A stretch of 64,000 bases of DNA, from assembly GCF_900605005.1 (NCBI RefSeq), contig NZ_LR027558.1:1835334-1899333 (forward strand), written 5' to 3'. The stretch comes from Acidipropionibacterium timonense (GTDB lineage: Bacteria > Actinomycetota > Actinomycetes > Propionibacteriales > Propionibacteriaceae). Numbering within the stretch: position 1 is the first letter of the stretch; the number at the start of each line of letters is the position of its first letter. The notes beneath the pieces are model-generated. The model worked only from the letters and a program-made list of their open reading frames with translations. It was not told the origin of the DNA and searched no databases. Positions 1 to 64,000 of this stretch are shown here, in pieces. The translations under genes were made by a program, and so were the position numbers.

Positions 1-60
1 ACCCGGCTCCCCCGCCGTCGGGTCCCGGCCGGGTGGGCTGTCAGGCCCCGCAGGGGTCGG

Positions 61-513
61 TCACAGGCTGGCGGCGATGTGCGCCAGGGCGAGGTCGTAC
101 CCGCCCGGGCCCAGACCGGCGATCGTCCCGGTGACGTAGGCCGAGACGACGCTGTGGTGGCGGAAGGACTCCCGCTTGGCGATGTTCGACAGGTGCACCT
201 CGACGACGACGGCGTCGATCTGGGCCACCGCGTCGGCGATGGCGATGTTGTAGTGGCTCCAGGCCGCGGGGTTGAGGACGACCGGGACGGACCCGTCGGC
301 GGCCTCGTGCAGCCAGGCGATCATCTGGGCCTCGGAGTCGGTCTGGCGCACCTCGACCTCCAGTCCGAGCCCGCGCCCGGTCTCGACGAGGTGGTCGGCG
401 AGCTGGGCATGGGTGGTGTGTCCGTAGATCTCGGGTTGACGCCGTCCCAGCCGCCCCAGGTTCGGTCCGTTGAGGACGAGGACCCGGGTGGGATCGGTCG
501 CAGGGTCAGTCAT
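61..513 (-). CDS. aroQ: 3-dehydroquinate dehydratase, type II
   Basis: This 150-aa cytosolic enzyme dehydrates 3-dehydroquinate to 3-dehydroshikimate in the shikimate pathway. The sequence has the type II signature NGPNLGRLG near residues 15-23, the active-site tyrosine in PEIYG (Y30), the NPAAWSHY segment that corresponds to the usual NPgg-tH motif, and EVHLSNIAKRESFRHHS. Its length matches the family norm of about 150. The ATG at 513 is chosen because it overlaps the end of the upstream cation-efflux gene by 8 bp (translational coupling); a longer reading from 573 would add a proline-rich tail not typical of the family. It is the last gene of a four-gene operon. Identification is firm. Confidence 0.93.
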   Translation of the reverse strand: MTDPATDPTRVLVLNGPNLGRLGRRQPEIYGHTTHAQLADHLVETGRGLGLEVEVRQTDSEAQMIAWLHEAADGSVPVVLNPAAWSHYNIAIADAVAQIDAVVVEVHLSNIAKRESFRHHSVVSAYVTGTIAGLGPGGYDLALAHIAASL

Positions 514-1534
514 GGGGGCCTCCGTCGGTGCTGGTCCGGGTCGTCGCGGGGTCGTCGGTGGTCGTCGGCCCATGCGACCCGGAGGGATCGGGACGCCGGA
601 TGTCGGGCTCCAGGTAGAGCGGGCCGACGAGCGGCTCGGCGGTGCGGACGGCGACCTCGGCGGCGTCGATGACCCTGGCGACCCGTTGGGCGGAGTCGGT
701 GGGATCGACGGCGATCTTCGCCGCGACCATGATCGTCTCGGGCCCCAGGTGGACCGTCTTCATGTGGATGACCGAGTCGACCCCGTCTGTCCCCTCGAGG
801 GCGGCCCGGATGGCTGCTCGTGACTCCGGGGTGGCCGACTCCCCCTCGAGCAGGGATCTCATCTCGGTGCCGAGGATGACGGCGACGACGACGAGCAGGA
901 CGCCGATGCACGCGGTGCCGATGGCGTCGAAGAGGCCGTTTCCGGTGAGGATCGTCAGGCCCACCCCGGCCAGGGCGAACACCAGACCCAGGACGGCGGC
1001 GGAGTCCTCGAGCATGACGACGGGCAGCTCGGGCGCCTTGGCCCGGCGCACGTAGGCCAGCAGCGACAGCCCGAGACGGCGTCGCTCCTCGTGGGTCTCG
1101 CGCAGGGCGACGCGCAGGCTCGTCCCCTCGGCCGCCAGGGCCGCGACGAGGATGACGGGGGGCACCCACCACCACGAGGAGGACAGCAGCTCGTCGTGCA
1201 CCCCGTGCAGGGTGTCGACGGTCTTGACCCAGGCCTCGCGCAGGGCGAAGAGTCCGCCCAGGGTGAAGAGGATGATGGCCACGACGAAGGCGGACAGGTA
1301 GCGGGCACGCCCGTACCCGAACGGGTGGTCCTCGTCGGCCTGTCGGGCGGCGCTGCGGCCACCGAGCATGAGGAGCACCTGGTTGCCGGTGTCGGCGGTG
1401 GAGTGGATGGCCTCGGCGAGCATGGAGGAGGCTCCGGTGAGTGCCCACCCGGCGAACTTCGTCGCCGCGATGAGGAGGTTGGCCCCGGCCGCCGCGACGA
1501 TCGCCCGTTTGGATCCCTCGTGCGCCTCGCTCAT
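506..1534 (-). CDS. cation diffusion facilitator family transporter
   Basis: This 342-aa inner-membrane protein should export divalent metal ions (Zn, Fe, Mn or Co) in exchange for protons. The CDF metal site HSTAD (H44 and D48) lies in the second membrane segment, followed by HPFGYGR. Further hydrophobic segments lie around residues 80-100, 122-140, 175-195 and 203-222, and a soluble C-terminal domain follows. The insertion with HEERRRLG and the overall pattern resemble the SLC30A9-like branch. The start overlaps the SIS gene stop (ATGA) and its end overlaps aroQ. The tail after about residue 310 is Thr/Pro/Asp-rich and probably disordered. Metal specificity cannot be read from the sequence. 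Confidence 0.88.
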   Translation of the reverse strand: MSEAHEGSKRAIVAAAGANLLIAATKFAGWALTGASSMLAEAIHSTADTGNQVLLMLGGRSAARQADEDHPFGYGRARYLSAFVVAIILFTLGGLFALREAWVKTVDTLHGVHDELLSSSWWWVPPVILVAALAAEGTSLRVALRETHEERRRLGLSLLAYVRRAKAPELPVVMLEDSAAVLGLVFALAGVGLTILTGNGLFDAIGTACIGVLLVVVAVILGTEMRSLLEGESATPESRAAIRAALEGTDGVDSVIHMKTVHLGPETIMVAAKIAVDPTDSAQRVARVIDAAEVAVRTAEPLVGPLYLEPDIRRPDPSGSHGPTTTDDPATTRTSTDGGPHD

Positions 1535-2610
1535 CGCAGCTCCTGACCGTCGGCGTCCGCCGCGGCGTCGAGCCTGCCCAACCCCAGGGCCAGATAGGCG
1601 GCGGTGTACCGCCCCTGGAGCAGCAGGGTGACGTACCTGGTGAGGGCGTCCGAACCGTCGTCGACGCCCATCGGCAGTCCGATGGTCCGCACCGTGACGT
1701 CGTGGCGGACGGCGGCCTCCTCGAGCCCTCGACGCCGACCGTCGACGACGCCGTCGTCCATGACGACGAGCACCGGACGGTGCTGGGGGCCGTCGAGCTC
1801 CGGATCGGCGAAGGGGTCGCGAGGCCGGACGGAGGTCATGACGGGCAACAGCTCGCTGGCGTCGGCGGACAGGGCGAGGCCACCGGTGGCCCGGCGGAAG
1901 GCCTCGGCCACCCTCCTCGAGGCCCGGGCGGCCAGCACCGACCCGCCCCAGAAGAGGGGGTCCGCATCGGCCAGCGCGCAGGCCAGGTCCTTGGCCCGGT
2001 TCGATGCCAGACCGTGATAAGGGGAAGCGTCCTCGGCGACGAGATCGGCGGCCCGCGCCACCTGCTCGGGTTGCACCTGCGGGGCGATCCCCACCCGGCC
2101 CAGCAGGGCCAGCACGACGACGGCGGCGGCCAGGGCGTCGTCCCCGTGCACCGGCACCCGGACCGCGCCACGAGCCGCTGCCGCGCGCCAGGCCGCGGAC
2201 CCGGGCACCCCGGCCAGGATGATCCCGGCCCCCCGACGCGCTCCCTCGGCGAGGGCGGGGACGGCATGGGAGGGCTCGGCCACCGACGCCGGGGCGCCGC
2301 CGGAGGACTCCCCCAGGTCGATCCCGACGACGAGGTCGAGCGGACCCACCCAGGCCGGCAGGGTGGGCAGCGACCAGGCGACCAGGGGCACCGGGCAGAC
2401 GGGTTCGAGGACGGCTCGGACGAGCCGGGCCTCGGGACCGACGACGACCACCCCACGGGGGGTGCCGAGCTGGTCGAGCACACCCTGGTCAGGGTCGATG
2501 CCACCGGCATCACGACGGATGCGTGCCCCGGTGCTGGCCAGACGACGGAGCAACTGTTCGGCTCCTGCGGTGAGGTCGGCGGACTCGAGCCGCGAGTCGT
2601 CGAAGCTCAC
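1531..2610 (-). CDS. SIS-domain / bacterial PGI-like protein (TobH-like)
   Basis: This 359-aa protein belongs to the actinobacterial family related to bifunctional phosphoglucose/phosphomannose isomerases, annotated TobH or SIS-domain protein (Rv3256c counterpart). Residues 55-140 hold a glycine-rich nucleotide-like fold (GVVVVGPEARLVRAV). Residues around 200-225 (SPYHGLASNRAKDLACALADADPLFWGG) and the C-terminal half fit the PGI-C fold. The classical sugar-phosphate catalytic residues are not evident, so activity is uncertain. In mycobacteria the homologue lies beside manA and manB, suggesting a link to mannose activation. GTG start at 2610 overlaps the Trm112-like stop (GTGA). Family placement is fairly sure; function is not. 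Confidence 0.72.
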   Translation of the reverse strand: MSFDDSRLESADLTAGAEQLLRRLASTGARIRRDAGGIDPDQGVLDQLGTPRGVVVVGPEARLVRAVLEPVCPVPLVAWSLPTLPAWVGPLDLVVGIDLGESSGGAPASVAEPSHAVPALAEGARRGAGIILAGVPGSAAWRAAAARGAVRVPVHGDDALAAAVVVLALLGRVGIAPQVQPEQVARAADLVAEDASPYHGLASNRAKDLACALADADPLFWGGSVLAARASRRVAEAFRRATGGLALSADASELLPVMTSVRPRDPFADPELDGPQHRPVLVVMDDGVVDGRRRGLEEAAVRHDVTVRTIGLPMGVDDGSDALTRYVTLLLQGRYTAAYLALGLGRLDAAADADGQELR

Positions 2611-2870
2611 CGCTGGCTCGTTCCCTCGGGCCGCTCACCGTGGCCCCCGTCGGGACGGCCGAGATCCTCCGGGGAGCGGGCGGCGTCGATGCGCAGGTCG
2701 GGGACGCCGTCACGGACGGCGAAGGCCAGCCCGCAGGAGGGGTTGGAGCACACGAGCTCGCCACGGTCGTAGTCGAGGGCGAAGGCCGCATGACAGGCCG
2801 GACAGGCGGCCACCTCGAGGAAGGCCGGGGAGAGGTCGAGGGCCTCGGGGGTCTGGGGCACATCTGGCAT
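2607..2870 (-). CDS. Trm112-like zinc-binding small protein
   Basis: This 87-aa protein has the Trm112/YcaR pattern: residues 1-25 lead into a CPACH knuckle, a hydrophobic strand ending VCSNPSCGLAF, then VRDGVPDLR, the conserved family ending. The two Cys pairs can bind zinc. Family members are small partners of methyltransferases or stand-alone proteins of unknown role. ATG 2870 is chosen because AGGAG lies 8 nt upstream; the GTG at 2879 lies inside that ribosome-binding site. It is the first gene of the Trm112-SIS-CDF-aroQ operon, whose members overlap by 4, 4 and 8 bp. The last 25 residues are charged and probably flexible. Confidence 0.8.
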   Translation of the reverse strand: MPDVPQTPEALDLSPAFLEVAACPACHAAFALDYDRGELVCSNPSCGLAFAVRDGVPDLRIDAARSPEDLGRPDGGHGERPEGTSQR

Positions 2871-2908
2871 GGCGGGCACTCCTGACGGGTGGGAACCGAT
2901 CGGCGACC

Positions 2909-2914
2909 AGCCTA
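2909..2914 (-). promoter_or_regulatory. -10 element of the Trm112-SIS-CDF-aroQ operon
   Basis: TAGGCT on the minus strand, about 39 nt upstream of ATG 2870. This leaves a short leader that carries the AGGAG ribosome-binding site. Contrast this leadered start with the leaderless starts listed elsewhere. Confidence 0.45.
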
Positions 2915-2997
2915 GTGCCCATCACCGACAGGACCGCCCGTTCCGACGTGGCCGCACCAGCCGGTCACGTCCGGGCCGCCCGGAGCACGCCGTCCGC

Positions 2998-3360
2998 TCA
3001 GCGCTGTCCCGAGTCCGCGATGACCGACAGGTGACCGCGTCGTCCCAGGACCCGCACCGAGGAGTTGTCGACGGGAGCCGGAACCTCGTCCTCGAGCATC
3101 CCGATCTCGCGCACCGCCCGGGCCAGGGCCATGAGGTCGTCCTCATCGGGCTCGGGGGCGGCACCGTCGATCCCCGGCAGCCGGACGACCTCCCAGCCGC
3201 GCGGTGCGGTGAGCACCTCGGAATGATCGGCGCACAGGTCGTAGGCACCCGGATCACGATCGGGCGACAGCGGCCCCAGCACGGCCGAGGACTCCGCGTA
3301 GACGTAGGTCAGGGTCGCGACCGCAGGTCGGGGGCATCCGGGCCGGGAGCACTGTCTCAC
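2998..3360 (-). CDS. DUF3499 family protein
   Basis: This 120-aa protein is a DUF3499 member (Rv3258c counterpart), unique to Actinobacteria. Conserved marks are the N-terminal RQCSRPGCPRPAVATLTY, YAESSAVLGPL, YDLCADH (a second Cys/His pair, together a likely zinc site) and TAPRGWEVVRL. The acidic middle is followed by a variable tail. The GTG at 3360 is chosen because the family begins at the RQCS motif and a TAACGT -10 hexamer lies 8 nt upstream. It is divergent from the metallopeptidase-like gene, an arrangement conserved in mycobacteria. No biochemical role is known. Confidence 0.85.
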   Translation of the reverse strand: MRQCSRPGCPRPAVATLTYVYAESSAVLGPLSPDRDPGAYDLCADHSEVLTAPRGWEVVRLPGIDGAAPEPDEDDLMALARAVREIGMLEDEVPAPVDNSSVRVLGRRGHLSVIADSGQR

Positions 3361-3368
3361 GGACGGCG

Positions 3369-3374
3369 ACGTTA
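3369..3374 (-). promoter_or_regulatory. -10 element, leaderless start of DUF3499 gene
   Basis: TAACGT on the minus strand, separated by 8 nt from GTG 3360. No Shine-Dalgarno is visible, so transcription probably begins at or near the start codon. Confidence 0.5.
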
Positions 3375-3406
3375 CGCCCCTGACCCCGCACCGAGGCGGC
3401 GACTGG

Positions 3407-3460
3407 CCGGGCAGGACCCTCTTCGCCCTCGTCCCGGGCAGGACCCTCGTCGCCCGAACT
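3407..3460. repeat. two 27-bp direct repeats in a divergent promoter region
   Basis: Units 3407-3433 and 3434-3460 both begin CCGGGCAGGACCCTC and differ at only a few later positions. They lie between the divergent DUF3499 and metallopeptidase-like genes, and the second unit abuts the -10 element at 3460. They may be a duplicated operator or a simple slippage duplication. Confidence 0.75.
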
Positions 3461-3465
3461 AGGCT
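3460..3465 (+). promoter_or_regulatory. -10 element, leaderless start of the zincin-like gene
   Basis: TAGGCT, then 6 nt (GGCCCC), then ATG 3472. No ribosome-binding site fits in this space, so the mRNA is predicted to start at the A of ATG. Confidence 0.55.
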
Positions 3466-3471
3466 GGCCCC

Positions 3472-3897
3472 ATGACGAGACGCCGGGATCGACACGGCCG
3501 CGGACCACGCGGCCCCCTGGTCCTGCCACGGGCCCATGGCGGCGTCATCGGCCGCGTCGCCCCCACCAGGGCCGAGTTCTTCGAGGACTGCGTCCGTCAG
3601 TCCACCGAGCGCGTCCTGCGCACCTGCCCCGGAGCCCTCAACCGCGTCATCATCGGCATCGAGGACGTGCCCGACGCGCCCGACTGGGCCCAGGGACGGG
3701 TCCCGCTGGCCTCCGCCCAGGACGCCGACGGACGCCGTCCCGCCCGCGTCGTCCTCTACCGACGGCCCCTCGAGTTGCGCGCCGCGAGCCGGCCCGGACT
3801 GGGGATCCTCGTCCACCGCACCCTCGTCGAACAGCTGTCGGTGCTCACCGGCCTGCCCATCGACGTCATCGATCCGCAGGAGCACGACGAGGACTGA
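3472..3897 (+). CDS. metallopeptidase-like (zincin fold) protein, Rv3259 type
   Basis: This 141-aa protein matches the actinobacterial family annotated metallopeptidase family protein (Rv3259 counterpart). Diagnostic segments are RGPLVLPRA at the N terminus, VIIGIEDVPD, VVLYRRPLELRA, and LVHRTLVEQLSVLTGLPIDVIDP near the end. In true zincins the helix carries HEXXH. Here it reads HRTLVEQ, so the glutamate and second histidine are missing, and catalytic zinc binding is doubtful. Its stop is 3 bp from the stop of the convergent DUF5719 gene. The conserved neighbourhood with WhiB2 and DUF3499 supports the assignment; activity is unknown. Confidence 0.78.
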   Translation: MTRRRDRHGRGPRGPLVLPRAHGGVIGRVAPTRAEFFEDCVRQSTERVLRTCPGALNRVIIGIEDVPDAPDWAQGRVPLASAQDADGRRPARVVLYRRPLELRAASRPGLGILVHRTLVEQLSVLTGLPIDVIDPQEHDED

Positions 3898-3900
3898 CCC

Positions 3901-5235
3901 TCAACCCAACTGCGGATCCACCTGGACCGCCCGGGCCCTCGTCGCGCCGATGACGGGGCTCAGCGGAACCGTCGAGGTTCCGGTCGCCGCGACGACCCCG
4001 GCCGCGACCGGCTGGTCCGAGGTCAGTCTGAGGAATCCCCCGGTGGTCAGGGCGGAGGTCCACGTCGTCCCGGCCGGGATGGTCGCGGTGACCTTCCTCG
4101 TCCCGGTGGCGGTGGTGAGGGTCCCACTCACCTGGGCGGTCGTCGACCCCGGGTTCGACACCTCGAGGGTCCCGGCCGCCGGCAGCGCCTGTTGGAGGAC
4201 GGTGGCCGCATCGGTGGCGACGACCGTGGCGTAGTCCCCCTTGCGCGAGGAGACCAGTTGCGCGCCGATCTCCGACTTCGCCGAGACGGTCAGGGCCAGG
4301 GACTCCCCCGCCAGCGCCGACGACAGGTCGACGGCGATCGTCGACCGCGGTTCGACGACGATCCCGTCAGCCCCCTCGGGGGTGAAGGTGCCGCGGGTCG
4401 AGATGGCCTTGACCGAGACATCCACCCGCGCGTTCCCGGGGTTCGACAGGAGGAGCACCGAGGAGCTCGCCGAGGCGGGCACGGTCGCCAGATAGGCCGT
4501 CCGGCGGGCCGCCACCATGGGGGCGACGTCCTGACCGAACTGGCTCCACGTGCGGGCCTGGGCGACGATGCGCCCGTCGCTCGACGAGATGACGGCCGTC
4601 ACCGGCGTGGTTCCGGAGTCCCACACCGACAGCGGCAGGACGCGGCTGGCGCCCGCCCCCACGACGATGCCCCGGCTGCCCTCGGCCTGCACCTCTCCCT
4701 TGGTCCCCAGCAGGGTGACGTCGACCGTCGCCGCGGAGCTGCCCGGGTTCGACACGACGATGTCGGCGCGGGAGGGGTCGGACACCGAGACCAGCCCGCC
4801 GGTGGACGGCGTCTGGCAGCTCGACCAGGAACTCTGGGCGCCACTGGTCGACGCCAAGGAGGCCGCGGGCTGCCCCTGCCCGGACCGCGACCGTACGACG
4901 ACGGCGCCAGTGCCCGTCGACGTCGTCCACGGCACGGAGTGCTCGCTGGTCGACGACCCGAGATCGCCGATGTCGAGGGAGGAACTCGTCGAGCCCGCAG
5001 CCAGGGTGCCTGCAACCCGGCCGGGAGCGCACACGAGGGTCTGCGCGGCACTGATGGACCGCACCGGCGCGGTCGTCACCTCCTCGACCGGCAGGGCCGC
5101 GCCGCCCAGTCCGACGGCCAGGGCCAGGACGGCGAAGGCGCCGGCCCGGACCGTGCCGCCGACGGCTCCCCTGGGCGCCCGATGAGCCGATCCGACGGCG
5201 GACTCGGCCTCGACGGGATCGCGTCGCTCAGTCAT
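3901..5235 (-). CDS. DUF5719 family secreted or membrane-anchored protein
   Basis: This 444-aa protein begins with a charged cytoplasmic stretch, a single hydrophobic segment (about residues 28-50) and then a long Ser/Thr/Gly/Val-rich extracytoplasmic part. That part is built of repeated beta-sandwich-like modules containing NPGSSAATVDVTLLG, NPGNARVDVSVK and NPGSTTAQVSGTL, three related NPG motifs. It belongs to DUF5719, found only next to the large family 2 glycosyltransferase that precedes it here; the two overlap by 8 bp and are surely co-translated. A role in assembly or export of an envelope glycan is inferred from this pairing only. Function is unknown. Confidence 0.78.
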   Translation of the reverse strand: MTERRDPVEAESAVGSAHRAPRGAVGGTVRAGAFAVLALAVGLGGAALPVEEVTTAPVRSISAAQTLVCAPGRVAGTLAAGSTSSSLDIGDLGSSTSEHSVPWTTSTGTGAVVVRSRSGQGQPAASLASTSGAQSSWSSCQTPSTGGLVSVSDPSRADIVVSNPGSSAATVDVTLLGTKGEVQAEGSRGIVVGAGASRVLPLSVWDSGTTPVTAVISSSDGRIVAQARTWSQFGQDVAPMVAARRTAYLATVPASASSSVLLLSNPGNARVDVSVKAISTRGTFTPEGADGIVVEPRSTIAVDLSSALAGESLALTVSAKSEIGAQLVSSRKGDYATVVATDAATVLQQALPAAGTLEVSNPGSTTAQVSGTLTTATGTRKVTATIPAGTTWTSALTTGGFLRLTSDQPVAAGVVAATGTSTVPLSPVIGATRARAVQVDPQLG

Positions 5236-8200
5236 CGTTCCCCCTAGCCCGTGCAGCGCGTCGGGGCGCCGGCGCTCGTCGTGCGGCCGTCGGCCCGGCG
5301 ACGATGAGCAGGACGATCATCATCCCGACCTCGACGAGGGCGGCCCAGGTCTGGGTGGGCATCGACCAGCTCAGCCGGCCGGTGGCCGAGTCAAGGCGGT
5401 ACGCCGAACCGGCCCCGGCGACACCGGCCGACTGCAGACGCCGTCCGCCGACGGTCACCTGCCACCGGTCGTCGGGGGCCTCGACGAGGACCAGGGTGCG
5501 CGACCCGGAACCCGCCGGCACCGACCCGGCGACCGGTGTCCAGGTCGATCCGGAGACGACCATCGCCCGGGACGGGTTGCCGTCCACGGTCCACACGACG
5601 GTCGTCGAGTCGGCCTTGGCCGGCGTCAACCCGGAGGCATTGCCCACCTGCCCGATGAGGTCGTCGGATGCTCCGCGCAGCCAGAGATGACCGATCCCCA
5701 ACTTGCTCAACCGGTCGGCCAGATCGTCGGGGACCGCCCCCGAACCGACCGCCTGGGCCAGCTGCCCGGCGGCCGCCGCCAACGGTGCATCGGCGGAGAC
5801 GAGCGGCTGTTCGCCACTTCCCCAGGACGGGTTGCGTGAGCTCACGAGGTTCCACGTCGTCGTCCCACCTTGGACGAGCACCATGAGGGTGCGGGTGTGA
5901 CGGGGCGAGTCCTCGACGGCGGTGACGTAGGCCGGAAGCTTCGAACTGGCGCGGTGCAGCGGCTGGCCGGCCCCGGCGACGACCCACCACAGGCTCCCGG
6001 CCAGGACGGAGACGGCGACGACGGTGGGCAGCACCCTGCTGCTCCACCGTGCCATGAGCTGGCCGAGGGTCGGCGGCTCCTCCCCTTCCTCGGTCCCCGG
6101 CGTGTCCTCCTCGGTCTCGAGAGCCTGCAGGTTCGTGCCCTGCCAGGCGACCGCGACGAGGATGATGAGGGCTCCGCAGGCCACGAGCTGCCAGGTCTCG
6201 ATCTCGGGATGCACCTGGGTGCCCCAGAGGGTGACGTACCGCCGACACGCGATCGCGGCGACCCCCAGCGAGAGCAGGCACACCCCGGCGATGACCAGGG
6301 TCCGCGAGCGGGTCCGGGCGGTGCCGCGGGCCATCCGGTCGCGCCACAGCCAGACGAGGGCCCACAGGGTCGCGAACCACAGCGGCACCATGACGAGCAC
6401 CGCCACCCAGATCGGCGCGGCACCGTCGCCGACACCGATCCCGAGCAGCACCCACAGGCCGCCACGAGCCGACGTCGCCACCTTGAGCAGCGGGTCGGTC
6501 CCGGTGATGATGCGCGCCGGGGCGTCGATGAGCCTGGGCAGCCACGGCGAGACGGCCACCAGCGGCGCGACGAGGACGAGCAGCACCTGGCGCCACCTGC
6601 CACGATCGGCGACGAGGATCCCCCCGCCGACCAGGACGAGGAGCAGCCATGAGACCGGCATCACCGACATGGCGATCGTCGACCAGACCGCCAGGGCTCC
6701 GGCGCTGCGCCACGGGTCGGGGTCGTGGCGTCCGACGCGAGCCCCCCACAGGAGGTCGACGTCGATCGTCTCGGGGGCGAGCAGTCGCCATCCGTGCAGG
6801 GCGATGTGCGGCATGACCACCGCCATGAGCAGGGCCGTCACCGACCCGCGGGCCAGACCACCACCGATGACGGGCAGCAGACCCCACAGGCTCGACAGGA
6901 GGACGGTCGTCGCCCCCAGGCCCATGACCCGGCGCAGCAGCCGGTGCGCCGACATCGCCGCGACCAGCGGTGCGACGATGAGGCACAGCCGCGCGAAGAT
7001 CTCGGCGCGGCCCAGACTGAGGGTCGAGCCCAGTGCGGCCAGGGCGAGCCACGGGGAGTTGGCCCCGGGCTGTCCCGGGGTCGCGGTGAGCCAGGTGTGC
7101 CAGGCCTCGCTGATCCCGCCGGGAGCCGGCGGCAGCCACCGGGAGACGACGTGCCCCGACCCGTACAGATGACGCCCGGCGACCAGACCGACGACGGTCA
7201 TCGCGACGACCATGACGACATAGGGATTGACGACGCCGTGATGGTCGCGGGCGGCGAACTCGTCCCCGGTGAGCTCGTCGATCGACGTGCCGACGTCGTC
7301 TCCGCGAGCCGGCTGCAGCCGGTCGCTCAGCCCGGAGGCCAGTCCGTCGGCGATCCGCGACCAGAGTGATCGACGGGTGGGCAGCAGGCGGCGGGCGTGG
7401 TCGATGTCGTCCGGGTCGCATCCGGCGCGGAACTCCCGGATCCGTCGAGCCATCTCGACGGTCGTCGACCGCGAGGCCCACAGTGCCCAACCGGCCCGCA
7501 ACTCGTCGCCGGCACGACCAGGGGCCTTGCCGAGCAGCAGGACGACGGCCCGCCCCAGGGCGACGAGGAGCAGCCACAGACTCGTGCGTCCCGGGTGCGC
7601 CGATCTGGCGGCGACCAGACGCATCCCGGCGAGGCGGTCGGCCCGGTCGGGCCGGGGCGCCAGGTTCGACTCCCGCTCCCATCCGCGCCCGACCTGACGG
7701 TGGTGCAGGGCACACGTGGGGGCGGTGCGCACGACGAAACCGGCCTCGTTGGCCCGCCACCCGAAATCGACCCCGTCACGGAAGAGCGGCAGGGCCGGGT
7801 CGAGGCCGTCGAGGCGTCGCCAGGCCTTGAGGGAGCAGAACATGCCGGCGGTCGACCCGCCGAGGACAGCGACCTGCTCGCCCTGGTGCTGGTCGATGTC
7901 GCCGGTGTCGATGACCGGCAGGATGCGCGACCCGGTCGGCGAGACGGTCTGACCCTGCTCCTCGATGAGCTCGGGATAGTTGCGCCGTGCCGGTTTGAGC
8001 AGCGTCGGGAAGAGGACGTCGGGACGCGACGGCGACGACGCCTCGGCCAGCAGGTGGGCCAGGGCGTCGGGGGTCACCTCGACGTCGTCGTGAAGGATCC
8101 ACAGGTGGGTGATGTCGTCGGGCAGGGTCGGGACGACCTTCGCCAGTGCCACGCCAGGGGCGGTGTCGGCGTCCATCCCGACGAGGTCCTCGACGAGTCC

Positions 8201-8536
8201 TTCCCGGTGTGCCTTCGCCAACAGGGTGGGGCTGTCGTCCCGGGACCCGAGGTCGACGGCGATCGTCACCCCGGGACGCTCCCGCAACCGGGCGAGGGCG
8301 ACGAGGGTCCGCGGCAGCCAGGGGTCGGCGTCGTGGACAAGCAGGACGACGGCCACGTGCTCGGCGTCGATCCGGATCGGGGGTTGCGGCACCGGACGGT
8401 GCGCCCACTCCCAGTCCTTTTCGTGGACGGGGTTCGAGGGGACGACGGGGATCGTCCAGTCGGTCAGTCCCTCGCTGGTGCGAGGGCCCGGCGACGGGAC
8501 CGCCCCCTGGCCGTGGTCCTTCGGCTCGTCGTTCAC
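5228..8536 (-). CDS. giant family 2 glycosyltransferase with polytopic membrane domain
   Basis: This 1102-aa protein starts with a GT-A domain (about residues 60-300): VAVVLLVHDADPWLPRTL, AVDLGSRDDS, ILHDDVEVTPD (DXD-like) and WRANEAGF. A long membrane region (about 430-860) with roughly a dozen hydrophobic segments follows. A soluble domain then precedes a last membrane segment near residue 1075. It probably transfers sugars from an activated donor at the cytoplasmic face to an envelope acceptor. It is coupled by an 8-bp overlap to DUF5719 and preceded by whiB; the trio is conserved in Actinobacteria. The GTG at 8536 is the first start in frame, without a clear ribosome-binding site, so the N terminus is uncertain. 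Confidence 0.82.
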   Translation of the reverse strand: MNDEPKDHGQGAVPSPGPRTSEGLTDWTIPVVPSNPVHEKDWEWAHRPVPQPPIRIDAEHVAVVLLVHDADPWLPRTLVALARLRERPGVTIAVDLGSRDDSPTLLAKAHREGLVEDLVGMDADTAPGVALAKVVPTLPDDITHLWILHDDVEVTPDALAHLLAEASSPSRPDVLFPTLLKPARRNYPELIEEQGQTVSPTGSRILPVIDTGDIDQHQGEQVAVLGGSTAGMFCSLKAWRRLDGLDPALPLFRDGVDFGWRANEAGFVVRTAPTCALHHRQVGRGWERESNLAPRPDRADRLAGMRLVAARSAHPGRTSLWLLLVALGRAVVLLLGKAPGRAGDELRAGWALWASRSTTVEMARRIREFRAGCDPDDIDHARRLLPTRRSLWSRIADGLASGLSDRLQPARGDDVGTSIDELTGDEFAARDHHGVVNPYVVMVVAMTVVGLVAGRHLYGSGHVVSRWLPPAPGGISEAWHTWLTATPGQPGANSPWLALAALGSTLSLGRAEIFARLCLIVAPLVAAMSAHRLLRRVMGLGATTVLLSSLWGLLPVIGGGLARGSVTALLMAVVMPHIALHGWRLLAPETIDVDLLWGARVGRHDPDPWRSAGALAVWSTIAMSVMPVSWLLLVLVGGGILVADRGRWRQVLLVLVAPLVAVSPWLPRLIDAPARIITGTDPLLKVATSARGGLWVLLGIGVGDGAAPIWVAVLVMVPLWFATLWALVWLWRDRMARGTARTRSRTLVIAGVCLLSLGVAAIACRRYVTLWGTQVHPEIETWQLVACGALIILVAVAWQGTNLQALETEEDTPGTEEGEEPPTLGQLMARWSSRVLPTVVAVSVLAGSLWWVVAGAGQPLHRASSKLPAYVTAVEDSPRHTRTLMVLVQGGTTTWNLVSSRNPSWGSGEQPLVSADAPLAAAAGQLAQAVGSGAVPDDLADRLSKLGIGHLWLRGASDDLIGQVGNASGLTPAKADSTTVVWTVDGNPSRAMVVSGSTWTPVAGSVPAGSGSRTLVLVEAPDDRWQVTVGGRRLQSAGVAGAGSAYRLDSATGRLSWSMPTQTWAALVEVGMMIVLLIVAGPTAARRAPAPRRAARARGNDD

Positions 8537-8655
8537 TCTGGGACGCCACCTGTTCGCTCGCGGATCGTGTCGCCACCCACCGTACGGGATGAGCCGCGGT
8601 CCGGTGGGCAGGCCGACGAGTCTACCCGGGGGTTCTGGCAGACCCGGGAGAGGTG

Positions 8656-8729
8656 GCGTCGCTCAGGCGCGACAGTGTCAGATGCGTCGCTCAGGCGCGA
8701 CGGTGTCAGATGCGTCGCTCAGGCGCGAC
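8656..8729. repeat. 28-bp tandem repeat over the 3' end of whiB (2.6 copies)
   Basis: Units 8656-8683, 8684-8711 and partial 8712-8729 begin GCGTCGCTCAGGCGCGAC. The third unit contains the whiB stop codon (8719-8721), so the final arginine/alanine codons and stop have been copied twice downstream. Units one and two differ at a single position. The copies lie between the whiB stop and the start of the giant glycosyltransferase gene. Confidence 0.9.
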
Positions 8730-8976
8730 GACGCAACCGGCGGCGCTCCATCTCGGACATGCCACCCCAGATGCCGAAACGCTCGTCGTTCTCGAGGGCA
8801 TAGGCCAGGCAGGCGTCCCGCACCTCGCAGGACTCGCAGATCCGCTTGGCCTCGCGGGTCGACCCACCCTTCTCCGGGAAGAAGGCCTCCGGGTCGGTCT
8901 GGGCGCAGAGGGCGCGCTCCTGCCAGGAGAACTCCTCGGTGTCGACGCCGGTGAGCACCGTGAGGAAGTCGTTCAT
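8719..8976 (-). CDS. whiB2: WhiB-family iron-sulfur transcription factor (WhiB2/WhmD type)
   Basis: This 85-aa protein carries the four cluster-binding cysteines C24, C47, C50 and C56 (C-x22-C-x2-C-x5-C), the GIWGG turn at 68-72, and a basic tail RRRLRRR for DNA or sigma-factor contact. WhiB2 (WhmD in mycobacteria) binds a 4Fe-4S cluster, works with the primary sigma factor and is needed for septation. ATG 8976 is chosen because AAGGAG lies 7 nt upstream; the frame stays open to 9018 but that start lacks a site. The gene order with the DUF3499 and zincin-like genes matches the Rv3260c neighbourhood. Subfamily assignment is good but rests partly on context. Confidence 0.9.
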   Translation of the reverse strand: MNDFLTVLTGVDTEEFSWQERALCAQTDPEAFFPEKGGSTREAKRICESCEVRDACLAYALENDERFGIWGGMSEMERRRLRRRA

Positions 8977-9025
8977 GGCAGAACTCCTTGGGGAAGTGGA
9001 CTGCGCGGTCATCCGCACGGGGCCA

Positions 9026-9031
9026 AAGTTA
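9026..9031 (-). promoter_or_regulatory. probable -10 element of whiB
   Basis: TAACTT on the minus strand, about 50 nt upstream of ATG 8976, giving a leader with the AAGGAG site. No good -35 is seen. A palindrome lies just upstream at 9058-9067. Confidence 0.4.
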
Positions 9032-9057
9032 CACGACTGTGGTTCGCCGCGCGACCC

Positions 9058-9067
9058 TCACATGTGA
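9058..9067. promoter_or_regulatory. TCACATGTGA palindrome upstream of whiB
   Basis: This perfect 10-bp palindrome, flanked by A/T-richer sequence, lies about 40 bp before the predicted whiB transcription start, where an activator or repressor could bind. Which protein binds it is not known from the sequence. Confidence 0.35.
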
Positions 9068-9085
9068 ACTTCCTCGCACCACGGA

Positions 9086-9907
9086 TCAGCCCTGGCCAGG
9101 CCGCCTCCCGAGCTCCTGACCGGACCCCTCGGAGCCCCGCACGGCATGCTCGACGGCCTCCCACGGGTCCGCCCACGTCTCGGTCGCCCCTCCGGGGGCA
9201 CCCTTGGCGCTTCCCCAGCCCTCCGCCGCCGCTCCCGATGCGGCGTCACCGGCCCGGGCCCAGGAGGCTCCCCGGGCGGTGTCGGCCGACCAGACCGCCG
9301 GCACCTCCACGTCGGCCGAGGGCTCCTCCCCCGATCCCGGCTCGACCGGCGCCACCTCGGCCGCACCCGACTCGACGCCCGGTGTGGACGCCGGGTCGCC
9401 GACCGTTCCCGTCCCGACGGCGGCCGGCTCGGGCTGGGGCCCGGCCCCCGCCTCCTCGGCCTCACCCGACGAGGCCCGACTCACCATGGTGAGGCTGACG
9501 ATGGCGACGACCTTGACCCCGACGGCCAGCAGCGAACCCACCAGGCCCAGTCCGACCCCCAGCGCCCCTCCCGGGGCGTGGACGAGGGCCAGGAAGGCCA
9601 GGACGAGGTCGAAGGTGGCACCGACGGCGACCACCCAGGCTGCGACCCGCGCCACCAGCCGCGCCCGTGGGCTCGGCGGGGCCTGGAGCCGACACCACAG
9701 CACCGCGGCGACGAGGACGATGAGCGGGGCCAGCCCCAGGGACCCGCCCGAGAGTCGCCGGGCCGTCTCGAAGAGACTGGCGTGGTCGTGTCCCAGTGAC
9801 CAGCACAGGTCGACGAGGAAGACCACTGTGAACCCGGCGCACAGGACGGTCATGGCCCAGGCGATGGGTTCGCGAGCCTGCTTGAGCCGCGACATCATCG
9901 GACTCAT
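9086..9907 (-). CDS. hypothetical membrane protein with disordered C terminus
   Basis: This 273-aa protein of unknown function has four predicted membrane segments in its first 150 residues (about 14-36, 56-72, 86-106 and 113-143, the last including GVGLGLVGSLLAVGVKVVAIVSLTMV). From about residue 150 it is a low-complexity Ala/Glu/Pro/Gly/Ser-rich tail that ends with WADPWEAVEHAVRG. Its ATG at 9907 overlaps the manC stop (ATGA), so it is the second gene of the manC transcript. I do not recognise a named family; the topology resembles small actinobacterial membrane proteins with an intracellular tail. Confidence 0.7.
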   Translation of the reverse strand: MSPMMSRLKQAREPIAWAMTVLCAGFTVVFLVDLCWSLGHDHASLFETARRLSGGSLGLAPLIVLVAAVLWCRLQAPPSPRARLVARVAAWVVAVGATFDLVLAFLALVHAPGGALGVGLGLVGSLLAVGVKVVAIVSLTMVSRASSGEAEEAGAGPQPEPAAVGTGTVGDPASTPGVESGAAEVAPVEPGSGEEPSADVEVPAVWSADTARGASWARAGDAASGAAAEGWGSAKGAPGGATETWADPWEAVEHAVRGSEGSGQELGRRPGQG

Positions 9908-10980
9908 GCGTATCTCCCCCCGAGCTGCTCGGCCACCAGGGCGACGAGCTGCTTGACCTTCTGGCTGTCCGACAGGGGCACGACGAGGGTGGCGCGATCC
10001 GTCGTCACGACGGCCATCCCGTGCAGTCCGGCGACGGCCAGGACGGCGTCCTCCCGTCGGTTGATGAGGAGGTTCCCATCGGCGTCCAGACTCGCGGTGA
10101 GCCCGGTGACGTGGTTGCCGTGGCCGTCGTCGGGAAGGTGTGGCGCCAGCGACTCGAAGGAACCGACGTCGTACCACTGGATGTCGAGGGGCACCGCGAC
10201 GACGTGGCACGAGGTGCGGCCCTGGGACACCGGCTCCATGACGGCGAAGTCGACCGAGATCTTCTCCAGCTGCGGGTACACCCGTGCCAAGCTGGCCGGG
10301 TCGGCGACGAGCTCGTCGACCTTCGCACGGGTGGCAGGACGCAGGGCCGACAGCACGTCGAGCAGAGTGCTGGCACGCCACACGAACATGCCGGAGTTCC
10401 ACCAGTAGTCACCGGACTCGAAGTACTGCCGGGCCAGTGCCGGCCCGGGCTTCTCGACGAACTCGGCGACCTCGCAGGCTCCGTGCCCCTCGGGCACCGG
10501 TGCCCCGCGATGGAGGTAGCCGAAGCCGGTGTTCGGCTCGGTGGGGATGACGCCGAAGGTCACCAGCGCCGTCGGATCGGTCTCGGCGAGGGCGAACCCA
10601 CGGTCGAGGGCGGCACGGAAGTCGCGCACCGGCCGGATGACGTGATCGGCCGTGACGGTGGCGACGACTGCCTGTGGATCCTTGGCCGCGATGACCCCTG
10701 CCGGCCAGGCGACGGCATTGAGGGAGTCGCGCCCGACGGGCTCGCCGAGGATGTTCTCGGCGGGGATCTCGGGCAGGAGGGCGGCGACCGTGTCGGCGTA
10801 GGCGGCACCGGTGCACACGAGGATGTTCTCGTCAGGGACCAGCCCCTGGACGCGCTCGTAGGACATCCGCAGCAGACTCACCCCGTCGATGAGTTCGAGC
10901 AGCTGCTTGGGCTCGCCCTGCCTCGACAGGGGCCACAGCCGAGTTCCGGATCCGCCGGCGATGATGAGCACGTGTCGCAT
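9904..10980 (-). CDS. manC: mannose-1-phosphate guanylyltransferase
   Basis: This 358-aa enzyme makes GDP-mannose from mannose-1-phosphate and GTP, for mannolipid and envelope glycan synthesis. It opens with the nucleotidyltransferase signature IIAGGSGTRLWPLSR, has EPKQLLEL, the FVEKPG motif, YWWNSGMFVWR, and DIQWYDVGSFESL. It ends without the fused isomerase domain of some ManC proteins. A TAGCCT -10 element lies 6 nt before the ATG, predicting a leaderless mRNA. It is followed by a membrane protein (4-bp overlap). The Rv3264c counterpart lies in the same conserved neighbourhood. Confidence 0.92.
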   Translation of the reverse strand: MRHVLIIAGGSGTRLWPLSRQGEPKQLLELIDGVSLLRMSYERVQGLVPDENILVCTGAAYADTVAALLPEIPAENILGEPVGRDSLNAVAWPAGVIAAKDPQAVVATVTADHVIRPVRDFRAALDRGFALAETDPTALVTFGVIPTEPNTGFGYLHRGAPVPEGHGACEVAEFVEKPGPALARQYFESGDYWWNSGMFVWRASTLLDVLSALRPATRAKVDELVADPASLARVYPQLEKISVDFAVMEPVSQGRTSCHVVAVPLDIQWYDVGSFESLAPHLPDDGHGNHVTGLTASLDADGNLLINRREDAVLAVAGLHGMAVVTTDRATLVVPLSDSQKVKQLVALVAEQLGGRYA

Positions 10981-10986
10981 GGATTC

Positions 10987-10992
10987 AGGCTA
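10987..10992 (-). promoter_or_regulatory. -10 element, leaderless start of manC
   Basis: TAGCCT on the minus strand, 6 nt before ATG 10980, with no Shine-Dalgarno between. Confidence 0.55.
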
Positions 10993-11081
10993 ACGACCGG
11001 CTGTGACAGTTCTCGCGCCGCCGTGCCGCGCAGGGACCTATGGGCGGGACGGTGTGCCGGGCCCGGCACGATCCCGCAGGG

Positions 11082-11087
11082 CATGAT
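11082..11087 (+). promoter_or_regulatory. -10 element, leaderless start of the TIGR03089 gene
   Basis: CATGAT, then GGGCCC, then ATG 11094. It is weaker than the TANNNT cases but has the same 6-nt spacing. Confidence 0.4.
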
Positions 11088-11093
11088 GGGCCC

Positions 11094-11813
11094 ATGATGC
11101 CGTCCCTGCCTGGCTCCTCCCGCCCCGGCCCGACGCCCGACGCCCGCTCACTCACCGACGCGATGAGGTCCCGTTCGGCCGACCCTCGCCCACTGCTCAC
11201 CTGGGTGCACGGACCCGACCGGGTCGAGCTGTCCGGGACGACGACGATGACCTGGGTCGCCAAGACCGTCCAGCTCCTCGCCGACGAGGGCGTCGTCGCA
11301 CCGGCGAGGATCGGGCTGCCGGTGCTCGGGGACCGCCCGGGACACTGGGTCGGTGCGGTCTGGCTCCTGTCGTGCTGGTGGGCGGGCTGGACCCCGGTGC
11401 TGGCCACCGACGCCCGCGTCGACCCCGGCACGCTCGACGTCGTCGTCACCGGCCCCGATGACGCCGCCGGCCGGGCCGCACCGACCGCGCTGTTCGTCCA
11501 GTGCTCCCTCGACGCCCTCGGTCGGCCCTGCGCCCATCCGGCCCCCGGCGCCCTCGACCACGCCGACTGTCTCGCCATGCCCGACGCCCTGCCGCCGGCC
11601 GGGCCGACCGGCGAACCGTGGTGGGCGCCAGGGGCCGTGGGCCCGTCACCCATCGCCGATCGGGTGCTCCTCGACCGCCCCGCCCCTGCCGTCGTCGCCG
11701 GCACGCTGGCCGGATGCCTGCTCGGTGGCGGGTCGCTGGTCCTGCTCGACGGGCCCGCGGACGGCTCGGTCTACGATCTGGCCCGCGCCGAGGGGGCGCG
11801 GCGTCCGGGCTGA
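11094..11813 (+). CDS. TIGR03089 family protein
   Basis: This 239-aa protein belongs to TIGR03089, an actinobacterial family of unknown function distantly related to the N-terminal part of AMP-forming acyl-CoA ligases. Visible marks are PLLTWVHGPDRVELSGTTTMTWVAKTVQLL, GLPVLGDRPGHWVGAVWLLSCWWAGW and PTALFVQCSLDALGRP. The ATP-binding and catalytic motifs of adenylating enzymes are absent, so it is probably not an active ligase. It usually sits next to the LCP protein, as here and at Rv3268. It is convergent with the following glycosyltransferase gene, and a hairpin lies between them. Confidence 0.8.
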   Translation: MMPSLPGSSRPGPTPDARSLTDAMRSRSADPRPLLTWVHGPDRVELSGTTTMTWVAKTVQLLADEGVVAPARIGLPVLGDRPGHWVGAVWLLSCWWAGWTPVLATDARVDPGTLDVVVTGPDDAAGRAAPTALFVQCSLDALGRPCAHPAPGALDHADCLAMPDALPPAGPTGEPWWAPGAVGPSPIADRVLLDRPAPAVVAGTLAGCLLGGGSLVLLDGPADGSVYDLARAEGARRPG

Positions 11814-11838
11814 GCGGGTCGGGCCAGCGTCAGGAGGC

Positions 11839-11858
11839 ACCGGTCCGGAGGGACCGGT
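11839..11858. terminator. bidirectional hairpin between convergent genes
   Basis: ACCGGTCC - GGAG - GGACCGGT is a perfect 8-bp stem with a 4-nt loop. It lies 25 bp after the TIGR03089 stop and 15 bp after the stop of the convergent glycosyltransferase gene. There is no U-tract, as is common in actinobacteria. Confidence 0.55.
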
Positions 11859-11873
11859 CAGGACTGTCCGGAG

Positions 11874-12899
11874 TCAGGACGGATCGGCGGCGTGGGGATG
11901 CAGTCCGACGAGGAACCCGGCACCCCAACACATGTGCATGACCGACAGGACGAGCGGCAACCGTGCGCGCACCGGCGTCGGCATGGGTCGGCGCATCGAC
12001 GCCGCCCCGGCGATCATCGCGACACCGTAGCCGACCGGGACGAGGAAGCCACCGAGCAGCCGGCTGGCGCGTCCGGTGACGACGCTGCGCGCGGCCCCCG
12101 CCGTCCCCAGGACCACACCGGTCGCGCAGGCCGCGACCGTGGCCGGGGCGACGAGGTATCGCAGGCTCACCGAGTCGTGGTGGTGGCGCATGACCTCGCG
12201 ACGCCACTGGCCGGTGCGGAAGAACTGCCGGCCGAGGGCACCGACGCTCGAGCGGGGCCGGTAGACGACCCGCAGCCGCGGGCTGAACCACACCGTGTGC
12301 CCCGCCCGACGCAACCGGTAGTTGAGCTCCCAGTCCTGGGCCCGGTCGAAGGTGGGGTCGAACCCGCCGACCTCCTCGAGGGCGGCCTTGCGGAAGACAC
12401 CGAGGAAGACCGTGTCGGCCGGTCCCTCGGGAGAGTCACCGAGGTGGAAGGACGCCCCACCGAGCCCCAGCCTCGAGGTGTAGGCGACGGCGACGGCCTG
12501 CTCGAACGGCGTCTCCCCCTTGGCGTCCATGATCCCGCCGACGTTGGCCGCCCCGGTCCGCTCGAGGAGCTCGACCGCCGTGCCGATGTAGTCGGGGCCG
12601 AGCTCGCCGTGGGCGTCGACCCGCACGACGATGTCGAACCGGCTCGCCGCGACACCGAGGTTGAGGGCCCGCGGCGTCGTGCCGGCCGGATTCGGGACGA
12701 CGGTGATCCGCGGATCCCGTTCGGCCAGCTCGGCGGCGATCTGCTCGGAACGATCGGTGCCCGGGGCGACGACGAGGATGATCTCGAGCTCCCCGGGGTA
12801 GCCCTGGTTGACGATTCCGGCGACCGACTGGGCCAGGTACCGCTCCTCGTCGCGCACCGGCATGATGACGCTGACCGGAGGGGCGATGTGACGGACCAT
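11874..12899 (-). CDS. family 2 glycosyltransferase
   Basis: This protein of about 341 aa carries a GT-A domain: VSVIMPVRDEERYLAQSVAGIVNQ at the N terminus, PGTDRSEQIA, VVRVDAHGELGPDYIG (the DXD-like metal/nucleotide site DAH) and RAQDWELNYRLRRAGH, with two or three membrane segments after residue 235. It resembles ExoA/succinoglycan-type transferases. Its substrate is not readable. ATG 12899 is chosen because a CACAAT -10 element lies 7 nt upstream; the ATG at 12908 would add MAA. It lies between the TIGR03089 and LCP genes, an envelope glycopolymer context. Confidence 0.85.
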   Translation of the reverse strand: MVRHIAPPVSVIMPVRDEERYLAQSVAGIVNQGYPGELEIILVVAPGTDRSEQIAAELAERDPRITVVPNPAGTTPRALNLGVAASRFDIVVRVDAHGELGPDYIGTAVELLERTGAANVGGIMDAKGETPFEQAVAVAYTSRLGLGGASFHLGDSPEGPADTVFLGVFRKAALEEVGGFDPTFDRAQDWELNYRLRRAGHTVWFSPRLRVVYRPRSSVGALGRQFFRTGQWRREVMRHHHDSVSLRYLVAPATVAACATGVVLGTAGAARSVVTGRASRLLGGFLVPVGYGVAMIAGAASMRRPMPTPVRARLPLVLSVMHMCWGAGFLVGLHPHAADPS

Positions 12900-12906
12900 G
12901 GCCGCC

Positions 12907-12912
12907 ATTGTG
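12907..12912 (-). promoter_or_regulatory. -10 element, leaderless start of the GT2 gene
   Basis: CACAAT on the minus strand, 7 nt before ATG 12899. It overlaps the alternative upstream ATG at 12908, which would then not be transcribed. Confidence 0.4.
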
Positions 12913-12970
12913 CCAGTTCTGCCGATGAGCCCCCGCTCGTGGCACCCGGGTCGGTCATGGGAACGACGGC

Positions 12971-12976
12971 TACGGT
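12971..12976 (+). promoter_or_regulatory. -10 element, leaderless start of the LCP gene
   Basis: TACGGT, then GGGCCC, then ATG 12983; no ribosome-binding site. Confidence 0.5.
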
Positions 12977-12982
12977 GGGCCC

Positions 12983-14335
12983 ATGCCGAATCGACGACCG
13001 GACCCGTCCAGTCCCCGACAGGACAAGCACAGGCCCCGCGACGAGAAGTCGCGCCAGGCCGACTTCGACTGGCTCTACGGCGGGTCGTCCCCCTCAGCGG
13101 CCGGGTCCGGGCGCGCCGGTGGGCATGACGACCAGCCCTCGCGGCGACCCTCCGGCCGGGACGAGGCGGTCCACGACCGGGGTCGGGGAGAGTCCCGGGA
13201 GGTCGGTTCGGCCGGGGCTCTCAGGTCGGGGCGGCAGTCCGTGCGATCCTCGGGACGGACGGACGGTGGGCGGGCCGCCGTCGGCGCACCGCCGGGGAGG
13301 TCGGGCCGGGCGGCGTCCGCCCCGCCCCGTCCACCACACGACGACCGCCGTCCCACCCGCCGACCCGGCGGCGCGCCACGTCGTCGGAGGCGCTGGCCGC
13401 GGGTCGTCCTCACCCTCCTCGTCGCCTGGGTCGTCTGGCTGCTCGTCGTCCCGCTCATCGCGTTGACCCGGTCGCAGACCGTGGCCGACACCCCGTCGGG
13501 TGACCGCCCGTCCAGCCAACCGGGGACCGCCGTCCTCCTCGTCGGCACCGACCGCCGGGACAACCTCACCGCCCAGCAGCAGAAGCAACTCGGCACCGGC
13601 ACCGAAACCGGGTCACGCACCGACACCATGCTCATCCTCTACAAGCCTCCGTCGGGCCGGTCACTGCTCATCTCGCTGCCCCGCGACTCCTACCTGCCCA
13701 TCCCGGGACACGGCCACAACAAGCTCAACGCCGCCTACGCCATCGGCGGGGCACCGCTGCTGGTGCAGACCGTCGAGCAGAACACCGGCATCCGGCTCGA
13801 CGGGTACATGGAGATCGGGTTCGACGGGTTCGTCAACATGGTCGACGCCGTCGGCGGGGTCGACATCTGCCTCGACAAGGCCATGAAGGACAAGGACTCG
13901 CACACCGATCTGCCCGCCGGCTGCCAGAACCTCGACGGGATCAAGGCCCTGGGCTACGTCAGGATGCGCAAGGCCGATCCGCTGGGTGACCTGGGCCGGG
14001 TCAAGAGGCAGCAGCAGGTGGCCTCCCAGGTGGCCAAGAAGGCGGCGTCCCCGTGGACCTTCATCAATCCGGTGCGGTACTGGAAGGTCATCAACGCCGG
14101 TGCGACGGCGGTGCGCCGAGGCGATGACACGTCCTTGGCGACCTCGGTCACGACCCTGCGGGGGCTCATGGCGGTGACGGGATCGAACGGGGTCAAGCTC
14201 ACGGTGCCCATCTCGAACGCCGATGCGACGACCGCCGCCGGTTCGTCGGTGCTGTGGAACACCACGAAGGCCGCGCAGATGTTCGACATGATCCGCACCG
14301 GGGACACCTCGAAGGCCGACCAGTTCGTCAAGTAG
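12983..14335 (+). CDS. LytR-CpsA-Psr family glycopolymer phosphotransferase
   Basis: This 450-aa enzyme should transfer an undecaprenyl-linked glycopolymer to peptidoglycan outside the membrane. A long, basic, Arg/Pro/Gly-rich cytoplasmic region (residues 1-140) precedes one membrane segment (about 141-162, VVLTLLVAWVVWLLVVPLI). The LCP domain follows: AVLLVGTDRRD, SRTDTMLILY, ISLPRDSYLPI, KLNAAYAIGG, MVDAVGGVDIC, and ALGYVRMRKADPLGDLGRVKRQQ with the pyrophosphate-binding arginines. It lacks the C-terminal LytR_C domain. It is the CpsA (Rv3267) counterpart, beside TIGR03089 as in mycobacteria. The 140-residue basic N-terminal tail is long for the family. Confidence 0.9.
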   Translation: MPNRRPDPSSPRQDKHRPRDEKSRQADFDWLYGGSSPSAAGSGRAGGHDDQPSRRPSGRDEAVHDRGRGESREVGSAGALRSGRQSVRSSGRTDGGRAAVGAPPGRSGRAASAPPRPPHDDRRPTRRPGGAPRRRRRWPRVVLTLLVAWVVWLLVVPLIALTRSQTVADTPSGDRPSSQPGTAVLLVGTDRRDNLTAQQQKQLGTGTETGSRTDTMLILYKPPSGRSLLISLPRDSYLPIPGHGHNKLNAAYAIGGAPLLVQTVEQNTGIRLDGYMEIGFDGFVNMVDAVGGVDICLDKAMKDKDSHTDLPAGCQNLDGIKALGYVRMRKADPLGDLGRVKRQQQVASQVAKKAASPWTFINPVRYWKVINAGATAVRRGDDTSLATSVTTLRGLMAVTGSNGVKLTVPISNADATTAAGSSVLWNTTKAAQMFDMIRTGDTSKADQFVK

Positions 14336-14352
14336 GCCCGACCGGTCCCCGC

Positions 14353-14377
14353 TGGAGGCGGTGTCCGCTCGCCTCCA
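14353..14377 (+). terminator. hairpin after the LCP gene
   Basis: TGGAGGCG and CGCCTCCA form an 8-bp stem with a 9-nt loop, 18 bp after the LCP stop codon. It is the best terminator candidate before lacZ. Confidence 0.45.
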
Positions 14378-14408
14378 CGCCGTGGTGGCCTGCGCCGGTC
14401 CCCACGGA

Positions 14409-14424
14409 GGTTGCCTGGGCAACC
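14409..14424. promoter_or_regulatory. GGTTGCC-TG-GGCAACC palindrome upstream of lacZ
   Basis: Two perfect 7-bp inverted arms with a 2-bp centre lie 80-95 bp before the predicted lacZ transcription start. The shape suits a dimeric regulator, and a repressor or activator of lacZ is a reasonable guess. It could also be a second weak hairpin for the LCP transcript. Confidence 0.4.
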
Positions 14425-14492
14425 GTGCAGCAGCGGGGCCGTGAACGTGCACATCGTTCGCGCCCACCTGCCGAGGAACGGCCGGGCGGCCC

Positions 14493-14498
14493 TAGGAT
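14493..14498 (+). promoter_or_regulatory. -10 element, leaderless start of lacZ
   Basis: TAGGAT, then CTCCCC, then ATG 14505; the 6-nt gap leaves no room for a leader. Confidence 0.55.
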
Positions 14499-14504
14499 CT
14501 CCCC

Positions 14505-17500
14505 ATGCCCGACGTCGCGCTCACCGACCCCGACCTCACGAATCTCCAGCCGTGGAGCGGCCCCGTCCCACCCCGCGCCCACCTGACGAGCGACGCACCG
14601 GTCCTCGACCTGTCCGGAGTGTGGCAGTTCCGGTGGGTCCGGGGCCTCCACGAGGCCACCGAGGGGTTCCAGGAGCCACATTTCGACCCCTCCGGTTTCG
14701 ACGAGATCGAGGTCCCGTCCTGCTGGCAGATGGTCGACCCGGGAGGGGAGGCTCCCTACGGGCAGCCCGCGTATCTCAACGTCACCTTCCCCATCGCCCT
14801 GCCCCGCCCCGACGAGCCGGTGAGCGTGCCGACCGAGAACCCCACCGGTGAGTACCGGCGCACCTTCGACCTGCCCGAGGGGTTCCTCGACGATGGGGTC
14901 GAGCGGGTGCTGCTGCGCTTCGAGGGGGTCGACTCGTTCGCCCGGGTGTGGGTCAACGGGGTCGAACTGGGCTGGACAAAGGGATCCCGCCTCACCAGCG
15001 AGTTCGACGCCACGTCGGCCCTGCACCCCGGCACGAACCTCCTGGCCGTGCGGGTGTCCCAGTGGTCCGACGCCACCTTCCTCGAGGACCAGGACATGTG
15101 GTGGGTCTCGGGGATCTTCCGCCGCGTGAGCCTGCTGGCGCGCCCCGTCGGCGGCATCGACGACCTCTTCGTCCACGCCGACTACGACGAGAAGACCGGC
15201 GCCGGGACGCTTCGGGTCGATCTCACAAGCTCGCCCTCCGCCGATATCCACCTCACCGATTCCTCCCCCATCGGTACCTCTCCCACCGGCACCGACGCCG
15301 CCGATGTCCCTGCCACCGGAACCGCGGCGGATCATCGACCGCAATGTGGCACGATTCGCATCCCCGAGCTCGGGATCGAGGCCCCCACCGACGAGATCTG
15401 CCACATTGCGTCCGTCGAGCCGTGGACCGCCGAGAGCCCGCGGCTCTACGACGCCACCGTCTCCACCCCCGCCGAGACCGTGAGCCTGCGGATCGGGTTC
15501 CGAACCGTGCGGGTCGAGGACGGCGTCATCAGCGTCAACGGCGACAAGATCGTCCTGCGCGGGGTGAACCGGCACGAATGGCATCCGCGCACCGGACGCA
15601 CCCTCGACGAGGCGACGATGCGCGCCGACCTCGATCTCATGAAGTCCCACAACATCAATGCCGTCCGCACCTCCCATTACCCGCCCGACGCACGGTTCCT
15701 CGACCTGTGCGACGAGTACGGGGTGTGGGTGCTGCTCGAGAACGACCTGGAGACCCACGGTTTCGAGGTCGAGGGCTGGGCGGGCAATCCCTTGGGCGAC
15801 CCGCGCTGGTACGACTGCCTCGACAACCGGATCCGTCGCACCGTCGAGCGCGACAAGAACCACCCCTGCATCATCGGCTGGTCCATGGGCAACGAGTCGT
15901 TCACCGGTGGGGGCGTCCGGCGGATGAATGACTGGGTCAAGGACCGTGATCCCGACCGGTTCACCCACTACGAGGGTGACAAGGAGCACGCCATCGCCGA
16001 TGTGTGGAGCGAGATGTATCCCGCGGTCGAGCGCGTCCGGGCCATCCGCGACCGCGACCCGCTGCCGGACTCGCTCGTCCACGTCGGCGAGCCCGGGCCC
16101 TTCCCCCAGGTCGGGCGCGAGCGTGGGATCCCCTTCCTCATGTGCGAGTTCGGGCACGCCATGGGCAACGGCCCGGGCGAGCTGTCCGACTACCTCGCCG
16201 TCGGGTTCGACCCCGACCGCACCGGCGACCGGATGCACGGCGGGTTCATCTGGGAATGGATCGACCAGGGCATCGAGGTCGACCGGGACGGGCAGCGGTA
16301 CTTCGCCTACGGCGGCGACTTCGGCGAGCCGCTCCACGACGGCAACTTCATCTGCGACGGGCTGCTCCTGCCCGACCGCACCCCCTCCCCGGGGCTGGTC
16401 GAGTACGCCGCACAGATCGCCCCGGCACGGCTGGGGGGACGGGTCGAGGGCGACGGCGTCCTCGTCGAGGTGACGAACCGTCGCGACATCACCTGTCTGG
16501 GTGACCTGAGGTTCAGGTGGGAGCTCGGAGGCACCGGCAGCGACCTCGAGGTGCCACGGCTCGAGCCGGGCGACACCGCGTCGGTCCGGATCCCTCTCAC
16601 GGACCTGGCGGACGGCCTCGAGGACGCAATGTGGCTCCACCTCGTCGCCGAGGCTGCCATCGACCGCCCCGGAGTGCCGGCGGGCCACATTGCAGCCAGG
16701 GGCGAGGTGGACCTGTCGCCCCTTCGCGGCACCGCGACAGAGGTGCAGGCGGTTGCGACAACCCACCCACCACGCCGGGTCCGATCCGGCTTCGAGGTCG
16801 GGGCTGCTCGCTTCGACCGCTGCGGCCAGCTCACCGCCCTCGGCGACATCACCATCGGCAGCCCGGTCATCGACCTCTACCGTGCCCCCATCGACAACGA
16901 CTCGTCCCCGTTGGCGGCCTTCGGCATCCTCGACCCGCAGCACCGGGCCGGGCTGCATCGGATGGTCACCCAGCCGGTGGAGGTCGAGCTCGTCGACGAC
17001 ACCCTCGTCGTCCGCACCCGGACCTGGGCCGCGGCGGCCTCCCGACGGATGGACGCGACGTGGCGCTGGACCGATCGCGACGGCGGGGCGCACCTCGACC
17101 TGCACGTCGAGCCGGTCGGCAGGTGGGACCTCATGCTCCCCCGCATCGGCGTGACGATGAGCCTGCCGACCGACCTGCGCTCGGTGCGCTGGCTGGGGCT
17201 CGGCCCGGGCGAGTCGTACCGCGACTCGTCGGCCGGAGTGTGGCACGACTGGTTCGACGCCGACGTCTCCGAGCTCCAGACCCCCTACGTGCGCCCCCAG
17301 GAGAACGGCGCCCGGATGGACCTGTCGGTCCTCGAGCTGCGCGGCGAGCAGGGCCTCCGGATCGACGCCGAGCGCACCGCGGACGGGTCACTGCCCGGCT
17401 TCGCCTACCGACCCTGGACGAGCGCGGCGATGGCGGCGGCTCGGCACACCGTCGACCTCGTGCCCGACGATGTGCTGTGGCTCACCCTCGACCTGGCCGG

Positions 17501-17603
17501 CGGGCCGGTCGGGGTGAGCTCCTGCGGCCCGCAGCCGATGCTCGAGCACCGGCTCTACGCCCATCCGGTCGACCTGTCGTTGACCTTCACCCCGTTGTCC
17601 TGA
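14505..17603 (+). CDS. lacZ: beta-galactosidase, GH2 family
   Basis: This 1032-aa cytosolic enzyme hydrolyses lactose and other beta-galactosides. Domains in order: sugar-binding jelly roll (about 50-220), an Ig-like domain with an unusual Ser/Thr/Pro insertion (about 245-305), the catalytic TIM barrel (GVNRHEWHPRTGR, SHYPPD, SMGNES with acid/base E464, CEFGHAMGNG with nucleophile E548), a second Ig-like domain, and the C-terminal Bgal_small_N domain starting near GFEVGAARFDRCGQL. Length matches E. coli LacZ (1024). There is no lactose permease or regulator beside it. Two copies of the paired inverted-arm element lie in frame inside the gene (residues about 279-302 and 708-730). It separates two blocks that are closer in mycobacteria, so it is probably an accessory insertion. 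Confidence 0.95.
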   Translation: MPDVALTDPDLTNLQPWSGPVPPRAHLTSDAPVLDLSGVWQFRWVRGLHEATEGFQEPHFDPSGFDEIEVPSCWQMVDPGGEAPYGQPAYLNVTFPIALPRPDEPVSVPTENPTGEYRRTFDLPEGFLDDGVERVLLRFEGVDSFARVWVNGVELGWTKGSRLTSEFDATSALHPGTNLLAVRVSQWSDATFLEDQDMWWVSGIFRRVSLLARPVGGIDDLFVHADYDEKTGAGTLRVDLTSSPSADIHLTDSSPIGTSPTGTDAADVPATGTAADHRPQCGTIRIPELGIEAPTDEICHIASVEPWTAESPRLYDATVSTPAETVSLRIGFRTVRVEDGVISVNGDKIVLRGVNRHEWHPRTGRTLDEATMRADLDLMKSHNINAVRTSHYPPDARFLDLCDEYGVWVLLENDLETHGFEVEGWAGNPLGDPRWYDCLDNRIRRTVERDKNHPCIIGWSMGNESFTGGGVRRMNDWVKDRDPDRFTHYEGDKEHAIADVWSEMYPAVERVRAIRDRDPLPDSLVHVGEPGPFPQVGRERGIPFLMCEFGHAMGNGPGELSDYLAVGFDPDRTGDRMHGGFIWEWIDQGIEVDRDGQRYFAYGGDFGEPLHDGNFICDGLLLPDRTPSPGLVEYAAQIAPARLGGRVEGDGVLVEVTNRRDITCLGDLRFRWELGGTGSDLEVPRLEPGDTASVRIPLTDLADGLEDAMWLHLVAEAAIDRPGVPAGHIAARGEVDLSPLRGTATEVQAVATTHPPRRVRSGFEVGAARFDRCGQLTALGDITIGSPVIDLYRAPIDNDSSPLAAFGILDPQHRAGLHRMVTQPVEVELVDDTLVVRTRTWAAAASRRMDATWRWTDRDGGAHLDLHVEPVGRWDLMLPRIGVTMSLPTDLRSVRWLGLGPGESYRDSSAGVWHDWFDADVSELQTPYVRPQENGARMDLSVLELRGEQGLRIDAERTADGSLPGFAYRPWTSAAMAAARHTVDLVPDDVLWLTLDLAGGPVGVSSCGPQPMLEHRLYAHPVDLSLTFTPLS
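15341..15409. repeat. paired inverted-arm element, copy 1 (inside lacZ)
   Basis: GCAATGTGGC at 15341-15350 and GCCACATTGC at 15400-15409 are perfect inverted arms with a 49-bp spacer. They encode QCGT and CHIA in the lacZ frame, within a low-complexity insertion of the protein. Confidence 0.9.
16626..16693. repeat. paired inverted-arm element, copy 2 (inside lacZ)
   Basis: GCAATGTGGC at 16626-16635 and GCCACATTGC at 16684-16693, 48-bp spacer. The arms encode AMWL and GHIA in the second Ig-like domain. The spacer is unrelated to that of copy 1. Confidence 0.9.
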
Positions 17604-17659
17604 CCGGGCCACGACGCGGTCGCGGCGGTCGCAGCATCCCCGTTGCGACCGCGGTGACC

Positions 17660-17727
17660 GCAATGTGGCACGAGCGTGACGCGGACAGCGCCATCGAGGT
17701 CCGCGCGGCCGTCCTGTGCCACATTGC
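17660..17727. repeat. paired inverted-arm element, copy 3 (lacZ-purE)
   Basis: GCAATGTGGC at 17660-17669 and GCCACATTGC at 17718-17727, 48-bp spacer, extended outward by TGACC on the left and AGTCA on the right. It starts 57 bp after the lacZ stop in the convergent lacZ/purE gap and abuts the 26-bp tandem repeats. Confidence 0.9.
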
Positions 17728-17728
17728 A

Positions 17729-17910
17729 GTCAGCGTGGGCTGGCGCCCGGGGCAGTCAGCGTGGGCTGGCGCCCGGGGCAGTCATCGTGGGCTGACGCCC
17801 GGGGCAGTCATCGTGGGATGACGCCCGGGGCGGCCATGGTGGGCTGGCGCCCCGAGTGGTCGCGGTGGGCTGGCGCCCGGGGCAGTCCTGGTCGGCTCAA
17901 GCCCGACTCG
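17729..17910. repeat. 26-bp tandem repeat, seven units
   Basis: The seven units start at 17729, 17755, 17781, 17807, 17833, 17859 and 17885; the last is degenerate. The core is GTGGGCTGGCGCCCGGGGCA. Each unit contains GGGC-TGGC-GCCC, a small hairpin. With copy 3 of the inverted-arm element, these repeats fill most of the 324-bp gap between the convergent lacZ and purE genes. No gene was seen there; an array of stem-loops could act as a two-way transcription barrier. Confidence 0.92.
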
Positions 17911-17927
17911 GCTCACCCCAGGGGCGA

Positions 17928-18545
17928 TCAGACGCGCGAGTGCTCCCGGACGACGGCCCCCTTCGCCGTCGCACGGTCACGCAGCTGGGCCTGGTAGTCG
18001 AGCATCCTCCCGGTGAGGTCGGCGTCCCCCGAGGCCAGGATGCGCACGGCGAGCAGTCCGGCGTTCTTCGCGTTGCCGACCCCGACCGTGGCGACCGGAA
18101 CCCCGCCGGGCATCTGGACGATGGACAGCAACGAGTCCATCCCGTCCAGGTGGGCCAGCGGCACGGGCACCCCGATGACCGGCAGCGGGGTGAGGGCCGC
18201 GAGCATCCCGGGCAGGTGGGCCGCCCCACCGGCCCCGGCGATGATGACCTCGATCCCCCGTTCGTGGGCGGCCCGCCCGAAGGCGACCATTTCCTCGGGC
18301 ATCCGGTGGGCCGAGACGACGTCGGCCTCGAAGGGCACGCCGAACTCGGTGAGCACCTCGGCGGCGGGCTGCATCGTCGGCCAGTCCGAGTCGGACCCCA
18401 TGACGATGGAGACCCTCGCCCCGACCTCGGGCCGGCCGGCCGACCGGCGTGCCCTCCCGCTCGCAGCCTTCCCGCGCCGGGGCGAGCCCGACCGCGAGGT
18501 CCTCGTCTGGGTCTCGGCGTCCTTCGTCGTGTCCTTGTCAGGCAT
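17928..18545 (-). CDS. purE: N5-carboxyaminoimidazole ribonucleotide mutase
   Basis: This 205-aa enzyme converts N5-CAIR (made by PurK) to CAIR in purine synthesis. The catalytic core begins at about residue 45 with [15 protein letters not shown], followed by [30 protein letters not shown] and [22 protein letters not shown]. The first 40 residues are a charged Ser/Arg/Thr-rich extension absent from E. coli PurE (169 aa). ATG 18545 is chosen because it overlaps the purK stop by 8 bp; a start at 18575 is open but would overlap purK more. It is the last gene of the MFS-purK-purE operon. Confidence 0.93.
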
Positions 18546-19710
18546 CGTGGTCTCCCATGAGGTATCCGGCGGCATGTCGGGCGCGTCGGGCGACCTGCTC
18601 GACGTCGTCCCCCAGGCAGGTCACGTGACCCACCTTGCGACCGGGCCGCACCTGCTTGCCGTAGAGCTCGACGCGCAGGCCCGGGTCCCGGGCGAAGCAG
18701 TGTTGCAGGGCCCCGGTGAGGTCGGTCTCCGACCCTCCCAGGACGTTGGCCATGACGACGACCGGCGCGGTGAGCGAGGGGTCGCCCAGCGGAAGGTCGA
18801 GAACCGCCCGCAGATGGTTCTCGAACTGACTCGTCGAGGCCCCGTCGATGGTCCAGTGGCCGGTGTTGTGCGGCCTCATCGCCAGCTCGTTGACGACGAC
18901 CGACCCGTCGGCACGCTCCATGAGCTCGACGGCCAGCACCCCGACGACGCCGAGCCGACCGGCGATGTCCAGGGCCATGGCCTGAATCTGCGTCTGCCGC
19001 TCCTCGGACATCCCCGGGGCCGGGGTGATCGTCTCGACGCAGATCCCGTCACGCTGGATCGACTCGCTCACCGGGTAGGCGACGCCCTGGCCGGATGGCG
19101 AGCGCACGACGAGGGCGGACAGCTCACGGGTGAAGTCGACGTACTCCTCGGCGAGGATGCGGATCGGCTGGCTGCCGTCGGCCAGCCCACCCATGGCCTC
19201 GAAGGGCTCGGCGACCTCGTCGGGTCCGTCGACCTTCCACACCCCCTTGCCGTCGTACCCGCCGCGAGAGGTCTTGGCGATGACCGGCCAGCCGTGGTCG
19301 CGCGCGAAGAGGACGAGGTGTTCGGGGCTGGCGCACACCTGCCACGCGGGGTTGGGGAACCCCTCGCGAGCCATGAACTCACGCATGACGACCTTGTCCT
19401 GGGCGTGAACCTGGGCCTCGGCTCCCGGGCGCACCGCGACCCCGAGGTCCTCGATCTGCCGCACCAGGTCAGTGGGTACGTGCTCGTGGTCGAAGGTGAC
19501 GGCGTCGCACCCGCGGGCGAACCGCAGGACGGCGTCGTGGTCGAGGTGCGACCCGATGACGACGTCGTTCATGACCTGGGCGGCTGACTCATCGGGTGCG
19601 GTGGCCAGCAGTCGGGTGTGGATCCCCAGCCCGATGGAGGCCTGGTGCATCATGCGGGCCAGCTGCCCGCCGCCGATGATTCCGATCGTGTACGACGTCA
19701 CCCGACTCAT
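18538..19710 (-). CDS. purK: 5-(carboxyamino)imidazole ribonucleotide synthase
   Basis: This 390-aa ATP-grasp enzyme carboxylates AIR with bicarbonate and ATP to N5-CAIR. It has [14 protein letters not shown] at the N terminus, [21 protein letters not shown] (ATP-grasp loop), [22 protein letters not shown] and [32 protein letters not shown], the family signature. The ATG overlaps the preceding MFS stop (ATGA) and the end overlaps purE by 8 bp. Synteny with Rv3276c-Rv3275c is kept. Confidence 0.95.
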
Positions 19711-20942
19711 CGTAGTGGCCGGGGCGCCCGTGCCACGGTGACGAGCAGGATCAGGGCCACGGACGCGCAGCTGACCATGACGATGCCCATGGACACGGCG
19801 TGGTCGGCCCCGATCCCGACGAGCGGTGACACGAGCCCGGCCATGGCGAACTGGGTCGCACCCATGACCCCCGACCCGGCCCCGGCGACGTCGCGGACCT
19901 CCTCGGCGCCCAGTGCGGTGGCGTTGCCGGAGGCCAGTCCGAAGCAGGTGACGACGACGGCGAGCATGGGCAGGACGACGGCCAGGGACGGGCGCAGCAG
20001 CGCGGACGCCAGCAGCACCGCGGCGGCAGCGACCATGACGACGAGGCTGAGCAGGAGGATGCGACGGGGCGAGAACCGCTCGACCAACCGCATGTTGACC
20101 ATCGAGGCCACGGCGATGAGGCCGGAGTTGCAGGCGAAGACGACCGCGTACACCCCCGACGACAGCCCGAACTGCCCCTCGAGGACGTACGGCGAGGCCG
20201 AGATGTACGAGAAGAGCACCCTGAAGGTGGCCGCGAAGACGGCGGTGAGCCCGACGAAGGCACGACGTCGGCAGGCCGTGACGATTCCGCGCCACAGGGC
20301 CCTCATGCCGCCGCCGGAGCGGGCGTGTGTCGGCAGGGTCTCGGGGACGACGACGATCGCCGCGACGAGCATGGCCAGGTTGAAGACCGACAGGACGACG
20401 AAGATCCCCCGCCACCCGATCGCCGGGCCGAGCAGGCCACCGAGCACCGAGGCGAGGATCGGACAGACGCCCTGGATCGCCATCATGAGTGAGAAGGCGC
20501 GAGCTGCGGCCCGGCCCGACTCGCGATCGGAGATGACGGCTCGCGAGCACACGACCCCGACGCCGCCCGCCGCCCCCATGACCAGCCGCACCGCGATGAG
20601 CGCCCACACCGAGCTCACCAGGGCAGCCGTCACCGATGACGCCAGGAAGGCCGCCGCCCCGACGATGAGCACCGGACGGCGTCCCCGGGCGTCGGAGACC
20701 GGTCCCACGAGCAGCTGTCCCACCCCCATGCCGATGAGGAAGGCGGTGAGGGTGAGCTGGGTCATCGACGCCGTCGTGTGCAGATCGGCGGTGAGCTGGA
20801 CGAAGGTCGGCAGGTGCATGTCGGTGCCCAGGGGCCCGGCCGCAGAGAGCAGGGCCAGGGCGACGAGCAGTCCGGTGCCGATTCCGCGGCCTCCCGTCGT
20901 CGTCCCGACATCGCGGGTTCCCGGGTCGATCTCCTCGCTCAT
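19707..20942 (-). CDS. MFS drug exporter, Bcr/CflA-like
   Basis: This 411-aa protein has twelve predicted membrane segments and the Bcr/CflA pattern: LLSAAGPLGTDMHLPTFVQL in segment 1, the motif A loop GPVSDARGRRPVL after segment 2, and SRAVISDRESGR in the region of motif C and the 4-5 loop. It is a proton-driven exporter of unknown substrate. ATG 20942 is chosen for the AGGAAGG site before it; the open frame continues upstream to 20978. It overlaps purK by 4 bp, an odd partner for purine genes; a purine-analogue exporter is possible but not shown. Confidence 0.85.
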   Translation of the reverse strand: MSEEIDPGTRDVGTTTGGRGIGTGLLVALALLSAAGPLGTDMHLPTFVQLTADLHTTASMTQLTLTAFLIGMGVGQLLVGPVSDARGRRPVLIVGAAAFLASSVTAALVSSVWALIAVRLVMGAAGGVGVVCSRAVISDRESGRAAARAFSLMMAIQGVCPILASVLGGLLGPAIGWRGIFVVLSVFNLAMLVAAIVVVPETLPTHARSGGGMRALWRGIVTACRRRAFVGLTAVFAATFRVLFSYISASPYVLEGQFGLSSGVYAVVFACNSGLIAVASMVNMRLVERFSPRRILLLSLVVMVAAAAVLLASALLRPSLAVVLPMLAVVVTCFGLASGNATALGAEEVRDVAGAGSGVMGATQFAMAGLVSPLVGIGADHAVSMGIVMVSCASVALILLVTVARAPRPLR

Positions 20943-21025
20943 GTCCACCTTCCTCGCACCACGGTGGCGCCGGCTCATGCTACGTCTGCTACGTCGCCGA
21001 CAGCGGGCGTTGTCCCGGCGTCTGG

Positions 21026-21031
21026 AACACT
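21026..21031 (+). promoter_or_regulatory. -10 element, leaderless start of the PH-domain gene
   Basis: AACACT, then 7 nt, then ATG 21039. Only the A at position 2 and T at position 6 match the consensus, so support is modest. Confidence 0.35.
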
Positions 21032-21038
21032 GGGATCC

Positions 21039-21539
21039 ATGGGGTTGTCGAAGTCACTGCTTGGCGCCGAGGAGCACGAGCTCGTCCACACCCGCACCCA
21101 CGGCAAGGCGCTCGTCGTGCCGGTGCTCGTCCTGCTCGTCACGGTTGCGGCGGCCGGTGTCGCCCTGGGGTTCATGCCTCCGCGATGGTCTCCGGCCGGG
21201 GTGTGGGCGGTCGTCGTCGTGGCCGTGGCCCTCGTCCTGTTCGGGACGGTCCTGCCGTGGCTGCGCTGGTTGACGACGACCTACACCATCACCGATCGCC
21301 GGATCATCACCCGTCGCGGCATCATCACGCGCCGCGGGCACGACCTGCCGCTGTCGCGGATCAACGACGTCACGTACGAGCGTGACCTGCTCGACCGGAT
21401 GCTCGGCTGCGGCACCCTCGTCCTCACGACGGCGGCCGAGGACCCGGTCACCCTGCCCGACATCCCGCGGGTGGAGCAGGTGCACCTGCTCATGACCGAG
21501 GTGCTCTTCGGGGCGGAGACGGGACGACACGAGGACTGA
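21039..21539 (+). CDS. PH-domain (bPH2/DUF304) membrane protein
   Basis: This 166-aa protein has two adjacent membrane segments (about residues 24-45 and 52-75) followed by a bacterial pleckstrin-homology-like domain: TTYTITDRRIITRRGIITRRGHDLPLSRINDVTYERDLLDRMLGCGTLVL. It is the counterpart of Rv3278c, which lies next to birA in mycobacteria. Function is unknown. Here birA lies 5.7 kb away, and the bacteriocin locus, peptidase E and a glutamine-synthetase-like gene fill the gap. Confidence 0.82.
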   Translation: MGLSKSLLGAEEHELVHTRTHGKALVVPVLVLLVTVAAAGVALGFMPPRWSPAGVWAVVVVAVALVLFGTVLPWLRWLTTTYTITDRRIITRRGIITRRGHDLPLSRINDVTYERDLLDRMLGCGTLVLTTAAEDPVTLPDIPRVEQVHLLMTEVLFGAETGRHED

Positions 21540-21599
21540 CGGCGCCATCACCGCCACATCATCCTGACGGACGTGGGGCCCAAGGCACCCACCACCAGG

Positions 21600-21740
21600 A
21601 ATGGTGAATATCGCGTAACTTTTGGGTGAACATTGTCCGAAGCACCTTGCCCCCAATGCATCCTATGCTTGAAAATCATCTTGCGGCCGCCCCGAGTAGT
21701 TCTTGACCACTGTCCAGAGAAGGAAAGAGGGAGAGACACC
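21600..21740 (+). promoter_or_regulatory. A/T-rich promoter and ribosome-binding region of the bacteriocin gene
   Basis: This stretch is clearly A/T-richer than its surroundings. Candidate -10 hexamers are TAACTT (21616-21621) and TATGCT (21664-21669), without a clear -35. A long purine-rich ribosome-binding site (AGAAGGAAAGAGGGAGAG) ends 5 nt before ATG 21741, unusually strong for this window. Confidence 0.45.
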
Positions 21741-22058
21741 ATGACCTTCAAGAGAATAACAGTCTCCACCGTCGCCGGAATCTCCTTGGTTCTGTGCACC
21801 TCAATGACCGCATTCGCGGACACAACCGCCGCAGGAGGTGGCCTGTGGAGCTATGGGACGACAGCCGGCGGCACACAAGTCTATTCGAATTACCTCCACC
21901 CGCTGAGATACCATCATTCGAGCACCGTCAACTATTGGGGCGAATCCTCCTGCCATGAGGCGACTCGAACACATTGGTCGCGTGACTCTCAGCGTGCCGA
22001 CCCGGCCGCCGGCCACACCGACAACGCCTATTGGGGTCTGGACCACTGCGGGTCCTGA
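21741..22058 (+). CDS. lactococcin 972 family bacteriocin precursor
   Basis: This 105-aa precursor has a Sec signal peptide (MTFKR, a hydrophobic core, cleavage expected after AFA at residue 26), giving a mature peptide of about 79 aa. The mature part has the family pattern: GGGLWSYGTT near its start, VYSNYLH, HHSSTVN, and NAYWGLDH at the end. Lactococcin 972 binds lipid II and blocks septum formation. This one differs in having two cysteines (SSCHE and DHCGS), which could form a disulfide. It is followed by the membrane protein and ABC ATPase typical of the family. A/T-rich codons (aga, ata, ttg) and the A/T-rich leader suggest transfer. Activity is inferred. Confidence 0.88.
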   Translation: MTFKRITVSTVAGISLVLCTSMTAFADTTAAGGGLWSYGTTAGGTQVYSNYLHPLRYHHSSTVNYWGESSCHEATRTHWSRDSQRADPAAGHTDNAYWGLDHCGS

Positions 22059-22184
22059 CTGCCGCACGGCGACCCACCACCCGCTGTTCACTTCGTGGAT
22101 CGCTGAAGATCGATCATTGAGGCGCGTAGGCCGCTGACCACCACCCGCGGACGAAGCTACCTCACGACTCAGGGAGAGGCACCC

Positions 22185-24194
22185 ATGACCCGCCGACTCG
22201 CAGCATTGATGCTAGCTCTGACGTGGGTCGTGGGTGCGCTCCTGTCGTGGCAGGTCCTCGCCGAGACGACGCGATCCGACCCACTCACTGCGACGGTTCA
22301 CGTGCGGGTCGGCGGGTGGAGCGGAGCGGATCCGGCAAGGCTGTACGACGACCTCGACACCTGGGCACGCGCCCACCACGCGACGATCGCCCGCGTCACC
22401 CCCGACATGTCACGGGGCCGGCGCGGCGGACGAGACCTCTATCTGAGTGCGCATGACCCGTCAGCACCGATCCTTCCCGGCTCCCGATACCAATTTGCCC
22501 ACACACTCCCGACCCGCATCAAACCACTCTCCGAAGCTGCCCTGCTCGGCCCCAATGGCGAGTGGGTGCTCTTCGGACATGCCGATGAACGCTCACTGTG
22601 TCAGTTCTTCGCCGACCACGGGGCGCGGACCCTCGTCACTCACCTCGACCCCGCACCGGTACTCACGCCATACTCCACGGGCGCCCGCGCCGTGAACGTC
22701 ACGGCCATTCTCGTCGTCATGTCAACCGCGATCGCCGTCACCGTCCTGAATTCGCGTCGTCAGGGAGTGCAACGATTGCACGGCTGGTCGACCTCGTCGA
22801 TCCTGTGGTCCCAGGTGAGGCCGGCCATGGTGACCTGGGCGGCGAGCGGGGTCCTCAGCCTCAGCGCCACGATGACGTGGCTGGCTCTGGTGCACTCGGG
22901 TGGCGCAACACGGTTCGCGGTGCAGACCACCGTCTTCGCCACGATTCTCCTCACGGCTGGACTGGCGACGCACCTCATCACCCTTGCCCTCATCAGCGGC
23001 ACCCGCATTCTCGACGTGCTCAAGGGTCGACTCCCTGCCGGGTACATCGTCACAGCCTCCTATGTCATGCGATGCCTGGCAGTTGCCACGGCCCTGGCCT
23101 TGGGGTCGCAGGTCATCGTGCTCAGCCTGGACGTGCAGCACCTGGACGAGAGCCAGGCGCCATTGCAGTCGCTGGGGAAGGCATCGGTCATCACCTTCGG
23201 CAATGCCTTCGACCAAGCCAGTCTGGAATCAGCACTTCATCACCAGGACGAGTGGATGAAGCACCTCGACCAGCTCGGCCTGCTCCTCGTGGCTCATCGG
23301 GACGACCAGCAGATCCTGCCCGGGCACCCCATCGTCGTCGTCAACACCACCTATCTTCGTCGGTACCCGCTTCCGGGCCACGAAGTGCCCGCCGGGGGCG
23401 TCATCGTCGCCCTGCCAGCCGCCCTGTGGGCCGACCGGGCCGCCATCACCTCGACCGTCATCTCCGGGCTCGATCATCTCCTGCCCCCATCGGGCACGCC
23501 ACGCCCGCTCGAGGTGCCCGATGGGCGCACCGTCTTCACACTCAGCCCGCCGCCGACCACCTCCTCGTCCGATGTGTCCTCCGCCATGATCCGGGACGCC
23601 GTCGTCGTCGCCGTCCCCAACGGAACCCTCGGAAGCTACGCCAGCCTTCGTCGTCAAGAAGCCCTGGTCACCGACCCGGATGCAGCCCGACGTGACCTCG
23701 CCACCCGCCCGCAGGTGGCCGCCCATGTCCAGAGCATCGTGCCGGCGGCGATCCATGCCCGTGAGCTCGCCGACGAGACACGTGCCGAACGTGACGACAT
23801 CGCCCTGGCCGACGTCGTCGCGTGGGGGGTCGTCGTCATCTCCGGCATCGCTGCGACCTCCACCCACATCGCTCGCCACCGCATGCGCACGTTCGTTCGC
23901 ACCATCAGTGGCTGGCCGATGACCGCGACGCACCGAGGTCTTCTCATCGTCGAGTCGGTGCTCCTCATGGTGATCGTCGGCTGGCTCCCCGTCGTGGCGG
24001 CCGTCAAGGCCCGACATCGTGCCCAGGAACTCGAGATGGCCGGGTTGCCGACCCCGACGGCGTCGACCCCCTTGGTGAGCGGTCTCGACCTCATCCCGGT
24101 GCTGGCTCTCGTCCTCCTCACGACCGGTGGGTTCGCGCTCACCCTCGCCATTGTCCATCGCTCCGCCATTCGTACCGCACACCGAGGGATGTGA
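22185..24194 (+). CDS. bacteriocin-associated integral membrane protein (immunity/export)
   Basis: This 669-aa protein matches the family found only with lactococcin-972-like peptides (bacteriocin-associated integral membrane protein). Layout: N-terminal membrane segment (about 5-27), extracytoplasmic domain of about 150 residues, a cluster of three or four membrane segments (about 170-310), a second large extracytoplasmic domain (about 320-540), and segments near 545-565, 590-610 and 635-660. It resembles a FtsX-like permease that would pair with the following ATPase to export the peptide or protect the producer. ATG 22185 has GGGAGAGG upstream. Its end overlaps an optional GTG start of the ATPase gene. 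Which role it has, transport or immunity, is not settled. Confidence 0.82.
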   Translation: MTRRLAALMLALTWVVGALLSWQVLAETTRSDPLTATVHVRVGGWSGADPARLYDDLDTWARAHHATIARVTPDMSRGRRGGRDLYLSAHDPSAPILPGSRYQFAHTLPTRIKPLSEAALLGPNGEWVLFGHADERSLCQFFADHGARTLVTHLDPAPVLTPYSTGARAVNVTAILVVMSTAIAVTVLNSRRQGVQRLHGWSTSSILWSQVRPAMVTWAASGVLSLSATMTWLALVHSGGATRFAVQTTVFATILLTAGLATHLITLALISGTRILDVLKGRLPAGYIVTASYVMRCLAVATALALGSQVIVLSLDVQHLDESQAPLQSLGKASVITFGNAFDQASLESALHHQDEWMKHLDQLGLLLVAHRDDQQILPGHPIVVVNTTYLRRYPLPGHEVPAGGVIVALPAALWADRAAITSTVISGLDHLLPPSGTPRPLEVPDGRTVFTLSPPPTTSSSDVSSAMIRDAVVVAVPNGTLGSYASLRRQEALVTDPDAARRDLATRPQVAAHVQSIVPAAIHARELADETRAERDDIALADVVAWGVVVISGIAATSTHIARHRMRTFVRTISGWPMTATHRGLLIVESVLLMVIVGWLPVVAAVKARHRAQELEMAGLPTPTASTPLVSGLDLIPVLALVLLTTGGFALTLAIVHRSAIRTAHRGM

Positions 24195-24196
24195 CC

Positions 24197-24847
24197 ATGC
24201 TCGTCATCGACCAGCTCACCAAGTCGTTCGGGCCACGCACCCTGTGGTCGGGCATCGACGCCACCATCGCGGACGGCTCCGTTGTCGGTATCGTCGGCCC
24301 ATCCGGATCGGGCAAGTCGACCTTGCTGGACTGCATCGGGCTCCTGGAGCAACCGACGTCGGGGTCGATACGGTTCGACGACATCTGCCTGACCACGACC
24401 TCGGCGCGACGGCGCCGGGCCCTGCGAGCACGAGTGCTGGGCTACGTCTTCCAGAACTACGCCCTCATGGAGGACGCGACCGTCGCCTCCAACCTCGCCG
24501 TCGCCGCGCCCCATCACGGTCGCGGGCGCGCGGACCGCGCCTTGATCGCCTCGGCCCTGGAGGCGGTCGGGCTACCAGGACGTCAGCGAACACCGGTGTC
24601 GGTCCTGTCGGGCGGAGAACAACAGCGGGTGGCTGTCGCCAGACTCCTCGTCCGCTCCCCGCGACTCATCCTCGCCGACGAACCCACCGGAGCGCTCGAC
24701 CCGAGCAACGGGCAGGTCGTCCTCGATCACCTCACGGCAATGGCGGCGAACGGCGCGACAGTCGTCATCGCCACTCACGACCCATCCGCGCGCGAGAGGT
24801 GTGACGAACTCATCGACCTCGCCCCCGCCCCGCTCACAGCACGGTGA
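24197..24847 (+). CDS. ABC transporter ATP-binding protein of the bacteriocin locus
   Basis: This 216-aa ATPase resembles LolD/MacB-type and putative bacteriocin-export ABC proteins. It has Walker A GPSGSGKS (34-41), a Q-loop in YVFQNYALM, the signature LSGGEQQRVAVARLL, Walker B LILADEPTGALDP, and the H-loop ATHD. It would energise the 669-aa membrane protein. ATG 24197 is preferred because GAGGG lies 9 nt upstream; a GTG at 24191 overlapping the previous stop is possible. Its last 14 bp overlap the end of the convergent peptidase E gene, which suggests the locus boundary cut into existing sequence. Confidence 0.88.
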   Translation: MLVIDQLTKSFGPRTLWSGIDATIADGSVVGIVGPSGSGKSTLLDCIGLLEQPTSGSIRFDDICLTTTSARRRRALRARVLGYVFQNYALMEDATVASNLAVAAPHHGRGRADRALIASALEAVGLPGRQRTPVSVLSGGEQQRVAVARLLVRSPRLILADEPTGALDPSNGQVVLDHLTAMAANGATVVIATHDPSARERCDELIDLAPAPLTAR

Positions 24848-25550
24848 CCGGCAGCTCCTCGCGCAGCACTCCGGACGACGTCGGCTCCATCGACGGGCTG
24901 ACGAAGCTCACGGTCCGGCCGGGTTCCTCGGCGACGGCGTCGACGAAGGTGCCATCGACGAAGTGGGCGGCAGCCCCGTCGTCGGCGGCATAGCCGGCAG
25001 GCAGAACGCCGCCGGACACCGCCTGGGCATAGACCGGGGCTCGCTCAGACTCACCGTCGAAGTGCGGGCAGAAGGACCCGTCGAGCAGGCCGAGCCCGCC
25101 TCGCCAGGCGCGCAACGGGCCGAAGGCATCGGTGACGCAGCCGCTGAACCAGCAGGAAGCCCCCGCCGAGATACCACCGAGGACGACTCCCTCGTCGCGA
25201 GTGGCCATCCGACGCAGCGCGGTGTCGACCCCGTGCATCCGCCACAGGGCCATGAGGTTGACCGTCGACCCGCCACCGACGAGGACCACGTCGGCCTCGG
25301 GGAGCCGGGTGACCGACTCGGCCGCGCCCTGCCACAGGGTGAGCACCATGGTCCGTGCTCCCAGGGCGGAATAGGCGGCGAGGAACCGGTTGACGTAGAC
25401 CGGGTCGTCGGCGGCCGCCGTCGGGGCGAAGCACACCAGCGGCGAGGACTTTCCCGACAGGTCGAGCAGATGGCGGTCGAGGGCCGTCGGCGCGCCATGG
25501 CCCGACATCGAGAATCCGCCGCCGCCCATGGCGAGGATGTGGGTGGTCAT
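24834..25550 (-). CDS. peptidase E-like S51 family protein
   Basis: This 238-aa protein fits peptidase family S51 (dipeptidase E and cyanophycinase relatives): MGGGGFSM near the N terminus, SGKSSPLVCFAPTAAADD, VVLVGGGSTVNLMALW, and the nucleophile elbow GGISAGASCWF (catalytic Ser). The H of FCPHFDGE is the likely active-site histidine. S51 enzymes cleave Asp-Xaa dipeptides or related substrates in the cytosol. A TAAGCT element lies 6 nt before the ATG (leaderless). It is convergent with, and overlaps by 14 bp, the bacteriocin ABC gene. Confidence 0.85.
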   Translation of the reverse strand: MTTHILAMGGGGFSMSGHGAPTALDRHLLDLSGKSSPLVCFAPTAAADDPVYVNRFLAAYSALGARTMVLTLWQGAAESVTRLPEADVVLVGGGSTVNLMALWRMHGVDTALRRMATRDEGVVLGGISAGASCWFSGCVTDAFGPLRAWRGGLGLLDGSFCPHFDGESERAPVYAQAVSGGVLPAGYAADDGAAAHFVDGTFVDAVAEEPGRTVSFVSPSMEPTSSGVLREELPVTVL

Positions 25551-25556
25551 GACCCC

Positions 25557-25562
25557 AGCTTA
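25557..25562 (-). promoter_or_regulatory. -10 element, leaderless start of the peptidase E gene
   Basis: TAAGCT on the minus strand, then GGGGTC, then ATG 25550. Confidence 0.55.
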
Positions 25563-25684
25563 GGGGTCCTGGGCCTCCGGCGGGCCGGGTCGGGGACAGT
25601 CGAGCACCCCGGCCCACCACGCCGCAGGTGCCGGGCACACCGGACGGAGTGGTCCGGGCACGAGCAGCCCGCGACGAACCCGCG

Positions 25685-27181
25685 TCAGCCGCAGTGAAGG
25701 AACCTCGTGACGACCTCGGTGAGGGCGGTCGGGTCGGCGTCGAGGCGCGCGGCCAGGCCCTCGTCCGCGAAGGCCTCGAGGGCCGCAGCCTGGGCGTCGA
25801 TGAGCCCGGGCGGGAAGACCCCTCCCTCCTCGAAGGTCGCCCGACCCTCACGCAGCGCCCGCGCCGACTCGACGCACGAGCCGGGCAGCTGGGCCAGGTC
25901 GGTGCGCGCCGAGGCGTCCCCGACGACGTGGAGTTTCTCGGCCAGGTCGAGGGCATCGGGCCTGGTGAGGCCGTCGAGGGCCGCCATCGTCATGGCCGCC
26001 AGGAGCAGGTGCGGATGGGCCGAGCCGTCCCCCGACCGCAGCTCGACGGTCTGTGGATCGGTGCCGCCGGCCGCGGGGTCGTCGACGACGACCGGTTCGG
26101 CGGGGTTGTCGACGTGCATCATCGAGTCGTCGACGCCGTCCCACCCCAGCGGCACCCGCACCAGGGCCGAGCGGTTGCGCTTGCCCCAACAGATCGACGT
26201 CGGCGCCTCCTGGTGCGGCACCAGGCGCAGGTAGGAGGTCGGCACCGTGTTGCCGAAGGCGGTGAGGGCCGGTGCGGCGGCGAGATACCCGGCGATGAGA
26301 CGCCGGGTATCGTCGCTCAGACCGTTATCGGCGACGAGGAGGTTGACGCCGTCGCGCACGAGGCGACTGTGGACGTGCATCCCCGACCCGGCCTGCCCGA
26401 CCAACAACTTGGGCGCGAAGGTCACCAGGGCGCCGTGGCGCTGGGCGACCCGGCGCAGGATCCACTTGCCGAGGACGATCTGGTCGGCCGCCTCGGCCAC
26501 GGGCACCGGCAGGTACTCGATCTCGTGCTGCGACCACACGGTGCCGTCGACTTGGTACGACCCCACCTCCGCGTGGCCGTACTTGACGTGTCCGCCGATC
26601 CGGGCGATGAGGGAGAGCGCCTCTCGGCGGATCTGCGCCCCCTTGGCGAAGGGCTCGGACTCGTGGTACCCCCGCTGGTCCACCGCCGGGTACTGGCCGT
26701 CGTCGGGGGTGGCGACGTAGTACTCGAGTTCACCAAGGGCCTCCAGGTGGGCCCCGGTCCGCTCCCGCAGCAGGGCGTCGGCGCGCCCCAGGACGGTCGT
26801 CGGGGCCGACTCGAGGAGGTTGCCGTCGGCGTCGTGGAAGGCGCACAGGAGGTCGAGGGTGGGCTCGGTGGCGAAGGGATCGAGGAAGGCGGTCGACAGC
26901 CGCGGGACGACGTAGACGTCGGAGGACGTCGCCGAGACGAACCCGAAGAGGCTCGAGCCGTCCACCCGCTCCCCCATGGTGAGGATCCGCTCGAGGTGGC
27001 GTCGGTCGGCCGGGGCGAAGGACAGGGTCTTGAGGCGTCCGTCACCGGCCACGTAGCGCAGGTCGACGAGACGGACCTCGTGGTCGGCCATCCACTCGAC
27101 GATGTCGGAGCGGGTGAACTCGTCGGGGGACTTGCCGATGTCGCGAACCAAGGGGCTGGCCATGAGGGCGTCGGTCATCAT
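25685..27181 (-). CDS. glutamine synthetase-like gamma-glutamyl ligase
   Basis: This 498-aa protein has the glutamine synthetase fold: beta-grasp domain to about residue 110, then catalytic motifs ALGELEYYV (metal-binding Glu), HAEVGSYQVD and QHEIEY, GSGMHVHSRL (His), KRNRSALVRVP and VELRSGDGSAHPHLLLAAM. Relative to housekeeping GlnA the QFEL-type segment is altered and the C-terminal NLYDLP adenylylation tyrosine is absent (DASARTDLAQLPGS instead). It may therefore be a glutamyl-amine ligase like the GlnA2-4 paralogues, or an unregulated GS. GAGGTGA precedes the ATGATG start. Its neighbours, peptidase E and birA, do not explain its role. Confidence 0.78.
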   Translation of the reverse strand: MMTDALMASPLVRDIGKSPDEFTRSDIVEWMADHEVRLVDLRYVAGDGRLKTLSFAPADRRHLERILTMGERVDGSSLFGFVSATSSDVYVVPRLSTAFLDPFATEPTLDLLCAFHDADGNLLESAPTTVLGRADALLRERTGAHLEALGELEYYVATPDDGQYPAVDQRGYHESEPFAKGAQIRREALSLIARIGGHVKYGHAEVGSYQVDGTVWSQHEIEYLPVPVAEAADQIVLGKWILRRVAQRHGALVTFAPKLLVGQAGSGMHVHSRLVRDGVNLLVADNGLSDDTRRLIAGYLAAAPALTAFGNTVPTSYLRLVPHQEAPTSICWGKRNRSALVRVPLGWDGVDDSMMHVDNPAEPVVVDDPAAGGTDPQTVELRSGDGSAHPHLLLAAMTMAALDGLTRPDALDLAEKLHVVGDASARTDLAQLPGSCVESARALREGRATFEEGGVFPPGLIDAQAAALEAFADEGLAARLDADPTALTEVVTRFLHCG

Positions 27182-27296
27182 TCACCTCGTCGTCGGACCC
27201 GTCCACGTCGACGGGTGGTGCCCCCATCGTCGCACGGGGTCGGGCCGAGCGCGGTGCCGGTTGTTCCGCCCTTCGGGAAGGGTGGCCGGCTCGTCC

Positions 27297-28148
27297 TCAG
27301 CGCGGTCGCAGGTGGGTGACGTCGGCCGCCGCGAAGGTCCGCAGGCCCTCGTCGGTCCGCACGACGATGGCGCCGGTGTCGTCGACGTCGACGCCGACCC
27401 CGTCGACGACCGTCCGTCCGTCGATCGACTCCCCGCCGACGGTCTGCGTGTCGAAAGTGAGGCGTACCGGCTGGCCGAGGGTGTCGCACCGGTCCCGGTA
27501 CGCCCCGGCGGCGGTGCCGGTGCTCGCCCACTGCTGCAGGTAGCGGTCGAGGTGGCGCAGCAGGGCGGCGATGAGAGCGTCCTTGTCCTCGGACAGACCG
27601 CACAGGTGCAGGGACGTCGCGGTGGGCACCGGCAGTTCGTCGCGTCCCATCGACACGTTGAGGCCGATGCCCAGGACGGCGTGGGTCCCGGCCGGCCCGG
27701 CGACCCGCTCGCAGAGGATGCCGCAGACCTTGCCGCCGTGGTCCCGGCCGAGGTCGATGAGGACGTCGTTGGGCCACTTGAGGGTGACCCTGGAACGCTC
27801 GGCCCCGGTGGCCTCCTCGATGGCCGCGGCAACCGACAGGCCACAGATGAGGGACAGCCAACCCCACTCCTCGGCCGGGCGGTCGGCCGGGACGAGTGCC
27901 GAGAGGGCCACCGCGGTGCCCGGGACGTCCTGCCAGCGCCGTTCGAACCGCCCTCGGCCGCCGTCCTGATGGTCGGCGATGAGTACCCGCGGCAGAGTGC
28001 CGCCGAGGTGGACGAACTCGGCCATGTCGCTGTTGGTCGAGACCGTCGAGTCGATGCAGGTCACCCCGCCGGACCCCGGTCGGGTGAAGAGAGTGTCGGG
28101 GGCGAGGTCGCTGATGCGTCGGGAATCGGGCGGTGGGGTCGTGGGCAC
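27297..28148 (-). CDS. birA: biotin--[acetyl-CoA-carboxylase] ligase
   Basis: This 283-aa enzyme activates biotin to biotinyl-AMP and attaches it to the BCCP lysine. It has the monofunctional layout without an N-terminal DNA-binding helix-turn-helix. Motifs: STNSDMAEF (biotin-binding entry), DHQDGGRGRFERRW (the GRGR adenylate loop), KWPNDVLID, GKVCGILCE and VLGIGLNVS, plus a C-terminal SH3-like domain. GTG 28148 follows TAGGCT by 6 nt. It is divergent from the carboxylase beta gene, as in mycobacteria (Rv3279c/Rv3280); its target is probably the BCCP domain encoded at 40534. Confidence 0.93.
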   Translation of the reverse strand: MPTTPPPDSRRISDLAPDTLFTRPGSGGVTCIDSTVSTNSDMAEFVHLGGTLPRVLIADHQDGGRGRFERRWQDVPGTAVALSALVPADRPAEEWGWLSLICGLSVAAAIEEATGAERSRVTLKWPNDVLIDLGRDHGGKVCGILCERVAGPAGTHAVLGIGLNVSMGRDELPVPTATSLHLCGLSEDKDALIAALLRHLDRYLQQWASTGTAAGAYRDRCDTLGQPVRLTFDTQTVGGESIDGRTVVDGVGVDVDDTGAIVVRTDEGLRTFAAADVTHLRPR

Positions 28149-28154
28149 CGGCCC

Positions 28155-28160
28155 AGCCTA
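28155..28160 (-). promoter_or_regulatory. -10 element, leaderless start of birA
   Basis: TAGGCT on the minus strand, then GGGCCG, then GTG 28148. Confidence 0.55.
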
Positions 28161-28546
28161 CGGGCTCGGTGCCGAGCCGCCTCACCACCGGACCGAGGAC
28201 GCACCCGCCTGACCCGGCCCGCGGCCACCTGCGCCCCGTGACCCCCTGCGCCCCGTGACCCCCCGTGCTCTGGGGCCACCCCCGACAGCCGACTCCCGAC
28301 GACTCAGGAATGCCCACTCCCCATGACCGCAATGTGGCACGCGAGGATCTTGCGACGCCCGAGGACCCCACCTCGATGGTTCCTGCGCCACATTGCGGTC
28401 ACGGGAACTGGCGCCGCGGTCCCGATGTCCACGCCGGGGACGGGGCTGGACCCCCGACTCCGAGCCCCCATCCCCACCACGGACACCGACATCTGCGTCC
28501 CGGCGCCCAATTGCCATCTCAGCGGCCCAGCACCCCCGGCCGAACG
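28161..28546. other. divergent birA-carboxylase intergenic region, no gene seen
   Basis: About 390 bp between the two predicted -10 elements. It holds copy 4 of the paired inverted-arm element in the middle. No convincing reading frame, tRNA or riboswitch fold was recognised. Confidence 0.5.
28329..28396. repeat. paired inverted-arm element, copy 4 (birA-carboxylase gap)
   Basis: GCAATGTGGC at 28329-28338 and GCCACATTGC at 28387-28396, 48-bp spacer. The arms extend outward as TGACC/GGTCA, making a perfect 15-bp inverted pair. It lies 164 bp before the carboxylase beta ATG and 180 bp before the birA start. Confidence 0.92.
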
Positions 28547-28552
28547 GATAGT
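28547..28552 (+). promoter_or_regulatory. -10 element, leaderless start of the carboxylase beta gene
   Basis: GATAGT, then 8 nt, then ATG 28561; TAGTCT two bases further is an alternative. No Shine-Dalgarno. Confidence 0.5.
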
Positions 28553-28560
28553 CTCGGCTC

Positions 28561-30135
28561 ATGGAGATCGACATCCACACGACGGCCGGCAAGATCGCCG
28601 ACCTGGGACGACGTATCGACGAGGCGGTCAATGCGGCTCCCGCCGCCGCGGTGGAGAAGCACCGCGCCAAGGGCAAGATGACGGCCCGGGAGAGGGTGCT
28701 GCGACTCCTCGACGAGGGCACCTTCGCCGAGCTGGACGAGTTCGCCCGGCACAGGTCGACGAACTTCGGCATGGATCACAACCGCCCGTACACCGACGGC
28801 GTCGTCACCGGCGTGGGCGCCATCCACGGCCGCCCGGTGTGTGTCTTCAGCCAGGATGCGACGATCTTCGGCGGTTCCCTGGGCGAGGTCTACGGCGAGA
28901 AGATCTGCAAGGTCATCGACTTCGCCGTCAAGACCGGTTGCCCGCTCATCGGCATCAACGACGGCGGCGGCGCACGTATCCAGGAGGGCGTGGCCTCCCT
29001 GGCCATGTACGGCGAGATCTTCCGCCGCAACACCCGGGCCTCCGGCGTCATCCCGCAGATCTCCGTCATCATGGGCGCGGCAGCCGGCGGCCACGTGTAC
29101 TCCCCCGCCCTCACCGACTTCATCGTCATGGTCGACCAGACCTCGCAGATGTTCATCACCGGGCCGGCCGTCGTCAAGTCGGTCACCGGCGAGGACGTGT
29201 CCCTCGAGGAACTCGGTGGGGCCCGCACCCACTCCCAGGTCTCCGGCAACTCGCACTACCTGGCGGCCAACGAGGAGGACGCCCTCGAGTACGTCCGCGA
29301 CCTGCTGAGCTACCTGCCGCAGAACAACCTCGAGGACCCGCCGGTCTACGACGAGGAGGACGCCGACCTCACCATCACCGACCGCGACCGCGAGCTCGAC
29401 GTCCTCATCCCCGACGAGTCGAACCAGCCCTACGACATGCACGAGGTCATCACCACCGTGCTCGACGAGGACACCTTCCTCGAGGTCCACGAGCTCTTCG
29501 CCCCGAACATCCTCTGCGGCTTCGGACGCATCGAGGGTCGGGCGATCGGCATCGTCGCCAACCAGCCGCTCGTCAATGCCGGCACCCTCGACATCGACGC
29601 CGCCGAGAAGGCGTCCCGGTTCGTGCGCACCTGCGACTGCTTCAACATCCCGGTGCTCACCTTCGTCGACACCCCCGGGTTCCTGCCCGGGGTCCAGCAG
29701 GAGCATCGGGGCATCATCCGGCGCGGGGCCAAACTCATCTACGCCTACGCCGAGGCCACCGTGCCGGTGCTCACCGTCGTCACCCGCAAGGCCTACGGCG
29801 GCGCGTACATCGTCATGGGATCCAAGCACCTGGGCGCCGACATCAACCTGGCCTGGCCGACCGCCCAGATCGCCGTCATGGGCGCCGACGGGGCGGTGAG
29901 CATCCTCCACCGCAAGGACCTGGCCCGCGCCGAGGACCCCACCGCCCTGCGCGCCAAGCTCGTCGACGAGTACGAGACGACCCTGTCGAACCCGTACCAG
30001 GCCGCCGAGCGCGGCTGGGTCGACCTCGTCATCCACCCGCACGAGACCCGCGAGTCGGTCATCCGGACGCTGCGGCTGCTGCGCTCCAAGCGCGAGGTGC
30101 TGCCGCCCAAGAAGCACGGGAACATCCCGCTGTGA
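28561..30135 (+). CDS. pccB: acyl-CoA (propionyl/acetyl-CoA) carboxylase beta subunit
   Basis: This 524-aa carboxyltransferase subunit moves carboxyl from biotin to acetyl- or propionyl-CoA, giving malonyl- or methylmalonyl-CoA. Two crotonase-like halves are seen: the N-terminal part with [37 protein letters not shown] (first oxyanion loop) and [14 protein letters not shown]; the C-terminal part with [40 protein letters not shown] and [13 protein letters not shown]. Length is typical (about 520). It overlaps the epsilon gene by 4 bp. It matches Rv3280 (AccD5). The alpha subunit is encoded 12 kb away at 40534. Acyl preference cannot be decided here. Confidence 0.94.
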
Positions 30136-30386
30136 CCGCCATGGACACGCAGCCGACGGAAGCCGGGGTGGACGCCGCCCCGGCCGTCCAGATCGTCAAG
30201 GGCCACCTGTCCGACGAGGAGCTCGGGGCGCTCGTCGCCGTGCTGGCCGCCGTCACCCAGCCTGTCGGGGCTCCGCACGCCCCCGACAGCGTCATCGCCT
30301 TCGGGTGGAAGTCCTACTGGCGTCCCATCCGCGAGATCTTCATGCCGGGCCAGGCCGCCTGGCGTGGGTCGCTGAGACGGTACTGA
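30132..30386 (+). CDS. accE: acyl-CoA carboxylase epsilon subunit
   Basis: This small protein of about 84 aa bridges alpha and beta subunits in actinobacterial carboxylases. The conserved core is [22 protein letters not shown] near residues 20-40 and a tryptophan-rich end ([27 protein letters not shown]). The GTG at 30132 overlaps the beta-gene stop (GTGA) and is preferred for coupling; an ATG at 30141 is the alternative. It lies between the beta gene and maf exactly as in Rv3280-Rv3282. Confidence 0.88.
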
Positions 30387-30391
30387 GGGCC

Positions 30392-31003
30392 ATGGCGCAT
30401 CGCTTCGTCCTGGCCTCGAAGTCACCGGCCCGGTTGGCGCAGTTGCGGGCGGCCGGGATCGACCCGCAGGTCATCGCCTCGGACGTCGACGAGACGCCGC
30501 TGCCCGACGAACCGGCCGCCGACCTCACGGCACGGCTGGCACGGCTCAAGGCCGAGGCGGTGCTGGAGCGGATCTGCCTCGACCGACCGACTGTCCTCGT
30601 CGCCTGCGACTCGGTGCTCGACCTCGACGGCCGGGTGCTCGGCAAACCGTTGACGCCGGAGCGCGCGATCCGCTGGTGGTACCGGATGCGCGGTCGCAGC
30701 GGGGTCCTCGTCACCGGGCACCACATCGTCGTCCACGACGAGCGCGGCACCCGCAGTTCGACTCGGGTGGGCACGACGATCCTCACCTTCGCCGATCTCA
30801 CCGACGCCGAGATCGCCGCCTACGCGGCCACCGGGGAGCCCGAGAAGGTGGCCGGGGCGTTCACCCTGGACGGTCTCGGGGCCCCGTTCATCACGCGTAT
30901 CGTGGGCGACCCGCACAATGTCACCGGGATCTCGCTGCCGCTGGTGCGTCAGACCCTGCTCGACCTCGACGTGCCCTGGCAGGACCTCTGGACGCGGGCC
31001 TGA
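30392..31003 (+). CDS. maf: Maf-family nucleotide pyrophosphatase
   Basis: This 203-aa enzyme hydrolyses non-standard or modified nucleoside triphosphates to monophosphates. Motifs: VLASKSPARLAQLRAAGI (phosphate-binding SxR loop), SDVDETPLP, ACDSVLDLDGRVLGKP (catalytic Asp), and GEPEKVAGAFTLDGLGAPFI. ATG 30392 has GAGGG just upstream and lies 5 bp after the epsilon stop. It ends 3 bp before the end of the convergent lipoprotein gene. The position after accE is conserved (Rv3282). Confidence 0.92.
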   Translation: MAHRFVLASKSPARLAQLRAAGIDPQVIASDVDETPLPDEPAADLTARLARLKAEAVLERICLDRPTVLVACDSVLDLDGRVLGKPLTPERAIRWWYRMRGRSGVLVTGHHIVVHDERGTRSSTRVGTTILTFADLTDAEIAAYAATGEPEKVAGAFTLDGLGAPFITRIVGDPHNVTGISLPLVRQTLLDLDVPWQDLWTRA

Positions 31004-31006
31004 TGC

Positions 31007-31465
31007 TCAGCCGACCGGCCCTGTCCGCAGGGTGAGGGCAGCCGTCTCCACCGAGGCCGTGTACGCACCGGTCCACCCGTGCCCCGAGAAGACCAGCGAG
31101 GAGTTGGCGTCAGCGGTCACGGTGAACCCCGCCGCGGCCAGATGGGTGCGCAGGAACCGGTAGGTCGCCTCACCCTGGGCGGGGTCGATGACGACGGTGA
31201 CGTTGTTGGGGTTGTCGACGCTGTAGGTGATGTCGAGCCCGGCGGGCAGCGGGAAGTCGGCCGGGCCGTGCTCGAATCCCCGCGACGACAAGGTGGCGTG
31301 GGTCGTGTCGTGGCTCGTGGTCGCGACGGTCGCCGGGACGGACGGGCTCGGCGTCGTCATGGCGGACGGTGCCGACCCGGAACAGCCGGTGAGGGCCAGG
31401 CCCCCGGCCACCACCATGACGACGAGGCCGTGAAGGCCCGGACGAGGGCGGCGTCGATCGGTCAC
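31007..31465 (-). CDS. hypothetical lipoprotein
   Basis: This 152-aa protein has a basic N terminus, a hydrophobic stretch and the lipobox LALTGC, so it should be lipidated at the cysteine (residue 28) and anchored outside the membrane. A Ser/Thr/Pro linker precedes a domain of about 100 aa with DITYSVDNPNNVTVVIDPAQGEATYRFLRTHL and GFTVTADANSSLVFSG. This alternation of strands and one helix looks like a small alpha/beta substrate- or surface-exposed domain. I do not recognise the family. TAGGCT lies 6 nt before GTG 31465, so the mRNA is predicted leaderless. Confidence 0.78.
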   Translation of the reverse strand: MTDRRRPRPGLHGLVVMVVAGGLALTGCSGSAPSAMTTPSPSVPATVATTSHDTTHATLSSRGFEHGPADFPLPAGLDITYSVDNPNNVTVVIDPAQGEATYRFLRTHLAAAGFTVTADANSSLVFSGHGWTGAYTASVETAALTLRTGPVG

Positions 31466-31471
31466 GGGGCG

Positions 31472-31477
31472 AGCCTA
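31472..31477 (-). promoter_or_regulatory. -10 element, leaderless start of the lipoprotein gene
   Basis: TAGGCT on the minus strand, then CGCCCC, then GTG 31465. It lies 30 bp after the arcA stop on the same strand. Confidence 0.5.
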
Positions 31478-31506
31478 CCGGCCCGGGACCAACCTCCCTG
31501 ACCGGC

Positions 31507-32724
31507 TCAGCCCTCCAGCGGCTCGCGGAGGATCGGGCACGACATGCACCGCGGACCACCACGCCCCGACCCCAGTTCGGCGCCGGAGATCGTCAGCACC
31601 TCGACCCCGGCCTCCTCGAGGCGCCGGTTCGTCTCCGTGTTGCGGTTGTAGGCGACGACGACCCGCGGCGCCACCGCCAGGGTGTTGTTGCCGTCGTCCC
31701 ACTGCTCCCGCTCGGCGGTGACCGGGTCGAGCCCGGTGTCGATGACCTTCATGCGGTCGATGCCCATGGCCGCTGCCGCCGCGGCGAGGAAGGGTTGCGG
31801 GGCCCCGACGCGGATGTCGTCCCCCTCGGCGGTGACCGGCAGCGCCCGGAGGGAGTCGGCGATCTGCGGGTACATGACGACCGAGTCGACGTCGACCATG
31901 GTGCACACGGTGTCGAGGTGCATCGTCGCGCGGCGCTGGTGGATCGGCACGACGAGCACGGTGTGGGCGACGCCGAGCCCCAGCGCGGTGCGGGCGATCC
32001 GCTCGGCGCCGGCCGGCGAGGTGCGCTCGCCCACGCCGACGGCCATGACCCCGGCGGCCAGGTGCATGACGTCGCCGCCCTCGAGCTTCTCCTGACGCCA
32101 GCTGTGACACTGCTCGAACCCGGCGAACCGGGGATGGAAGGTGTAGATGAGCTCGGTGAGCTGGGTCTCGCGGCGTCGGGCCGGCATGGTGAGCGAGGTG
32201 ACGGCCGGGTGGTCCCCGATCCACACGCTCGAGTCGCGGGTGAACAGGAGGTTGGGCAGCGGGTCGATGACGAACTCCTCGGGGGCCAGCAGGGCGGTGA
32301 CGAGCGAGTTCGGTGCCGCCGGTTCGAGCCCGGCCAGCTCGGTGGCCGAGAGCCCGGCGACGAGGGCCTCGGCCAGGGCATCACTCGACAGCTCCGACAT
32401 CCTCGCCTGGAGGTAGGCCTTGAGGGAGTCGCCGTAGCGCAGGTCGCACAGGGTGTCGTCGAGGGCCTGCCGGCGCGCCTCGGGCAGCTCGAGGGTCTCG
32501 ACGAGCAGGTCGCGCAGGAGGAGCACCTCGACCCCGCGTTCGGTGAGCAGCTCGGCGAAGTGGTCGTGGTCGCGCTGGGCCTGGTCGACCCAGGGCAGAC
32601 CGTCGAAGAGGAGGGCGTCGGAATTGCGCGGGGTGAGACGCCGCAGCTCGTCACCCGGGCGGTGCAGCATGACCGTGCGCAGCCGGCCCACCTCGGAACG
32701 AACCTCACCTGAACTCTGTGTCAT
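31507..32724 (-). CDS. arcA: arginine deiminase
   Basis: This 405-aa enzyme converts arginine to citrulline and ammonia, the first step of the ADI pathway, which gives ATP and acid resistance. Motifs: [24 protein letters not shown] (Glu/Asp region of the catalytic site), [10 protein letters not shown] (His), and the C-terminal [12 protein letters not shown] with the nucleophilic cysteine. Length is typical (about 405-410). CAGGAG lies 7 nt before the ATG. The partner genes arcB, arcC and arcD are not in the window, so it is either a lone gene or the pathway is split. The A/T-richer upstream region (ttttcgatcacgatacg) probably holds its promoter. Confidence 0.94.
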
Positions 32725-32891
32725 GACCGTGCTCCTGGATCGCGGAGTTTTCGATCACGATACGGCCGGGGACGGACGATTCTCCGCCAAAGGGGGCACG
32801 ACGTCACAGAACTTCGCGGTCCTGCCGTCTGGGGGAAGGACCGGACGGGGACCGGGTGTCGGGGCACGCCGGAACTGTCCTCGCCCGCCCG

Positions 32892-32897
32892 TATCGT
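32892..32897 (+). promoter_or_regulatory. -10 element, leaderless start of the SDR gene
   Basis: TATCGT, then TCCTGCC, then ATG 32905. Confidence 0.5.
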
Positions 32898-32904
32898 TCC
32901 TGCC

Positions 32905-33615
32905 ATGACCGACACGACACCTGCCCGCCCCTCCGTCCTCGTCACCGGCGCCTCCCGCGGCATCGGCCGGGCCATCGCCCTGGAGCTCGGCCGCGACCAC
33001 CACGTCATCGTCGGCGGCACGACACGCCGGGGGGTCGACGCCGTCGTCGCGCAGCTGCCCGACGCCGAACCCTTCGTCGCCGATCTGTCCGACGCCGAGG
33101 AGACCGCGGCCGCCGCCGACGGGATCACCCGACTCGACGCCCTCGTCCACAGCGCCGGGGTCGGCAACCGGTCCCCCGGCGAGGTCGCTCTGGCCCCACG
33201 CGAGGAGTGGCGCCGGGTGCTCGAGCTCAACGTCGTCGCGGTGGCCGACCTCACCCGGCTGCTCCTGCCCCTGCTGCGCGAGGCCCACGGCGACGTCGTC
33301 ATGATCAATTCGGGCTCGGGCTTCAATCGTCCCGGCCCGGGCGGGGGCATCTACGCCGCCTCGAAGTACGCCCTGCGTGCCCTCACCCATGCCCTGCGCG
33401 AGGAGGAGCGCGGGGTGGTCCGGGTGACGTCGATCCACCCGGGGCGGGTCGACACCGACATGCAGGTCGACCTCCAGGCCCGGATGGGTCGGCCCTACGT
33501 CGCCGAGGAGCACCTGCGTCCCGAGTCGGTGGCGGCGACCGTCCGGCTGGCTCTGGAGGCCAGCCGGGAGGCCATGATCGAGGAGCTGTCGATCCGGCCG
33601 GTGTTCAAGGCATGA
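32905..33615 (+). CDS. short-chain dehydrogenase/reductase
   Basis: This 236-aa protein has the classical SDR layout: NAD(P)-binding VLVTGASRGIGRAIALEL at 12-29, ALVHSAGVGNRSPGE (the NAG-type motif), MINSGSGFNRPG (catalytic Ser) and YAASKYAL (catalytic Tyr/Lys), then VTSIHPGRVDTDM. Substrate is unknown; similar actinobacterial proteins are annotated SDR family oxidoreductase. The stop overlaps the AlkZ-like start (ATGA), so the two are co-translated. It is divergent from arcA. Confidence 0.88.
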   Translation: MTDTTPARPSVLVTGASRGIGRAIALELGRDHHVIVGGTTRRGVDAVVAQLPDAEPFVADLSDAEETAAAADGITRLDALVHSAGVGNRSPGEVALAPREEWRRVLELNVVAVADLTRLLLPLLREAHGDVVMINSGSGFNRPGPGGGIYAASKYALRALTHALREEERGVVRVTSIHPGRVDTDMQVDLQARMGRPYVAEEHLRPESVAATVRLALEASREAMIEELSIRPVFKA

Positions 33616-34721
33616 GTGGAGGCACGCGGGTCGGGGTCCACGATCTCTCCGACCCGACGACGGTGTCCCTGCTGCGGATGGTCGGGCTGGGGCTGGGCAC
33701 GGGGGCCACGAGCCCGGCCGGGGAGGTGGCCGCAACCCTGCCCGAGGAGGTCTCGCGGATCGGGGCGCTGCAGTCCCAGGACTGGCGCGGAGCCCTGCAC
33801 ACCCTGGCCCTGCGCACGGCCGCCCGCTCGATCGGCGAGGCGACCGCCGCCTTCGACACCGACCTCGTGCGCACCTGGCCGATGCGGGGCACGCTGCACA
33901 CGGTCGCCCGCTCCGACCTGCCCTGGCTGCTGGCCCTCACCTCGCCCCGGATGTTCGCCCAGGCGGCCCGACGACGCGCACAGCTGGGGATCGACGACAC
34001 CCTCCTCGACCGCGCCAGAGGTCTTGCCCGCGAGGCCCTGGCCGAGCGGCCCCGTGGGCGCGACGAACTCGTCGGCCTGTGGGCCGCCGACGGGGTCATC
34101 GACGGCGTCCCGCAACGGGGGTACCACCTCGTCATGACCCTGTGTCACGACGGACTCATGGCCCTGGGGCCGGTCGTCGACGGCGCGCAGCTCCTCGTGC
34201 CCCTCGACCTGCCCCTGCCACTCGACCGAGCCCTGCCACCCGACCCTGCGACGACGTTCTGTCTGCGGTACTTCACCAGCCACGGACCGGCCACGATGGA
34301 CGACCTCGTGCGCTGGTGCGGGCTCACGAAGTCGGTGCTCGGCCCGGCGGCCCGGCGTCTGCGGGAGGACGGCGTCCTGGCGACGACGACGGTCGCGGGT
34401 CGTGACCTGTGGCACGGGGCCGACCTCGCCCAGGTGAGCCAGGAGGCGCTCGACGCCTGCCGGACCATGGTCCTGGCCAGTGGTTTCGAGGAACTCGTCC
34501 TGGGCTACCGGGACCGCACCTGCACCGTCCCCCCGTCCGACGAGGCACGCATCTGCCCGGGGAACAACGGGATGTTCAAGCACACCGTCATCGAGAACGG
34601 CCGGGTCATCGGCACCTGGACCAGGCCGGGCGGACGTGACCCGGTGCCCGACTGGTTCGTCCGGCCGAGCCGGGCCCTGACGCGACGCTTCGACGCCGCC
34701 TGCGCCCGGATGCCCGTCTGA
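33612..34721 (+). CDS. winged-helix DNA-binding protein, AlkZ/YcaQ-like (HTH_42)
   Basis: This 369-aa protein belongs to the HTH_42 superfamily, which includes AlkZ/YcaQ DNA glycosylases that unhook crosslinks. The N-terminal GALQSQDWRGALHTLALR contains the family QxQ motif (the catalytic motif in glycosylase members), followed by TWPMRGTLHTVARSDLPWLLALTSPR, winged-helix modules, RYFTSHGPATMDDLVRWCGLT and the C-terminal FEELVLGYRDRT...NNGMFKHTVIENGRVIGTW. Whether it is an active glycosylase is not known; many members are uncharacterised. ATG 33612 overlaps the SDR stop. It is followed by 14-bp tandem repeats. Confidence 0.82.
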   Translation: MSGGTRVGVHDLSDPTTVSLLRMVGLGLGTGATSPAGEVAATLPEEVSRIGALQSQDWRGALHTLALRTAARSIGEATAAFDTDLVRTWPMRGTLHTVARSDLPWLLALTSPRMFAQAARRRAQLGIDDTLLDRARGLAREALAERPRGRDELVGLWAADGVIDGVPQRGYHLVMTLCHDGLMALGPVVDGAQLLVPLDLPLPLDRALPPDPATTFCLRYFTSHGPATMDDLVRWCGLTKSVLGPAARRLREDGVLATTTVAGRDLWHGADLAQVSQEALDACRTMVLASGFEELVLGYRDRTCTVPPSDEARICPGNNGMFKHTVIENGRVIGTWTRPGGRDPVPDWFVRPSRALTRRFDAACARMPV

Positions 34722-34733
34722 GCGGCGCCCCAC

Positions 34734-34775
34734 GGTCGGCGCAATCCGGTCGGCGCAATCCGGTCGGCGCAAACC
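34734..34775. repeat. 14-bp tandem repeat, three units
   Basis: Units 34734-34747, 34748-34761 and 34762-34775 with core GGTCGGCGCAATCC; the third has one change. It lies 12 bp after the AlkZ-like stop, in the gap before the convergent pyridoxal kinase gene. Confidence 0.88.
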
Positions 34776-34826
34776 GGACGCGGCCGACGGGCGCCGCGGG
34801 CGGGCCCGCCAGGACGGGCCACCCGG

Positions 34827-35630
34827 TCAGGCCTGGTAGCAGCCCTGGTAGGCGTAGTCGAAGGGCGCCTTGCCGTGCATCCGGTGCTCGATGGCCGAGA
34901 CGACGACGTTCTTGGCGGTCCGGCAGGCGTCGAGCGGGGTCGCACCCTTGGCAAGCTCCGCAGTGACGGCGGCCGCCAGGGTGCACCCGGCACCGGAGAC
35001 CCGCTCCTGCCCGACAGCGGGCACCTCGAGCACCTCGAGGGTGCTGCCGTCGTAGAAGACGTCGAGGGCGGTACCGGTGTCCAGCAGGGTTCCGGCCTTG
35101 GCCAGGACGACCGGGACACCCTGGTCGTGGATGCGCTTGGCGGCGTCCTTGAGGGCCTCGACCGAGGTGATCTCGTCGACCCCGGCGAGGGTCTGGGTCT
35201 CGAAGAGGTTCGGCGTGATGACGTCGGCCAGCGGCAGCACCTGCGCACGCAGGGCGTTGTCGGTGTCGAGGGCGGCGCCGGGCTCCTGGCCCTTGCAGAT
35301 GAGGACGGGGTCGAGGACGACCTTGTCGAAGCGGTACTCACGCAGGGCGTCGGCGACGACGCCGATCGTCGTCGGGGTGCCGAGCATGCCGATCTTCACG
35401 GCGTCGATGTGGCTGTGGACGCCGACGGAGGCCTCGATCTGGTCGTGGATGACCTGCGGGTCGACCGGCACGAAGCGGTGGCCGAAGCCGTTGTTCGGGT
35501 CGAAGGAGACGATGCACGTCAACGCCGTGCACCCGTACACCCCGAGCTGGTGGAAGGTCTTGATGTCGGTCTGGGCCCCGGCTCCGCCGGTGGCCTCCGA
35601 GCCTGCAATGGCCAGTGCAATCTTCGTCAC
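34827..35630 (-). CDS. pdxK: pyridoxal kinase (ThiD-type fold)
   Basis: This 267-aa protein belongs to the HMP/pyridoxal kinase group. It has LAIAGSEATGGAGAQTDIKTFHQLGVYG at the N terminus, SFDPNNGF, KIGMLGTPTTI, VVLDPVLICKGQE, TPNLFET, DVFYDGSTLEVLEVPAV and the anion hole GAGCTLAAAVTAELA. The CKGQE, NLFE and DxxYDG segments are closer to the firmicute PdxK of this fold than to housekeeping ThiD. It should phosphorylate pyridoxal or related vitamers. No thi genes are adjacent. GTG 35630 is chosen because GACAAT lies 6 nt upstream; a longer ATG start at 35666 is possible. Confidence 0.82.
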   Translation of the reverse strand: MTKIALAIAGSEATGGAGAQTDIKTFHQLGVYGCTALTCIVSFDPNNGFGHRFVPVDPQVIHDQIEASVGVHSHIDAVKIGMLGTPTTIGVVADALREYRFDKVVLDPVLICKGQEPGAALDTDNALRAQVLPLADVITPNLFETQTLAGVDEITSVEALKDAAKRIHDQGVPVVLAKAGTLLDTGTALDVFYDGSTLEVLEVPAVGQERVSGAGCTLAAAVTAELAKGATPLDACRTAKNVVVSAIEHRMHGKAPFDYAYQGCYQA

Positions 35631-35636
35631 CGGGCC

Positions 35637-35642
35637 ATTGTC
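35637..35642 (-). promoter_or_regulatory. -10 element, leaderless start of pdxK
   Basis: GACAAT on the minus strand, then GGCCCG, then GTG 35630. It argues against the upstream ATG at 35666. Confidence 0.45.
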
Positions 35643-35717
35643 CACCCCCGGACGGGCGCGGCGCATCGGATCGCCCCCGTCGAGCGACTCGTCTTTCCGC
35701 CCTTTCCGCCCGCCGGT

Positions 35718-36587
35718 TCAGGCCGTGCGCTCCGGCCTGCCCTCGCCGACCAGCACCTCGCCCACACGCGCCGCGTAGTAGGCAGCCACCGGCAACCCGG
35801 CCACCTCGTCGACCGGGATCCTCATGTCGTAGAGCATCGCGAGGTGGTCGGGGTCCATGACCTGGCGCGGTGTCCCCTGCCAGCGCACCCGGCCGTCCCT
35901 CATGCCGACCATGTGGTCCGACCAGGCCGCGGCGATGTTGACGTCATGGATGACACAGACCACCGTCCTGCCCTCGTCGGCCAGATCACGGGCCACCGCC
36001 ATGACCTGCACCATGTGCGTGAGGTCGAGGTTGTTGAGGGGCTCGTCGAGCAGGACGAACCGGGTGTCCTGGGCCAGGACCATGGCGATCCGCACGAGCT
36101 GACGCTGCCCACCCGACAACTCCGTCATGCGGCGTCCGGCCAGGTCGGCCACCCCGACCCGGTCGAGGGCGGCCTCGACGAGCTCACGGTCGACCGTGCC
36201 GGGATGCCCGCGGTGGTGCGGGAACCGCCCGAACGAGACGAGCTCACGGACGGTGAGCCCACCCTCGACCGGGGAGGACTGGCGCAGCACCGCCAGACTC
36301 CTGGCGATCCTCCGCGAGTCGGTCCGGTGGACGTCGAGCCCGTCGACCCACACCTCACCGGCTGCCGGGCGGATGAGTCGGGACAGGACGGCCAGGAGGG
36401 TCGACTTGCCCGCCCCGTTGGGGCCGATGAGGCTCACCAGACCACCGTCGAGATCGAGGTCGACGTCGGCCAGGACGAGCTGGGACCCGTAGGAGTGGCT
36501 CACCGACCGTGCGTGCAGTCCCGGGCCCCGGGGGTCGCAGGACGCGGCGTCGGCGTGGTGCGAGCGGGTGAGCGGCGAGATGGTCAT
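35718..36587 (-). CDS. siderophore ABC transporter ATP-binding protein
   Basis: This 289-aa ATPase of the FepC/YclP type has Walker A GPNGAGKS, ARSLAVLRQSSPVEGGLTVRELVSFGRFPHHRG, the signature LSGGQRQLVRIAMVLAQD, Walker B FVLLDEPLNNLDL and the H-loop IHD in VCVIHDVN. The LNNLD form and FGRFPHH are typical of iron-siderophore importers. GGAAAGGA lies upstream of ATG 36587, and the gene overlaps the preceding permease by 4 bp. It is the last gene of the four-gene importer operon behind the iron box at 39689. Confidence 0.9.
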   Translation of the reverse strand: MTISPLTRSHHADAASCDPRGPGLHARSVSHSYGSQLVLADVDLDLDGGLVSLIGPNGAGKSTLLAVLSRLIRPAAGEVWVDGLDVHRTDSRRIARSLAVLRQSSPVEGGLTVRELVSFGRFPHHRGHPGTVDRELVEAALDRVGVADLAGRRMTELSGGQRQLVRIAMVLAQDTRFVLLDEPLNNLDLTHMVQVMAVARDLADEGRTVVCVIHDVNIAAAWSDHMVGMRDGRVRWQGTPRQVMDPDHLAMLYDMRIPVDEVAGLPVAAYYAARVGEVLVGEGRPERTA

Positions 36588-37591
36588 GACCGATCCTTTC
36601 CGGACAGCAGGAGGACGAGGAAGACGACGCCACCGGCGAGTTCGATGACGACCGACAGGGATGCCTCGAGCGAGATCGTCCGCAGCACCCACTGGCCACC
36701 GACCAGGGCGATGACGCCGAGCAGGACGGCGGCCGGCAGGGCGGCTCCGTGGCGGCGTCCCACCAGGGCGTAGGCGGCGTTCGACACGACGAGACCGAAG
36801 AAGGCGACCGGTCCGACGAGGGCCGTCGACACGGACATGAGGACGGCGCAGACGACGAGGACGGCGATGGTCATCCGGTCATGGTCGACACCGAGTCCGA
36901 CGGCGTCGTCACGTCCCAGGAGCATGACGTCGAGTCGGTGTCGCCACGCCACGAGAGCTGTCAGGCAGGCCGTGACGACGACGGCGGCGACCGTCAGGAG
37001 GCGGGCGTCGACGGCGGTGAAGGAGGCGAACATCGCCTGCTGCACCGACAGATGACTCGTGGGGTCCATGATCCGCACGAGGTACCCCTGACCCGACCGG
37101 ACGACCGCGGCCACGACGAGACCGATGAGCAGCAGGAGGTCGAGCGGCACCCGCCAACGCACCATGAGCCAGCCGTAGAGGCCGCAGGTGATGGCCACCA
37201 TGGCGGCCCCCGACAGCGCCGCCTGACCGACGACGCCGAGGCTCGACTGCCCGGAGACGAGGATGATCGCGGTGCGCACGAGCAGGTGGATGGCGTCCAT
37301 CCCGAGCAGGGACGGGGTGAGGATGCGGTTGGCGGTGATCGTCTGGAAGGTCACCGTGGAGGCCCCTACCGCGGCGGCGACGAGCACCATGGCGCCGACC
37401 TGGCGGGCCGCGTGGTCGAGGGTGAAGGAGAACAGTCGGGTCCCCGGTTCGCCGCGGACGAGGTCGCCCAGGAGCAGCGCCAGGAGCGCGGCCGCCAGGA
37501 GGGACAGGCCCAGCAGCACCAGGGTCGTCTGGGGGACGACGGGCCGGGTGGGCTGGCGGACCGCGACCGGTTCGGACAGGACGGACGCCAT
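36584..37591 (-). CDS. siderophore ABC transporter permease, FecCD family (second)
   Basis: This 335-aa FecCD permease has about nine or ten membrane segments. TANRILTPSLLGMDAIHLLVRTAII marks the conserved entry, and the SFTAVDARLL loop and LGRDDAVGLGVDHDR (coupling region for the ATPase) follow. It resembles YclO/FatC. The ATG at 37591 shares one base with the stop of the first permease, and the end overlaps the ATPase by 4 bp. With the first permease it would form the heterodimeric channel. Confidence 0.88.
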   Translation of the reverse strand: MASVLSEPVAVRQPTRPVVPQTTLVLLGLSLLAAALLALLLGDLVRGEPGTRLFSFTLDHAARQVGAMVLVAAAVGASTVTFQTITANRILTPSLLGMDAIHLLVRTAIILVSGQSSLGVVGQAALSGAAMVAITCGLYGWLMVRWRVPLDLLLLIGLVVAAVVRSGQGYLVRIMDPTSHLSVQQAMFASFTAVDARLLTVAAVVVTACLTALVAWRHRLDVMLLGRDDAVGLGVDHDRMTIAVLVVCAVLMSVSTALVGPVAFFGLVVSNAAYALVGRRHGAALPAAVLLGVIALVGGQWVLRTISLEASLSVVIELAGGVVFLVLLLSGKDRS

Positions 37592-38667
37592 CACGCCCTC
37601 CCCCGCGCCGGCGCCGCGAGACGTCCCAGGGCCACGAGGAGGACGCCGCCACCGACGATCCCCATGACCGTGCCCACCGGGACCTCGCCGACGCCGTGGA
37701 ATCCCCGCCCCAGAAGGCCATTCGTCAGTGCCGGCAGCACTCGCCCGAGGACGTCGCAGCCGACGACCATGGCGGCCCCGCAGCAGGCGACCCACCCGAC
37801 GGTGCGACGGGTGTCGTCACCCAGGAGGAGCCGGACGAGGTTGGGCACGACGAGCCCGAGGAAGGGCAGCGCACCGACGGTGACGACGACGACGGCGCTG
37901 ACCACCGAGACGACCCCCATGCCCAGGGCCATGATCCGGGCGTGGGACAGGCCGAGGTTCGTCGTGACGTCCGATCCCAGGCCGGCGATGGTGAACCGGT
38001 CTGCGGCCAGCCAGGCGACGACGCACGGGACCCCGACGATCCACAACAGCTCGTAGCGACCGGCGATGACGGCCGAGAGGTCGCCGGTCATCCACGTGCC
38101 GAGCATCTGCATGAGGTCGGTGTTCATGGCGACCAGGGCGGCGACCGAGTCGATGACGCCGGCGAGCATCATCCCCACCAGGGGCACCATGAGGACCCCC
38201 CTGGTCCGCACCAGGCTGATGACCCCGAGGAAGAGGGCGGTCCCGGTCAGGGCGGCCAGCGTCGCCACGAGCATCCGCCCCATGACGGGCAGCCCCGGGG
38301 CGAGGACCATGGCCAGCACCAGCCCGAGCCCGGCCGACTGGGTCGTCCCGGTCGTCGTCGGCTCGACGAAGCGGTTGGCCGTGAGCACCTGCATGATCTG
38401 TCCGCACAGCGCCATCGACGCGCCAGCGAGCAGGGCCGCCGCCGTTCTCGGCAGTCGGGAGTCGAGCAGGACGACCCACTGGTTGGCGGTGAGTCGACCG
38501 GAGACGAGGTCGGACAGCGGCACGTCCGCGGCCCCGACGAGGACGCTCACTGTGGTGAGGGCCACCAGCGTGCCGATGGCGACCGCCCAGGAGCCGCGGA
38601 CCGGACCGATGGTGCGTCGCGCCGGGGCCATCGCCGTGGGGTGGGACGTGCGCGTCACGACGCTCAC
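37591..38667 (-). CDS. siderophore ABC transporter permease, FecCD family (first)
   Basis: This 358-aa FecCD permease has DSRLPRTAAALLAGASMALCGQIMQVLTANRFVEPTTTGTTQSAGLGL, the conserved start of the transport core, LGTWMTGDLSAV, and GALPFLGLVVPNLVRLLLGDDTRR. It resembles YclN/FatD. The GTG at 38667 overlaps the substrate-binding gene stop (GTGA), so the first 15-20 residues before the first membrane segment are a short cytoplasmic lead. An internal ATG (MAPARR) is an alternative start. Confidence 0.88.
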   Translation of the reverse strand: MSVVTRTSHPTAMAPARRTIGPVRGSWAVAIGTLVALTTVSVLVGAADVPLSDLVSGRLTANQWVVLLDSRLPRTAAALLAGASMALCGQIMQVLTANRFVEPTTTGTTQSAGLGLVLAMVLAPGLPVMGRMLVATLAALTGTALFLGVISLVRTRGVLMVPLVGMMLAGVIDSVAALVAMNTDLMQMLGTWMTGDLSAVIAGRYELLWIVGVPCVVAWLAADRFTIAGLGSDVTTNLGLSHARIMALGMGVVSVVSAVVVVTVGALPFLGLVVPNLVRLLLGDDTRRTVGWVACCGAAMVVGCDVLGRVLPALTNGLLGRGFHGVGEVPVGTVMGIVGGGVLLVALGRLAAPARGRA

Positions 38668-39587
38668 GCCCGCTCGACCGCCTTCGCGATGTCGTCGATC
38701 ATGAGACCCATCGTCGTCAGACCACCGCCGACGAGGTACCAGGAGGGTCCGTCGAGATAGCCGATGCGCCCCTGCCTGGCGGCCTTCGTGGCGGCGATGA
38801 TCGTGTTGTCGAGCACCTTGGCGGCCGGCTGGGCGTCGGCCTGACCGATGGCCCGGTCGCGGTCGAGGACGAGGATCGTCGTCGGGTCGAGCTGGGCGAC
38901 CGCCTCCATCGACATCGGAGTGCCGTGGCGTCCGCCGGAGGCGCCGGAGGCCTTGAGGGCGGGGGTGAGGCCCAGCTCGTTGAAGATGAGGTCGAACCGC
39001 GACCCGGCGCCGAAGGCCGAGAGCTTGCCACCGGAGACCATGAGGACGAGGGTCGGCCCCGCGGTCGACGCCTTCGCGCGCACCGCGGCGACCTTGCTGT
39101 CGATCGTGGCGAGAGCCTTGGTCGCAGCGTCACCGGCCCCGTAGAGATCGGCCAGGCGGGTGACGATCTGCCGGTTGTGGGCGATCGTGCCCTTGGACCC
39201 GTCGACCTGGGTGTCGATGAGCTGCGCACCGATCTTGGCCAGCTCCGACTTCTTGTCCTCCTGTCGGCCCCCGTAGCAGATGACGTCGGGCTGGGCCGAG
39301 GCGACCTTGTCGATGTCGACGTCCTTGAGCCCGCCGACGTTGACGATCGAGCTCGAGGTGTAGGCCTTGGCCAGGGCCGGCGGCAGCGCCTTCCTCGTGA
39401 GCCCGACCACGGCGTCGGCCCGGCCCAGGGCGGCCAGGGTGTCGGCGGCGGCGAACTCGAGGACCACGGCGCGCTTGGTCGAGGGGCTGGGGGTGGACCC
39501 GGCACTCGTCGTCCGGCCGCAGCCGACCAGTGGGGCGACGGCCAGGGCGGTCGCGGTGGCGAGGAAGGATCGTCGACTGAAGGACAT
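38664..39587 (-). CDS. siderophore-binding lipoprotein, CeuE/FatB/YclQ type
   Basis: This 307-aa receptor has a twin-arginine-like signal (SFSRRSFLATATALAV) ending in the lipobox LVGC, so it may be exported folded and then lipidated. The bilobal fold shows VVLEFAAADTLAALG, VGGLKDVDIDKVASAQPDVI, MEAVAQLDPTTILVLDRDRAIGQ and LDNTIIAATKAARQGRIGYLDGPSWYLVGGGL. The DRDxAIG and LD..WYL..GG segments mark the CeuE/YclQ group, which binds catecholate siderophores. ATG 39587 is chosen for the AGGAA site just upstream. It is the first gene of the operon under the iron box. Confidence 0.88.
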   Translation of the reverse strand: MSFSRRSFLATATALAVAPLVGCGRTTSAGSTPSPSTKRAVVLEFAAADTLAALGRADAVVGLTRKALPPALAKAYTSSSIVNVGGLKDVDIDKVASAQPDVICYGGRQEDKKSELAKIGAQLIDTQVDGSKGTIAHNRQIVTRLADLYGAGDAATKALATIDSKVAAVRAKASTAGPTLVLMVSGGKLSAFGAGSRFDLIFNELGLTPALKASGASGGRHGTPMSMEAVAQLDPTTILVLDRDRAIGQADAQPAAKVLDNTIIAATKAARQGRIGYLDGPSWYLVGGGLTTMGLMIDDIAKAVERA

Positions 39588-39688
39588 GTCGTTCCTGACG
39601 TCATGGTCCGCGTCGGCGTGGGATCGGGTCGGCGGGGCCGCCATCATTTACGCAACGCGAACGTGCTCATAATTGGACAGCGATGAAA

Positions 39689-39707
39689 TTAGCATAGGCT
39701 TACCTAA
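39689..39707. promoter_or_regulatory. iron box (DtxR/IdeR-type operator) of the siderophore importer
   Basis: TTAGCATAGGCTTACCTAA matches the 19-bp DtxR/IdeR consensus TTAGGTTAGGCTAACCTAA at 16 of 19 positions. On the minus strand it contains TATGCT, a possible -10, so iron-loaded repressor would block transcription of the four-gene operon. It lies about 100 bp upstream of ATG 39587. Confidence 0.8.
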
Positions 39708-39820
39708 GTTTCACCTCACGGCGTCCACATGAGCGTGCGACAGCGGCCCAGCGGTGGGCCGCGCACGGACACACGCACCACGAGCCGGAGCGCGCGACCG
39801 GCACACTCGCACCGTCGTCC

Positions 39821-40330
39821 TCAGCGGCCGGTGGTCGGTACCCCACGCTCGGTCATGAAGGGCTCGCCGGCCGGCGCCAGGGCGGCTGCCACGGTCCGGG
39901 CGTGCTGATCGCCCATCGGCATCGGCGGCAGGGCGTCGACCGGGAACCATCCCACGGCACTCGACTCGTCGTCGCCGACCTCGGGCTCGCCGCCGACCCA
40001 CCGGCAGACGAAGGCATGATCGAGGAACTGGCAGCGGTCCCCGTTGGGATAGGTCATCGCGGGCCCGGCGTTGAGCCCGAGGAACCGCTCGACCTCGATG
40101 TCGACGCCGGCCTCCTCCCTGGCCTCGCGCACGACGGTGCGGTCGGGGCACTCCCCCGGTTCGACGATGCCGCAGATCGGGGTCCAGACACCGGTGTCGG
40201 ACCGCCGCACCATGAGCAGCTCGCGGCGCTCCTCGGGGCCACGCAGGACGACGCCGATCGCCCCGGACAGCCACAGCAGGTCGTGGCCGACGGTGCGGCG
40301 CAGGGACGTGATGAACTCCGGTGTCGGCAT
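39821..40330 (-). CDS. NUDIX hydrolase
   Basis: This 169-aa protein has a complete Nudix box (GIVEPGECPDRTVVREAREEAGV, fitting Gx5Ex7REUxEExGU) starting near residue 54. Before it is GVVLRGPEERRELLMVRRSDTGVW; after it is FLDHAFVCRWVGGEPEVGDDESSAVGWFPVDALP. This layout is usual for enzymes hydrolysing nucleoside diphosphate derivatives; substrate unknown. TAGGGT lies 6 nt before the ATG. It is divergent from the carboxylase alpha gene, and copy 5 of the inverted-arm element lies between them. Confidence 0.9.
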   Translation of the reverse strand: MPTPEFITSLRRTVGHDLLWLSGAIGVVLRGPEERRELLMVRRSDTGVWTPICGIVEPGECPDRTVVREAREEAGVDIEVERFLGLNAGPAMTYPNGDRCQFLDHAFVCRWVGGEPEVGDDESSAVGWFPVDALPPMPMGDQHARTVAAALAPAGEPFMTERGVPTTGR

Positions 40331-40336
40331 GACCCC

Positions 40337-40342
40337 ACCCTA
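40337..40342 (-). promoter_or_regulatory. -10 element, leaderless start of the NUDIX gene
   Basis: TAGGGT on the minus strand, then GGGGTC, then ATG 40330. Confidence 0.55.
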
Positions 40343-40401
40343 GTGAGGCTGCGGCCCGGCCAGCGTCCGGTCCTGCGCCACCCTGTCCGCACCCCATGAC
40401 C

Positions 40402-40469
40402 GCAATGTGGCACCGGATCCGCCCCGACCCGAGTTCGCGACGTTCACACCCCGACTTGCGCCACATTGC
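40402..40469. repeat. paired inverted-arm element, copy 5 (NUDIX-carboxylase gap)
   Basis: GCAATGTGGC at 40402-40411 and GCCACATTGC at 40460-40469, 48-bp spacer, with outward extension TGACC and (one change) CGTCA. The right arm falls where the -35 of the carboxylase alpha promoter should be. Confidence 0.92.
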
Positions 40470-40483
40470 CGTCACCCAGCCCA

Positions 40484-40489
40484 TAGACT
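40484..40489 (+). promoter_or_regulatory. -10 element of the carboxylase alpha gene
   Basis: TAGACT, 44 nt before ATG 40534, leaving a leader that carries GGAGATGGAGG. Its expected -35 (about 40461-40466) lies inside the right arm of the inverted-arm element. Confidence 0.45.
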
Positions 40490-40533
40490 GATCGGGCAGG
40501 GGACCAACCCGCGACATTCCGGGAGATGGAGGC

Positions 40534-42312
40534 ATGGTGGCCAGGACCATTCGACGCGTGCTCATCGCGAACCGGGGCGAGATCGCGGTGCGGGTGATCC
40601 GCGCCGCCAAGGACTGCGGGATCACCTCGGTCGCCGTCTACGCCGACTCCGATTCCGAGAGCCTCTTCGTCAAGCTCGCGGACGAGGCCTACGCGCTCAA
40701 CGGCACGACCCCCGCCCAGACCTACCTCGACGTCGAGAAGATCCTCGACATCGCTCGTCGCGCCGAGGTCGACGCGATCCATCCCGGCTACGGATTCCTC
40801 TCCGAGAACGCCGACTTCGCCCAGGCCGTCATCGACGCCGGCATCATCTGGGTGGGGCCGCCGCCGGAGGCCATCCGATCCCTCGGCGACAAGGTGCAGG
40901 CCCGCCACATCGCCCAGAAGGTCGGCGCTCCCCTCGTCCCCGGCACCCCCGATCCCGTGGCCGACGCCGACGAGGTCGTCGCCTTCGCCCGAGAGCACGG
41001 CCTGCCCATCGCCATCAAGGCTGCCTTCGGCGGTGGCGGACGAGGCCTCAAGGTGGCCCGGCGGATGGACGAGGTCGCCGAGCTCTACGAGTCGGCGGTC
41101 CGCGAGGCCGTCACCGCGTTCGGGCGCGGCGAGTGCTTCGTCGAGCGCTACCTCGACCGCCCGCGCCACGTCGAGACCCAGTGTGTCGCCGACCAGTACG
41201 GCGTCGTCCAGATCATCTCGACCCGCGACTGCTCCCTCCAGCGGCGCCACCAGAAGCTCGTCGAGGAGGCCCCGGCCCCGTTCCTCAGCCAGGAGCAGAT
41301 CGATCGGCTCTACTCCTCCTCCAAGGCCATCCTCAAGGAGGCCGGATACGTCGGCGCGGGCACCTGTGAGTTCCTTGTGGGCCAGGACGGCACGATCAGC
41401 TTCCTCGAGGTCAACACCCGGCTCCAGGTGGAGCACCCGGTGTCCGAGGAGGTCGCCGGCGTCGACCTCGTGCGGCTCATGTTCCACGTCGCGCAGGGCG
41501 GTCACCTCGAGGACCGTGACCCGCAGCTGCGTGGGCACTCCATCGAGTTCCGGATCAACGCCGAGGACCCCGGACTGGGCTTCATGCCCGCCCCGGGCAC
41601 CCTCACCGCCTGGCTGCCGCCGACGGGCCCCGGAGTGCGGGTCGACGAGGGCTACCACGCCGGCATGACGGTGCCGGGAGCCTTCGACTCGCTCATCGGC
41701 AAGCTCATCGTCACCGGCGCCGACCGCGCGCAGGCCATCGAGCGTGCCCGCCGCGCCCTCGACGAGATGGTCATCGAGGGCATGCCCACCGTCATCCCCT
41801 TCGACCGGGTCGTCGTCCGCGAGCCGGCCTTCACCGCCGAGGACGGCACCTTCGGCGTCTTCACCGACTGGATCGAGACCGATTTCCGCAACGAGATCGA
41901 CTCCTACACCGGAGATCTGGGCAACCCCGAGGAGACCGACCCCCCGCGCACGGTCGTCGTCGAGGTCAACGGCAAGCGGGTCGAGGTGCGCCTGCCCGCC
42001 TCCCTCCAGGCCCCGCGGCAGGGGTCGACGACCCGCTCGAAGCGGCCGACGAAGCGCTCCCGGGGTGGGCATCGGCCCGCCCAGCCGTCCGGCAACGCCC
42101 TGGCCAGCCCCATGCAGGGCACCATCGTCAAGGTGAGCGTCGTCGAGGGCGAGGAGGTCTCCGAGGGAGACCAGATCGTCGTTCTCGAGGCCATGAAGAT
42201 GGAGCAGCCCCTGGTCGCGCACCGGGCCGGCATCATCCGCAACCTCATCGCCGAGCCGGGCACGACTGTCGCCTCCGGCGAGGTCATCTGCGAGATCACC
42301 GACCCGTCCTGA
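40534..42312 (+). CDS. accA: acetyl/propionyl-CoA carboxylase alpha subunit (biotin carboxylase + BCCP)
   Basis: This 592-aa protein combines biotin carboxylase (residues 1-450) with a C-terminal biotin carrier domain (about 515-592). Marks: [52 protein letters not shown] (ATP-grasp glycine loop), [46 protein letters not shown] and EAMKMEQPL, with biotinylated K555. A basic linker ([12 protein letters not shown]) joins the parts. It should pair with the beta and epsilon subunits encoded at 28561-30386. GGAGATGGAGG precedes ATG 40534. A strong hairpin follows the stop. Rv3285 (AccA3) is the counterpart. Confidence 0.95.
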
Positions 42313-42322
42313 CCCAGCGCAC

Positions 42323-42355
42323 CCCTGCTCGCGGACCCGGGGTCCTCGAGCAGGG
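42323..42355 (+). terminator. strong hairpin after the carboxylase alpha gene
   Basis: CCCTGCTCG and CGAGCAGGG form a perfect 9-bp stem, continued inside by GGACC-CGG-GGTCC after one mismatch. It starts 11 bp after the stop codon. There is no U-tract. Confidence 0.7.
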
Positions 42356-42448
42356 TCCGCGGAGGCCCGCCCGTCCCTCGATCCTGTGATGTCCCTGTGT
42401 CATCGCTCCGATCGCTGACCGCGAGTTGAGGCCCCTCCCCCCGGGCGG

Positions 42449-42454
42449 CATAGT
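42449..42454 (+). promoter_or_regulatory. -10 element, leaderless start of the 42461 gene
   Basis: CATAGT, then GGTTTC, then ATG 42461; a second in-frame ATG at 42470 lacks this spacing. Confidence 0.45.
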
Positions 42455-42460
42455 GGTTTC

Positions 42461-43204
42461 ATGCCGTTCATGTTGGGCCAGTTCCTCATCCTCGCACTCT
42501 TCGTGCTGGGGGCAGTGACGACCTTCTCGGCCCTGTCCCGATCCCAGCACCAGGCACGCGCCCTCGAGGCCGAGCGGGCGAAGGCGATCGAGGCCCAGGT
42601 GAACCGCATCCGGGGGGCCGCGGAGGACGACGTCACCTCCTTCGGCGAGGCGCTGCGCCAGCTGGACCTCGAGGTGGCGGGCTCGGAGCTGTCCGACGAG
42701 GCCCGTCAGGACTGGTCGCACGCCCTGGACTGCTACGACCGCGCCAAGACCCTGCTGGCCCAGGACAAGGGCACCGGCCAGGTGACCCTCGTCACCGAGG
42801 CCCTCGAGGAGGGACGCCACGCCATCGCCTGTGTCAAGGCGCGGGCGGCTGGCCAGCCGGTGCCGCAGATGCGTCCCCCGTGCTTCTTCGACCCGGCCCA
42901 CGGCCCCTCGACCACCGACATCATGTGGGCCCCCGACGGCGGCGTCGCCCGCAAGGTGCCGGCGTGCCAGGCCGACGCCACCCGTGTCCAGCAGGGCCGC
43001 TCGCCGTGGATCCGGACCGTCGCCGTCAACGGCAGCCAGGTGCCGTACTGGCAGGCGGGTCAGGACTACGCCCCGTGGATCCAGGGCTACTCCCGCCGCT
43101 ACGAGACGAATCCGGTCGTCACCGGCCTGGCCATCGGCGGGTTGGGGGCGCTGGGGCTGGGACTCTTCGGGGCACTCTTCGACGACGGCCCATTCGGCCC
43201 CTGA
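42461..43204 (+). CDS. hypothetical membrane-anchored protein
   Basis: This 247-aa protein has an N-terminal membrane segment (about residues 4-24), a helical, probably coiled-coil region (QARALEAERAKAIEAQVNRIRGAAEDDV to about 125), and a C-terminal module beginning PPCFFDPAHGPSTTDIMWAPDGGVARKVPACQADA. A glycine-rich hydrophobic segment (GLAIGGLGALGLGLFGALF) follows at the end. The CFFDP-HGPS...VPAC module is common in actinobacterial membrane proteins of unknown function, some with a terminal PPG-rich membrane loop. Its two cysteines could be paired outside the membrane. It ends 7 bp from the end of the convergent quinone reductase gene. Confidence 0.72.
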   Translation: MPFMLGQFLILALFVLGAVTTFSALSRSQHQARALEAERAKAIEAQVNRIRGAAEDDVTSFGEALRQLDLEVAGSELSDEARQDWSHALDCYDRAKTLLAQDKGTGQVTLVTEALEEGRHAIACVKARAAGQPVPQMRPPCFFDPAHGPSTTDIMWAPDGGVARKVPACQADATRVQQGRSPWIRTVAVNGSQVPYWQAGQDYAPWIQGYSRRYETNPVVTGLAIGGLGALGLGLFGALFDDGPFGP

Positions 43205-43211
43205 TCCGGCC

Positions 43212-44615
43212 TCAGTCCCCGTCGCGGGAGATGAGCGCCTCGAGGCGTCGCGCCGCCTCCGACATCGACCCCGACATCGACGGGTAGACGGTGAAGTCGT
43301 GCTGGAAGGCGTCGACCGGGATCCGCTCGGCCACCGCGATGGACACCGGGTGGATGAGCTCGGAGGCCCGGGGAGCCACGACGACCCCACCGATGATGTT
43401 GCCGGTGGCGGGTCGGCAGAAGAGCTTGACGAAACCGTCGCGCACTCCCTGCATCTTGGCCCGCGGATTGGTCGCCAGCGGCATCGTCACGACCCGAGCC
43501 GGCACCTTGCCGGCGTCGACGGCCCGCTGGGTGACGCCGACCGTGGCGATCTCGGGGGCGGTGAAGACGTTGGAGGCGACCAATCGCAGGTCGAGCGGCT
43601 GGACGGCCTGACCCAGGGCGTGCCACACGGCGATCCGGCCCTGCATGGCGGCCACCGAGGCCAGGGCGAACACCCCGGTGCAGTCACCGGCGGCGTACAC
43701 CCCCGGAGCGCTCGTGCGCGACACCCGGTCGACGAGGACGTGGCCGCGATCACCCAGGGCCACCCCGGCGTTCTCCAGTCCCAGGCCGGTGGTGTTCGGC
43801 GTCGAGCCGACCGCCATGAGGCAGTGCGACCCGGTGACGGTGCGTCCGTCCTCGAGGCCGACGACGACCTCGTCACCGTGCCGGGTGGCCGAGACCGCCC
43901 TGGACCGCGAGAGGATCGTCATGCCCCTCGACTCGAAGACGGCCTGGAGGACGGCTCCGGCGTCGGCGTCCTCCCCCGGGAGCACCTGGTCGCGGGAGGA
44001 GACGAGGGTGACCCGGCAGCCGAGGGCGTCGTAGGCGGAGGCGAACTCGGCCCCGGTGACGCCCGAACCGACGACGACGAGGTGCTCGGGCAGCTCGGTG
44101 AGTCCGTAGAGCTGCTTCCAGTTGAGGATCCGCTCCCCGTCGCAGCGGGCCGCCGGCAGCTCGCGCGGCGTGGTGCCGGTGGCCACGAGGACGAGGTCGG
44201 CGGCGAACACCCCCGACTCGGCCCCGGTGACCCGCACGGTGCGGGCGTCGACGAGCTCCCCGCGGCCCTGGACGAGCCGGACCCCCAGGGCCTGCAGCCG
44301 CTCGGTGATGTCCCGCGACTGGGCCCGGGCGAGGTCGAGGACCCGCCGGTTGACGACCTCGAGATCGACCTCGAAGGCCTCGGCGGGGTCGGCCCCGGCA
44401 CCACGCGCGCGGATACCCAGCTCGCAGGCACTGCGCATGGTCGACATGACCTCGGCGGTCGCGATGAGGGTCTTCGACGGCACGCAGTCGGTGAGGACCG
44501 CCGAACCGCCCGGCCCGACCTCCTCGACGAGGGTCACGTCCACCCCGTAGGTCGCCGCGACGAGGGCGGCCTCGTAGCCGCCGGGTCCACCACCGATGAT
44601 CACCATTGACGTCAC
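43212..44615 (-). CDS. lpdA: NAD(P)H-quinone reductase, LpdA type
   Basis: This 467-aa flavoprotein has the disulfide oxidoreductase fold: FAD site VIIGGGPGGYEAALVAA, second NAD(P) site VVVGSGVTGAEFASAYDALG, GVYAAGDCTG, and the dimer domain. The redox-active CxxxxC pair is missing: the segment reads SAVLTDCVPSKTLI with one cysteine, as in M. tuberculosis Rv3303c LpdA, which acts as a quinone reductase. The C terminus lacks the HPT-E dyad of lipoamide dehydrogenase (VYPSMSGSMSEA instead). GTG 44615 follows CACAAT by 6 nt. Neighbours and order match the mycobacterial region. Confidence 0.87.
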   Translation of the reverse strand: MTSMVIIGGGPGGYEAALVAATYGVDVTLVEEVGPGGSAVLTDCVPSKTLIATAEVMSTMRSACELGIRARGAGADPAEAFEVDLEVVNRRVLDLARAQSRDITERLQALGVRLVQGRGELVDARTVRVTGAESGVFAADLVLVATGTTPRELPAARCDGERILNWKQLYGLTELPEHLVVVGSGVTGAEFASAYDALGCRVTLVSSRDQVLPGEDADAGAVLQAVFESRGMTILSRSRAVSATRHGDEVVVGLEDGRTVTGSHCLMAVGSTPNTTGLGLENAGVALGDRGHVLVDRVSRTSAPGVYAAGDCTGVFALASVAAMQGRIAVWHALGQAVQPLDLRLVASNVFTAPEIATVGVTQRAVDAGKVPARVVTMPLATNPRAKMQGVRDGFVKLFCRPATGNIIGGVVVAPRASELIHPVSIAVAERIPVDAFQHDFTVYPSMSGSMSEAARRLEALISRDGD

Positions 44616-44621
44616 GGGGGC

Positions 44622-44627
44622 ATTGTG
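44622..44627 (-). promoter_or_regulatory. -10 element, leaderless start of lpdA
   Basis: CACAAT on the minus strand, then GCCCCC, then GTG 44615; this favours the GTG over the in-frame ATG at 44606. Confidence 0.45.
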
Positions 44628-44705
44628 TCAGATCGACCGCCCTGCCCACAGCTTCTCGGGGGCGGGCAACTGCTCCCCGAAACCTGGCCACGTTCGCCGT
44701 ACCTC

Positions 44706-44711
44706 TACAGT
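44706..44711 (+). promoter_or_regulatory. -10 element, leaderless start of the purine nucleoside phosphorylase gene
   Basis: TACAGT, then 7 nt, then ATG 44719. Confidence 0.55.
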
Positions 44712-44718
44712 GGCACCC

Positions 44719-45531
44719 ATGACCGATGAGCTGCTCACCGACCCCGTCCAGGCCGCCAGGACGGCCGCCGCCACCATCACCGACCGCACCGGTGTCGACC
44801 ACGCCGACGTCGCCCTCGTCCTCGGCTCGGGCTGGTCGAGTGGCGCCACCCGACTCGGCGAGGTGCTGTCGACCGTTCCGCTCGAGCAGATCCCCGGGTT
44901 CAGCGCCCCCGTCGTCGCCGGTCACGGTGGCGACCTCCTCGTCATCCGGTTGGCCTCCGGGAGGACCGCCCTGGTCCTCACCGGACGGACGCACCTGTAC
45001 GAGGGCCGCGGTGTCGCCCCGGTGGTCCACGGCGTGCGCACCGTCGCCGCCCTGGGGGTCACGACGCTCGTCCTCACCAACGGCTGCGGCGGCCTGGACC
45101 GACGCTGGGGCCCGGGCACCGTCGTCGCCATCCGCGACCACATCAACCTCACCGGCACGACGCCCCTGGTCGGGCCGACCTTCATCGACATGTCGACGAC
45201 GTGGACGCCCGCTCTCCTCGACCTCGTCCACCGGATCGACCCCGAGATCCCCACCGGGGTGTACGCCCAGTTCCACGGGCCCGCCTACGAGACCCCCGCC
45301 GAGGTGCGGATGGCCGGCGTCATGGGTGCCGATCTCGTCGGGATGTCGACCGCCCTGGAGGCCATCGCTGCCCGCGAGGCCGGTCTCGACCTGCTCGGCC
45401 TGTCCCTGGTGACCAACCATGCGGCCGGCGTGAGCCCCGACCCCCTCGACCATGCCGAGGTCATCGCCGCCGGGAAGGCGGCCGCGCCGCGACTGGCCGA
45501 TCTGCTCTCCCGCATCGTCGCGGCCCTGTGA
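44719..45531 (+). CDS. punA: purine nucleoside phosphorylase
   Basis: This 270-aa trimeric-type PNP splits inosine and guanosine with phosphate to base and ribose-1-phosphate. Motifs: LVLGSGWSSGA (phosphate loop), GHGGDLLV, LTGRTHLYEGRG, LVLTNGCGGLDRRWGPG, FHGPAYETPAEVRM (purine pocket Glu/Tyr), GMSTALEAIAAREAGL and VTNHAAG. Length is typical (about 270-290). It is followed after 35 bp by a phosphosugar mutase that could isomerise the ribose-1-phosphate or hexose phosphates. In M. tuberculosis the same pair is Rv3307-Rv3308. Confidence 0.93.
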   Translation: MTDELLTDPVQAARTAAATITDRTGVDHADVALVLGSGWSSGATRLGEVLSTVPLEQIPGFSAPVVAGHGGDLLVIRLASGRTALVLTGRTHLYEGRGVAPVVHGVRTVAALGVTTLVLTNGCGGLDRRWGPGTVVAIRDHINLTGTTPLVGPTFIDMSTTWTPALLDLVHRIDPEIPTGVYAQFHGPAYETPAEVRMAGVMGADLVGMSTALEAIAAREAGLDLLGLSLVTNHAAGVSPDPLDHAEVIAAGKAAAPRLADLLSRIVAAL

Positions 45532-45566
45532 GCCGACCCACACCCCACCCCGAAAGGACCACCCAC

Positions 45567-47267
45567 ATGCCCCCGAGCCCCACCCCGTCCCCGAACCCTG
45601 CGCGGGCACTGAACCCTGCCAGGATCACCGAGGTCGAACGCTGGCTCGCCCAGGATCCGGACGAGGCCACCCGGGCCGAGCTGTCGACCCTCCTCGAGCG
45701 GGCCCGGGCCGGAGAGGAGGAGGCGGTGGACGCCATCGAGGCCGCCTTCGCCGGCCCGCTCACCTTCGGCACCGCCGGCCTGCGCGCCGCTCTCGGCCCC
45801 GGACCGGCGCGGATGAACCGGGTCGTCGTCCAGCAGGCAGCCGCCGGGTTCGCCGCCTGGCTGCGCGAGCACGGCCACGAGTCCGGCTCGGTCGTCATCG
45901 GTTTCGACGCCCGCCACAACTCCGACGTCTTCGCCCGCGACACGGCCGAGATCATGGCCGGAGCCGGGTTCCACGCCCTCCTGGCCGATTCCCCCGTCCC
46001 CACCCCGGTCACCGCCTTCGGGATCGGCCACCACGGGGCCATCGCCGGGGTCATGGTCACGGCCTCGCACAACCCGCCGGCCGACAACGGCTACAAGGTG
46101 TACCTGGGCGACGGTTCGCAGATCGTGCCACCCACCGACACCGAGATCGCCGCGCACATCGCCACCGTCGCCCAGCAGCCGGTGAGCCTCATCCCCCGGG
46201 GCGACGACATCGAACTCATCGGCGACGAGCTCATCGACGCCTACGTCGCCCGGGCGGCCGAGCTCGCCGGGCAGGTGCCTCACGACGTCACCTGGGTGTA
46301 CACCGCCATGCACGGGGTGGGGACGCGGGTCGTCCGGCGTCTCGTCGAGCGGGCCGGACTGCCCGATTTCGTCGGCGTCGCCGAGCAGCTCGACCCCGAC
46401 CCCGACTTCCCCACCGTCTCCTTCCCCAACCCGGAGGAGCCCGGGGCCCTCGACCTGGCCCTCGACCTGGCCCGCCGGAAGGACGCCGATGTCATCATCG
46501 CCTCCGACCCCGACGCCGACCGCTGCGCAATGGCCGCCGTCATCGACGGCCAGTGGCGCATGCTCACCGGCGACGAGCTCGGCACCCTCCTGGGTGACGA
46601 CGCCCTGCGTCGCGGGGTGCACGGCGTCTACGCCAACTCCATCGTCTCCTCGACGGCCCTGGCGACCCTGGCGAGGGCCGCGGGGCAGGAACACCGGACG
46701 ACGCTCACCGGGTTCAAGTGGATCGGCCGGGTCCCCGGGCTCGTCTTCGGCTACGAGGAGGCCATCGGCTACTGCTGCGACCCCTCGCACGTCCCCGACA
46801 AGGACGGCATCACCGCCCTGGCGACGATCCTCCAGCTCGTCGGCAGGCTGCGGTCCGAGGGCCGGACGGTCGCCGACCGGCTCGACGACATCTGGCGCAC
46901 CCACGGACTGCACCGCACCTCGCAACTGGCGGTGCGGGTCACCGACATGTCGATCATCTCGGGCGCCATGGACCGACTGCGCGCCGAGCCACCGGCGCAG
47001 CTGCTGGGCCAGCCGGTGACGGTGCGCGACCTGCTGGCCGCCGACAACGGCTCCGGGCTGCCCCCGCAGAACGCCATCGAGCTCAGCGGCGAACACGTGC
47101 ACGTCGTCGCCCGCCCCTCGGGCACCGAGCCGAAGCTCAAGGTGTACCTCGAGGTGCGTGCCAGCGCCGAGGAATCATCCGAGGACCTGGCTGGCACGAA
47201 GACACGCCTGGACGACGAGATGGTGACCCTGCGCCAGGAGCTGGCGACCGCTCTGGGACTCGGCTGA
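45567..47267 (+). CDS. phospho-sugar mutase (phosphomannomutase/phosphoglucomutase family)
   Basis: This 566-aa alpha-D-phosphohexomutase has LTFGTAGLRAALGPGPARMN (domain 1 start), the active-site serine loop TASHNPPADNGYKVY, metal loop DPDADRCAMA, substrate loop GYEEAIGYC and the phosphate-binding C-terminal RPSGTEPKLKVYLE. Length (about 560) and the longer N terminus fit the PmmB/Pgm2 group, which includes phosphopentomutase-active members; its place after PNP makes ribose-1-phosphate a plausible substrate. AAAGGA precedes ATG 45567. Which sugar it uses is not decided by sequence. Confidence 0.87.
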   Translation: MPPSPTPSPNPARALNPARITEVERWLAQDPDEATRAELSTLLERARAGEEEAVDAIEAAFAGPLTFGTAGLRAALGPGPARMNRVVVQQAAAGFAAWLREHGHESGSVVIGFDARHNSDVFARDTAEIMAGAGFHALLADSPVPTPVTAFGIGHHGAIAGVMVTASHNPPADNGYKVYLGDGSQIVPPTDTEIAAHIATVAQQPVSLIPRGDDIELIGDELIDAYVARAAELAGQVPHDVTWVYTAMHGVGTRVVRRLVERAGLPDFVGVAEQLDPDPDFPTVSFPNPEEPGALDLALDLARRKDADVIIASDPDADRCAMAAVIDGQWRMLTGDELGTLLGDDALRRGVHGVYANSIVSSTALATLARAAGQEHRTTLTGFKWIGRVPGLVFGYEEAIGYCCDPSHVPDKDGITALATILQLVGRLRSEGRTVADRLDDIWRTHGLHRTSQLAVRVTDMSIISGAMDRLRAEPPAQLLGQPVTVRDLLAADNGSGLPPQNAIELSGEHVHVVARPSGTEPKLKVYLEVRASAEESSEDLAGTKTRLDDEMVTLRQELATALGLG

Positions 47268-47327
47268 TCCCGGATTCGACCCGGAGGCGCCACCGAGCCG
47301 GGCAGGAGGTCGTGGACCCCTGCCCGG

Positions 47328-47333
47328 TAGCCT
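47328..47333 (+). promoter_or_regulatory. -10 element, leaderless start of the DUF2207 gene
   Basis: TAGCCT, then TTCTCC, then ATG 47340. Confidence 0.5.
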
Positions 47334-47339
47334 TTCTCC

Positions 47340-49232
47340 ATGAGATCGTCCTTCCCCCTTCCCCGGCCCAGGCGTCGGTCCCGGCAGGCCGGCGGCACGC
47401 GTGACCATCGTCGCCGGCTCGCCGGACTGCTGGCCCTGCTGGTCACGCTCATCTGTCTCGTCCCGGCGACTGCCGCCCGGGCCGACGACAAGACCCCCAG
47501 CGAATGGCGGATCAAGGAGTACGTCGTCAAGGCCGACGTCGACCGGGACGGGGACGCGAACGTCACCGTGGACATGGCCTTCGACTTCGCCAACCACTCC
47601 AGGCACGGCCCGTACCTCACCTTCACCGAGCGTCAGGGACTCACCGACGATCCCGACCACTGGCGCCGGCTGTCGTTCACCGGCTTCCGGGCGACGAGCT
47701 CGACCGGCGCCGACGCCACCGTCAAGACCGAGCGCAACGAGGGCGCGGTCCTCGTGCGGCTGGGACGCAACGGACGGACCTTCACCGGGGTCCAGCGGTA
47801 CACCCTCACCTTCACCGTCCACGGACTCATCTCGCTCAACAACGAGAAGAGCCACCTCGACGAGGTGAACTGGAGGGTCTTCGACAACTTCGACGTCCCC
47901 ATGGACGCCGTCAAGGTCACCCTCACCGGGCCTGCCGACGCCACCCGCACCGCCTGCTACACCAGCGGCCGGACCTGCTCGGCGTCCGCCGACGGCCGGA
48001 CCATCACCTACTCGGTGGGTTCGGTCGCCCGGCACAAGCCCGTCCAGATCGTCGCCGGGTACCCCGCAGGAACGTTCACCTCGAAGGCGGCCCCGACCCT
48101 CACCAAGCGGTACCACCTGGGCAACACCTTCGGTCTGTCGGCGGCCACCGGAGCCGGCACCGTGGGAACGGGGCTGCTCGCCGTCCTCGCCGTGTTGTGG
48201 AGCCTTCGTCGCATGGGCCGGGACGAGGAGTTCGCCGGGGTCGCACCGGGCGTCGTCCCGCCGGAGGGCCAACGCACCACCCGACGCCGCGTCCGGGAAC
48301 CCGAGGTGGCCGTCTCCTTCCGCCCGCCTCAGGGCATGTCCCCGGCGGAGGCCGGTGTCATCGTCGACGGCTCGGCCGACAACGGCGACGTCACCGCGGG
48401 AATCCTCGATCTGGCCGTGCGCGGCCACCTCGTCATCACGCCGGTCGGCCAGGACCGCAAGGGCCGCACCGAGGACTGGGAGTTCACCCGGCGTCCCGAG
48501 TGCACCGAACCGCTCCGGCCGTGGGAGTCCGAACTGCTCGACGCGTTCTTCGAGTCCGGCTCGAGCCAGTCGACCGCCCATCTGCGCAAGACCAAGGACC
48601 TCGACATCCTCGGCCCGACGCGCACGCGCCTCGACGCCCTCACCCACGAACGGGGCTGGTACAAGCGGCAGCCGTCGATGCTGCGCGCCCTCTCGGTGTT
48701 TCGTGCGGTGGGGGTCCTGGCCCTGGCCGCGATCGTCACCGTCGCCTGCGCCCTCGCGGGCTGGGGACTGGTGGCCGTCCCCATCGTCCTGGGGGCCCTC
48801 GTGTACGCCGCCCTCGCCGTTCTTCGCTCCCCCGGCCGCACCGCCCTGGGCACGGCCGCCAACGACCAGGTGAGGTCGTTCCGCAAGTACCTCACGACGG
48901 CCGAGGCCGACCAGATCAGGTTCGAGGAGGGGATCGACGTCTTCAGCCGGTACCTGCCCTGGGCGGTCATCTTCGGCGTCACCGAGCGGTGGGTCAAGGT
49001 GTTCCAGGACCTCCAGGCGCGCGGCGTCTACGAGCCCGACTACAGCTGGTACGGCGGCTACTGGACCGGCTACGCCATGGGCGACCTCGGTGGATTCGCC
49101 TCGTCGATGGACACCATGACCTCGGCCATGACCTCATCCCTCGAGTCGGCGGCGACCTCGTCGACGAGCAGCTCGGGATCCGGTTTCTCCGGGGGCGGCG
49201 GCTTCGGCGGGGGTGGCGGCGGAGGCTGGTGA
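47340..49232 (+). CDS. DUF2207 domain membrane protein
   Basis: This 630-aa protein has a basic N terminus and signal-like segment (about residues 27-48, ending TAARA). The DUF2207 extracytoplasmic domain (about 50-250) includes EYVVKADVDRDGDANVTVDMAFDF, YLTFTERQ and HLDEVNWRVFD. A membrane segment lies near 265-285, then a cytoplasmic domain (DGSADNGDVTAGILDLAVRGHLVI), two membrane segments (about 455-500), and a terminal region with FSRYLPWAVIFGVTERWVK. It ends in SGFSGGGGFGGGGGGGW. The glycine-rich end with a terminal tryptophan is typical of the family. Function is unknown; a role in envelope quality control or adhesion has not been shown. Confidence 0.84.
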   Translation: MRSSFPLPRPRRRSRQAGGTRDHRRRLAGLLALLVTLICLVPATAARADDKTPSEWRIKEYVVKADVDRDGDANVTVDMAFDFANHSRHGPYLTFTERQGLTDDPDHWRRLSFTGFRATSSTGADATVKTERNEGAVLVRLGRNGRTFTGVQRYTLTFTVHGLISLNNEKSHLDEVNWRVFDNFDVPMDAVKVTLTGPADATRTACYTSGRTCSASADGRTITYSVGSVARHKPVQIVAGYPAGTFTSKAAPTLTKRYHLGNTFGLSAATGAGTVGTGLLAVLAVLWSLRRMGRDEEFAGVAPGVVPPEGQRTTRRRVREPEVAVSFRPPQGMSPAEAGVIVDGSADNGDVTAGILDLAVRGHLVITPVGQDRKGRTEDWEFTRRPECTEPLRPWESELLDAFFESGSSQSTAHLRKTKDLDILGPTRTRLDALTHERGWYKRQPSMLRALSVFRAVGVLALAAIVTVACALAGWGLVAVPIVLGALVYAALAVLRSPGRTALGTAANDQVRSFRKYLTTAEADQIRFEEGIDVFSRYLPWAVIFGVTERWVKVFQDLQARGVYEPDYSWYGGYWTGYAMGDLGGFASSMDTMTSAMTSSLESAATSSTSSSGSGFSGGGGFGGGGGGGW

Positions 49233-49290
49233 TCCGGCCCCCGAGCCGCGCCCCGGGGCGCGGGGCGCACTGCCGGTCCGGCCCGACCGC

Positions 49291-49296
49291 TAGACT
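49291..49296 (+). promoter_or_regulatory. -10 element, leaderless start of the uridine-kinase-like gene
   Basis: TAGACT, then 8 nt, then GTG 49305. Confidence 0.5.
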
Positions 49297-49304
49297 CTCC
49301 CGCC

Positions 49305-49904
49305 GTGGCGCGCACCATCATCCTTCTGGCCGGACCGTCCGGGTCGGGCAAGTCACGGCTCGTCCGCACGACCTCGCTGCCGCAACTGCGGCTCGATGAC
49401 TTCTACCGGGACGGTTCGGAGCCCGGACTGCCCCGCCAGCACGGACGGATCGACTGGGACGACGTGCGCACCTGGAACCTCGGGGCGGCGGTCGAGGCCC
49501 TGCACACCCTGGCCACCACCGGTCGGGCCGTGACACCGCGATACGACCTGTCCCGGTCCCGGGCCGACGGCACCCACGTCGTCGACCTCGGGCAGGCCAG
49601 GGCCCTCGTCGCCGAGGGGATCTTCGCCACCGACCTGCTCGCCCCCTGCCGTGACGCCGGCCTCGACGTCGTCCCGATCTGGCTCGACCGACCCCGCGAG
49701 GTGAACTTCGCACGGCGTCTGGTCCGCGACCTGCGCCAGCACCGGAAGGCTCCGTCGGTCCTCGTCCGACGGGGACTCGAGCTACGGGCCCGCGAGCCGA
49801 GCCTGCGATCGCGGGCGGTCGCCCTGGGATTCCGGCCGATGAGCATGGGGACGGCCACCCGGGTCGCGCTCGAGGCGATGGGTACCGATCAACCATTTGG
49901 ATGA
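49305..49904 (+). CDS. uridine kinase-like P-loop kinase
   Basis: This 199-aa protein has the Walker A loop LLAGPSGSGKSRLV, the substrate motif LRLDDFYRDG, DWDDVRTWN, and TPRYDLSRSRADG. These match the uridine kinase/phosphoribulokinase-like fold, followed by LVAEGIFATDLL and the lid RRLVRDLRQHRKAP. It probably phosphorylates uridine or a related nucleoside in pyrimidine salvage. The start is GTG. It stands alone before an exporter gene, and the nucleoside uptake operon is 5 kb away. Confidence 0.83.
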   Translation: MARTIILLAGPSGSGKSRLVRTTSLPQLRLDDFYRDGSEPGLPRQHGRIDWDDVRTWNLGAAVEALHTLATTGRAVTPRYDLSRSRADGTHVVDLGQARALVAEGIFATDLLAPCRDAGLDVVPIWLDRPREVNFARRLVRDLRQHRKAPSVLVRRGLELRAREPSLRSRAVALGFRPMSMGTATRVALEAMGTDQPFG

Positions 49905-49955
49905 TGTGGAGGCCCACCGGCGGCCCGTAGCGTCGGGAGTGTCGAAAGGACCGTC

Positions 49956-51608
49956 GTGACACACTCGCCCTCCACCCCGACCGTCGGGGTTCCCTTTCCC
50001 GGCCGCTGGAAGGCCTTGGCCGTGCTGGCCGCCGGGCTGTCGATGATCATCCTCGACGGGACGATCGTCGGGGTCGCCCTGCCGACGATGATCGGGTCGC
50101 TGCACCTGGACCTCACCGACGCGCAGTGGGTCAACGCCCTCTACAACGTCATCTTCGCGGCGCTGCTGCTGGGCGCCGGACGCCTCGGCGACCGCATCGG
50201 GCGTCGGACCACCTTCGCGGTCGGGGTCGTGCTCTTCGTCGCCGGGTCGCTCCTGGCTGCGCTCGCCGCCGGTGCCGGGACCCTCATCGGGGCGCGGGCC
50301 GTCCAGGGTGTCGGTGGGGCACTCGTCCTGCCGGCCACGCTGTCGAGCGTCAATTCCCTGTTCCAGGGACGTGACCGCGCCGCGGCCTTCGGCATCTGGG
50401 GGGCCGTCATGAGCGGGATGGCAGCCCTCGGCCCGCTGGCCGGTGGGCTGCTCACCCAGTACGCGTCATGGCGATGGATCTTCTGGGTCAACCTGCCGCT
50501 GGGGGCACTCGTCCTGGCAGGCATCGCGGCCTGGGTGCCCCAGACCAAGGGGCGCGCGGCCCTCAAGGGGGTCGATGTCGACGGCCTGCTCACCTCGGCG
50601 ATCGGGTTCGGGCTCATCGTCTTCGGGCTCATCGAGGCCACCTCCCTGGGCTGGTGGCATCGCACCGGTGAGCTGTCGGTGGGTGCGCTGTCATGGCCGT
50701 CGAGCTGGACCCTGTCGCCGGTGCCGGTGGCGATCGGCCTGGGAGCGGTCTTCGTCGTGCTGTTCGTCCTGTGGGAGGGGCATCGGGCGAGGGTGGGGCG
50801 GGACGCCCTGCTCGACCTCACGCTCTTCCGGGTCTCGACCTTCACCTGGGGCAATGTCACCGCCGCGACGGTGGCGATCGGTGAGTTCTCACTCATGTTC
50901 ACCCTGCCGCTCTTCCTCGTCAACGCCCGTGGGCTGTCGACGGTCGTCACCGGCTTCGTCCTGGCCGGGATGGCCCTGGGCGCCTTCATGTCGGGGGCAT
51001 CGGCCCGGCACCTGGCCGCGCGGATCGGCGCCGCCGGCGTGGTCGTGCTCGGCCTGGGGCTGGAGGTGCTCGGGGTCGGCGCCCTGGCCGGGGTCGTCGC
51101 GGCACGGTGGTCACTGTGGGCCCTCATCGCGGCGCTGGTCGTGTACGGCGTCGGTCTCGGCCTGGCCAGCGCCCAGCTGACGAGCACGGTGCTCCACGAC
51201 ATCCCCGAGGACCTGTCGGGCGCCGGATCGGCGACCCAGTCGACCTTCCGTCAGCTCGGCTCGGCGGTGGGTTCGGCCATCGCCGGGTCCGCCCTGGCGG
51301 CGGCGATGACGACGTCCCTGCCGCGTGCCCTCGATGCCGTCGGGCACCTACCGGCGGCGGTGGCCGACCAACTCGTCTCGGGCACGAAGAGCTCGGCCGG
51401 GTCACTCATCCTTGCGCTGCGCGACGGCGGCGCCAGCTCGGGGATGGGCCGTCAGCTCGGGCCCCAGTACCGCGCGGTGCTCGATGCCCTGGAATCCGGG
51501 TTCGCCCATGCCTCGGCCTGGTCCATCGCGGCTTCGGCGGCCTTCCTCGTCCTCGGTCTCGTCGGGTCGCTCATGGTCCTGCGGGCGGACCGCCGGGCGC
51601 GAGCCTGA
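49956..51608 (+). CDS. MFS drug exporter, DHA2 (14-segment) family
   Basis: This 550-aa protein has fourteen predicted membrane segments and the EmrB/QacA pattern: SMIILDGTIVGVALPTMIGSL in segment 1 (motif D1), AGRLGDRIGRRTTFAVG (motif A), RAVQGVGGALVLPATLSSV and GPLAGGLLTQYASWRWIFWVNLPLG (motif C). It would export drugs or dyes by proton antiport. AAAGGA lies before GTG 49956. No TetR regulator is adjacent. It is convergent with metG, and copy 6 of the inverted-arm element lies in the gap. Confidence 0.9.
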   Translation: MTHSPSTPTVGVPFPGRWKALAVLAAGLSMIILDGTIVGVALPTMIGSLHLDLTDAQWVNALYNVIFAALLLGAGRLGDRIGRRTTFAVGVVLFVAGSLLAALAAGAGTLIGARAVQGVGGALVLPATLSSVNSLFQGRDRAAAFGIWGAVMSGMAALGPLAGGLLTQYASWRWIFWVNLPLGALVLAGIAAWVPQTKGRAALKGVDVDGLLTSAIGFGLIVFGLIEATSLGWWHRTGELSVGALSWPSSWTLSPVPVAIGLGAVFVVLFVLWEGHRARVGRDALLDLTLFRVSTFTWGNVTAATVAIGEFSLMFTLPLFLVNARGLSTVVTGFVLAGMALGAFMSGASARHLAARIGAAGVVVLGLGLEVLGVGALAGVVAARWSLWALIAALVVYGVGLGLASAQLTSTVLHDIPEDLSGAGSATQSTFRQLGSAVGSAIAGSALAAAMTTSLPRALDAVGHLPAAVADQLVSGTKSSAGSLILALRDGGASSGMGRQLGPQYRAVLDALESGFAHASAWSIAASAAFLVLGLVGSLMVLRADRRARA

Positions 51609-51633
51609 GACCCGGCACCCGAGCCGTCGTGCT

Positions 51634-51701
51634 GCAATGTGGCACTTCTCGGCTGGGCGGCGCCCGTCACGGACGCCCGACGCCCTCCCGCGCCACATTG
51701 C
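51634..51701. repeat. paired inverted-arm element, copy 6 (MFS-metG gap)
   Basis: GCAATGTGGC at 51634-51643 and GCCACATTGC at 51692-51701, 48-bp spacer; the right side extends as AGTCAC. It lies 25 bp after the exporter stop and 97 bp from the metG stop. Confidence 0.92.
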
Positions 51702-51798
51702 AGTCACCGGGGGCGTGCCGACAGCCGACCGTGCAGGGGTGCAGACGGCCGGCAGCGGGCGAGTGCGTGCGAGCCGGACCCGAATCGACCGGTTCGGC

Positions 51799-53580
51799 TC
51801 AGTCCTGACTGATGGGCGCCCAGGCCGGACCGGTCTGGGCCAGTTCGGGGTCGAGCTTGCGGAAGATCGGTGAGGGCTTGGCCAGCGGGCGTCCCACCTC
51901 CACCTCGACGCGACCCCACCTGGCCTGCTCGGAGGCGTAGTCACCCTGGAGCACCGGGTACCCCTCGTCCACCTCGACCAGCTGCGGCTGGGCCGCCCAG
52001 ACACCGTCGCCACCGAGCGCCTCCCACACCTTCTGGGCGGCATGCGGCATGAACGGGGTGAGCATGGTGTTGCAGTCGCTGACGACCTGCAGGGCCACGT
52101 GCAGCACCGTGTCGCGGCGGTCCGGGTCGTCCTTGAGCTTCCACGGTTCCTGGGCGCTGATGTAGGCGTTCGCCAGGCCGACGATCCTCATGACCTCGGT
52201 GATGGCGGCCTTGAACCGAGCGTGCTCGAGCGACCCACCGACCTCGTCGAAGGCGGCTGCCGAGGCCTCGAGCAGGTCGCGGTCGGCGTCGGTGAGATCG
52301 TGCGCCTGTGGGATGGCGCCGACGTTCTTGTGAGCCATCGAGATCGACCGGTTGACGAGGTTGCCCCATTCATTGGCGAGCTCGAAGTTCACCCGGCGCA
52401 CGAACTCGTCCCAGGTGAAGTCGGTGTCCTGGTTCTCGGGCCCGGCGACGGCGATGAAGTAGCGCAGGGCGTCGGGCCCGAAGTCGCGCAGGAAGTCGCC
52501 GACGAAGATTGTCGCCCCGCGCGAGTTCGACACCTTCGAGCCGCTCATGGTGAGGAACTCGCTGGAGACGATCTCGGTGGGAAGGTCGAGCACACCGATC
52601 TCCTCGGACGGCTCGCCGCCCTTGTCGCCCTGACCATTGACCCCCAGGAGGATCCCGGGCCAGATGACCGAGTGGAAGACGATGTTGTCCTTGCCCATGA
52701 AGTAGTACGACAGCGCCTCGGGATCCTGCCAGAAGTCCTTCCATGCCTCCGGATCGCCGCTGCGTCGGGCCCACTCGATCGACGCCGAGAGGTACCCGAT
52801 GACGGCGTCGAACCACACGTAGATCGACTTCATGGGATTGTCCTGCCAGCCTTCGACCGGCACCCGGATGCCCCAGTCGAGGTCGCGGGTGATGGCTCTC
52901 GGCCGCAGTTCCTCGAGGAGGTTGTGGGAGAACTTGAGGACATTGGGACGCCAGTCGGTGCGGGTGTCGATCCACGTCGTCAGCGACTGGGCCAGGGCGG
53001 GCAGGTCGAGGAAGAAGTGCTCGGTGGTGCGGAACTGCGGAGTTGCGCCGGTCGTCTTCGACCTCGGATCGATGAGGTCGGCCGGGTCGAGCTGGCGGCC
53101 GCAGTTGTCGCACTGGTCGCCGCGGGCGTCGTCATAGCCGCACACCGGGCAGGTGCCCTCGATGTAGCGGTCCGGCAGGGTGCGACCGGTGGACGGCTCG
53201 AAGGCGCCCATCTCGGACTGCTTGACGAGGTACCCGTTCCTGTACAGGGTGCGGAAGATCTCCTGGGTGACCTCGGCGTGGTTCTCGGTCATCGTTGAGG
53301 TGTAGAGGTCGTACGACAGCCCGAGGCCCTGGAGGTCGGAGGCGATGATCCGGTGGTACTTCTCGGCGCACTGCTGGGCCGTCAGCCCCTCCTGATCGGC
53401 CTTGACCGAGATGGCGGTGCCGTGGCAGTCCGAGCCGGAGACCATGAGGACCCGGTGCCCCGACATGCGCATGAAGCGGGCGAAGACGTCGGAGGGGACA
53501 CCGAATCCGGAGACATGGCCGATGTGTCGGGGCCCATTGGCATAGGGCCACGCGACGGCGGCGAGAACGTTGGCACACAT
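51799..53580 (-). CDS. metG: methionyl-tRNA synthetase
   Basis: This 593-aa class I enzyme charges tRNA-Met. The signature HIGHVSGF appears near residue 20 after [19 protein letters not shown] zinc knuckle reads [18 protein letters not shown]. The KMSKS loop is the variant [10 protein letters not shown], and the anticodon-binding helices include [10 protein letters not shown]. There is no C-terminal tRNA-binding EMAP domain. ATG 53580 (MCANVL) is chosen because TAGACT lies 7 nt upstream; an earlier start at 53601 would lie upstream of the predicted transcript start. Essential gene. Confidence 0.94.
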
Positions 53581-53587
53581 GGGTCCG

Positions 53588-53593
53588 AGTCTA
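53588..53593 (-). promoter_or_regulatory. -10 element, leaderless start of metG
   Basis: TAGACT on the minus strand, then 7 nt, then ATG 53580. Confidence 0.55.
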
Positions 53594-53656
53594 TCGACCA
53601 CAGCGGCGGCCTCATGACAGGGTCAGCCCGCTGCGACCTCCCGATCCGCCCTGCGC

Positions 53657-54880
53657 TCACAGGTGCCGCCGGCCCCACCGCGGCAGCCGGTGCCGATGGT
53701 CGAACACCGCCTCGACGTCGAAGAAGTCGCGGTAGATCTGCGGCGTGTGCCTCATGCCGTAGCCGTCGACGTGGAGGCGGCTCTGGACGAGGAACCCCCG
53801 CTCGGGGTGTCGCACGACGGCGGTACGGTCCGACACGTCGCAGATGACGTCGAAGCCGGCGTCCAGGATGACCTTCATGATCGGGCCCGCAGGATCGGCC
53901 ATCGCCCCGAACGGGGTGATGTACAGCTTCGTGGGGCCGAGGAGGTCACCGGCCTCACGCAGCCACTTCGCCGTGTCGTCGGCCACCCACCGAGGCGTCA
54001 TCGTCGTGGATCCCAGGTCGATGTGACCGTAGGAGTGGCTGGCGAAGGTCCACCCTCGACGCTTCATGAGGGCGATGACCGGTCTGGCGGCGGCCTGTTG
54101 TGCGGCTCGGTCGTGTTCGTGGCGGTCGGTCCGGTAACCGAGCACTCCCTCGTACCCGGTGAGGGCCAGAGTGCCCGCCGCCCCGCCCAGACTGAACTCG
54201 GGGTGGCGGCGCAGGTACTGGTCCAGGTGGCTGACAATGCAGTTCGTGGGGTCCTCGAGGGCCCGACCGGTCCGCGGGTCGGTGCCGACGCACGAGAGAT
54301 GCCCGGTGCGGTCGACGACGATGCGGTCCATGAACCCCTTGCCGAGAAGGAACCGGTTGAAGCTGAGGTCGTCGATCGACAGGACGAGTGGCCGATGTCC
54401 CCGGGGGACGCGCAGGTCCGGGTTGGGCACGACCGAACGACCGTCACGCACGAAGCAGTCGGCCAGATCGACGAGGATGTACCGTCGGGCGCGCAGATGG
54501 TCGAGCAGCCGGAGCACCTCGTCCTTGGTGAGGTACCAGTCGTCGAAGTCCTGCCCCTCCCGGGACGCGAAGGCCACCTCGGGGAACGGGATCATCTGGT
54601 GGAGGAAGAGGTGCTGGACGGTACCTGTGAACCGTTCGAGGGTCACGCCGTCCCAGTGCCGACGCACCGGTTCCCAGTCGTCCGCCGTGGGAACCGACGA
54701 GCTGGGTGACGCCGTCGCCGACCGGGATCCCCTCGCCGAGGGACTGGTGCGGCGCTCGGGCCTCCCGGCTCCCTCGCCCGGCGACCCACCGCCTCCGGGC
54801 GCGACCTCGGCGCATCCGGCCAACGGGATCGTCGCGGCACCGGCGAGGAGCGCCCGCCTCGACATCGGACGCGGTTCCAT
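53657..54880 (-). CDS. polysaccharide deacetylase-like lipoprotein
   Basis: This 407-aa protein has a lipoprotein signal with twin Arg (MSRRALLAGAATIPLAGC) and a Gly/Pro/Ser linker to about residue 70. A NodB-type domain follows: PLVLSIDDLSFN (catalytic Asp pair), HSYGHI (metal-binding His pair) and LYITPFGA. The insertion with GYEGVLGYRTDRHEHDRA is found in related outer-surface deacetylases. It probably removes acetyl groups from an envelope polysaccharide. GGAGGTGA lies 6 nt before ATG 54880. It lies downstream of the RNase HI gene on the same strand, 57 bp apart, possibly in the same transcript. Confidence 0.85.
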   Translation of the reverse strand: MEPRPMSRRALLAGAATIPLAGCAEVAPGGGGSPGEGAGRPERRTSPSARGSRSATASPSSSVPTADDWEPVRRHWDGVTLERFTGTVQHLFLHQMIPFPEVAFASREGQDFDDWYLTKDEVLRLLDHLRARRYILVDLADCFVRDGRSVVPNPDLRVPRGHRPLVLSIDDLSFNRFLLGKGFMDRIVVDRTGHLSCVGTDPRTGRALEDPTNCIVSHLDQYLRRHPEFSLGGAAGTLALTGYEGVLGYRTDRHEHDRAAQQAAARPVIALMKRRGWTFASHSYGHIDLGSTTMTPRWVADDTAKWLREAGDLLGPTKLYITPFGAMADPAGPIMKVILDAGFDVICDVSDRTAVVRHPERGFLVQSRLHVDGYGMRHTPQIYRDFFDVEAVFDHRHRLPRWGRRHL

Positions 54881-54937
54881 GTCAGGTCACCTCCATTCGG
54901 TGACGGGACGCTGGACGTCAGATGTCGAATATCTGAA

Positions 54938-55870
54938 TCATCGGTATGTCCCGCCCTCGCGAACGAGGGTACCCTGATGGAACAACAGCCTCCAACCGCC
55001 CTGACGTCGTCCCCACACGGAGACCCGCAACGCGATCCGAGCCCCTGACCTCGACCTCCACCGGAGGATGACGGCGTCGTCGGACAGCCGGAGGAGCCCC
55101 AGGATCTCGATGCCGACCCTCCTGGGGAGTTCGGTCGCGTCGAACTCGGCGAGCATCCGACCCTTGGTCCACATTCTTCCACTGGCCCCGTGCTCGACGA
55201 ACCCGTCATCGAGCAACTCGAGATATGCAGCGCGTCGAGCAGCCGGATCGGGGTCGACGAGTCGACGCTCGAGTCGGACCAGTTCGGCGGTGAGGACCTG
55301 GTCGGGGCTGGCGGGAGTCTCGGGCAGGTCGAAGAGTTCGGACTGGGCGGGCTCGGCCCGCTCGGGCTCACCCCGGGGCGCAGCCCGGGGAGAGTCGTCG
55401 ACGGCGTCCGACCCGCCCATGCCGGGGCCCCGATCGACCGGCGTGCCGTCCCGGAAAGCGGTCGCTGCGGCGCGGGCCCGCGTGTCGGCAGCCTCGTTCA
55501 AGGCGTGTCCGGCGTGGCCCTTGACCCACTCGAAGGAGACCTTCCGACCACGCAGCTGGCCGTCGATCTGCTCGAGCAGGTCGCGGTTGAGCACCGGCTT
55601 GCCGTCGGCCTTGCGCCACCCCTTGCGCTTCCACCCCGGCAGCCACTTGGTGCAGCAGTTGATGGCGTACTGGGAGTCGCACAGGATCGTCAGGGGCTCG
55701 TCGAGGTCGGCGGTCGAGCGCAGCAGGTCGAGGACCGCCATGAGCTCGCCCATGTTGTTCGTCCCGCGCGGCCATCCGCCGGCCGCCCAACGGTGGTCAT
55801 CGACGTACCAGGCCCAGCCCGCCGGCCCCGGGTTGTCGAGGCTCGACCCGTCAGCCGCCGCGACGATCAT
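54938..55870 (-). CDS. rnhA: ribonuclease HI fused to a DUF4440/NTF2-like domain
   Basis: Residues 1-140 of this 310-aa protein are RNase HI: DGSSLDNPGPAGW (D7), TNNMGELMAVL (E42), LCDSQYAIN (D65), VSFEWVKGHAGHALNEAADTRAR (basic handle and last Asp). Residues about 185-310 form an NTF2/DUF4440-like domain with LLDDGFVEHGASGRMWTKGRMLAEF and ILRWRSRSGARIALRVSVW. A Pro/Glu linker joins them. RNase HI cuts RNA in RNA-DNA hybrids. The ATG overlaps the cdd stop (ATGA), placing it in a nucleoside uptake operon where it could feed salvage. The second domain has no known role. Confidence 0.86.
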   Translation of the reverse strand: MIVAAADGSSLDNPGPAGWAWYVDDHRWAAGGWPRGTNNMGELMAVLDLLRSTADLDEPLTILCDSQYAINCCTKWLPGWKRKGWRKADGKPVLNRDLLEQIDGQLRGRKVSFEWVKGHAGHALNEAADTRARAAATAFRDGTPVDRGPGMGGSDAVDDSPRAAPRGEPERAEPAQSELFDLPETPASPDQVLTAELVRLERRLVDPDPAARRAAYLELLDDGFVEHGASGRMWTKGRMLAEFDATELPRRVGIEILGLLRLSDDAVILRWRSRSGARIALRVSVWGRRQGGWRLLFHQGTLVREGGTYR

Positions 55871-56265
55871 GACGTCGTCCTCTCGATGTCGGAGACGTCG
55901 AAGGCCTGCGGAAGCACCTCGTCCATGGTCCGCACCCCCAGTGGGGTGCGCACCAGCAGATCCGGGCCACCGTGCTCCCACAACAGCTGGCGACACCGAC
56001 CACACGGCATGATCGGCTCCCCCTGCTCATTGACGCAGGTGAAGGCGACGAGCCGCCCACCCCCTGCTGCAATGTGGTCGCTGATGACGCCGCACTCGGC
56101 GCACAGGGTCACCCCGTACCCGGCATTCTCCACATTGCATCCGCTGACGATCCGCCCGTCGTCGACGAGGGCCGCCGCCCCCACCCGGTAGTGCGAGTAG
56201 GGGACGTAGGCGCGCGCCGTCATGGCCAGGGCGACGTCGTGCAGTCTCTGCCAGTCGACGTCCAT
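55867..56265 (-). CDS. cdd: cytidine deaminase
   Basis: This 132-aa zinc enzyme converts cytidine and deoxycytidine to uridine forms. It has AYVPYSHYRVGAAAL, SGCNVENAGYG, the zinc/Glu motif TLCAECGVI (C55, E57) and PCGRCRQLLWE. The usual family text at the first site is CAER; here it is CAEC, followed by GVISDHIA where most have TAIF. Start ATG 56265 lies one base after the permease stop. In mycobacteria cdd (Rv3315c) also follows the phosphosugar mutase region. The gene holds the weaker seventh copy of the inverted-arm element. Confidence 0.93.
   Translation of the reverse strand: MDVDWQRLHDVALAMTARAYVPYSHYRVGAAALVDDGRIVSGCNVENAGYGVTLCAECGVISDHIAAGGGRLVAFTCVNEQGEPIMPCGRCRQLLWEHGGPDLLVRTPLGVRTMDEVLPQAFDVSDIERTTS
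56069..56138. repeat. paired inverted-arm element, copy 7 (inside cdd, weaker)
   Basis: GCAATGTGG at 56069-56077 and CCACATTGC at 56130-56138 match 9 of 10 bases in each arm; the total span is 70 bp rather than 68. The right arm encodes the conserved cytidine deaminase motif CNVE on the minus strand, so at least that arm is constrained by the protein. Confidence 0.6.
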
Positions 56266-56266
56266 C

Positions 56267-57649
56267 TCAGTCCTTGATGAAGGGGGTGCCGTCGGCCGCC
56301 GGAGCCCGGACCTTGCCGACGAGTCCGGCGACCGCGACGATCGTCGCGACATAGGGCAGCAGGAGGAGGAACTGGCTCGGCATCGGGGTGCCCAGCGGTC
56401 CGAGCTCGGTGGCCAGCTGCGTGACGAAACTGAAGAACAGCGCCATGACAGCAGCCAGGCCCGGCTTCCAGCGACCCATGATGAGGGCCGCCAGGGCGAT
56501 GAAGCCGTTGCCCACGGTGATGTCCTTGGAGAAGGACCCCACGGTGCCGATGGTGAAGTAGGCGCCACCCAGACCGGCGAAGACACCGCCGACGAGCACC
56601 GCCGACCACCTCGTCGCCGTCACCGAGATGCCGACGGTGTCGGCCGCCTCGGGGTGCTCCCCCACGGACCGGACGCGCAGCCCCCAGCGGGTGCGCCACA
56701 GCAGGAACCACACGAGCGGGATGCACAGGAAGCCGATGTACACGAGGATCGTCTGGTCGAAGAGGATCGGCCCGAGGAAGGGAATCCGCGACAGCCCGGG
56801 CAGGGCGATGGGCTCCATGATCGGCGCGGAGTTGAACTTCTCGGCCTCCGGCGACAGCAGCTGATTGAAGAGGAAGCCCGTGAGGCCGGTGGCGAAGAGG
56901 TTGACGACGACGCCCATGACGACCTCGTCGACGAGGTACTTGATGGTGAACACCGCGAGCAGGGCGGCCATGAGGATCGCCGCGATGACGGCCGCGACGA
57001 GCGCGGCGGTGATCGAGTGGGTCACCGACCCGACGAGCGCCGCGGCGAAGGCCGCGGTGAGCATCTCCCCCTCGATGGCGACGTTGACGACACCGGACCG
57101 CTCGCACATGACGCCGCACAGGGCACCGAGCACCAGCGGCGTGGCCAGGGAGATGGTGCCCTGGAACTGGCTGGACACCTGGAAGGGCAGGCTGGCGCCG
57201 GCCGCGGCCCAGGTGAGGAAGCCGACGATGACGGCCAGCCCGGCGAGAATGCCCCCGGTGGTCGAGAAGGCCTTGCGAGACCTGCCGAGGAAGAACAGTG
57301 CGGCCCCGGCGGCGCAGGCCAGCCCGCTGGCGAGGACGACCGGGAACCCGGGCAGCGAGAGGGTGCCCAGGCTCTGGGTGGCCAGGGCGTCGGCGAACGA
57401 GAAGTGCGCGGTGCCGTGGGTGCGCGTCACCAGCCACAGCAGGATGACCGCCATGATGCCGATGAGCACCGAGGTGGAGATGCGGTGGGTGCGGGCCTCG
57501 CGGGACTCGACGTGGGCCAGTTCGATCTCGGCGGGGTCGGACGTCATGGAGCCGACCGTCTCGGCGGGGGTCGCGCCCGGTTCGGGAACGGCCAGCCCGG
57601 CCTGGTCGGGGTCGGTCGTCGTCGGACGAGGAATCCTGGGAGTCGTCAT
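56267..57649 (-). CDS. nucleoside ABC transporter permease (second, NupQ/YufQ-like)
   Basis: This 460-aa permease of the branched-chain/ribose family has an N-terminal cytoplasmic tail of about 65 aa, then about ten membrane segments. Marks: PLVLGALCGVMCERSGVVNVAIEGEMLTAAF (the E-G motif of BmpA-linked permeases), FTIKYLVDEVVMGVVVNLFATGLTGFL, and TRWGLRVRSVGEHPEAADTVGISVTATRW, the ATPase-contacting loop. It pairs with the first permease. It overlaps the upstream gene by 4 bp and is one base from cdd. Confidence 0.88.
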   Translation of the reverse strand: MTTPRIPRPTTTDPDQAGLAVPEPGATPAETVGSMTSDPAEIELAHVESREARTHRISTSVLIGIMAVILLWLVTRTHGTAHFSFADALATQSLGTLSLPGFPVVLASGLACAAGAALFFLGRSRKAFSTTGGILAGLAVIVGFLTWAAAGASLPFQVSSQFQGTISLATPLVLGALCGVMCERSGVVNVAIEGEMLTAAFAAALVGSVTHSITAALVAAVIAAILMAALLAVFTIKYLVDEVVMGVVVNLFATGLTGFLFNQLLSPEAEKFNSAPIMEPIALPGLSRIPFLGPILFDQTILVYIGFLCIPLVWFLLWRTRWGLRVRSVGEHPEAADTVGISVTATRWSAVLVGGVFAGLGGAYFTIGTVGSFSKDITVGNGFIALAALIMGRWKPGLAAVMALFFSFVTQLATELGPLGTPMPSQFLLLLPYVATIVAVAGLVGKVRAPAADGTPFIKD

Positions 57650-59004
57650 GCCAGTGCTCCTGTGTGCGGGGTGGTCGGGGCGGTCGCGCTGGCGGAACCT
57701 CGACGCCGGTCACGGCGGGTTCGCAGGAACGGCAGGATCGTCTTGACGAGCATCGGCGCCGCCACGAACATGACGATGACCGCCTGGATGACGCTCACGA
57801 GGTCGAGGGAGGTCTGGGCCAGGGCCTGCATGCGCAGGCCGCCTTGGTTCATGGCGCCCCAGAAGAGGCCGGCCAGGACGATCCCGAAGGGATTGGATCG
57901 ACCGAGCAGGGCCACGGTGATGGCGTCGAACCCGATGGTGCCCACCAGGCCGATGGACAACTGGGTGGGCGTCGCCCCGGAGATCGGGCCGAGGGCCACC
58001 TCGACGCCGGCCAGACCGGCCAGACCGCCGGAGATGATCATCGTCGTCGCGACGATCGTGCCGGTGTGCATGCCGGCGGTCGCCGAGGCGTGCGGATTGG
58101 TGCCGACCGCCTTGATCTGGAAACCCAGTCGGGTGCGCTCGAGGAGCCACCACGTCGCCGCCGCGACGAGCAGGGCCAGGAAGAACCCCAGGTGCAGCTG
58201 CGACCCGGCCAGCCGCGGGAAGGTCGCGTTCCAGTCGACCACCGGGGCGATGGGATCGGTCCGTCCGGGCATCTGGAAGGCCTTCGTCGTCAGCAGCCAG
58301 GCCAAGGACCCGCTGGCGATGTAGTTGAGCATGATGGTGACGATGACCTCGTTGGCCCCGGCGCGGGCCTTGAGGACGCCGGCGATCCCGCCCCAGACGG
58401 CTCCGCCGACGAACCCGGCGATGACCGCCAGGGTGAGGTGGAGCACCAGGGGCAGGGCGTGGAAGTTGAACCCGACCCAGGCCGCCAGGGTCGCCCCGGC
58501 GATGGCCTGACCCTGGCCGCCGATGTTGAACAGGCCGGCCTTGAAGCCCAGGCCGATGGCCAGACCGGCGCAGATGAGCGGGGCCGCCTGGGCCGTCGTC
58601 GCCGTGATCGCCGTCCACGACCCGAAGGCCCCCTCGAAGAGGGCGACGTAGGCGGCGGAGATCTTCGACCACGAGTCGGTGAGGGCGTCCGGCCGGGAGA
58701 AGAGGTAGCTCCATTCCTTGCCGATCGTCGGGTCCGAGACGACCATGATGATCGCCGAGACGACGAAGGCCAGGACGAAGGCGCCGAGGGTCACCCAGAC
58801 CTCGTTCCATGGGAAGCCGAGGCGGGCACGCTGTTCCTGGAGGGCGGCGGCCTCGTGGGTGCGCACGGGGGTGGTGGGGTCGTCGGTCACGGCCTTCTCG
58901 GGCTGCGTCTCCGGAGCCTTCTCAGGCTGGGCCTCCGGAGCCTTCTCAGGCTGCGTCTCCGGAGCCTTCTCAGGCTGGGCGCCAGGGGTGGGGACGCCGG
59001 TCAT
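57646..59004 (-). CDS. nucleoside ABC transporter permease (first, NupP/YufP-like)
   Basis: This 452-aa permease has a repeated cytoplasmic tail (octapeptide EKAPETQP about four times, residues 8-38), then about ten membrane segments. It shows AAQAAPLICAGLAIGLGFKAGLFNIGGQGQAIAGATLAAW, VWGGIAGVLKARAGANEVIVTIMLNYIASG and RLGFQIKAVGTNPHASATAGMHT, typical of the guanosine/nucleoside importers with BmpA receptors. The first 60 residues are dispensable-looking, and their DNA repeat may vary between strains. It overlaps both neighbours by 4 bp. Confidence 0.88.
   Translation of the reverse strand: MTGVPTPGAQPEKAPETQPEKAPEAQPEKAPETQPEKAVTDDPTTPVRTHEAAALQEQRARLGFPWNEVWVTLGAFVLAFVVSAIIMVVSDPTIGKEWSYLFSRPDALTDSWSKISAAYVALFEGAFGSWTAITATTAQAAPLICAGLAIGLGFKAGLFNIGGQGQAIAGATLAAWVGFNFHALPLVLHLTLAVIAGFVGGAVWGGIAGVLKARAGANEVIVTIMLNYIASGSLAWLLTTKAFQMPGRTDPIAPVVDWNATFPRLAGSQLHLGFFLALLVAAATWWLLERTRLGFQIKAVGTNPHASATAGMHTGTIVATTMIISGGLAGLAGVEVALGPISGATPTQLSIGLVGTIGFDAITVALLGRSNPFGIVLAGLFWGAMNQGGLRMQALAQTSLDLVSVIQAVIVMFVAAPMLVKTILPFLRTRRDRRRGSASATAPTTPHTGALA
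58892..58980. repeat. 24-bp in-frame tandem repeat in the permease N terminus
   Basis: Units at 58892, 58916, 58940 and a partial at 58964, core GCCTTCTCAGGCTG. The period of 24 bp is a multiple of three, so each unit adds an octapeptide (EKAPETQP or EKAPEAQP) to the tail without shifting the frame. Confidence 0.92.
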
Positions 59005-60641
59005 CGCTGTGCCTCCTTCGTGTGGTCCCGGGCTGCCGGCCCGTCATCGGGTTGCGCCACGGCCGCCCGGGCCTCCTCGACACCGAACCCGGCCATCATG
59101 AGACCAAGGACGTCGCGCGGGGTACCGGCCGGGACGATCCCGACGATCCGACCTCGGTACATGACGGCTATGCGATCGGCGAGGGCCTCGATCTCATCGA
59201 GTTCGGTCGAGACGATGAGGACGGCGGTGCCCTTGTCCCGCTCGGCGACGATGCGCCTGTGCAGGAACTCGATGGCGCCGACGTCGACCCCGCGGGTCGG
59301 CTGGGAGGCGACGAGCACGCTCAGCGGGCGGGACAGCTCGCGGGCCAGGACGACCTTCTGCTGGTTGCCGCCGGACAGGGAGGCCACCGGAAGGTCGATC
59401 GAGGGAGTGCGGATGTCGAACTCCTCGACGCGGTCACGGGCGTTCCTCCGGATCCGCGCGAGTTGGAGGTTCCCGCGCCGGGTGTACTGGCCGACGTGGT
59501 TGAGGACGAGGTTCTCGGCCACGGTGAACGCCCCGACGAAGCCGTCGCGCTGTCGGTCCTCGGGGACGAACCCCAGGCCGGCCTCGATGGTCCGGGCCGG
59601 GGCGATGCCGGTGGTCTCGTGGTCGTCGATGCGGACCGTGCCCCGGCTCGGCGCCATGGTGCCGAGGAGTGCCTGGGACAGTTCGGTCTGACCATTGCCC
59701 TGGACACCGGCGATGCAGAGGATCTCGCCACCCCTGACCTCGAAGGAGACGTCGTCGACGACGACGGCGCCGGTGTCGTCGGCCACGGTGAGGTGCTCCA
59801 CCTGGAGGCGGGGCTTGGTGACCTGTGGCTCGTCCTTGTCGACGACGAGCTGGACGGCACGGCCCACCATCATCTCGGCGAGCTCCCCCTCCGACTCGTC
59901 CGGCCTGGCCTGACCGACGATCCGCCCACGACGCACCACGGTGATGTCGTCGGCGATGGCCTTGACCTCACGCAGCTTGTGGGTGATGAAGACGATCGCC
60001 CGACCCTCGTCGCGCAGGGCCTTCATGACCTCCATGAGCTCGTCGATCTCCTGGGGGGTGAGCACGGCGGTGGGCTCGTCGAAGATGAGGTACTTGGCGT
60101 CGTTGGCCAGCGACTTGAGGATCTCGACCCGCTGCTGGACGCCGACCGGCAGGTTCTCGACGACCGAGTCGGGGTCGACCTTGAGGTGGTAGCGGTCGGA
60201 CAACTGCCGCACCTTGCGCCGGGCCCGCCCCATCGACAGGACACCGGCCGTGGACTCCTCGCGGCCGAGGATGATGTTCTCGGCGACCGTGAAGACGTCG
60301 ACGAGCATGAAGTGCTGGTGGACCATGCCGATGCCGGCTGCCATGGCCTGCTTCGGGTTGGCGAAGTGCTGCTCGACGCCGTCGATGTACACCGCACCCT
60401 CATCGGACTCGAGCAGCCCGTAGAGGATGTTCATGAGGGTCGACTTGCCGGCGCCGTTCTCCCCGAGCAGGCAGTGGATCCGGCCCGGCACGACGTCGAG
60501 GTCGATGTGGTCGTTGGCGGTGAGGGTGCCGAAGCGCTTGGTGATGCCGCGCAGGGACAGGCCCTTCTCGGCCGGCGGCGCGCTCATCTCGTCTGCGATG
60601 GGCGCCTGGCCCGGGGCGGCCTCGTCGGGAGCAGTGGACAT
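59001..60641 (-). CDS. nucleoside ABC transporter ATP-binding protein (NupO/YufO-like)
   Basis: This 546-aa protein holds two ABC domains. The first: GITKRFGTLTANDHIDLDV, Walker A LLGENGAGKS, IGMVHQHFMLVDVFTVAENI, the degenerate signature LPVGVQQRVEIL and Walker B LIFDEPTAVL. The second: GGEILCIAGVQGNGQTEL (Walker A lacks the Lys), GFVPEDRQRDGFVG, the signature LSGGNQQKVVLARELSR. This pattern, with one degenerate site, is typical of RbsA/YufO-type sugar and nucleoside importers. It overlaps the first permease by 4 bp and follows the receptor gene after a hairpin-rich gap. Confidence 0.92.
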   Translation of the reverse strand: MSTAPDEAAPGQAPIADEMSAPPAEKGLSLRGITKRFGTLTANDHIDLDVVPGRIHCLLGENGAGKSTLMNILYGLLESDEGAVYIDGVEQHFANPKQAMAAGIGMVHQHFMLVDVFTVAENIILGREESTAGVLSMGRARRKVRQLSDRYHLKVDPDSVVENLPVGVQQRVEILKSLANDAKYLIFDEPTAVLTPQEIDELMEVMKALRDEGRAIVFITHKLREVKAIADDITVVRRGRIVGQARPDESEGELAEMMVGRAVQLVVDKDEPQVTKPRLQVEHLTVADDTGAVVVDDVSFEVRGGEILCIAGVQGNGQTELSQALLGTMAPSRGTVRIDDHETTGIAPARTIEAGLGFVPEDRQRDGFVGAFTVAENLVLNHVGQYTRRGNLQLARIRRNARDRVEEFDIRTPSIDLPVASLSGGNQQKVVLARELSRPLSVLVASQPTRGVDVGAIEFLHRRIVAERDKGTAVLIVSTELDEIEALADRIAVMYRGRIVGIVPAGTPRDVLGLMMAGFGVEEARAAVAQPDDGPAARDHTKEAQR

Positions 60642-60660
60642 GGGCTGATCCTTCCACGTC

Positions 60661-60677
60661 GGGAGCCATCGGCTCCC
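60661..60677. other. small hairpin upstream of the ATPase gene
   Basis: GGGAGCC-ATC-GGCTCCC, a perfect 7-bp stem with a 3-nt loop, 20 bp before the ATPase start. It could occlude or mark the ribosome-binding region. Confidence 0.55.
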
Positions 60678-60684
60678 CTCAGGC

Positions 60685-60728
60685 CACGGCGCGCCGACAG
60701 CCCCGGCCGGGGTCGTCGGCGCGCCGTG
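60685..60728 (-). terminator. long hairpin between receptor and ATPase genes
   Basis: CACGGCGCGCCGAC and GTCGGCGCGCCGTG form a perfect 14-bp stem. Its 16-nt loop contains the palindrome CCCCGGCCGGGG. It may act as a partial terminator or mRNA stabiliser so that receptor exceeds transporter. Confidence 0.65.
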
Positions 60729-60746
60729 AGGGATGATTCCGAATCC

Positions 60747-60778
60747 GTCGGCCCCCGGTCAGCGAACCGGGGACCGAC
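60747..60778 (-). terminator. hairpin just after the receptor gene
   Basis: GTCGGCCCCCGGT and ACCGGGGACCGAC form a 13-bp stem with one mismatch and a 6-nt loop, 8 bp after the stop codon of the receptor gene. Confidence 0.65.
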
Positions 60779-60785
60779 ACGACGA

Positions 60786-61919
60786 TCACTTCGGCTGGGC
60801 CGTCGAGGTGATGGTGATCTTGCCGGAGGCGATGTCGGACTCGATGGTCTTGAGGTCGGCCTTGACGTCGGCCGGGACCTTCGAGTCGAACTCGTGGAAC
60901 GGCGAGATGCCGGTGCCCTTGTCCTTGAGGGAGCCGACGTACGGGGTGTTCGAGAAGGACCCGTCCTTGGCGGCCTTGATGGCGTCGTACACGGCGACGT
61001 CCATGCCCTTGTAGACGCTGGTGATGATGTTGCTGCAGTAGGTCGGCTGGGTGTTACACCCGTCGGCGTCCACCCAGATGGCGTTGGCCTTGCCGTTGCT
61101 CGACTTGACGACCTGGAGGGCACCGTTGCCGGCGTTGCCGGCGACCGGGAAGATGATGTCGGCGCCCTGGTTGATGAGCGTCTGGGCGGTGGTCTTGCCG
61201 CCGGCGACGTTCTGGAACGGGTTGGGCTGCGGGACGAACTGGCCGTCCTGCTTCTTCGCGTCCCAGCCGAGCACCTGGACCGACTTCTTCTTCTGCTGGT
61301 TGTAGTACTCGACGCCCTGGGCGAAGCCGTCCATGAAGATCGTCACGGTGGGGATCTTCATGCCGCCGTAGGTGCCGACCTTGCCGGTCTTGGTGAGAGC
61401 GGCAGCCAGGTAGCCGGCCTCGAAGGAGGACTGGGCGGTGTTGAACACCAGCGGCTTGAGGTTCGACGGGGCGTTCTGCGGCTGGTCGTCGACGATGGCG
61501 AACTTCACGTCGGGATTGGCCTTGGCCGTGGCGACGGTGGCGTTCTCGAGGAGGAAGCCGACGGCGACGACGATGTTGCACTTGGCGTCGACCATCGACT
61601 TGAGGTTGACGGCATAGTCCTTGTCGTCCTTGGACTCGACCTTGGCCGAGTCGATCTTGAGGTCGGCGACGGCCTTCTCGAGGCCGGCCAGGGAGGTCTG
61701 GTTGAAGGACTTGTCGGTGAAGCCGGCGGAGTCGGAGACCATGCAGGCCTTGAAGGAACCGTTGGCGGCGCCGGCACCGCTGGACGACGACATGGCGCTC
61801 GACGTCGAGCTGGCCGAGGCCGAGGACGCGGTGTCATTGCCCGGCGCCTGGGCGCAGGCCGACAGGGACAGGGCCAGCGCCGACATGATGGCCGGGATGG
61901 CGAGATACTTCTTGTTCAC
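60786..61919 (-). CDS. nucleoside-binding lipoprotein, BmpA/NupN family
   Basis: This 377-aa receptor starts VNKKYLAIPAI with a lipobox LSAC (Cys 23), then a Ser/Ala/Thr linker to about 55, then the BmpA fold: ACMVSDSAGFTDKSFNQTSLAGLEKA, VAVGFLLENATVATAKANPDVKFAIVDD, EAGYLAAALTKTGKVGTYGGMKIPTVTIFMDGFAQGVEYYN, and IFPVAGNAGNGALQVVK. These bind the base and ribose of nucleosides. GTG 61919 is chosen because AGGAGG lies 7 nt upstream. It is the first gene of the receptor-ATPase-permease-permease-cdd-rnhA operon; a TACAGT at 61994-61999 (minus strand) is a likely -10. Confidence 0.9.
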   Translation of the reverse strand: MNKKYLAIPAIMSALALSLSACAQAPGNDTASSASASSTSSAMSSSSGAGAANGSFKACMVSDSAGFTDKSFNQTSLAGLEKAVADLKIDSAKVESKDDKDYAVNLKSMVDAKCNIVVAVGFLLENATVATAKANPDVKFAIVDDQPQNAPSNLKPLVFNTAQSSFEAGYLAAALTKTGKVGTYGGMKIPTVTIFMDGFAQGVEYYNQQKKKSVQVLGWDAKKQDGQFVPQPNPFQNVAGGKTTAQTLINQGADIIFPVAGNAGNGALQVVKSSNGKANAIWVDADGCNTQPTYCSNIITSVYKGMDVAVYDAIKAAKDGSFSNTPYVGSLKDKGTGISPFHEFDSKVPADVKADLKTIESDIASGKITITSTAQPK

Positions 61920-61993
61920 GAACTGCCTCCTGGAGCAGGTCGACACGGTGGAGGGGGCGCCCGCAGGAAGGGGCTCCTCCATCGGGCCCACAA

Positions 61994-61999
61994 ACTGTA
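61994..61999 (-). promoter_or_regulatory. -10 element of the nucleoside uptake operon
   Basis: TACAGT on the minus strand, 75 nt before GTG 61919, giving a leader of about 65 nt with AGGAGG. No obvious -35 or operator. Confidence 0.45.
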
Positions 62000-62052
62000 A
62001 CGCGCTCGTGGCCTGTAGGACACCTTGGGGCCGCCCACGAAGGCGGTGTGTC

Positions 62053-63270
62053 TCACCTGACCTGGTCGACGAGGGCCTGGGCGCCGTCGATCAGATGTCG
62101 GGTCGACTCTTGCCAGTCCGGGTCCTGACAACGGTACGGGCCGGTCGCCAAGGAGATGAGCACGGCCGCCGCCCGCAGTCGCAGCTCCACCGGGTCGACC
62201 CGCTCGTCGAAGACCGGGACCCACTGCGCCAGCAGGGAGTGCACCCGCGCCGCCTGGCTGGGGTCCATGTGCTGCACCGACGACAGGTGCGCCACGAGGC
62301 AGGCCAGATCATCGGCCCGGCGGCCGGGGCCGACGGTGTCGATGTCGAGCAGCCCGACGATCCTGCCGTGCCCGACGTGCAGCTGCCCCTCGTGGAAGTC
62401 CCCGTGGGTCGGCTCCCGGCCCGAGTCGATCCCGTCCAGACCGGCCTCGATGGCCCCCGCCAGCCCGGTGAGACGGTCGCCCTCATCGGGCAGGGTCGAC
62501 GCGACGATGGACGCGTAGTGGCTCACCGACGCCGACCACGGGGCGCGGCGCGGCAGGTCGGCGACCTGCGCCGGCATGGCGTCGAGCAGGTCGATGAGGT
62601 CATCGGCCGTGCACGGCGGCTCGGGGTCGAAGACGGCCTCCGACAGCGGAACCCCCGGCCGCTCGGACAGGACGACGAGCCCGTCCGGTCGCGACCCCGC
62701 GACGTCGGGCACCGGCAGTCCGGCACGAGCCAGCAGGAGGTGGCGTTCGACGATGTCGTCGAGGGCCCTGGGCCGCACGACCTTGATGTAGAAGGCGACA
62801 CGGGGGCGTCTCACCTGGACGCGCAGGACGGCGCGGCGTCGGGGCCGGTAGCCGATCATCGACACGGTGAGGCCGGACGGACCCAGCGGCCGCCCGACGG
62901 CGTCGATCCGGGTGAGGAACTCCGCCAGCCGGTCGGGATAGGTCGCGGTCGGCAGGGCGGGCAGGTCGGGGTCGTCCGGGTAGAGCCACACCGCGACCCG
63001 GCGATCCCCGTCGGCGAAGATCTGTGCGGCGGCGTCGGCGGTCGCCGGGCCGGCCACGCGGGCAGAGACACCGAGCAGTTCGGTGCGCTGTCCGTAGGGC
63101 CAGTCGACGCGGGCGCGGTAGGTGGCGGTCGTCGACTGACCGGGGTTGGCGTCGACATGGGAGATCCGCCATGACGCCAGACGTCCCCCGGCGTGGTCGA
63201 TGGCCGCCTCGAGCAGTCCACCCACGGCCGAGGTCGTCAGCAGCACCGAGCCGTCCGGATCGGCCGTCAT
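62053..63270 (-). CDS. aminoglycoside phosphotransferase-fold kinase
   Basis: This 405-aa protein has the APH/choline kinase fold: a divergent N-terminal lobe (residues 1-150, VDANPGQSTTATYRARVDW), AFYIKVVRP (the ATP-binding Lys), and the catalytic loop THGDFHEGQLHVGHGRIVGLLDIDTVGPGRRADDLA (HGDFH and LDID, standing for Brenner and DFG-like motifs). The substrate is unknown. The large N-terminal extension suggests a small-molecule kinase specific to actinobacteria rather than a resistance enzyme. Its start overlaps the preceding CorC-type gene stop by 4 bp. Confidence 0.82.
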   Translation of the reverse strand: MTADPDGSVLLTTSAVGGLLEAAIDHAGGRLASWRISHVDANPGQSTTATYRARVDWPYGQRTELLGVSARVAGPATADAAAQIFADGDRRVAVWLYPDDPDLPALPTATYPDRLAEFLTRIDAVGRPLGPSGLTVSMIGYRPRRRAVLRVQVRRPRVAFYIKVVRPRALDDIVERHLLLARAGLPVPDVAGSRPDGLVVLSERPGVPLSEAVFDPEPPCTADDLIDLLDAMPAQVADLPRRAPWSASVSHYASIVASTLPDEGDRLTGLAGAIEAGLDGIDSGREPTHGDFHEGQLHVGHGRIVGLLDIDTVGPGRRADDLACLVAHLSSVQHMDPSQAARVHSLLAQWVPVFDERVDPVELRLRAAAVLISLATGPYRCQDPDWQESTRHLIDGAQALVDQVR

Positions 63271-64000
63271 GGGGCGGCTCCGGCGGGGCTGCCGGGGTGG
63301 GGTTCCTGACCCTGGCGGGCGGTCACCGCCGGCACCTGCCCCACCATGGCGGCTCCGTCGAGTCGACGCAGTCGCAACCAGGCCGCGCGCCGTCCGTCCA
63401 GCTCGATGACGGTCAGTTCGACATTGGGCTCGTCGACGGCGTCCTCGTCCTCGGGGGCGTCGACCGCCTCGAGGTGACGGCGGATCTGCGCGCCCTTCGT
63501 GGGCACCTCACCGGTCTGGGCCATGAAGTACCCGGCGACGGTGTCGTAGGGACCCTCGGGCAGGATGAGTCCGACCTTGTCGGCGAACTCCTCGAGCGTC
63601 ATGAGGCCGTCGATGTCACGCAGCCGGGCGTGCATGGCGTCCGAGGGTTCGACGGTGTCGTACTCGTCGGTGATGTCGCCGACGATCTCCTCGACGATGT
63701 CCTCGAGGGTGACGATGCCGGCGGTGCCGCCGTACTCGTCGAGGACGATGGCCAGGTGGGACCGGGCCCGGCGCATCTCGGTCATGGCTCGCAGCACCTT
63801 GACCGAATCGGGCAGGGAGAGGACGGGGCGCACCAACTGGGCGACCTTGGCGTGACGCTCGGCCGGGTCGAGGTCGAGGAGGTCACGGACGTGGACGAAG
63901 CCGAGGATGTGATCGGCCGTGCCCTCGGTCACCGGATAGCGCGAGTGTGATCCGTCGCGGACCACCTGGGCGGCCTGGGATGCGGTGAGGTCCCCGGCGA
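63267..64000 (-). CDS. CorC/HlyC-type CBS-domain membrane protein, C-terminal part
   Basis: This gene runs off the end of the window; about 244 codons are visible. The readable part continues the frame upstream of 63965 as AGDLTASQAAQVV, then SHSRYPVTEG and ILGFVHVRDLLDL (first and second CBS domains: HLAIVLDEYGGTAGIVTLEDIVEEIVGDI), and the C-terminal CorC_HlyC domain (DGLMTLEEFADKVGLILPEGPYDTVAGYFMAQTGEVPTKGAQIR). Family members have an N-terminal CNNM membrane domain, which would lie beyond the edge, and are linked to Mg or Co efflux. The last 30 residues are an Arg/Gly/Pro tail. Confidence 0.88.
   Translation of the reverse strand, partial: AGDLTASQAAQVVRDGSHSRYPVTEGTADHILGFVHVRDLLDLDPAERHAKVAQLVRPVLSLPDSVKVLRAMTEMRRARSHLAIVLDEYGGTAGIVTLEDIVEEIVGDITDEYDTVEPSDAMHARLRDIDGLMTLEEFADKVGLILPEGPYDTVAGYFMAQTGEVPTKGAQIRRHLEAVDAPEDEDAVDEPNVELTVIELDGRRAAWLRLRRLDGAAMVGQVPAVTARQGQEPHPGSPAGAAP

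Follow-up and report, generated by a model that had tools for sequence, protein, structure and literature searches.

The paired inverted repeats that recur through the 64-kb window analysed here, the whole stretch C1:1,835,334-1,899,333 of genome G000, are probably two-site binding units of a protein X, an AbiEi-type wHTH-endonuclease as judged from its sequence, and appear to have multiplied around the gene that encodes it. Our best reading is that they would be private operator-type sites of X. An earlier note on this DNA had raised the idea of two sites bound by one protein complex, and this idea gains support from the rarity of lone arms, the near-fixed spacing, the free spacers and the presence of a candidate binder gene near the middle of the domain, from a family known for binding paired 23-bp inverted repeats.

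Anatomy and distribution of the paired arms

The window holds six perfect inverted pairs of GCAATGTGGC and GCCACATTGC, where the mean expectation is 0.00 (none in 100 shuffles), and all six lie exactly where the earlier note had placed them (Table 1). Its start-to-start distances, 58 bp in five copies and 59 bp in the one at 15341-15409, were reproduced as well, and the further, imperfect copy that it listed at 56069-56138 is indeed present, with one mismatch per arm and a distance of 60 bp. The arm is about 17 bp long and asymmetric, with a consensus of about TGRMYGCAATGTGGCAC in this genome. The outer TGACC/GGTCA extension that had been noticed on many copies is real and forms part of this consensus. 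Directly 3' of the copy at 17660-17727, a 26-bp unit (agtcagcgtgggctggcgcccggggc) is tandemly duplicated at window positions 17728-17779.

Table 1. Coordinates of element copies in the window (window numbering), of gene X and its orthologs, and of one X-like gene with its repeats.
Feature	Coordinates	Strand	Spacing (bp)	Context
Perfect element copy	15341..15409	.	59	Within lacZ
Perfect element copy	16626..16693	.	58	Within lacZ
Perfect element copy	17660..17727	.	58	Intergenic, 3' of lacZ
Perfect element copy (the copy named in the earlier note)	28329..28396	.	58	Intergenic
Perfect element copy	40402..40469	.	58	Divergent-gene gap upstream of biotin carboxylase gene
Perfect element copy	51634..51701	.	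58	Intergenic
Imperfect element copy, 1 mismatch per arm	56069..56138	.	60	Within predicted cytidine-deaminase gene
Weak degenerate pair, doubtful	14616..14684	.	59	Omitted from later counts
X, candidate binder	C1:1,900,662-1,901,624	+		1.3 kb beyond the right-hand border of the window
X ortholog, G009	2,198,372-2,199,238			Element ~115-135 bp upstream of start
X ortholog, G013	1,162,726-1,163,592			Element ~115-135 bp upstream of start
A. oris X-like gene	NZ_CP116225.1 99,761 and 100,903			Two nearly identical ~122-bp repeats, GTGTCCAAATCGGA ends

Genome-wide (2.82 Mb) we found 17 perfect pairs, all of them in C1:1,809,823-1,996,038 (186 kb). A weight matrix built from these 17 pairs was used to scan 524 kb around the domain and returned 26 pairs. 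Twenty-four are spaced at 58-60 bp and all lie in C1:1,795,405-1,995,971 (~200 kb), the two remaining low-scoring rows stand at 105 and 109 bp, and no pair at 58-60 bp occurs in the 160 kb on each side of the domain. The weakest of the 24 pairs (1,849,949) was dropped, leaving 23 elements in later counts. The earlier extrapolation from the window to hundreds of copies per chromosome is therefore wrong; the total is 17 perfect pairs, or 24 with the imperfect ones, in one 200-kb domain. Samples taken elsewhere in the genome (380 kb) gave one weak pair spaced at 74 bp and another at 59 bp. One good pair lies far from the domain, at C1:1,147,820, and no match to the domain proteins of the related genomes G009 and G013 (see below) was found around it. 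A further pair, spaced at 93 bp, sits on C2, a small contig with genes that match those of G009 and G013 within the domains of these genomes. The proposed check for arms that occur singly came out clearly in favour of pairs: among the 42 exact 10-mers in the genome (chance expectation about 5, calculated from base composition), 34 belong to perfect pairs, 4 to imperfect ones and 2 to the 93-bp pair, leaving only 2 without a partner.

In total, 17 of the 23 copies overlap no predicted gene in a region of which 87% is called coding, and flanking genes come in every orientation; the gene calls behind this count are those of a simple caller, which missed gene X. The gene dnaA is found at C1:2,678,024, about 0.7 Mb from the domain, and a dif-like site at C1:1,108,206, with the domain itself at 1.80-2.00 Mb. 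In G013 the domain (1.08-1.31 Mb) lies between a dif-like site at 1,892,221 and dnaA, which is apparently at the record start, as indicated by a partial antisense-strand match of an ORF from the dnaA locus. From these positions the domain is mid-replichore, provided that the scaffold order is right, and a reading of the elements as ori- or ter-linked sites, for which a comparison with ori and ter had been proposed, was rejected. The GC skew of C1 in G000 flips its sign between many neighbouring 20-kb samples and N runs are present, so the contig order may be partly arbitrary. Several CACTTTGCTCC and GGAGCAAGGTG words in inverted arrangement were seen near the dif-like site of G000.

No second domain with a different arm was recognised in the 448 kb of G000 sampled outside the domain. 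Pairs of GAGCTCGAC were considered as arms of such a domain and discarded, their interior being conserved and IS-like. The words GGCGGGCG and CGCCCGCC occur at 72 bp six times in the same 448 kb; they are GC-rich and may represent a tandem repeat.

The spacers had been described as showing no similarity. This holds in general for the 17 perfect copies, with the exception of one clearly alike couple outside the window (1,809,823 and 1,819,808). The spacer comparison of these copies gave a top score of 26, followed by 7, and the maximum in 300 shuffles was 4, while the mean spacer similarity is slightly higher than in the shuffles (-5.3 vs -8.7). The two alike copies agree over at least 125 bp and flank a variable island. 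Here, direct repeats of ~125 bp, each with an element copy, enclose Type I restriction-modification genes, a ThsB-like TIR gene and an ISL3 transposase (C1:1,809,772-1,819,882).

When we compared the outer flanks of paired arms, 62 of 115 positions agreed, against a permutation mean of 55.2 (p 0.13; 23 elements, low power). Folding of the 17 spacers, analysed on one strand and without the arms, gave z values between -2.7 and +2.5 relative to shuffles, with a mean of about 0. Because there is neither significant covariation of the arm flanks nor spacer folding, we read the unit as two protein sites and not as a stem; the RNA stem with a loop of about 48 nt, which the earlier note had offered as its second option, is unlikely. 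A search of Rfam at gathering thresholds gave no match.

Related genomes and the origin of the copies

The exact pair is present in 1 of 9 genus genomes and in 1 of 198 family genomes, our own genome being counted in both. The core pair CAATGTG/CACATTG was matched in 15 of 197 family genomes (reversed control 1 of 197), and among these 197 more than two copies were found only in G000 (22) and in two species of another genus of the same family, G009 (18) and G013 (11). In a class sample without G009 and G013, 4 of 394 genomes were matched, namely G000 and three with the Frankiaceae-type unit discussed below.

Both G009 and G013 carry their pairs in a syntenic, inverted region, with 23 pairs in 2,104,283-2,335,347 of G009 (340 kb scanned) and 17 pairs in 1,083,852-1,305,473 of G013 (360 kb scanned); the matrix used was trained on exact pairs, which match by construction. 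The arms are about 25 bp long with a drifted motif, GTYCCCAATGTGGCGYNNRSCGGCG, and the spacing is exclusively 57-59 bp in a scan range of 45-75 bp. The distance between the arms, which the earlier note had wanted checked for free variation, is hence nearly fixed in three species (58-60 bp in G000 and 57-59 bp in G009 and G013). The copies also tend to occupy corresponding places: G000 and G009 share seven occupied gene intervals (17 and 17 of 127; p 0.002, length-weighted 0.009), and G000 and G013 share six (16 and 11 of 116; p 0.0008, length-weighted 0.014), in tests that used 22 G009 and 13 G013 pairs. For the copy at 40402..40469, a degenerate pair stands in the corresponding gene interval of both species. 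At 10 chosen homologous positions, the identity between G009 and G013 reaches 0.92 for the arm, against 0.51 for the central spacer and 0.28 for the outer flank, the spacer and flank values being lower bounds from an ungapped comparison. Near edge elements of G009 we noticed a 94-aa gene and a three-gene operon (423, 605 and 1196 aa; C1:2,308,171-2,314,916) that is common to G013; its 1196-aa product looks helicase-like by eye and the operon is perhaps one of defence.

Neither pairs nor a changed motif nor relics at the expected spacing were detected in stretches of G012 (280 kb), G003 (220 kb), G001 (120 kb) and G004 (160 kb), of which G001 and G003 belong to the same genus as G000. At G003:C1:1,261,125 there is a near-palindrome, CAATGTGTCATGGGTGACACA, followed by CAATGTGTCACCGGTGACACATT ~57 bp further, at a distance of ~48 kb from the dif-like site.

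Exact arms were found at 13 loci in other genomes. Ten of these are in Frankiaceae/Frankiales and were set aside as a different, self-palindromic unit, GCAATGTGGCATTGC, some of them in short arrays; the remaining three are single matches in other taxa that we take as chance. In the Frankiaceae/Frankiales MAGs, the GCAATGTGGCATTGC units partly form arrays of ~31 bp, and paired units measure 66-67 or 75 bp in total; they have the same core word and are probably a separate repeat family. Matches on viral contigs (1 and 9 loci) have varied spacing and flanks and were likewise taken as chance. A search for plasmid DNA similar to one element gave nothing convincing; its 29 matches were weak, with E values of up to 1.

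Native sequence is kept between the arms in at least both lacZ copies: here the stretch between the arms aligns ungapped with lacZ of G001 and G003, and a block in the spacer of copy 1, CATCCCCGAGCTC, recurs unchanged in G001. This points to an origin in place for at least part of the copies. Insertion may still apply to some copies, since in the alignment our lacZ shows an insertion of 38 aa directly next to the left arm of copy 1, and since some copy-bearing intergenic regions are longer than in the relatives, others being shorter.

The candidate binder X and X-like genes

We arrived at X through genes that are common to G009 and G013 and absent in G012, and then through a 52% relative in our own domain. 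The protein has 320 aa from an ATG that was set by alignment, the frame being open further upstream, and its gene lies 204 bp downstream of the element at 1,900,390. In 3 of 3 genomes found with X, a pair stands about 115-205 bp upstream of its start; the X gene of G000 has pairs on one side only. Its nearest genes are that of a monomeric IDH on one side and a 470-aa gene on the other.

The AbiEi_4 model gives 38.9 bits for the X of G000, 26.3 for that of G009 and 22.0 for that of G013, the last being below the cut-off of 25, and at E up to 0.1 we counted 19 matched PADLOC AbiEi models for our X and 17 for that of G013. DUF559 reaches 22.4 bits in our X (cut-off 20.6) and stays below the cut-off in G009 (16.5) and G013 (16.4). 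MTES_1575, described as a Vsr-like REase domain in PMC3710099, was matched with E 4e-8 to 4e-5 in the three orthologs, below its cut-off in all of them. In Pfam only AbiEi and REase-like families were hit, with no transposase match; NCBIfam and PDB sequence searches with X gave no match, and a protein search gave one phage match (H15). Judged by these domain matches, X would join an AbiEi-like wHTH to a DUF559/MTES_1575 (Vsr-like) domain. A D, an E-x-D and the following residues are conserved in the three orthologs and would include the catalytic residues of a putative nuclease.

X adjoins elements in all three element-bearing genomes. At the corresponding place it is absent in the stretches examined of G012, G003 and G001, all without such pairs; the G004 stretch stops short of this place, and the absence is scored in stretches of three genomes only. 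Between the nearest aligned stretches, the X locus measures 1543 bp in G000 and 287 bp in G003, and G001 has 1345 bp there with no X match (best E 0.12). X-like paralogs do exist, as shown by one with 34% identity elsewhere in the G012 stretch. The numbers of sites to the left and right of X are 14/9 in G000, 14/9 in G009 and 8/9 in G013. Compared with a random place, the closeness of X to the site median gives p 0.10, 0.12 and 0.005, respectively, and is significant only in G013.

From a plasmid collection we obtained 12 X-like genes of Tsukamurella, Actinomyces and Arthrobacter, 10 by protein search and 2 as DUF559 genes in the Tsukamurella record; several of the "plasmids" carrying them hold housekeeping genes and look chromosomal. 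In a strict test, in which both flanks had to carry the same paired arms, 5 of the 12 genes are bracketed compared to 4 of 527 random intervals; RS09310 had first been noticed via its bracket, and RS18665 and H18 had been found as its relatives. The positives are RS09310, RS09515, RS18665, the A. oris gene and Arthrobacter H22, the bracket of H22 being weak, a short hairpin-like unit. Allowing mismatches, in a looser test without control, adds Arthrobacter H20, with 6 mismatches in one arm of its right copy and a single mismatch in the second arm, and H21, whose copies differ in spacing. Leaving out H22, 6 of 12 X-like genes are then bracketed, each with its own arms and two of them (H20 and H21) only with mismatches. 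The unbracketed six comprise H22, H13 with an 11-bp pair upstream only, and four with nothing. EL451_RS09310 is flanked by a ACATCTTTCGAAGCGTTCTG pair on either side; the two pairs differ in their spacers, and one pair begins directly after the stop codon. At the A. oris gene the spacer is also conserved, unlike in the other brackets, which makes it more like an ordinary repeat.

All eight X-like genes scanned with Pfam match DUF559 and/or MTES_1575 (E up to 0.05) and three match AbiEi_4; most of the scanned bracketed genes match DUF559/MTES_1575 without AbiEi_4. Dispersed private arms were found neither in 181 kb for RS09310 nor in 150 kb for the A. oris gene, 150 kb for H20 and 63 kb for RS18665. 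The bracket recurs at X-like genes; the 200-kb spread did not recur in these stretches.

Proposed mechanism, alternatives and known systems

We propose that each element acts as a two-site binding unit for X, with the X gene located close to the centre of the 200-kb domain. In this model, a monomer of X would bind each asymmetric arm of 17-25 bp via its wHTH, and the C-terminal domains would join across the gap. Such an arrangement, which we infer from the biochemistry of AbiEi and Rv2827c, would lead to fixed arms and spacing with a free middle. Given the pair upstream of the X start in three genomes, X probably regulates itself. Further pairs would have accumulated mostly within ~100 kb on both sides of X, a distribution that is itself observed. 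The local limit would be explained most simply if scarce X acts on DNA near its own gene. Alternatively, sites may profit X only if they are genetically linked to its gene, for instance through directing nicking and recombination in a way that keeps or copies the X region. What the dispersed copies do is the weakest point of this explanation, and our statements on it are tentative. As related genomes carry the system only patchily, we favour sites that serve the X-linked region or mark the reach of X over a housekeeping domain organiser. One may speculate, with some doubt, about a selfish or cis-acting system that consists of one gene, for a wHTH-endonuclease whose private paired sites multiply by in-place sequence change, mainly within ~100 kb. 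Its bracketed form would then be a widespread undescribed actinobacterial gene class, each member with its own site code, which marks, recombines or protects the linked region.

The pairs could also be bridging sites, MatP/matS-like in principle, of a nucleoid protein that folds the 200-kb region, with X as a mere neighbour or as a nuclease-inactive bridger. Such an organiser would suit the syntenic domain of 200-231 kb in three species and the intergenic bias (17/23) without preference for gene orientation, but we consider it rather unlikely: more than two core pairs occur in just 3 of 197 family genomes, the syntenic stretches of G012, G003, G001 and G004 contain no such pairs, and the domain is at neither dnaA nor the dif-like site. 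The native lacZ spacers, ungapped against the relatives, argue against REPIN-like mobile doublets, with X as mobiliser, the elements as non-autonomous local hoppers and the bracketed genes as the autonomous form. Spacer folding and a Pfam transposase match of X are missing too, and this reading is unlikely, even though REPIN/RAYT, as described in PMC3116915, likewise combine an associated gene with paired inverted ends that are better conserved than the middle, the X locus is longer than in G003 (1543 vs 287 bp; G001 1345 bp without X) and the 38-aa lacZ insertion adjoins one copy. That the elements are regulon operators of an ordinary transcription factor is quite improbable; a pair does lie upstream of X and several lie upstream of other genes, but sites are also placed between convergent genes and within lacZ, and confinement to 200 kb of unrelated neighbouring genes would be unusual. 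That the elements form a DNA cruciform or an RNA stem closing a 48-nt loop, for which one could cite the inverted arms of 10-17 bp, is highly improbable with a spacing fixed to 1-2 bp, no loop structure and flank covariation not beyond chance (p 0.13, low power).

If the elements are private operator-type sites of X, as we prefer to read them, an unexplained DUF559/Vsr-like family would be tied to concrete DNA sites, and we suggest that the site can often be read from the gene flanks. The system would also offer a natural case of a DNA-binding protein whose sites are confined around its own gene, in which the local action of such proteins is directly testable.

Several known systems share single traits with the element. 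matS is a single short palindrome in Ter. The elements are like MatP/matS in being short sites restricted to one chromosomal domain; they differ in that they are paired asymmetric arms, mid-replichore and not around the terminus, actinobacterial and patchy. From parS-type centromeres they differ in that the domain is not near oriC (dnaA is ~0.7 Mb away in the assembly contig order), and from insertion sequences and MITEs in that the interiors are unrelated save for one duplicated couple. DUF559/Vsr-like nucleases with or without an AbiEi-type wHTH are common in actinobacteria, and X resembles the DUF559/MTES_1575 Vsr-like REases in carrying such a domain, with the DUF559 match of our own X being over the cut-off. 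In the open-licence literature we found no report of a link between AbiEi and DUF559 or of DUF559 with inverted repeats. Among the matches listed for GCAATGTGGC none looked related by title and abstract start, and those listed for propionibacterial, macrodomain and palindrome literature (open-licence) included no relevant report. The earlier statement that no named family has this form stands within the open-licence literature, although the layout resembles REPIN doublets and AbiEi operators.

With REPIN-RAYT systems the elements share doublets of inverted conserved sites, a less conserved spacer and the tie to a gene, as described in PMC3116915. They differ in that X is of another protein family without a HUH tyrosine transposase match in Pfam, in that the elements lie mostly within ~100 kb on either side of X, and in their native lacZ spacers and lack of a spacer hairpin signal. 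The likeness to the AbiEi/Rv2827c type, that is type IV toxin-antitoxin systems, consists in the match of our X to the AbiEi wHTH and in the paired inverted repeats upstream of the gene; here, in contrast, the C-terminus is endonuclease-like and about two dozen copies are spread over 200 kb, more than in any AbiEi operator set we know of. The gap is different as well. According to PMC7319586, AbiEi binds its promoter at two inverted repeats of 23 bp that are separated by 3 bp, thereby bending the DNA, and Rv2827c binds two pairs with 13-bp gaps, where the larger gap may suit a larger C-terminal domain. By arithmetic, the arm-to-arm gap of the elements is ~24 bp in G009 and G013 with their 25-bp arms and 44 bp in G000 if the arm is 17 bp, compared to 3 or 13, so that G000 fits the AbiEi series less well. 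Taken together, we would liken the element to an AbiEi operator in its working and to a REPIN doublet in its looks.
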